DNA of 11,534 bases, from assembly GCA_019314105.1 (NCBI GenBank), contig JAFCZY010000031.1, forward strand, positions 1 to 11,534, in the 5' to 3' direction. The notes beneath the pieces were generated by a model. It made no database searches, was not told where the DNA came from, and saw only the letters and a list, made by a program, of their open reading frames with translations. The translations under genes were made by a program, and so were the position numbers. Below, piece by piece: positions 1-11,534 of the stretch (position 1 is the stretch's first letter; each line of letters starts with the position of its first letter). Origin of the DNA: Deltaproteobacteria bacterium. Lineage in GTDB: Bacteria; Desulfobacterota; Desulfobacteria; Desulfobacterales; Desulfobacteraceae.

Positions 1-117
1 CACATCTTCCTCAAGAGCAAGAGCTGCATTTGCCAAACCAATGCATATCGATGCTTTTTCTGCATCTTCTCCTCCAACCGTACACATATAAAGTATTTTT
101 TGTTGTTTTTCAGTCAT
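1..117 (-). CDS. DsrE-family protein, second paralogue (N-terminal 39 residues only)
   Basis: This is the first part of a gene whose 3' end lies beyond the left edge; 39 codons are readable from an ATG at 117. It begins MTEKQQKILYMCTVGGED and matches the N-terminus of the complete DsrE-like protein just upstream at about 23 of 39 positions, including the motifs Y-x-CT-x-GGED-x-E and ASIC. The two are therefore tandem paralogues. The family comprises small alpha/beta proteins that carry sulfur as a cysteine persulfide or sit beside sulfur-relay proteins. The putative active CxxC seen in the neighbour (residues 85-88) would fall outside the window, so it is not known whether this copy is catalytic. 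The upstream purine stretch (AAGAGA, about 125-130) is a weak Shine-Dalgarno site. It is probably the last or next-to-last visible gene of the hdr-like operon. Confidence 0.8.
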   Translation of the reverse strand, partial: MTEKQQKILYMCTVGGEDAEKASICIGLANAALALEEDV

Positions 118-155
118 TATTTATAATCTCTTTTTATAAATTTATTTTAAATACT

Positions 156-186
156 TGGGTATATACTTATCTACAGAACATACCCA
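156..186. repeat. Small inverted repeat between the two dsrE-like genes
   Basis: Seven bases TGGGTAT (156-162) are the exact reverse complement of ATACCCA (180-186), with a 17-base loop. No T-run follows on the transcribed (minus) strand, so it is not a convincing terminator. It may be a weak intercistronic hairpin or chance in AT-rich DNA. Confidence 0.3.
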
Positions 187-195
187 TGTTAAAAT

Positions 196-570
196 TTAGT
201 AAACCAGATGGGCATCAGATTCCAATGCAAGCAAATTTAATGTACCACCAGCAGTAATTTTAGCGCCTTCAATCAATTGTGTGTCTTCGATTTTTCTTTC
301 TTCAATACAGGGTTTGCATACAAGGAGTTTTCCCCCAAATTCCAAAAAATCACTGATCAGTTTTGATATCGGAGCAAAGCCGCCTACTTCAGGAACATGG
401 TCTGCATAGCCTTGCAGCGCAAGATAGACAGCTTTGCCTTGAAGGGCTACAGTTGTTTCAATATCAAGTGCAAGAGCGGCTCCTGCCATTGCAAAACAAA
501 TGGAAGCCCTTTCACAATCTTCTCCACCATGGGTACAAAAATAAATAATTTTTTCAACTTTTTCAGACAT
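196..570 (-). CDS. DsrE-family sulfur-carrier-like protein
   Basis: A complete 124-residue protein of the DsrE/DsrF-like fold. It starts at the ATG at 570, preceded by a good Shine-Dalgarno site (AGGGG, RC of about 577-583). Visible features are the N-terminal strand with Y10-x-C12-T-x-GGED18, ASIC (C25), a hydrophobic AALALD segment typical of the family, and VCKPC (C85, C88), which sits where DsrE/TusD-type proteins carry the sulfur-binding cysteine. Such proteins usually receive persulfide sulfur from or pass it to TusA in the cytoplasm; a TusA-family gene heads this same operon. It follows the HdrB-like gene by 43 bases, and a paralogue follows 78 bases downstream. Family assignment is firm. 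The exact role (carrier, or subunit of a DsrEFH-like hetero-oligomer with its paralogue) is inference. Confidence 0.88.
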   Translation of the reverse strand: MSEKVEKIIYFCTHGGEDCERASICFAMAGAALALDIETTVALQGKAVYLALQGYADHVPEVGGFAPISKLISDFLEFGGKLLVCKPCIEERKIEDTQLIEGAKITAGGTLNLLALESDAHLVY

Positions 571-613
571 TTTATTCCCCTTTGATTTAATGTTTTATAA
601 TTTGTTTGTATTA

Positions 614-1507
614 TTAAATATGTCTAACAAGTAAAGTGCTTAAGTCTTCGACATCAGCACCGGATTTTTTAAGATTTCCAAGGCAAATCGTAAGTTCTTC
701 AACTCTTTTTCCCATAATTTCATTTGAAAGACTTGGAGAAATTGACTCGGCAGGCCCACCGCAACAACTTGTGAATTCGCCCTTATTTCTAATTTCGGAC
801 TCAGTGATTCCTAAATTTCCCAGTACTTTTCTTGGTATGTCTGATAATTTAAGATATCTTCCGAAAAAACAGGGGTCATGAATAGTGACCTCAAGCCCTA
901 AGTCTTTCGATTCAAGGTCAAGAAGTTCAAAATATGATTTTACTTCAAAACTGATGCCTGTATATTTGGGAAAAAGTTCTTTTATGGCATATGCCGTATG
1001 TGGATCAACTGTAATAATTTTTTTTATTCCCGCATCTTTCAATTTCTGAGCAACCTTTTTCGCATGGACCACAAATCCTTTCTGATCACCCATATCATAG
1101 AGAAGAATACCGGAATAATTATCAAGGTCTGGTCTGTAACCAAAATCCACCTTTGATTTTTGAAGAAGTAACGCAATGTCTTTCAGGGGCTGCCCGGCAT
1201 CTTTTTTCTCTTTTCCTGATGTCATCATGGCAAGACCAATACCGGAAAGATATCCCGGCATATATTTGGCATATTTTAAAAGGGATGCCATTTTGGTACC
1301 CTCATATTTTTCAAGATATTGAGTTGATTTTTCAATAAACGGAGCAAACTGATACATCAGCCCTGTGATCAGCATATATTCGCCTTCTTTCGGCAGGCTG
1401 AGGTCCTTGAACCATTTATTGACCATAAATTTAGGGATGCCAAAAGGACTTGTTGTCTGTTTTACATTGTTGGCAAGAGTTTCGATTATATCTCTGGGAT
1501 TAAACAT
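614..1507 (-). CDS. HdrB/HdrD-like CCG-domain iron-sulfur protein with reduced cysteine set
   Basis: A 297-residue protein related to the catalytic HdrB/HdrD subunits and QmoC's soluble part. A very strong Shine-Dalgarno site (GGAGGAGGT, RC of about 1515-1523) precedes the ATG at 1507, 2 bases after the HdrC-like stop. The C-terminal half keeps most of a CCG motif: HDPC213-FFGR, then SC248-C249-GGP, but the final CxxC is C275-LGN. The N-terminal half shows the outline of a first CCG repeat with its cysteines gone: the segment ITVDPHTAY (166-173) stands where a CxxC would be. No membrane helix is evident, so unlike QmoC this subunit should be soluble. In the family, CCG domains hold the unusual [4Fe-4S] clusters that break disulfides. 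Here at most one altered cluster is likely. The HdrC-like partner is directly upstream and two DsrE-like genes follow. Confidence 0.82.
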   Translation of the reverse strand: MFNPRDIIETLANNVKQTTSPFGIPKFMVNKWFKDLSLPKEGEYMLITGLMYQFAPFIEKSTQYLEKYEGTKMASLLKYAKYMPGYLSGIGLAMMTSGKEKKDAGQPLKDIALLLQKSKVDFGYRPDLDNYSGILLYDMGDQKGFVVHAKKVAQKLKDAGIKKIITVDPHTAYAIKELFPKYTGISFEVKSYFELLDLESKDLGLEVTIHDPCFFGRYLKLSDIPRKVLGNLGITESEIRNKGEFTSCCGGPAESISPSLSNEIMGKRVEELTICLGNLKKSGADVEDLSTLLVRHI

Positions 1508-1509
1508 TT

Positions 1510-1812
1510 TTAAGACCTCCTCCAGTTTGCAACAACAAATCGTTTCAGACCCAGAATAATTTCACCCGGGTCAGCTTCTCTCGGACAGGTATGGGTACAA
1601 AGCCCGCAGTGAAGGCAACGCCATAATTCATCAGAATTTTCAAGGATTTTTTCCCGGGCACCTACCTGAATATATCGAATCATTCGCCTGGGAAAATTAT
1701 CATGGACAAGAGGGCAGATGGCTGCACATGTCCCACAGTTAAAACACTCAAGCGCCGTGTCGTCACTATACTCTTTCAACTCTTCTGCAAAATCTAAGTT
1801 TATAGTAGTCAT
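1510..1812 (-). CDS. HdrC-like protein with two [4Fe-4S] ferredoxin motifs
   Basis: A 100-residue protein resembling HdrC and the N-terminal part of QmoC. It carries two full ferredoxin motifs, CFNCGTCAAICP (about residues 23-34) and CLHCGLCTHTCP (about 66-77), so it should hold two [4Fe-4S] clusters that wire the flavin subunit to the HdrB-like protein. The ATG at 1812 is chosen because AGAGG (RC of 1819-1823) lies 6 bases upstream and the winged-helix gene stops at 1814, one base before it. A longer reading to 1851 would add a Lys-rich stretch inside the upstream gene without a ribosome site. It is co-transcribed with the HdrB-like gene two bases downstream. The HdrC-HdrB order mirrors canonical heterodisulfide reductases. 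Confidence 0.9.
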   Translation of the reverse strand: MTTINLDFAEELKEYSDDTALECFNCGTCAAICPLVHDNFPRRMIRYIQVGAREKILENSDELWRCLHCGLCTHTCPREADPGEIILGLKRFVVANWRRS

Positions 1813-1813
1813 G

Positions 1814-2155
1814 TTAAACCTCTGCTTTTTCTTGGGATTTGTCTGCTTCACTCAAAAAATATTTAAAAAAGACGCCCTCTTTCGGACCTTCTACAATCTG
1901 ACCATATTTTTTCAGGGTTGCCATATACCAGAGAGTTTTATCTTTCGGCAGTTCAGCGCCTTCAGCAATTTCAGGAATGGTTGCGGTCTGACCATTTAAA
2001 AAATTCTTAATTGCTTTAATATCTTTTTTCTGTTCTTTCATTATTTTTGAAGCAGCGGCTATCAGAGTCTTTCGTTGGACACGCAATTCTTTCATTGCTG
2101 CTTTTTTTGCCTCTTTGGCTTTGTCTGCGCCTTTGTCTTTATCGTTATTTTCCAT
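1814..2155 (-). CDS. Small winged-helix-like protein with Lys-rich N-terminus
   Basis: A 113-residue protein starting at the ATG at 2155, with AGGAAG about 8 bases upstream. Residues 1-48 are highly charged (many Lys/Glu/Asp) and probably form a helix. Residues about 45-102 read as a winged-helix domain: a helix (AIKNFLNGQ), a TIPEIAEGAELPKDKTLWYM segment typical of helix-turn-helix 'IPEIA' units, then a GQIVEG-PKEGVFFKYFL wing. That fold normally binds DNA, but the gene sits inside an electron-transfer operon between hdrA-like and hdrC-like genes, so it may be a local regulator or an accessory protein that binds the complex. sHdr clusters of sulfur oxidisers also hold a small protein of unknown function among their hdr genes, but I cannot show homology. 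Function unassigned. Confidence 0.75.
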   Translation of the reverse strand: MENNDKDKGADKAKEAKKAAMKELRVQRKTLIAAASKIMKEQKKDIKAIKNFLNGQTATIPEIAEGAELPKDKTLWYMATLKKYGQIVEGPKEGVFFKYFLSEADKSQEKAEV

Positions 2156-2193
2156 TATATTTCTTCCTATTAAAAAGAAGTTTTGTGAATCAA

Positions 2194-3999
2194 TCAGACA
2201 GCAAATCCATCTGAAACAATAGCATCAACCATATCTTCATACTGTTTTAATGCCCATCCATTTATATCAATGGCTTTTTCCGGACAAACCGCAGCACAGG
2301 CACCACAGCCTAAACACATGGCAGCAGTTACCTGAGCTCTCTTGACTGTTTTACCGTCAATATCTACCTCTACAAGGGTTAAAGCACCTTCTTTAAGGCA
2401 AGCTTCTATACAGGCACCATGTCCCTGACATTTGTTAGGGTTGACCTCTGCCACAAAAGGATCAAGTTCAATAAATCCTTTTCTTAAAAGAGCAGATGCT
2501 TTTACAGCTGCTGCACCCGCAGCATTACATGCTTCACCCACATCCATGGGTGCCTGACAGGTGCCGGCGAGAAAAATTCCAGTTATGGGAAATTCAACAG
2601 GTCTAAGTTTTGGATGAACTTCCAGAAGAAATTTATCTGTTCCAATAGGTAGCTTCATCATTGAGGCAAGGCCTGAAACATCATCAGGTTCGATGCCGGT
2701 TGCAAGCACAACAAGATCTGCTGGAACATCCATTTCTTCATTAAAGGTCAAGCTGTCTTTAACTTTGACCTGAAAAGGGTAATCAGAATCACGGGTCAAG
2801 CTTACCTCTGGTTGTGCATTTGCTTCATATCGCATAAAAACAACTTTGTTGGCAGACGCCTGGGTATACAGTTCTTCCTGCCCTCTGCCATAAGTTCTGA
2901 TATCTCTGTACATTTCATAAATACGGGTCGCAGGAAAATTTTCTTTAATCTGGTTTGATGCGTTTAACATGGCAGCACAACATGTTCTGGAACAGTATTC
3001 ATTCAACTTTCCATCTTCTTTAGGTTGATGAATACCAGGTATCTGGCGGCTGCCAACACAATGAATCATTACAATATTTCTAATGCGTTTACCATTTACC
3101 TCAAGTATAGATCCTGTTGATTTGTTATTTTTTAAAATTTGAATCAAATTTTGAAGCGTAATCACTTGTTCATGCTGACCAAAGCCGAATTCTCCATCAA
3201 AAGGGATATAGGGGATAGCGCCTGTTGCCATTACAATGGCACCGGTCTCTATATTTAATTTTTCAATTTTATTATCGGATTTTTTTGAAATACTCAGACT
3301 GAAATTTCCCACATATCCTTGTACTGCTTCAATTTCACAATCTGTATGAATTGTGATGGATTTATGGGTTAAAATCTGATCTAAAAGTTCCTGTAGAACT
3401 TCTGATGCTTTTTCTCCGGAAGGAGCAAGTTTGTCAAGATTATTCAGCTGTCCACCCAGAAGTGATGATTTTTCAATAAGGGCGACATTAATCCCTGTTT
3501 GAGCAATATCAATTGCAGTTTTAATCCCTGCAATGCCGCCTCCGATCACTGTTGTATGCTTTTTGGCTTCAACACGGATCGGATCAAGGGGGGTGAGTAA
3601 ATTTGCTTTGGCTGCAGCGGATGCAATAAGGATAGTGGCCTTGTCAGTAGCAGGCTCACCGTGATGGACCCAGGAAACCTGTTCCCTGATATTGGCATGT
3701 TCATAGATAAACGGGTTGGAACCCGCTCTTTTAATGGCATCCCTGAAAGTTGCTTCATGAAGGCTTGGTGCACACGATGCCACTACCACCCGGTCAATCT
3801 TACCGCTTTTCAAATCATTTATAATCAGTTCCTGACCCGGGTCTGAGCACATGAACATGTTGGTTCGGGCCACAACAACATTTGGCATTTTTTCAGCTCT
3901 TTTTTTGACTTCTTCAACATCAACATGATCAGAAATATTGCCGCCGCAATAACATATATAAACACCGACTTTTTTATTATCTGTATTTTTTTCAGTCAT
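2194..3999 (-). CDS. HdrA-like FAD/iron-sulfur protein (601 aa, QmoB-like)
   Basis: Flavin- and iron-sulfur-containing electron-transfer subunit. The ATG at 3999 is used because GGAG (RC of 4007-4010) precedes it and the upstream gene stops one base before; a 27-residue longer reading would lie within that gene. Order of parts: HdrA N-terminal domain with ICYCGG (C16, C18), C51 and ASCAPSLHE (C76); FAD-binding GGGIAG (153-158) followed by LLGGQL; CVGSR (C314) and CSRTCC (C336, C340, C341), the HdrA-specific cysteines near the flavin; and a C-terminal two-cluster ferredoxin. The first ferredoxin motif is C524-x2-H527-x2-C530-x3-C534, with His in place of the second Cys. The second is complete (C562, C565, C568, C572). 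It lacks the inserted ferredoxin and the DCASC-type motif carried by its 435-residue neighbour. The pair resembles QmoA/QmoB, with the MvhD part on a separate gene. Confidence 0.9.
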   Translation of the reverse strand: MTEKNTDNKKVGVYICYCGGNISDHVDVEEVKKRAEKMPNVVVARTNMFMCSDPGQELIINDLKSGKIDRVVVASCAPSLHEATFRDAIKRAGSNPFIYEHANIREQVSWVHHGEPATDKATILIASAAAKANLLTPLDPIRVEAKKHTTVIGGGIAGIKTAIDIAQTGINVALIEKSSLLGGQLNNLDKLAPSGEKASEVLQELLDQILTHKSITIHTDCEIEAVQGYVGNFSLSISKKSDNKIEKLNIETGAIVMATGAIPYIPFDGEFGFGQHEQVITLQNLIQILKNNKSTGSILEVNGKRIRNIVMIHCVGSRQIPGIHQPKEDGKLNEYCSRTCCAAMLNASNQIKENFPATRIYEMYRDIRTYGRGQEELYTQASANKVVFMRYEANAQPEVSLTRDSDYPFQVKVKDSLTFNEEMDVPADLVVLATGIEPDDVSGLASMMKLPIGTDKFLLEVHPKLRPVEFPITGIFLAGTCQAPMDVGEACNAAGAAAVKASALLRKGFIELDPFVAEVNPNKCQGHGACIEACLKEGALTLVEVDIDGKTVKRAQVTAAMCLGCGACAAVCPEKAIDINGWALKQYEDMVDAIVSDGFAV

Positions 4000-4000
4000 T

Positions 4001-5308
4001 TTAATTCTCCATAATGCTGTTGGACATGAATTTGGCAGCTTCCATAGCGGCTGAGCCTGATTCTGTAACGGTGTCCACAATATCCTTGGGTCCTGCTGCA
4101 GCTCCGGCTACGAAAAAGTCGTTCATATTAGTAAGTACCGGGGATATTTTTGGTTTTATTGAGGTAATAAAGTGATCGGAATCTTTGGAAACAGGGCAGA
4201 TGGGCGCAGGGTTCCAACCGGGAATCATTCCCATGGAAAGAACAACCAGATCATGGTTTGCTGTTACAATACCTGAACCGTCCTGGTTTTCATACCTTAC
4301 TATTGCGCTTCCGTTTTCACCCGCATCAATCCTTGCCACCTTGCCTTTGATAAACTCAATGCCCATGGCTTTTGCATTTTGATAAAATTGTTCATACCCT
4401 TTCCCAAACGCCCTGATATCCATGTAATAAATAGTGATATCAGCCAAGGGGAGAGAACCTGACAGCAGCATTGCCTGCTTTATGGCATACATGCAGCATA
4501 CCCTTGAGCAGTAGGGAACCCCCATACTCTTATCTCTTGAACCTGCACATTGAACATAGGCAATGGAATCAGGTTCCATGCCGTCTGAAGGTCTCAATAC
4601 CCTGTTATAGGGTCCATGAGGCGCTAAGAGCCTTTCCATCTGTAAAGAGTCTACAACATTTGGTATTTTGCCACTACCGTATTGGAAATTATCTTCCTTC
4701 GGCAGCAACTCAAACCCTGTAGTGATGATAGCTGTTTTTGCCTGAATGATAAACTCTTCCGGCTTTTGAAAATAATCAATGGCATTTGTAGGGCATACTT
4801 TTTCACATTGCCCGCAGAGCATGCAGTTTTCTATATCCATTATCGGCAGTTGAGGGATTGCATTTGAAAAAGGGATTGAAATCGCTTTTGTAGCGCTTAA
4901 CCCTCCTTGCTCCTCATCTGACACATATATAGGGCAAACATACTCACATTGCCTGCACCCGATACATTTATCCGGGTCAACATATCTTGGATTTTGTATA
5001 ATCACAGCTTTAACGCCCAGGGCTTCGTTAGAAGTATCATGATCTAATGAGGTCAAATTACAATATGTAAACAGGGGGATATTTTTATGATGTGCAGCAG
5101 CTGACATTTTAGGGGTGGTAATACAGCTTGCGCAATCAAGTGTGGGAAATACTTTTGAAAGCCGGATCATTTTGCCGCCAATAGAAGCATCTTTTTCCAC
5201 AATAGCAACCTTATACCCTTGATCGCCAAGATCTAAAGCTGTTTGTAATCCGGCAATGCCGCCACCTACAACAAGCGTATCAAATTTTTTTATGTGTGTG
5301 GAGACCAT
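4001..5308 (-). CDS. HdrA-like flavoprotein with inserted ferredoxin (435 aa, QmoA-like)
   Basis: A shorter HdrA homologue that begins directly with the FAD-binding fold, GGGIAG at residues 15-20, and so lacks the usual HdrA N-terminal domain and the C-terminal ferredoxin. It has the HdrA motif VFPTLDC59-AS-C62, then an inserted ferredoxin with two complete motifs (C115, C118, C121, C125; C162, C165, C168, C172), then CAGSRD (C254) and CSRVCC (C267, C271, C272). The Shine-Dalgarno site AGGAGG (RC of about 5312-5317) sits 4 bases before the ATG at 5308. It is followed with a single-base gap by the second HdrA-like gene. In Qmo and Hdr complexes such subunits hold FAD and pass electrons among clusters; bifurcation has been shown for some HdrA proteins but cannot be claimed here. 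Confidence 0.9.
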   Translation of the reverse strand: MVSTHIKKFDTLVVGGGIAGLQTALDLGDQGYKVAIVEKDASIGGKMIRLSKVFPTLDCASCITTPKMSAAAHHKNIPLFTYCNLTSLDHDTSNEALGVKAVIIQNPRYVDPDKCIGCRQCEYVCPIYVSDEEQGGLSATKAISIPFSNAIPQLPIMDIENCMLCGQCEKVCPTNAIDYFQKPEEFIIQAKTAIITTGFELLPKEDNFQYGSGKIPNVVDSLQMERLLAPHGPYNRVLRPSDGMEPDSIAYVQCAGSRDKSMGVPYCSRVCCMYAIKQAMLLSGSLPLADITIYYMDIRAFGKGYEQFYQNAKAMGIEFIKGKVARIDAGENGSAIVRYENQDGSGIVTANHDLVVLSMGMIPGWNPAPICPVSKDSDHFITSIKPKISPVLTNMNDFFVAGAAAGPKDIVDTVTESGSAAMEAAKFMSNSIMEN

Positions 5309-5335
5309 ACATCCTCCTGAAAAATTTCTTTTTTT

Positions 5336-5364
5336 AGTTCACTGCCTGAAAAAGGCAGTGAACT
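5336..5364 (-). repeat. Perfect 12-bp hairpin between mvhD-like and hdrA-like genes
   Basis: AGTTCACTGCCT (5336-5347) and AGGCAGTGAACT (5353-5364) are perfect reverse complements with a 5-base loop. In the operon's direction (minus strand) the stem is followed by a run of A, not T, so it is not a standard terminator. It lies about 20 bases upstream of the Shine-Dalgarno site of the 435-aa hdrA-like gene. A role in mRNA processing or in stabilising the downstream segment is the most natural reading, but it is inference. Confidence 0.75.
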
Positions 5365-5401
5365 GATAATTTGTCTGTTGCTCTAAATAGATTAAAAATT
5401 G

Positions 5402-5821
5402 TTATTTTTTAAATATAGGAGGTCCCAGTTCACGCACTAACTTGTCCATCTGGTTCACCTCATTTAAAAAAGACCGATTACAAACCGTACAAATAGCTGT
5501 CAGACGAAGACGTTTTAGATCAAGTTCCATTGCCTTCATTTTCTTGTAAACACCGTCCAACCGTTTTGCCATGGCCGTAAACGCACCTTCATAGGGACAT
5601 TCTTCACCACAGGACATAACAATGATGCCACTTATCCCTTTTTTAAAGCAGTCAAAATAAAAAGATTCAGGGAAAAGCACAGGTGCCCTTACTCTTAAAA
5701 TATAAGTATTTGCAGGGTAAGTTGAATGGGCTTGTCCCACTGAATCTGCTCCGGGATAAGCACAAGTTTCTGTGGCCAATATCAAAATTTTATTCTCTTG
5801 TTTTTTTGCCTGGGGTGACAT
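5402..5821 (-). CDS. MvhD-like (hydrogenase iron-sulfur subunit family) electron-transfer protein
   Basis: A 139-residue protein related to MvhD, the [2Fe-2S] adaptor that passes electrons to HdrA, and to the C-terminal domain of QmoB. Family landmarks are TCAYPGADSVG near the N-terminus, STYPANTYILRVRAP, GIIVMSCGEECPY and an RLRLT segment. The usual ligand pattern is changed: the first Cys of the CxWC motif is absent, the Cys expected after RV is replaced (RVRAP), the GC-x4-C pair survives (C71, C75, counted from the ATG at 5821), and an extra CTVC (C111, C114) appears near the end. The ATG at 5821 overlaps a purine-rich site (AGGCAGGTGG) that includes the tusA stop; a GTG two codons earlier (5827) is also possible. 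The gene lies 10 bases after the tusA-like gene. Confidence 0.85.
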   Translation of the reverse strand: MSPQAKKQENKILILATETCAYPGADSVGQAHSTYPANTYILRVRAPVLFPESFYFDCFKKGISGIIVMSCGEECPYEGAFTAMAKRLDGVYKKMKAMELDLKRLRLTAICTVCNRSFLNEVNQMDKLVRELGPPIFKK

Positions 5822-5831
5822 AACCACCTGC

Positions 5832-6080
5832 CTATTTATTTCTTGTTACAAAATGCCTGTCATAACCGTCAGCTTCAAGAAAACCAAGATATTCATGTCC
5901 AACTTTTCCAGCCCATGCAGGGATATCAGTTCTTGTCCCGGAATCATTGGATAGAATTTCAATAATCTGACCAACCTGAACTTTGCCAATACCTTTTTTG
6001 GCTTCAAGAAGGGGTCCAGGACATGCACTGCCTCTTGCGTCAACCTGATTTGCGGCTTCAATTGAATTTAAATCTGTCAT
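5832..6080 (-). CDS. TusA-family sulfur carrier protein
   Basis: An 82-residue cytoplasmic sulfur carrier of the TusA/SirA/YeeD family. The signature is DARGSAC20-PGPLLEAKK, where C20 in the CPxP motif is the persulfide-carrying cysteine, followed by the family's VGQIIEILSNDSGTRTDIPAW segment and a C-terminal GYDRHFVTRNK. The ATG at 6080 has GGAGG (RC of 6089-6093) 8 bases upstream; the 14-codon longer reading to 6122 lacks a ribosome site. It is the first gene of the minus-strand operon, about 70 bases after the predicted start of a sigma54 promoter. TusA proteins relay sulfane sulfur to partners such as DsrE, encoded further along. Being first suggests that sulfur delivery to or from the Hdr-like complex is its job here. 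Confidence 0.9.
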   Translation of the reverse strand: MTDLNSIEAANQVDARGSACPGPLLEAKKGIGKVQVGQIIEILSNDSGTRTDIPAWAGKVGHEYLGFLEADGYDRHFVTRNK

Positions 6081-6160
6081 TTTTTTATCCTCCGTTAAGG
6101 GTTTATGGTGCATCTTTATCAATGATATTCAGATGCGGCGTTACTCTTTTATCAGCTTAG

Positions 6161-6176
6161 AGCAAGGTTGGTGCCA
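6161..6176 (-). promoter_or_regulatory. Sigma54 (-24/-12) promoter of the tusA/hdr-like operon
   Basis: Read on the minus strand: TGGCACC-AACC-TTGCT, against the consensus TGGCACG-N4-TTGCW. The GG and GC pairs are intact and 10 bases apart. Predicted transcription start is near 6150, leaving a leader of about 70 bases before the tusA-like ATG at 6080. A sigma54 promoter requires an enhancer-binding protein such as the one encoded at 8917-10299. Confidence 0.85.
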
Positions 6177-6445
6177 AAACCGAAAAATAATCAAAATAAA
6201 TAGAGTGTTAATGCTTCGTAGTACCTGTAAATTCAGTATCTTTTCTTTTTTAATGAATAAAAAGAAAGCCCTGGCATTTATTTCAGATCGTTACCCGTAA
6301 ATAGAATGGTAACGTTATGGTTGCGCTACTTATTGTGAACCAACATTGTTTTGGTTGGGGAAAATAGCGGTTTCAAAACAATTTTTTATTCAAAATCGGT
6401 ATAATCAGGTGATTGGACAAAAATTTTGATTGTAACGAAACAAGT

Positions 6446-6461
6446 TGGCATTAAGTATGCA
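6446..6461 (+). promoter_or_regulatory. Possible sigma54 promoter ahead of the candidate small RNA
   Basis: TGGCATT-AAGT-ATGCA keeps the invariant GG and GC with the correct 10-base gap and four of five bases of the -12 box. It lies about 75 bases before the stand-alone terminator, so transcription would start near 6472. It is weaker than the other three sigma54 sites, and its -12 box lies within the AAGTATGCAT direct repeat. Confidence 0.45.
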
Positions 6462-6471
6462 TATTCCATTT

Positions 6472-6581
6472 TTCAGTTATCAGATAAAGTATGCATTTAC
6501 TTACCTCCAAAATCTGATTAACCACCTCACCGTTATCCGGGGCAGCTTGTATACCGCCAGTAGCTGCCCCGGATTTTTTTT
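6472..6581 (+). ncRNA. Candidate small regulatory RNA (about 110 nt)
   Basis: Between the possible sigma54 site and a strong terminator there is no open reading frame longer than a few codons, so a short RNA is the likely product. The part before the terminator stem carries two C-rich, probably single-stranded patches, ACCTCC (6503-6508) and ACCACCTCACC (6521-6531), which are complementary to Shine-Dalgarno sequences. The 3' end is a stem with a T-run, the usual form of Hfq-type small RNAs. The start is predicted, not observed. It could instead be only an insulating terminator. Confidence 0.45.
6535..6581 (+). terminator. Strong rho-independent terminator, stand-alone
   Basis: ATCCGGGGCAGCT (6535-6547) pairs perfectly over 13 bp with AGCTGCCCCGGAT (6562-6574), followed directly by an unbroken T-run to 6581. 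The loop is 14 bases. It is oriented to the right, yet no plus-strand protein gene precedes it: the nearest gene to the left is divergent. It therefore ends either a small RNA or read-through from unannotated transcription, 200 bases before the porin gene. Confidence 0.9.
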
Positions 6582-6715
6582 GTTAATCAGCATTACAGAT
6601 AATTAACAAATCGTTAACATTATCCTTATGTTTTTTTGTCTTATGATCAACATTTAACTCTATTTTATCCTATAAAATTAACTAGTTATAAAACTTTTTT
6701 TTATATTTAAACCCC

Positions 6716-6730
6716 TGGCACGGTTGTTGA
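6716..6730 (+). promoter_or_regulatory. Sigma54 (-24/-12) promoter of the porin operon
   Basis: TGGCACG-GTTG-TTGA matches the consensus perfectly at -24 with correct spacing to the -12 box. The start is expected near 6741, giving a 45-base leader before the ATG at 6786. It is nearly identical (14 of 15 bases) to the promoter at 10482-10496. Confidence 0.88.
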
Positions 6731-6785
6731 TAAATATACCGGAAAGGAAGTTAACAATTAAAGGATAATGAAAAGGAGAAATGAG

Positions 6786-8492
6786 ATGAAAAAAGTGTTT
6801 GTGTATTGTCTTTTCTCTGTGTTTTTTTTAACGCTGCCGGCAGTTGCATCTGATGATGTTGAACTGCTGAAAAACGAGCTGAAAAAAATATCACAGACCA
6901 TGGAGATGCTGCAAAAGAAAATTGAAACCATGGAAGAAAAAAACAAGGAAGAAAAAGAAGAGGTCCAATCTCTCAGTGAACGGGTGGATAAGACAGAACT
7001 CCATACGGCTACCGATAAGGTTTCTCTGGGAGTTGAGTTAAGAACGGAAGGGCACAGCATTTATTATAAAGATATGCTGGTGGCACCGTCATCATTAACT
7101 CAGGGGTTTTTTACGCCCTATGCTGCTGATGGTACGGGTGGCTTTTACGGTGGAACATTGGAGCAGATTCAGGGTGGGATGGCAGGAATGGCAGCGGCCG
7201 GTATGATACCGCCTGTTGAAAAATATGATGCAGACAATAAATTCCTGCCCACCAACAAGTTTAATTTGAATATGAAGGCAAAGGTTAACAAAAATCTGAG
7301 TTTTGACGGAAGGCTTGCTGCGTATAAAGTGTGGGGAGATTCTACCGGTATCAAAACCAATACCGGCAGTCTTGGTGATGTGACCTTGGACGGCAATACG
7401 TCTTCGCTTCCCCATGGTGATACCATCCGTCTTGAACGGGCCTATTTTGTCTATTCAAAAGATGTGGGGAGTGTTCCGGTCAGTTTTTCTCTTGGCAGAC
7501 GACCGTCAACAGACGGAGCGCCTATGGAATACGAAAAAAACAGTATGGTAGCGGGATCACCCCTTGCACCCATTATCAACTGGCAGTTTGATGGCGCGTC
7601 TTTAAATTTTGGTCTGGAAGAGGTTACCAATATTCCCGGTGCTGCTTTTAAACTCTGCTATGGTGTGGGATTTGAAGGCGGGTGGGGTAATTCTTATTCA
7701 CTTCAGAATACTTCGGCAGATGTGGATGATGTTCATATGCTTGGTGCGATTACAACCCTGTATGATGATGATTCAACCAGCGCAGTCCTGAACTATGCCC
7801 ATGCCTGGGGGATGACCGACGGGTTTGCCGGACTGACGCTTATGCCGTTTATTGCTTATAAAGCAGATAAAGATGGTGATGGTACAAGTGAGTATTATTT
7901 TGAGCCGAACTACGGGGGATATATCAGCCGTATGCAGCCAATGACTGAAATCGGTGACTGGGATGGCGCATCCCTGCTGTTAAAATCCAATCTGGATGAG
8001 GTTGTTGAAAAGGATATCGATGTCTTTCTGGCGCTGTCCTGGAGTCATACCGATCCGTCACAGATTTCTCAAAATCCCTTCTACGAAATTATGGGTCAGG
8101 GATTGTTAAGTTCAAATGGACAGCTTGAATCCCATCATGGATACAGCATTTACGCCGGTGTTCTTTTACCCATGCCCCTGGATGCAAAATGGGGATTTGA
8201 GTATAACTGGGGATCAAAATACTGGTTTAACCTTTCCGGGGCTGAGGATTCCATTACCGGAAGCAAGCTATCCGCCAGAGGCAGTGTGTTTGAAACCTAT
8301 TATATCCAGCCCGTTGTTTCAGATAATTTCTTTTTGAAACTGGGAATGAAATATTATGATTATAAATATACAGGAAGCGGGAATCCCCTGGGTGCACCGG
8401 TAGAAATTTCAGAGGCGAATGCTCTGGATGCAATTTTTCCAATTATTGATAAAGTATGGGATATTTCTGCGTCATTAACCATGCGGTTTTAG
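6786..8492 (+). CDS. Outer-membrane porin-like protein (DUF3373-type)
   Basis: A 568-residue outer-membrane beta-barrel protein. The ATG at 6786 has AGGAG 8 bases upstream and gives a clean signal peptide, MKKVFVYCLFSVFFLTLPAVA, with cleavage around residues 21-22. The ATG six codons earlier (6768) adds only charged residues. After cleavage comes a heptad-rich charged coiled coil (about 24-68: LLKNELKKISQTMEML and following), as in trimeric porins anchored to peptidoglycan. Then follow many alternating aromatic/polar strands and a C-terminal ISASLTMRF ending in Phe, the usual insertion signal. The segment with SLGRRPSTDGAPMEYEKN and INWQFDG is typical of DUF3373 proteins in Desulfobacterota and Campylobacterota. 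The transported substrate is unknown. It is the first gene after a sigma54 promoter, with the cytochrome-like gene 53 bases downstream. Confidence 0.85.
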   Translation: MKKVFVYCLFSVFFLTLPAVASDDVELLKNELKKISQTMEMLQKKIETMEEKNKEEKEEVQSLSERVDKTELHTATDKVSLGVELRTEGHSIYYKDMLVAPSSLTQGFFTPYAADGTGGFYGGTLEQIQGGMAGMAAAGMIPPVEKYDADNKFLPTNKFNLNMKAKVNKNLSFDGRLAAYKVWGDSTGIKTNTGSLGDVTLDGNTSSLPHGDTIRLERAYFVYSKDVGSVPVSFSLGRRPSTDGAPMEYEKNSMVAGSPLAPIINWQFDGASLNFGLEEVTNIPGAAFKLCYGVGFEGGWGNSYSLQNTSADVDDVHMLGAITTLYDDDSTSAVLNYAHAWGMTDGFAGLTLMPFIAYKADKDGDGTSEYYFEPNYGGYISRMQPMTEIGDWDGASLLLKSNLDEVVEKDIDVFLALSWSHTDPSQISQNPFYEIMGQGLLSSNGQLESHHGYSIYAGVLLPMPLDAKWGFEYNWGSKYWFNLSGAEDSITGSKLSARGSVFETYYIQPVVSDNFFLKLGMKYYDYKYTGSGNPLGAPVEISEANALDAIFPIIDKVWDISASLTMRF

Positions 8493-8545
8493 TGGAAAAA
8501 TTGAAACAAATAAAGTTATCTAAACAAAAAAAGAGAGAAAGCAAA

Positions 8546-8893
8546 ATGAATAAAAAATTAATTGTTCTGGCTATAGCAATCCTGTTTGTCTTCTCAGGGG
8601 CATCTGTTTTATTTGCCCAGGGTCCTGACGGGAATAAAAGAAAAGGTAAATATACCTATAGAACTGTTTATAAATCCTGCGCCGCCAGAGGTGAAGTGGA
8701 ATCAAAAACCCCCTTTATCAGCCCGAGTGATAAAACAATGGCACAGTGGGAAAGAATTTTTGAAAAAAAGAAATTTGATTTTTTTAAATGCAGTACTGAA
8801 TGGGGAAATCTCTCTGAGGAAGATATGAACGATATCTATACTTACCTCTATAATTATGCAGCAGATTCTCCAACACCGGCTAAATGTAAGTAA
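8546..8893 (+). CDS. Secreted cytochrome c-like protein lacking the haem-binding motif
   Basis: A 115-residue exported protein. The ATG at 8546 opens a signal peptide (residues 1-24, ending SVLFA|Q). A longer in-frame reading from 8456 would lie inside the porin gene. The ribosome site is a weak GAGAGA stretch. The mature part has the layout of small monohaem cytochromes of sulfur and metal reducers: GKYTYRTVYKSCAARGE, then KTMAQWERIF, then LSEEDMNDIYTYLYNYAADSP and a C-terminal Cys. Where a cytochrome would have CxxCH, this protein has Y42-K-S-C45-A46, so covalent haem binding is not expected. C45, C82 and C114 remain. It probably acts in the periplasm beside the porin encoded just upstream, in the same operon. 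The role could be binding, sensing or structural; it is not known. Confidence 0.75.
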   Translation: MNKKLIVLAIAILFVFSGASVLFAQGPDGNKRKGKYTYRTVYKSCAARGEVESKTPFISPSDKTMAQWERIFEKKKFDFFKCSTEWGNLSEEDMNDIYTYLYNYAADSPTPAKCK

Positions 8894-8916
8894 GTTTAAA
8901 GAGAGTTGCTTATAAA

Positions 8917-10299
8917 TTAAGGCTGAAGTGGTATATCCCACTTTTTCATGTATTTCCAGATAGATGCCCGGCTTAATCTCACACGTCTGGCCACTTCAGC
9001 CTTATTCCACTGACTGTCATGGAGCAGATCCATTAATTTTTCTCTGGTCAAAGGAGAAATAGGATCACCTTCCTGCACAACAGACTTTGATATTATATCC
9101 GGTTCTCTGATTTCAATGGGAAGATCTGCGATATCAATCTGTCTGTTGGAACATAAAACAAAGGCATGTTCAATGGCATTGGCCAATTCTCTTATGTTAC
9201 CCGGCCATGCATAATCCATAAATGCTTTTAAAGCTATTTTTGCAATTCCTTTTACTTTAATTGCCGATTTTTCATTGTTTGTTTTAACAAAGTGGTTGAC
9301 AAGAAGAGGGATATCTTCTTTCCTGTTTCTCAAAGGCGGCAGGTAAATGGGAAAAACTTTAAGCCGGTAATAGAGATCCTCTCTGAAGTAACCGCTATCT
9401 ACCCGGGATTTAAGATCTTTGTTTGTGGCAGCGATGATACGAATATCAATTTTACGTTTTCTGGATTCACCCACCCGTTCTATCTCTTTTTGCTGTAGCA
9501 CTCGAAGTAGTTTTACCTGTATGTAAGGCGTAATCTCTCCTATTTCATCTAAAAATATAGTACCGCCGTCCGCTTGTTCGAATCGTCCGATACGGTCCTG
9601 GCCGGCACCGGTAAAGGCACCCTTTATATGACCGAAAAGTTCACTTTCAAGCAAAGATTCCGAAAGGGCACTGCAATTTATGGTTATTAAAGGCTTATCC
9701 CTTCGTTCTCCGATGGAATGAATCGCACCTGCTACAAGTTCTTTCCCGGTTCCGGTTTCTCCCTGAATGAGTATGGTTGCATCACTTGCTGCCGAGGCTT
9801 TAATAAAGGTAAATACGTTTTGCATGACCTGACTTTTTGCAATAATACCGCCCAGACGATTTAATTCTCCGAGACGACGGGTGGCCTCTTCCATTTTTAA
9901 TCTGGCATTTTTCAATTCTGTTAAATCTGTAACCACTTCAACAATTCCAATGATTTTATTCTGCCCGTTTTTTATCACCCGGGCATTCTTAGTTACAGAG
10001 AGAGCATGCCCTTCTTTATGGCTCAATAAACATTCTGTGGGTTCCACCTTTCCATATGTTAAAATACCACAATCTTTCATATCTATTGGACAATCCTTAT
10101 CAAAGCACTGATTAAAATTCAGAATTTTACAGGGCTGTCCTTTTATCTCGTCGGCAGAATAACCGGTTATTTTTTCCATGGCCGGATTCCAGGCAATAAT
10201 CATTCCATGGGTATCAAGTACAAAAATACCGTCACCAATGGATTCAAGCAGTAATTTGACAAATTCATTATTTTTTATTTCAAATTCTATATCTTTCAT
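8917..10299 (-). CDS. PAS-domain sigma54-dependent transcriptional activator
   Basis: A 460-residue bacterial enhancer-binding protein. The ATG at 10299 has AAGGA 7 bases upstream; a reading from 10344 would add 15 residues without a ribosome site. Residues about 12-128 form a PAS sensor (GDGIFVLDTHGMIIAWNPAM) with a cysteine cluster C57, C65, C70, C77 and C90. A linker coiled coil (128-150) leads to the AAA+ domain: Walker A GETGTGKE (180-187), the sigma54-contacting GAFTGA loop (227-232), Walker B GGTIFLDEIGE (245-255), and likely arginine fingers in FREDLYYRL (305-313). The C-terminus is a Fis-type HTH (430-450, NKAEVARRVRLSRASIW). There is no receiver domain, so it senses its signal directly rather than through a kinase. 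It lies between operons with sigma54 promoters and is the natural candidate to control them. Confidence 0.93.
   Translation of the reverse strand: MKDIEFEIKNNEFVKLLLESIGDGIFVLDTHGMIIAWNPAMEKITGYSADEIKGQPCKILNFNQCFDKDCPIDMKDCGILTYGKVEPTECLLSHKEGHALSVTKNARVIKNGQNKIIGIVEVVTDLTELKNARLKMEEATRRLGELNRLGGIIAKSQVMQNVFTFIKASAASDATILIQGETGTGKELVAGAIHSIGERRDKPLITINCSALSESLLESELFGHIKGAFTGAGQDRIGRFEQADGGTIFLDEIGEITPYIQVKLLRVLQQKEIERVGESRKRKIDIRIIAATNKDLKSRVDSGYFREDLYYRLKVFPIYLPPLRNRKEDIPLLVNHFVKTNNEKSAIKVKGIAKIALKAFMDYAWPGNIRELANAIEHAFVLCSNRQIDIADLPIEIREPDIISKSVVQEGDPISPLTREKLMDLLHDSQWNKAEVARRVRLSRASIWKYMKKWDIPLQP
8918..9004. repeat. 14-bp perfect inverted repeat spanning the 3' end of the activator gene
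   Basis: TAAGGCTGAAGTGG (8918-8931) is the exact reverse complement of CCACTTCAGCCTTA (8991-9004), with 59 bases between. The first arm overlaps the stop codon of the activator; the second encodes KAEVA in its HTH. The enclosed DNA encodes the recognition helix. It may form a long-range hairpin at the mRNA end or be a protein-binding or recombination site; none of these is shown. Confidence 0.7.
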
Positions 10300-10323
10300 G
10301 AAGGCATCCTTTTTATTCAATCT

Positions 10324-10344
10324 TGGCGCTACTGGTGGCGCCAC
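10324..10344. promoter_or_regulatory. Palindromic element in the leader of the activator gene
   Basis: TGGCGC (10324-10329) and GCGCCA (10338-10343) form a 6-bp stem with an 8-base loop; GTGGCGCCAC (10335-10344) is also a perfect 10-bp palindrome by itself. It falls between the predicted sigma70 start (about 10352) and the ribosome site, so it could be an operator or a leader hairpin that limits expression. Confidence 0.45.
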
Positions 10345-10358
10345 TTTGTCCGAGTGTC

Positions 10359-10388
10359 ATCATAAGTAACGGGGCAACCACTTGTCAA
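10359..10388 (-). promoter_or_regulatory. Sigma70-type promoter of the activator gene
   Basis: On the minus strand, TTGACA (RC of 10383-10388) and TATGAT (RC of 10359-10364) are 18 bases apart: a perfect -35 box and a five-of-six -10 box. The start would be near 10352, about 53 bases before the ATG. This fits an activator that is made constitutively. Confidence 0.7.
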
Positions 10389-10481
10389 TACTTAATATTT
10401 TTGTGAAAAACATTGGTTAATTAATTTTTTTATTTGCAATTACAGGTCGTTATAAAGTTAAAAATGAAATCGTTCGCTGTT

Positions 10482-10496
10482 TGGCATGGTTGTTGA
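10482..10496 (+). promoter_or_regulatory. Sigma54 (-24/-12) promoter of the DUF4242/usp operon
   Basis: TGGCATG-GTTG-TTGA differs by one base from the porin promoter (6716-6730). GG and the downstream G are correctly spaced. The start is expected near 10507, about 74 bases before the DUF4242 ATG. Confidence 0.85.
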
Positions 10497-10580
10497 AATA
10501 ATAGTTTTCAACTCAATTTTAGAATGCGCATTCGTTGGGAAAGTAAAAACAATAAAAAATTAATAAAAAGGAGAATGACA

Positions 10581-10895
10581 ATGAGTAAATTAAATAAATA
10601 TATGATGGTTCATAACACCCCTGGTGTCGATTGTAACGAAGTGCAGGAAAATTGGAGAAAATTGGCCCAGGTTGAAGCTGGCACATGGATAAGAACATAC
10701 TTCAATGAAGAAAAAGGGGTTCGGTATTGTATCTGGATGGCTCAAAGTGAAGAAGATCTTAAAAACATTTTTACAGAAATCGGTATCAGCTGGGAATCCA
10801 TCATTCTCGTTGAAGAGACTGTTCCTGATCTTTGGGGAGAAAAATGGAAAGAGCATCTTAAAGAAGATGCAACCGCTGATACACTTGGTAACTGA
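10581..10895 (+). CDS. DUF4242-family (SCO4226-like) small protein
   Basis: A 104-residue cytoplasmic protein that resembles the DUF4242 family, ferredoxin-like alpha/beta-barrel proteins of which SCO4226 of Streptomyces is reported to bind nickel. The supporting pattern is YMMVHNTPGV at the N-terminus, then TWIRTYFNEEKGVRYCIWMAQ (strand pair, with C50 in the RYC motif) and SEEDLKNIFTEIGISWESIILVEE. The ATG at 10581 is 7 bases after AGGAG; the ATG at 10575 is too close to it, and one at 10524 has no ribosome site. It is the first gene after a sigma54 promoter and is followed by a universal stress protein gene after a 99-base gap. Which ligand it binds cannot be told. Confidence 0.75.
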   Translation: MSKLNKYMMVHNTPGVDCNEVQENWRKLAQVEAGTWIRTYFNEEKGVRYCIWMAQSEEDLKNIFTEIGISWESIILVEETVPDLWGEKWKEHLKEDATADTLGN

Positions 10896-10906
10896 TGCAG
10901 TTAGAT

Positions 10907-10945
10907 GTAAAGTGCAGGCGATGGTTCTCTATGTCTGCACTTTAC
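10907..10945 (+). repeat. 11-bp perfect hairpin between DUF4242 and usp genes
   Basis: GTAAAGTGCAG (10907-10917) pairs with CTGCACTTTAC (10935-10945), with a loop of 17 bases. No T-run follows, so it is not a strong terminator. It lies 50 bases before the usp gene and may affect transcript stability between the two genes. Confidence 0.65.
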
Positions 10946-10994
10946 CCCATCACATTTAAAAAAAGTTATTATGCAGAAATTAGGAGATAAAATT

Positions 10995-11450
10995 ATGTAT
11001 AAGAAAATTCTTTTCGGAACCTGCCTGACTGAGTATTGTAACCATATTTTCAATTTTGCTTTGAATCTTGCAAAAGAGAATGATGCAAAACTATGGATAT
11101 ATTATGGTATTGGCCGTTTAAACCTTGATGAAGCAAAAGCAGAACAAGCAGTTAAGGAGGCCGAATCCAATGTGGCAAAGGCCTATGTAAAAAAAATGAA
11201 AGATAGAGGATTTGATAACTATGTCATTAATGTCAGTGAGGGAGATGTCGTAAGTGAGGTTTCAAAGCTTGCCCGCAACGCTGCTGTGGATCTGATGGTG
11301 ATGGGAACTTCAACTAATACTCCTCTTGCCTTAGGAGGAAGCCCAAATGTAGGATCACTTGGGCCGATAATAGCAGATGCTGTTTTATGGGCACCTTGCC
11401 CTGTGATGATTATTCCGCCATCATTAATCCCCGGACTTGCAAGAGGTTAA
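10995..11450 (+). CDS. Universal stress protein (UspA) family protein
   Basis: A 151-residue Usp-fold protein. The ATG at 10995 has AGGAG 8 bases upstream; an ATG at 10971 would add eight residues without a site. It starts MYKKILFGTCL, a first beta-strand typical of the family, has a long Ala/Glu-rich helix (residues 44-70), then VDLMVMGTS and a C-terminal APCPVMIIPP strand. The usual ATP loop (G-x2-G-x9-G-S/T) is altered: G104-TS-T107 lacks the second Gly, and the stretch to G120-S121 is longer than normal and Gly/Pro-rich. ATP binding is therefore uncertain. It sits second in the sigma54-driven operon, and another gene begins 78 bases later. Confidence 0.85.
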   Translation: MYKKILFGTCLTEYCNHIFNFALNLAKENDAKLWIYYGIGRLNLDEAKAEQAVKEAESNVAKAYVKKMKDRGFDNYVINVSEGDVVSEVSKLARNAAVDLMVMGTSTNTPLALGGSPNVGSLGPIIADAVLWAPCPVMIIPPSLIPGLARG

Positions 11451-11469
11451 TAATGGTACAATTGAATAT

Positions 11470-11504
11470 GTGTCGCTTTGTGATCAACAATATCAGAGTG
11501 ACAC
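11470..11504 (+). repeat. Imperfect hairpin downstream of the usp gene
   Basis: GTGTCGCTTTG (11470-11480) can pair as RNA with CAGAGTGACAC (11494-11504) over 11 bp, two of them G-U, with a 13-base loop. No T-run follows. A ribosome site and start codon come soon after, so it is intercistronic like the hairpin at 10907-10945. Confidence 0.5.
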
Positions 11505-11528
11505 AGCAAAAGTAAAAGGAGGCTACTT

Positions 11529-11534
11529 ATGTAT
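11529..11534 (+). CDS. Start of a further gene (first two codons)
   Basis: ATG TAT at the right edge is preceded by a strong Shine-Dalgarno site, AAGGAGG (11516-11522), with a 6-base spacer. The gene belongs to the same operon as the usp gene. The first residues (Met-Tyr) match those of that Usp protein, which is compatible with a second usp copy, but two codons prove nothing. Confidence 0.55.

Follow-up and report, generated by a model that had tools for sequence, protein, structure and literature searches.

The window, by which we mean the whole stretch of DNA analysed, is an entire Desulfobacula-like contig of 11,534 bp. Its minus strand carries an operon of tightly spaced genes in the order tusA-mvhD-hdrA-hdrA-winged helix-hdrC-hdrB-dsrE, followed by a second dsrE that is incomplete because the gene runs off the contig edge. 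All of these genes had been named in a preliminary description of this DNA, and their presence, common strand and close spacing were confirmed. The features of the locus are as follows:

5832..6080, minus strand: tusA, sulfur carrier with a CPGP motif, first gene of the operon (PF01206, E 1.5e-18)
5402..5821, minus strand: mvhD/flpD-like iron-sulfur subunit (PF02662, E 1.6e-19)
4001..5308, minus strand: hdrAa, FAD domain with an inserted two-cluster ferredoxin domain (5odc residues 146-562; own clade)
2194..3999, minus strand: hdrAb, N-terminal domain, FAD domain without ferredoxin insert, C-terminal ferredoxin (two-stretch HdrA match; own clade)
1814..2155, minus strand: small winged-helix-type protein between hdrAb and hdrC (no Pfam match)
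1510..1812, minus strand: hdrC-like, two 4Fe-4S clusters, soluble (Cys pattern; partial NF038018 match)
614..1507, minus strand: hdrB-like, one CCG (non-cubane 4Fe-4S) site (PF02754 once; Cys columns)
196..570, minus strand: dsrE with a CxxC motif (PF02635, E 1.6e-16)
1..117, minus strand: second dsrE, initial 39 codons only (117..1; complete in locus L098)
6161..6176, minus strand: sigma-54 type -24/-12 element TGGCAC-N5-TTGCT upstream of tusA (exact match)
8917..10344, minus strand: PAS and sigma-54 activator of NtrC type (PF00158, E 3.4e-70; PAS)

Comparison with relatives places the probable starts of tusA, mvhD, hdrAb and hdrC at 6080, 5821, 3999 and 1812, respectively; the mechanically predicted reading frames of these four genes begin earlier. 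An Rfam search of the window returned no element.

We assembled 92 loci, the window included, with up to 10 kb of flank; many of the contigs are short or end early. All eight genes are present in 45 of the 47 distinct loci with enough flank. The operon is a real, recurring unit, more than chance would produce, in which the TusA and DsrE genes travel with the Hdr-like genes, as had been supposed. A dsrE gene is retained even where it is placed first (five loci), while L114 has the Hdr part with no match to TusA or DsrE and L128 has HdrB alone of the operon genes. A distant version of the operon is referred to here as type II, as against type I. Archaeal HdrB relatives were considered as further copies and rejected; among those examined only L072, a MAG contig that recurs as L185, carries the other operon genes. 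Cultured genera with the operon are Desulfobacter, Desulfospira, Desulfosarcina and Desulfacinum. In the phylum draw, dsrA was found in all 15 type I genomes and, overall, in 187 of 395 above the cut-off. Among type II hosts, the dsrA match of G310 is weak (2.7e-14), and G169, with no more than a fragment of HdrB, is missing from the genomes matching dsrA.

Judged by their alignments, HdrAa and HdrAb complement each other to make up a full HdrA. HdrAa has neither the N-terminal domain nor the C-terminal ferredoxin of HdrA, its match to 5odc being restricted as listed above, and 6tjr matches only its residues 188-426. HdrAb aligns with HdrA in two stretches that skip the ferredoxin insert. In type II loci, this insert of HdrAa contains an NAD(P)H module, recognised by family matches in L052 and by the same kind of split alignment in L049, L050 and L051. 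A plasmid search with HdrAa for reference proteins of sHdr type gave two records only, from Ilyobacter and Picosynechococcus. Six cysteines of MvhD are conserved among type I copies: five occur in 59 of 59, the sixth in 56 of 59. In trees, HdrAa and HdrAb each formed a clade of their own, with a QmoA+QmoB clade (100/99) apart from them. AU tests rejected the groupings HdrAa+QmoA (p 5e-5) and HdrAb+QmoB (p 2.7e-4); the QmoA/QmoB sample, 16 in the tree used for these tests and 22 in the other, leaves out type II Qmo.

HdrB of type I loci keeps one of the two non-cubane cluster sites: it has no conserved N-terminal cysteine, and its five C-terminal cysteines are invariant in 82 copies, a deletion in the window excepted. 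Two canonical HdrBs of the same phylum, taken as controls, have both CCG sites. The window's HdrB is 11 residues shorter than its relatives and has thereby lost one of the five ligand cysteines; its gene shows an in-frame gap of 33 nt relative to L098, the DNA being 92% identical. Given the missing ligand, this copy may be defective or misassembled. In a midpoint-rooted tree, type I HdrB was nested among archaeal CCG proteins. At least one protein of that clade is encoded in an FAD-oxidase/LUD (lactate-dehydrogenase-like) cluster, so that disulfide chemistry does not necessarily follow from a CCG site. HdrC, a protein of 100 residues, has eight cysteines in 80 of 80 type I copies. Its match to the QmoC family NF038018 spans only positions 2-94 of 360, which indicates that a membrane part is absent, in agreement with the earlier claim that the operon has no membrane subunit. 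The winged-helix-type protein is present in 81 type I, four type II and one archaeal copy and has 1320 relatives at E <= 0.001, some of them named 'winged helix-turn-helix domain-containing protein' by NCBI.

The motif cysteine of TusA is present in 56 of 56 type I copies, and of the type I DsrE copies that have a residue at the place in question, all 69 have CxxC. A second TusA-like gene lies near tusA in 9 of the 92 loci; with YedE homologues at 5 loci and rhodaneses at 6, this gives the operon a sulfur context. In nine of 80 DsrE copies (nine loci, types I and II), a UGA codon stands exactly at the first cysteine of CxxC. Inside their family matches, the remaining operon genes of the 91 loci besides the window showed no in-frame UGA. 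The position of the codon suggests selenocysteine and redox catalysis in these DsrE proteins. SelB was above the cut-off in nine of nine genomes with a UGA-type DsrE, and also in six of six tested genomes whose DsrE has cysteine. The stretch 3' of the UGA matched no SECIS family and folded clearly better than shuffles in only one of three sequences, and a hairpin there is not convincing. Selenocysteine in HdrAb was considered and rejected, as two of its three split reading frames end in TGA but continue in another frame and the third ends in TAA. The only relative of DsrE found among solved structures is 3mc3, which we take to be a Sulfolobus DsrE3-type protein.

The sigma-54 element occurs in 42 of 53 distinct type I loci against 0.08 expected, by a pattern drawn up in the course of the analysis and not beforehand, and in none of five type II and archaeal loci. 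A homologue of the PAS/sigma-54 activator is present in 50 of the 92 loci, including the window, and in L098 its gene lies immediately upstream of the operon. From these sequence features, the activator is the probable regulator of the operon.

With HdrA-type FAD/ferredoxin proteins, HdrC and a CCG-domain subunit in one operon, the gene set has the make-up of the broad kind of Hdr-type soluble electron-transfer complexes. We found no description of it in searches of open-access papers. Like QmoABC, it has two HdrA-like flavoproteins, an MvhD-type domain and an HdrC-like iron-sulfur domain. Unlike QmoABC, its HdrAs form separate clades, MvhD is a gene of its own, HdrB is present, a membrane subunit is absent, TusA and DsrE are part of the operon, and the flanks examined contain no aprA; with the QmoA and QmoB sampled, the trees and AU tests reject membership in Qmo. 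The sHdr systems of sulfur oxidisers (hdrC1B1A-hyp-hdrC2B2 with lbpA, tusA and dsrE; PMC6067878, in part) likewise combine soluble Hdr-like genes with TusA and DsrE, and hdrA and hdrC are separated there by one additional small gene as well. In contrast to them, the operon encodes two HdrAs that have ferredoxin domains, a single HdrB that has one CCG site, one HdrC and MvhD; on account of this different gene set, and as no lbpA was found, we reject membership in sHdr. Among 12 genomes searched, G029 and G101 had no GcvH-like match and nine others had none near the operon. In the window's own genome, GcvH lies past the left edge, in a cluster that reads as gcvT-gcvH-gcvP-lipB-lipA and is apparently a glycine-cleavage operon. 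In these searches no gene for a lipoate-binding protein turned up with the operon, in line with the first description. The preliminary description had also called the gene set a hybrid of Qmo and sHdr. This label is right only in part. One conserved unit, with TusA and DsrE and without a membrane subunit, is supported, but descent as a hybrid is not: both HdrAs fall in their own clades, the AU tests reject their union with QmoA or QmoB, and neither the sHdr arrangement nor lbpA was found.

HdrA modules, HdrC, HdrB and MvhD are also shared with HdrABC-MvhADG of methanogens and sulfate-reducing bacteria. Here, unlike there, HdrA is spread over two complementary proteins, HdrB has half of its sites, sulfur carriers are present and the window contains no hydrogenase gene; on account of the split HdrA and the single CCG site, we reject membership in canonical HdrABC. 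The YTD or yeeE-tusA-dsrEFH type II cluster of sulfate reducers (PMC13293266, in part) resembles the operon in having TusA and DsrE in organisms with reductive Dsr. It differs in having no Hdr genes in the portion of that paper describing it, whereas DsrE here has CxxC or UGA-x-x-C. An arrangement of yedE with dsrE, dsrF and dsrH beside tusA is not seen here: yedE is not among the window's genes, and a YedE homologue occurs at only 5 of the 92 loci.

Altogether, we propose as the product of the operon a soluble Hdr-type complex of the cytoplasm that is devoted to sulfur on small carrier proteins, and give this proposal an even chance of being right. It draws on the conserved gene set, the constant cysteines of TusA, DsrE and HdrB, the UGA sites, the complementary HdrAs, the type II NAD(P)H module, the sulfur context, dsrA in the type I hosts and the sigma-54 element. 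Points against it are the archaeal kin of HdrB, loci L114 and L128, neighbouring metV and metF, the lost ligand in the window's HdrB, the hairpin, SECIS and selB results, the dsrA results for G310 and G169, and the lack of the sigma-54 element in type II and archaeal loci. In the proposed complex, HdrAa and HdrAb would form an asymmetric heterodimer of HdrA type, jointly one HdrA module set with two FAD domains. The ferredoxin insert of HdrAa and MvhD would be the likely ports to cytoplasmic electron carriers, and electrons would pass via HdrC to HdrB and its one non-cubane cluster. This cluster would reduce, or in reverse form, the S-S bond of a persulfide or disulfide on TusA and on the Cys/Sec-x-x-Cys of DsrE, with two electrons exchanged between the cytoplasmic carriers and the carrier-bound sulfur, where sulfide would be released or taken up. 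The PAS-sensor sigma-54 activator would turn the operon on. Action on a carrier-bound persulfide or disulfide had been inferred before, and the Cys/UGA-x-x-Cys motif of DsrE strengthens that inference. The reaction is likely reversible; as a matter of judgement rather than proof, we lean towards the reductive direction in sulfate reducers. A bolder version, which we regard as unlikely, is a flavin-bifurcating persulfide reductase, in which the HdrA heterodimer and MvhD would couple low-potential carriers to TusA/DsrE sulfur and DsrE would be redox-active, with selenocysteine in some lineages. These low-potential carriers would be NAD(P)H in the distant version and possibly MetVF in Desulfobacterales.

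A possible, if doubtful, alternative is an oxidative direction resembling sHdr. Carrier-bound sulfane sulfur would be oxidised towards sulfite with electrons passing to soluble carriers, and the operon would be the entry to sulfur oxidation or disproportionation in hosts with reductive Dsr/Apr/Sat. TusA and DsrE are tied to sHdr in sulfur oxidisers (PMC6067878, in part). An ArsR-type gene precedes tusA in L049 (Pfam) and L051 (sequence inspection), paralleling Hyphomicrobium, where sulfane-sulfur-responsive ArsR repressors reportedly control sulfur oxidation genes. The YedE homologues and rhodaneses at some loci point the same way, as does 3mc3. Against this direction, no LbpA was found, one HdrB with one CCG site stands in place of two HdrBs, no site is apparent for a four-electron oxidation to sulfite, and several of the named hosts are sulfate reducers.

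A role as a C1 redox module is quite unlikely; the operon would then encode a MetVF-Hdr-MvhD complex of the Wood-Ljungdahl pathway, with TusA and DsrE merely supplying cofactor sulfur. MetVF-HdrABC of acetogens includes MvhD, and metV and metF can likewise follow the operon in Desulfobacterales. Homologues are found in 14 and 13 of the 92 loci, respectively; the two genes are closely spaced 3' of dsrE in L098, and in the window's own genome they lie on contig C313, which adjoins the window by synteny. These neighbours point to C1 metabolism and against the sulfur-carrier reading. However, most of the 92 loci have no metVF, though many contigs end early, MetVF is much less constant than TusA and DsrE, and the window's own genome has seven MTHFR-domain matches. 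The HdrA pair, HdrB, TusA and DsrE also differ from the acetogen complex (mentioned as MetFV-HdrABC in PMC10553843, in part).

It is very unlikely that the operon encodes a Qmo-like type II QmoAB-HdrBC complex serving APS reductase. In its favour, part of PMC10504309 reports that type II qmoAB are nearer relatives of hdrA than of bacterial qmoAB and that some Deltaproteobacteria have QmoAB-HdrBC. The trees, however, separate HdrAa and HdrAb from the QmoA and QmoB sampled, type II Qmo not being among them. The flanks of the 92 loci (up to 10 kb, many shorter) contain no AprA match at E 1e-40, against an AprA-like gene upstream of qmo in six of six qmo loci inspected, three of them confirmed by TIGR02061. 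In addition, qmoC is above the cut-off in 9 of 15 genomes searched, among them the window's own, where qmoC and part of qmoB are located elsewhere. Most improbable of all is that the operon supplies sulfur for biosynthesis (tRNA thiolation, Fe-S or Mo cofactors) and carries the Hdr genes as mere unrelated passengers: the TusA and DsrE families include biosynthetic sulfur carriers, but strict synteny with the Hdr genes and co-occurrence with dsrA argue against it.

YTD/DsrEFH, Qmo and canonical Hdr leave unsettled how sulfate reducers and disproportionators handle zero-valent sulfur in the cytoplasm, and the operon is a discrete candidate for this task. Next to Qmo and sHdr, it represents a third way of arranging Hdr modules, and the natural exchange of Cys and UGA in DsrE would mark a catalytic residue. 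The operon occurs in cultured genera and comes with its own probable regulator and promoter, which makes it accessible to proteomics and purification. If the bifurcating persulfide reductase is real, sulfane-sulfur turnover would have a direct link to the redox pool of the cytoplasm that needs neither membrane nor quinones. The operon may point to an uncharacterised route by which electrons move on and off protein-bound sulfur in sulfate reducers.

The window comprises all 11,534 bp of contig C332, one of 478 contigs in a 2.7-Mb genome. The operon runs on its minus strand with intergenic gaps of 1 to 93 nt (using probable starts), and only the first 39 codons of the second dsrE are present. 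The closest named relative is L098, a locus of a Desulfobacula MAG, with 92% DNA identity across window positions 2-6580 and, over the tree columns, 98% identity in HdrAa and 96% in HdrAb.

6080 to 1, minus strand: tusA, mvhD, hdrAa, hdrAb, a 113-aa winged-helix gene, hdrC, hdrB, dsrE and a second dsrE
6161-6176: exact match to a -24/-12 element, upstream of tusA
8917-10344: PAS/sigma-54 activator gene
L098, 11821-12546: 241-aa protein, directly behind dsrE, of a conserved kind (235-241 aa) with an invariant C-x4-C-x4-C-P-H motif

When 395 genomes of the phylum were searched with HdrB, 15 strong relatives turned up beyond the own genome (E <= 2.5e-65), and a species-genome scan gave 80 named loci, the best 80 of 212 confirmed. 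The window and 20 fetched stretches bring the collection to 101 loci, 92 of them distinct. All eight operon genes were found in 45 of the n=47 distinct, well-flanked loci (hdrB with >6 kb on its upstream and >1.8 kb on its downstream side), so this comparison of gene order shows a conserved unit and upholds the operon of the preliminary description. The two exceptions are L114, with no TusA or DsrE match, and L128 (Archaeoglobus JdFR-27), with hdrB alone. In five loci dsrE lies ahead of tusA rather than behind hdrB, still inside the operon. Among the named hosts are Desulfobacter vibrioformis, Desulfospira joergensenii, Desulfosarcina widdelii, two Desulfacinum species, Desulfamplus and strain NaphS2. 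Besides the window-like loci (type I), a distant version (type II, L049-L052) has an unchanged gene order and an HdrB that is 34-37% identical. The Archaeoglobaceae MAG AUK153 (L072) carries seven operon genes, tusA to hdrB, on a contig that stops right behind hdrB; its HdrB is type I-like, yet its HdrA proteins fall on the type II side. The GC content of this contig (0.378) agrees with that of another contig of the same genome (0.375), and the operon is possibly an intermediate or a transfer.

HdrAa aligns only with residues 146-562 of methanogen HdrA, that is, the FAD domain and its inserted ferredoxin. HdrAb aligns with the N-terminal domain, the C-terminal ferredoxin and, leaving out the insert, the FAD domain. 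Judged from these alignments, the two proteins are complementary pieces of HdrA. The preliminary description had taken the gene set for a hybrid of sHdr and the membrane-linked Qmo complex; a kinship of the pair with the QmoA and QmoB sampled was not borne out by the trees. A careful phylogeny of 53 proteins recovered HdrAa (15 rows, one of them archaeal and the others type I or type II), HdrAb (15 rows) and QmoA plus QmoB (16 rows) as one clade each, with support of 100/100, 99/94 and 100/99. Joining HdrAa to QmoA was rejected (AU p 5e-5), as was joining HdrAb to QmoB (AU p 2.7e-4). A larger quick tree of 77 rows was concordant (HdrAa 100, QmoA plus QmoB 99, HdrAb 89, unstarred). Since the sister of HdrAb in the 53-protein tree is the long HdrAs of the phylum, HdrAa and HdrAb are not a recent tandem duplication. 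In type II HdrAa, an extra module interrupts the inserted ferredoxin between its two cluster motifs; in L052 this module is GltD-like (Fer4_20, Pyr_redox), and the alignments of L049, L050 and L051 are split likewise. Downstream of the operon, L071, L073, L075, L086 and L097 carry a second Hdr-like cluster with QmoA-like (404-432 aa), HdrA-like (523-559 aa) and HdrC-like genes; for L071, L075 and L097, the HdrA-like proteins fall into separate clades.

Whereas two canonical HdrBs from the phylum have both non-cubane 4Fe-4S (CCG) sites, type I HdrB has one. Across 82 aligned type I copies the five cysteines of this site are kept, one being missing in the window copy alone, and none of the N-terminal CCG-site cysteines is conserved. 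The window hdrB (614-1507) has an in-frame 33-nt gap relative to L098 that removes 11 residues, among them this one otherwise invariant cluster cysteine; the cause is a genuine defect or an error in the assembly. With midpoint rooting, type I and L072 HdrB nest inside an archaeal clade of CCG proteins. In Archaeoglobi, relatives of HdrB are encoded in lactate-utilisation-like FAD-oxidase/LUD clusters that include a small HdrC-like protein: Pfam matches in L186 show FAD-oxidase, 4Fe-4S, CCG and LUD genes side by side, L197 resembles it by look, and other archaeal loci were judged from weak profile labels. Because of this placement and these neighbours, a CCG site alone is no proof of disulfide chemistry, and a lactate-dehydrogenase-type cluster may be the source of part of the complex.

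The CxxC motif of DsrE is present in 69/69 type I copies having residues at that place; the copies without them include ORFs ending at that very codon. Nine loci of 80 copies, eight type I and one type II, have an in-frame stop at the first cysteine (L050, L101, L104, L116, L118, L122, L125, L127 and L132). This stop is TGA in all nine, conserved sequence continues in frame, and translations that read through it score 127-153 bits against the family. No in-frame TGA lies inside a family match in the other operon genes of the 91 non-window loci, and all 15 genomes tested, nine with the dsrE TGA and six others, have SelB over the cut-off. Together, these observations make it likely that the UGA is read as selenocysteine. 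The stretch 3' of the TGA matched no SECIS family, however, and in only one of three sequences did its folding clearly surpass that of shuffled versions. DsrE-like selenoproteins have reportedly been listed in an earlier paper. A Cys/Sec-x-x-Cys motif suggests that DsrE would perform redox chemistry and not merely sulfur relay. An extra TusA-like gene lies immediately upstream of the operon tusA in L053, L054, L057, L059, L060, L068, L081, L093 and L129, with WSCPWC around the usual motif in L057.

Of the distinct type I loci that extend 300 nt or more upstream, 42 of 53 have the -24/-12 element (0.08 expected from single-base shuffles), by a pattern drawn up after a looser first count of 49/66 loci, duplicates included, against 3.9 expected. 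None of five type II/archaeal loci has it. Homologues of the PAS/sigma-54 activator were found in 50 of the 92 distinct loci, window counted. The gene is directly upstream of the operon in L098, whereas 2.3 kb and two unrelated genes intervene in the window. This stretch (6581-8918), absent from L098, holds a DUF3373 gene and a 145-aa gene on the plus strand, neither with a homologue in the other 91 loci.

Past the window's left edge, next come in L098 the second dsrE, the 241-aa protein, metV and metF; in the own genome metV and metF are on contig C313, positioned by synteny. Farther along, C313 holds genes whose translations resemble lpd, gcvT, gcvH (confirmed by PF01597), gcvPA, gcvPB, lipB and lipA. 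Homologues in the 92 loci number 39 for the 241-aa protein, 14 for MetV, 13 for MetF, five for a YedE-type transporter and six for each of two rhodaneses. The 235-241 aa protein had no match in Pfam, NCBIfam or PDB. Each of the 15 type I genomes in the phylum set, which together span seven family codes, matched dsrA at E < 1e-160, with 187/395 over the cut-off overall, uncorrected for relatedness; the best match in the own genome was 1.3e-105. Among type II hosts, genomes G029, G155 and G101 have dsrA and G310 a weak match only; G169, whose HdrB fragment groups with type II, is absent among the dsrA matches.

In the accessible portions of the open-access literature, no description of this gene set was found. 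The closest published systems, as far as those portions go, are type II qmoAB/QmoAB-HdrBC (PMC10504309), HdrA-containing complexes in syntrophic SRB (PMC10553843), hdrCBA-mvhDGA in Thermosulfurimonas (PMC4911364), YTD/DsrEFH II (PMC13293266) and sHdr-LbpA (PMC6067878). That the complex works in the oxidative direction seems to us rather doubtful. The reading we prefer, at roughly even chances, is that the operon would encode a soluble complex passing two electrons to or from sulfur bound on TusA/DsrE, leaning towards the reductive direction.
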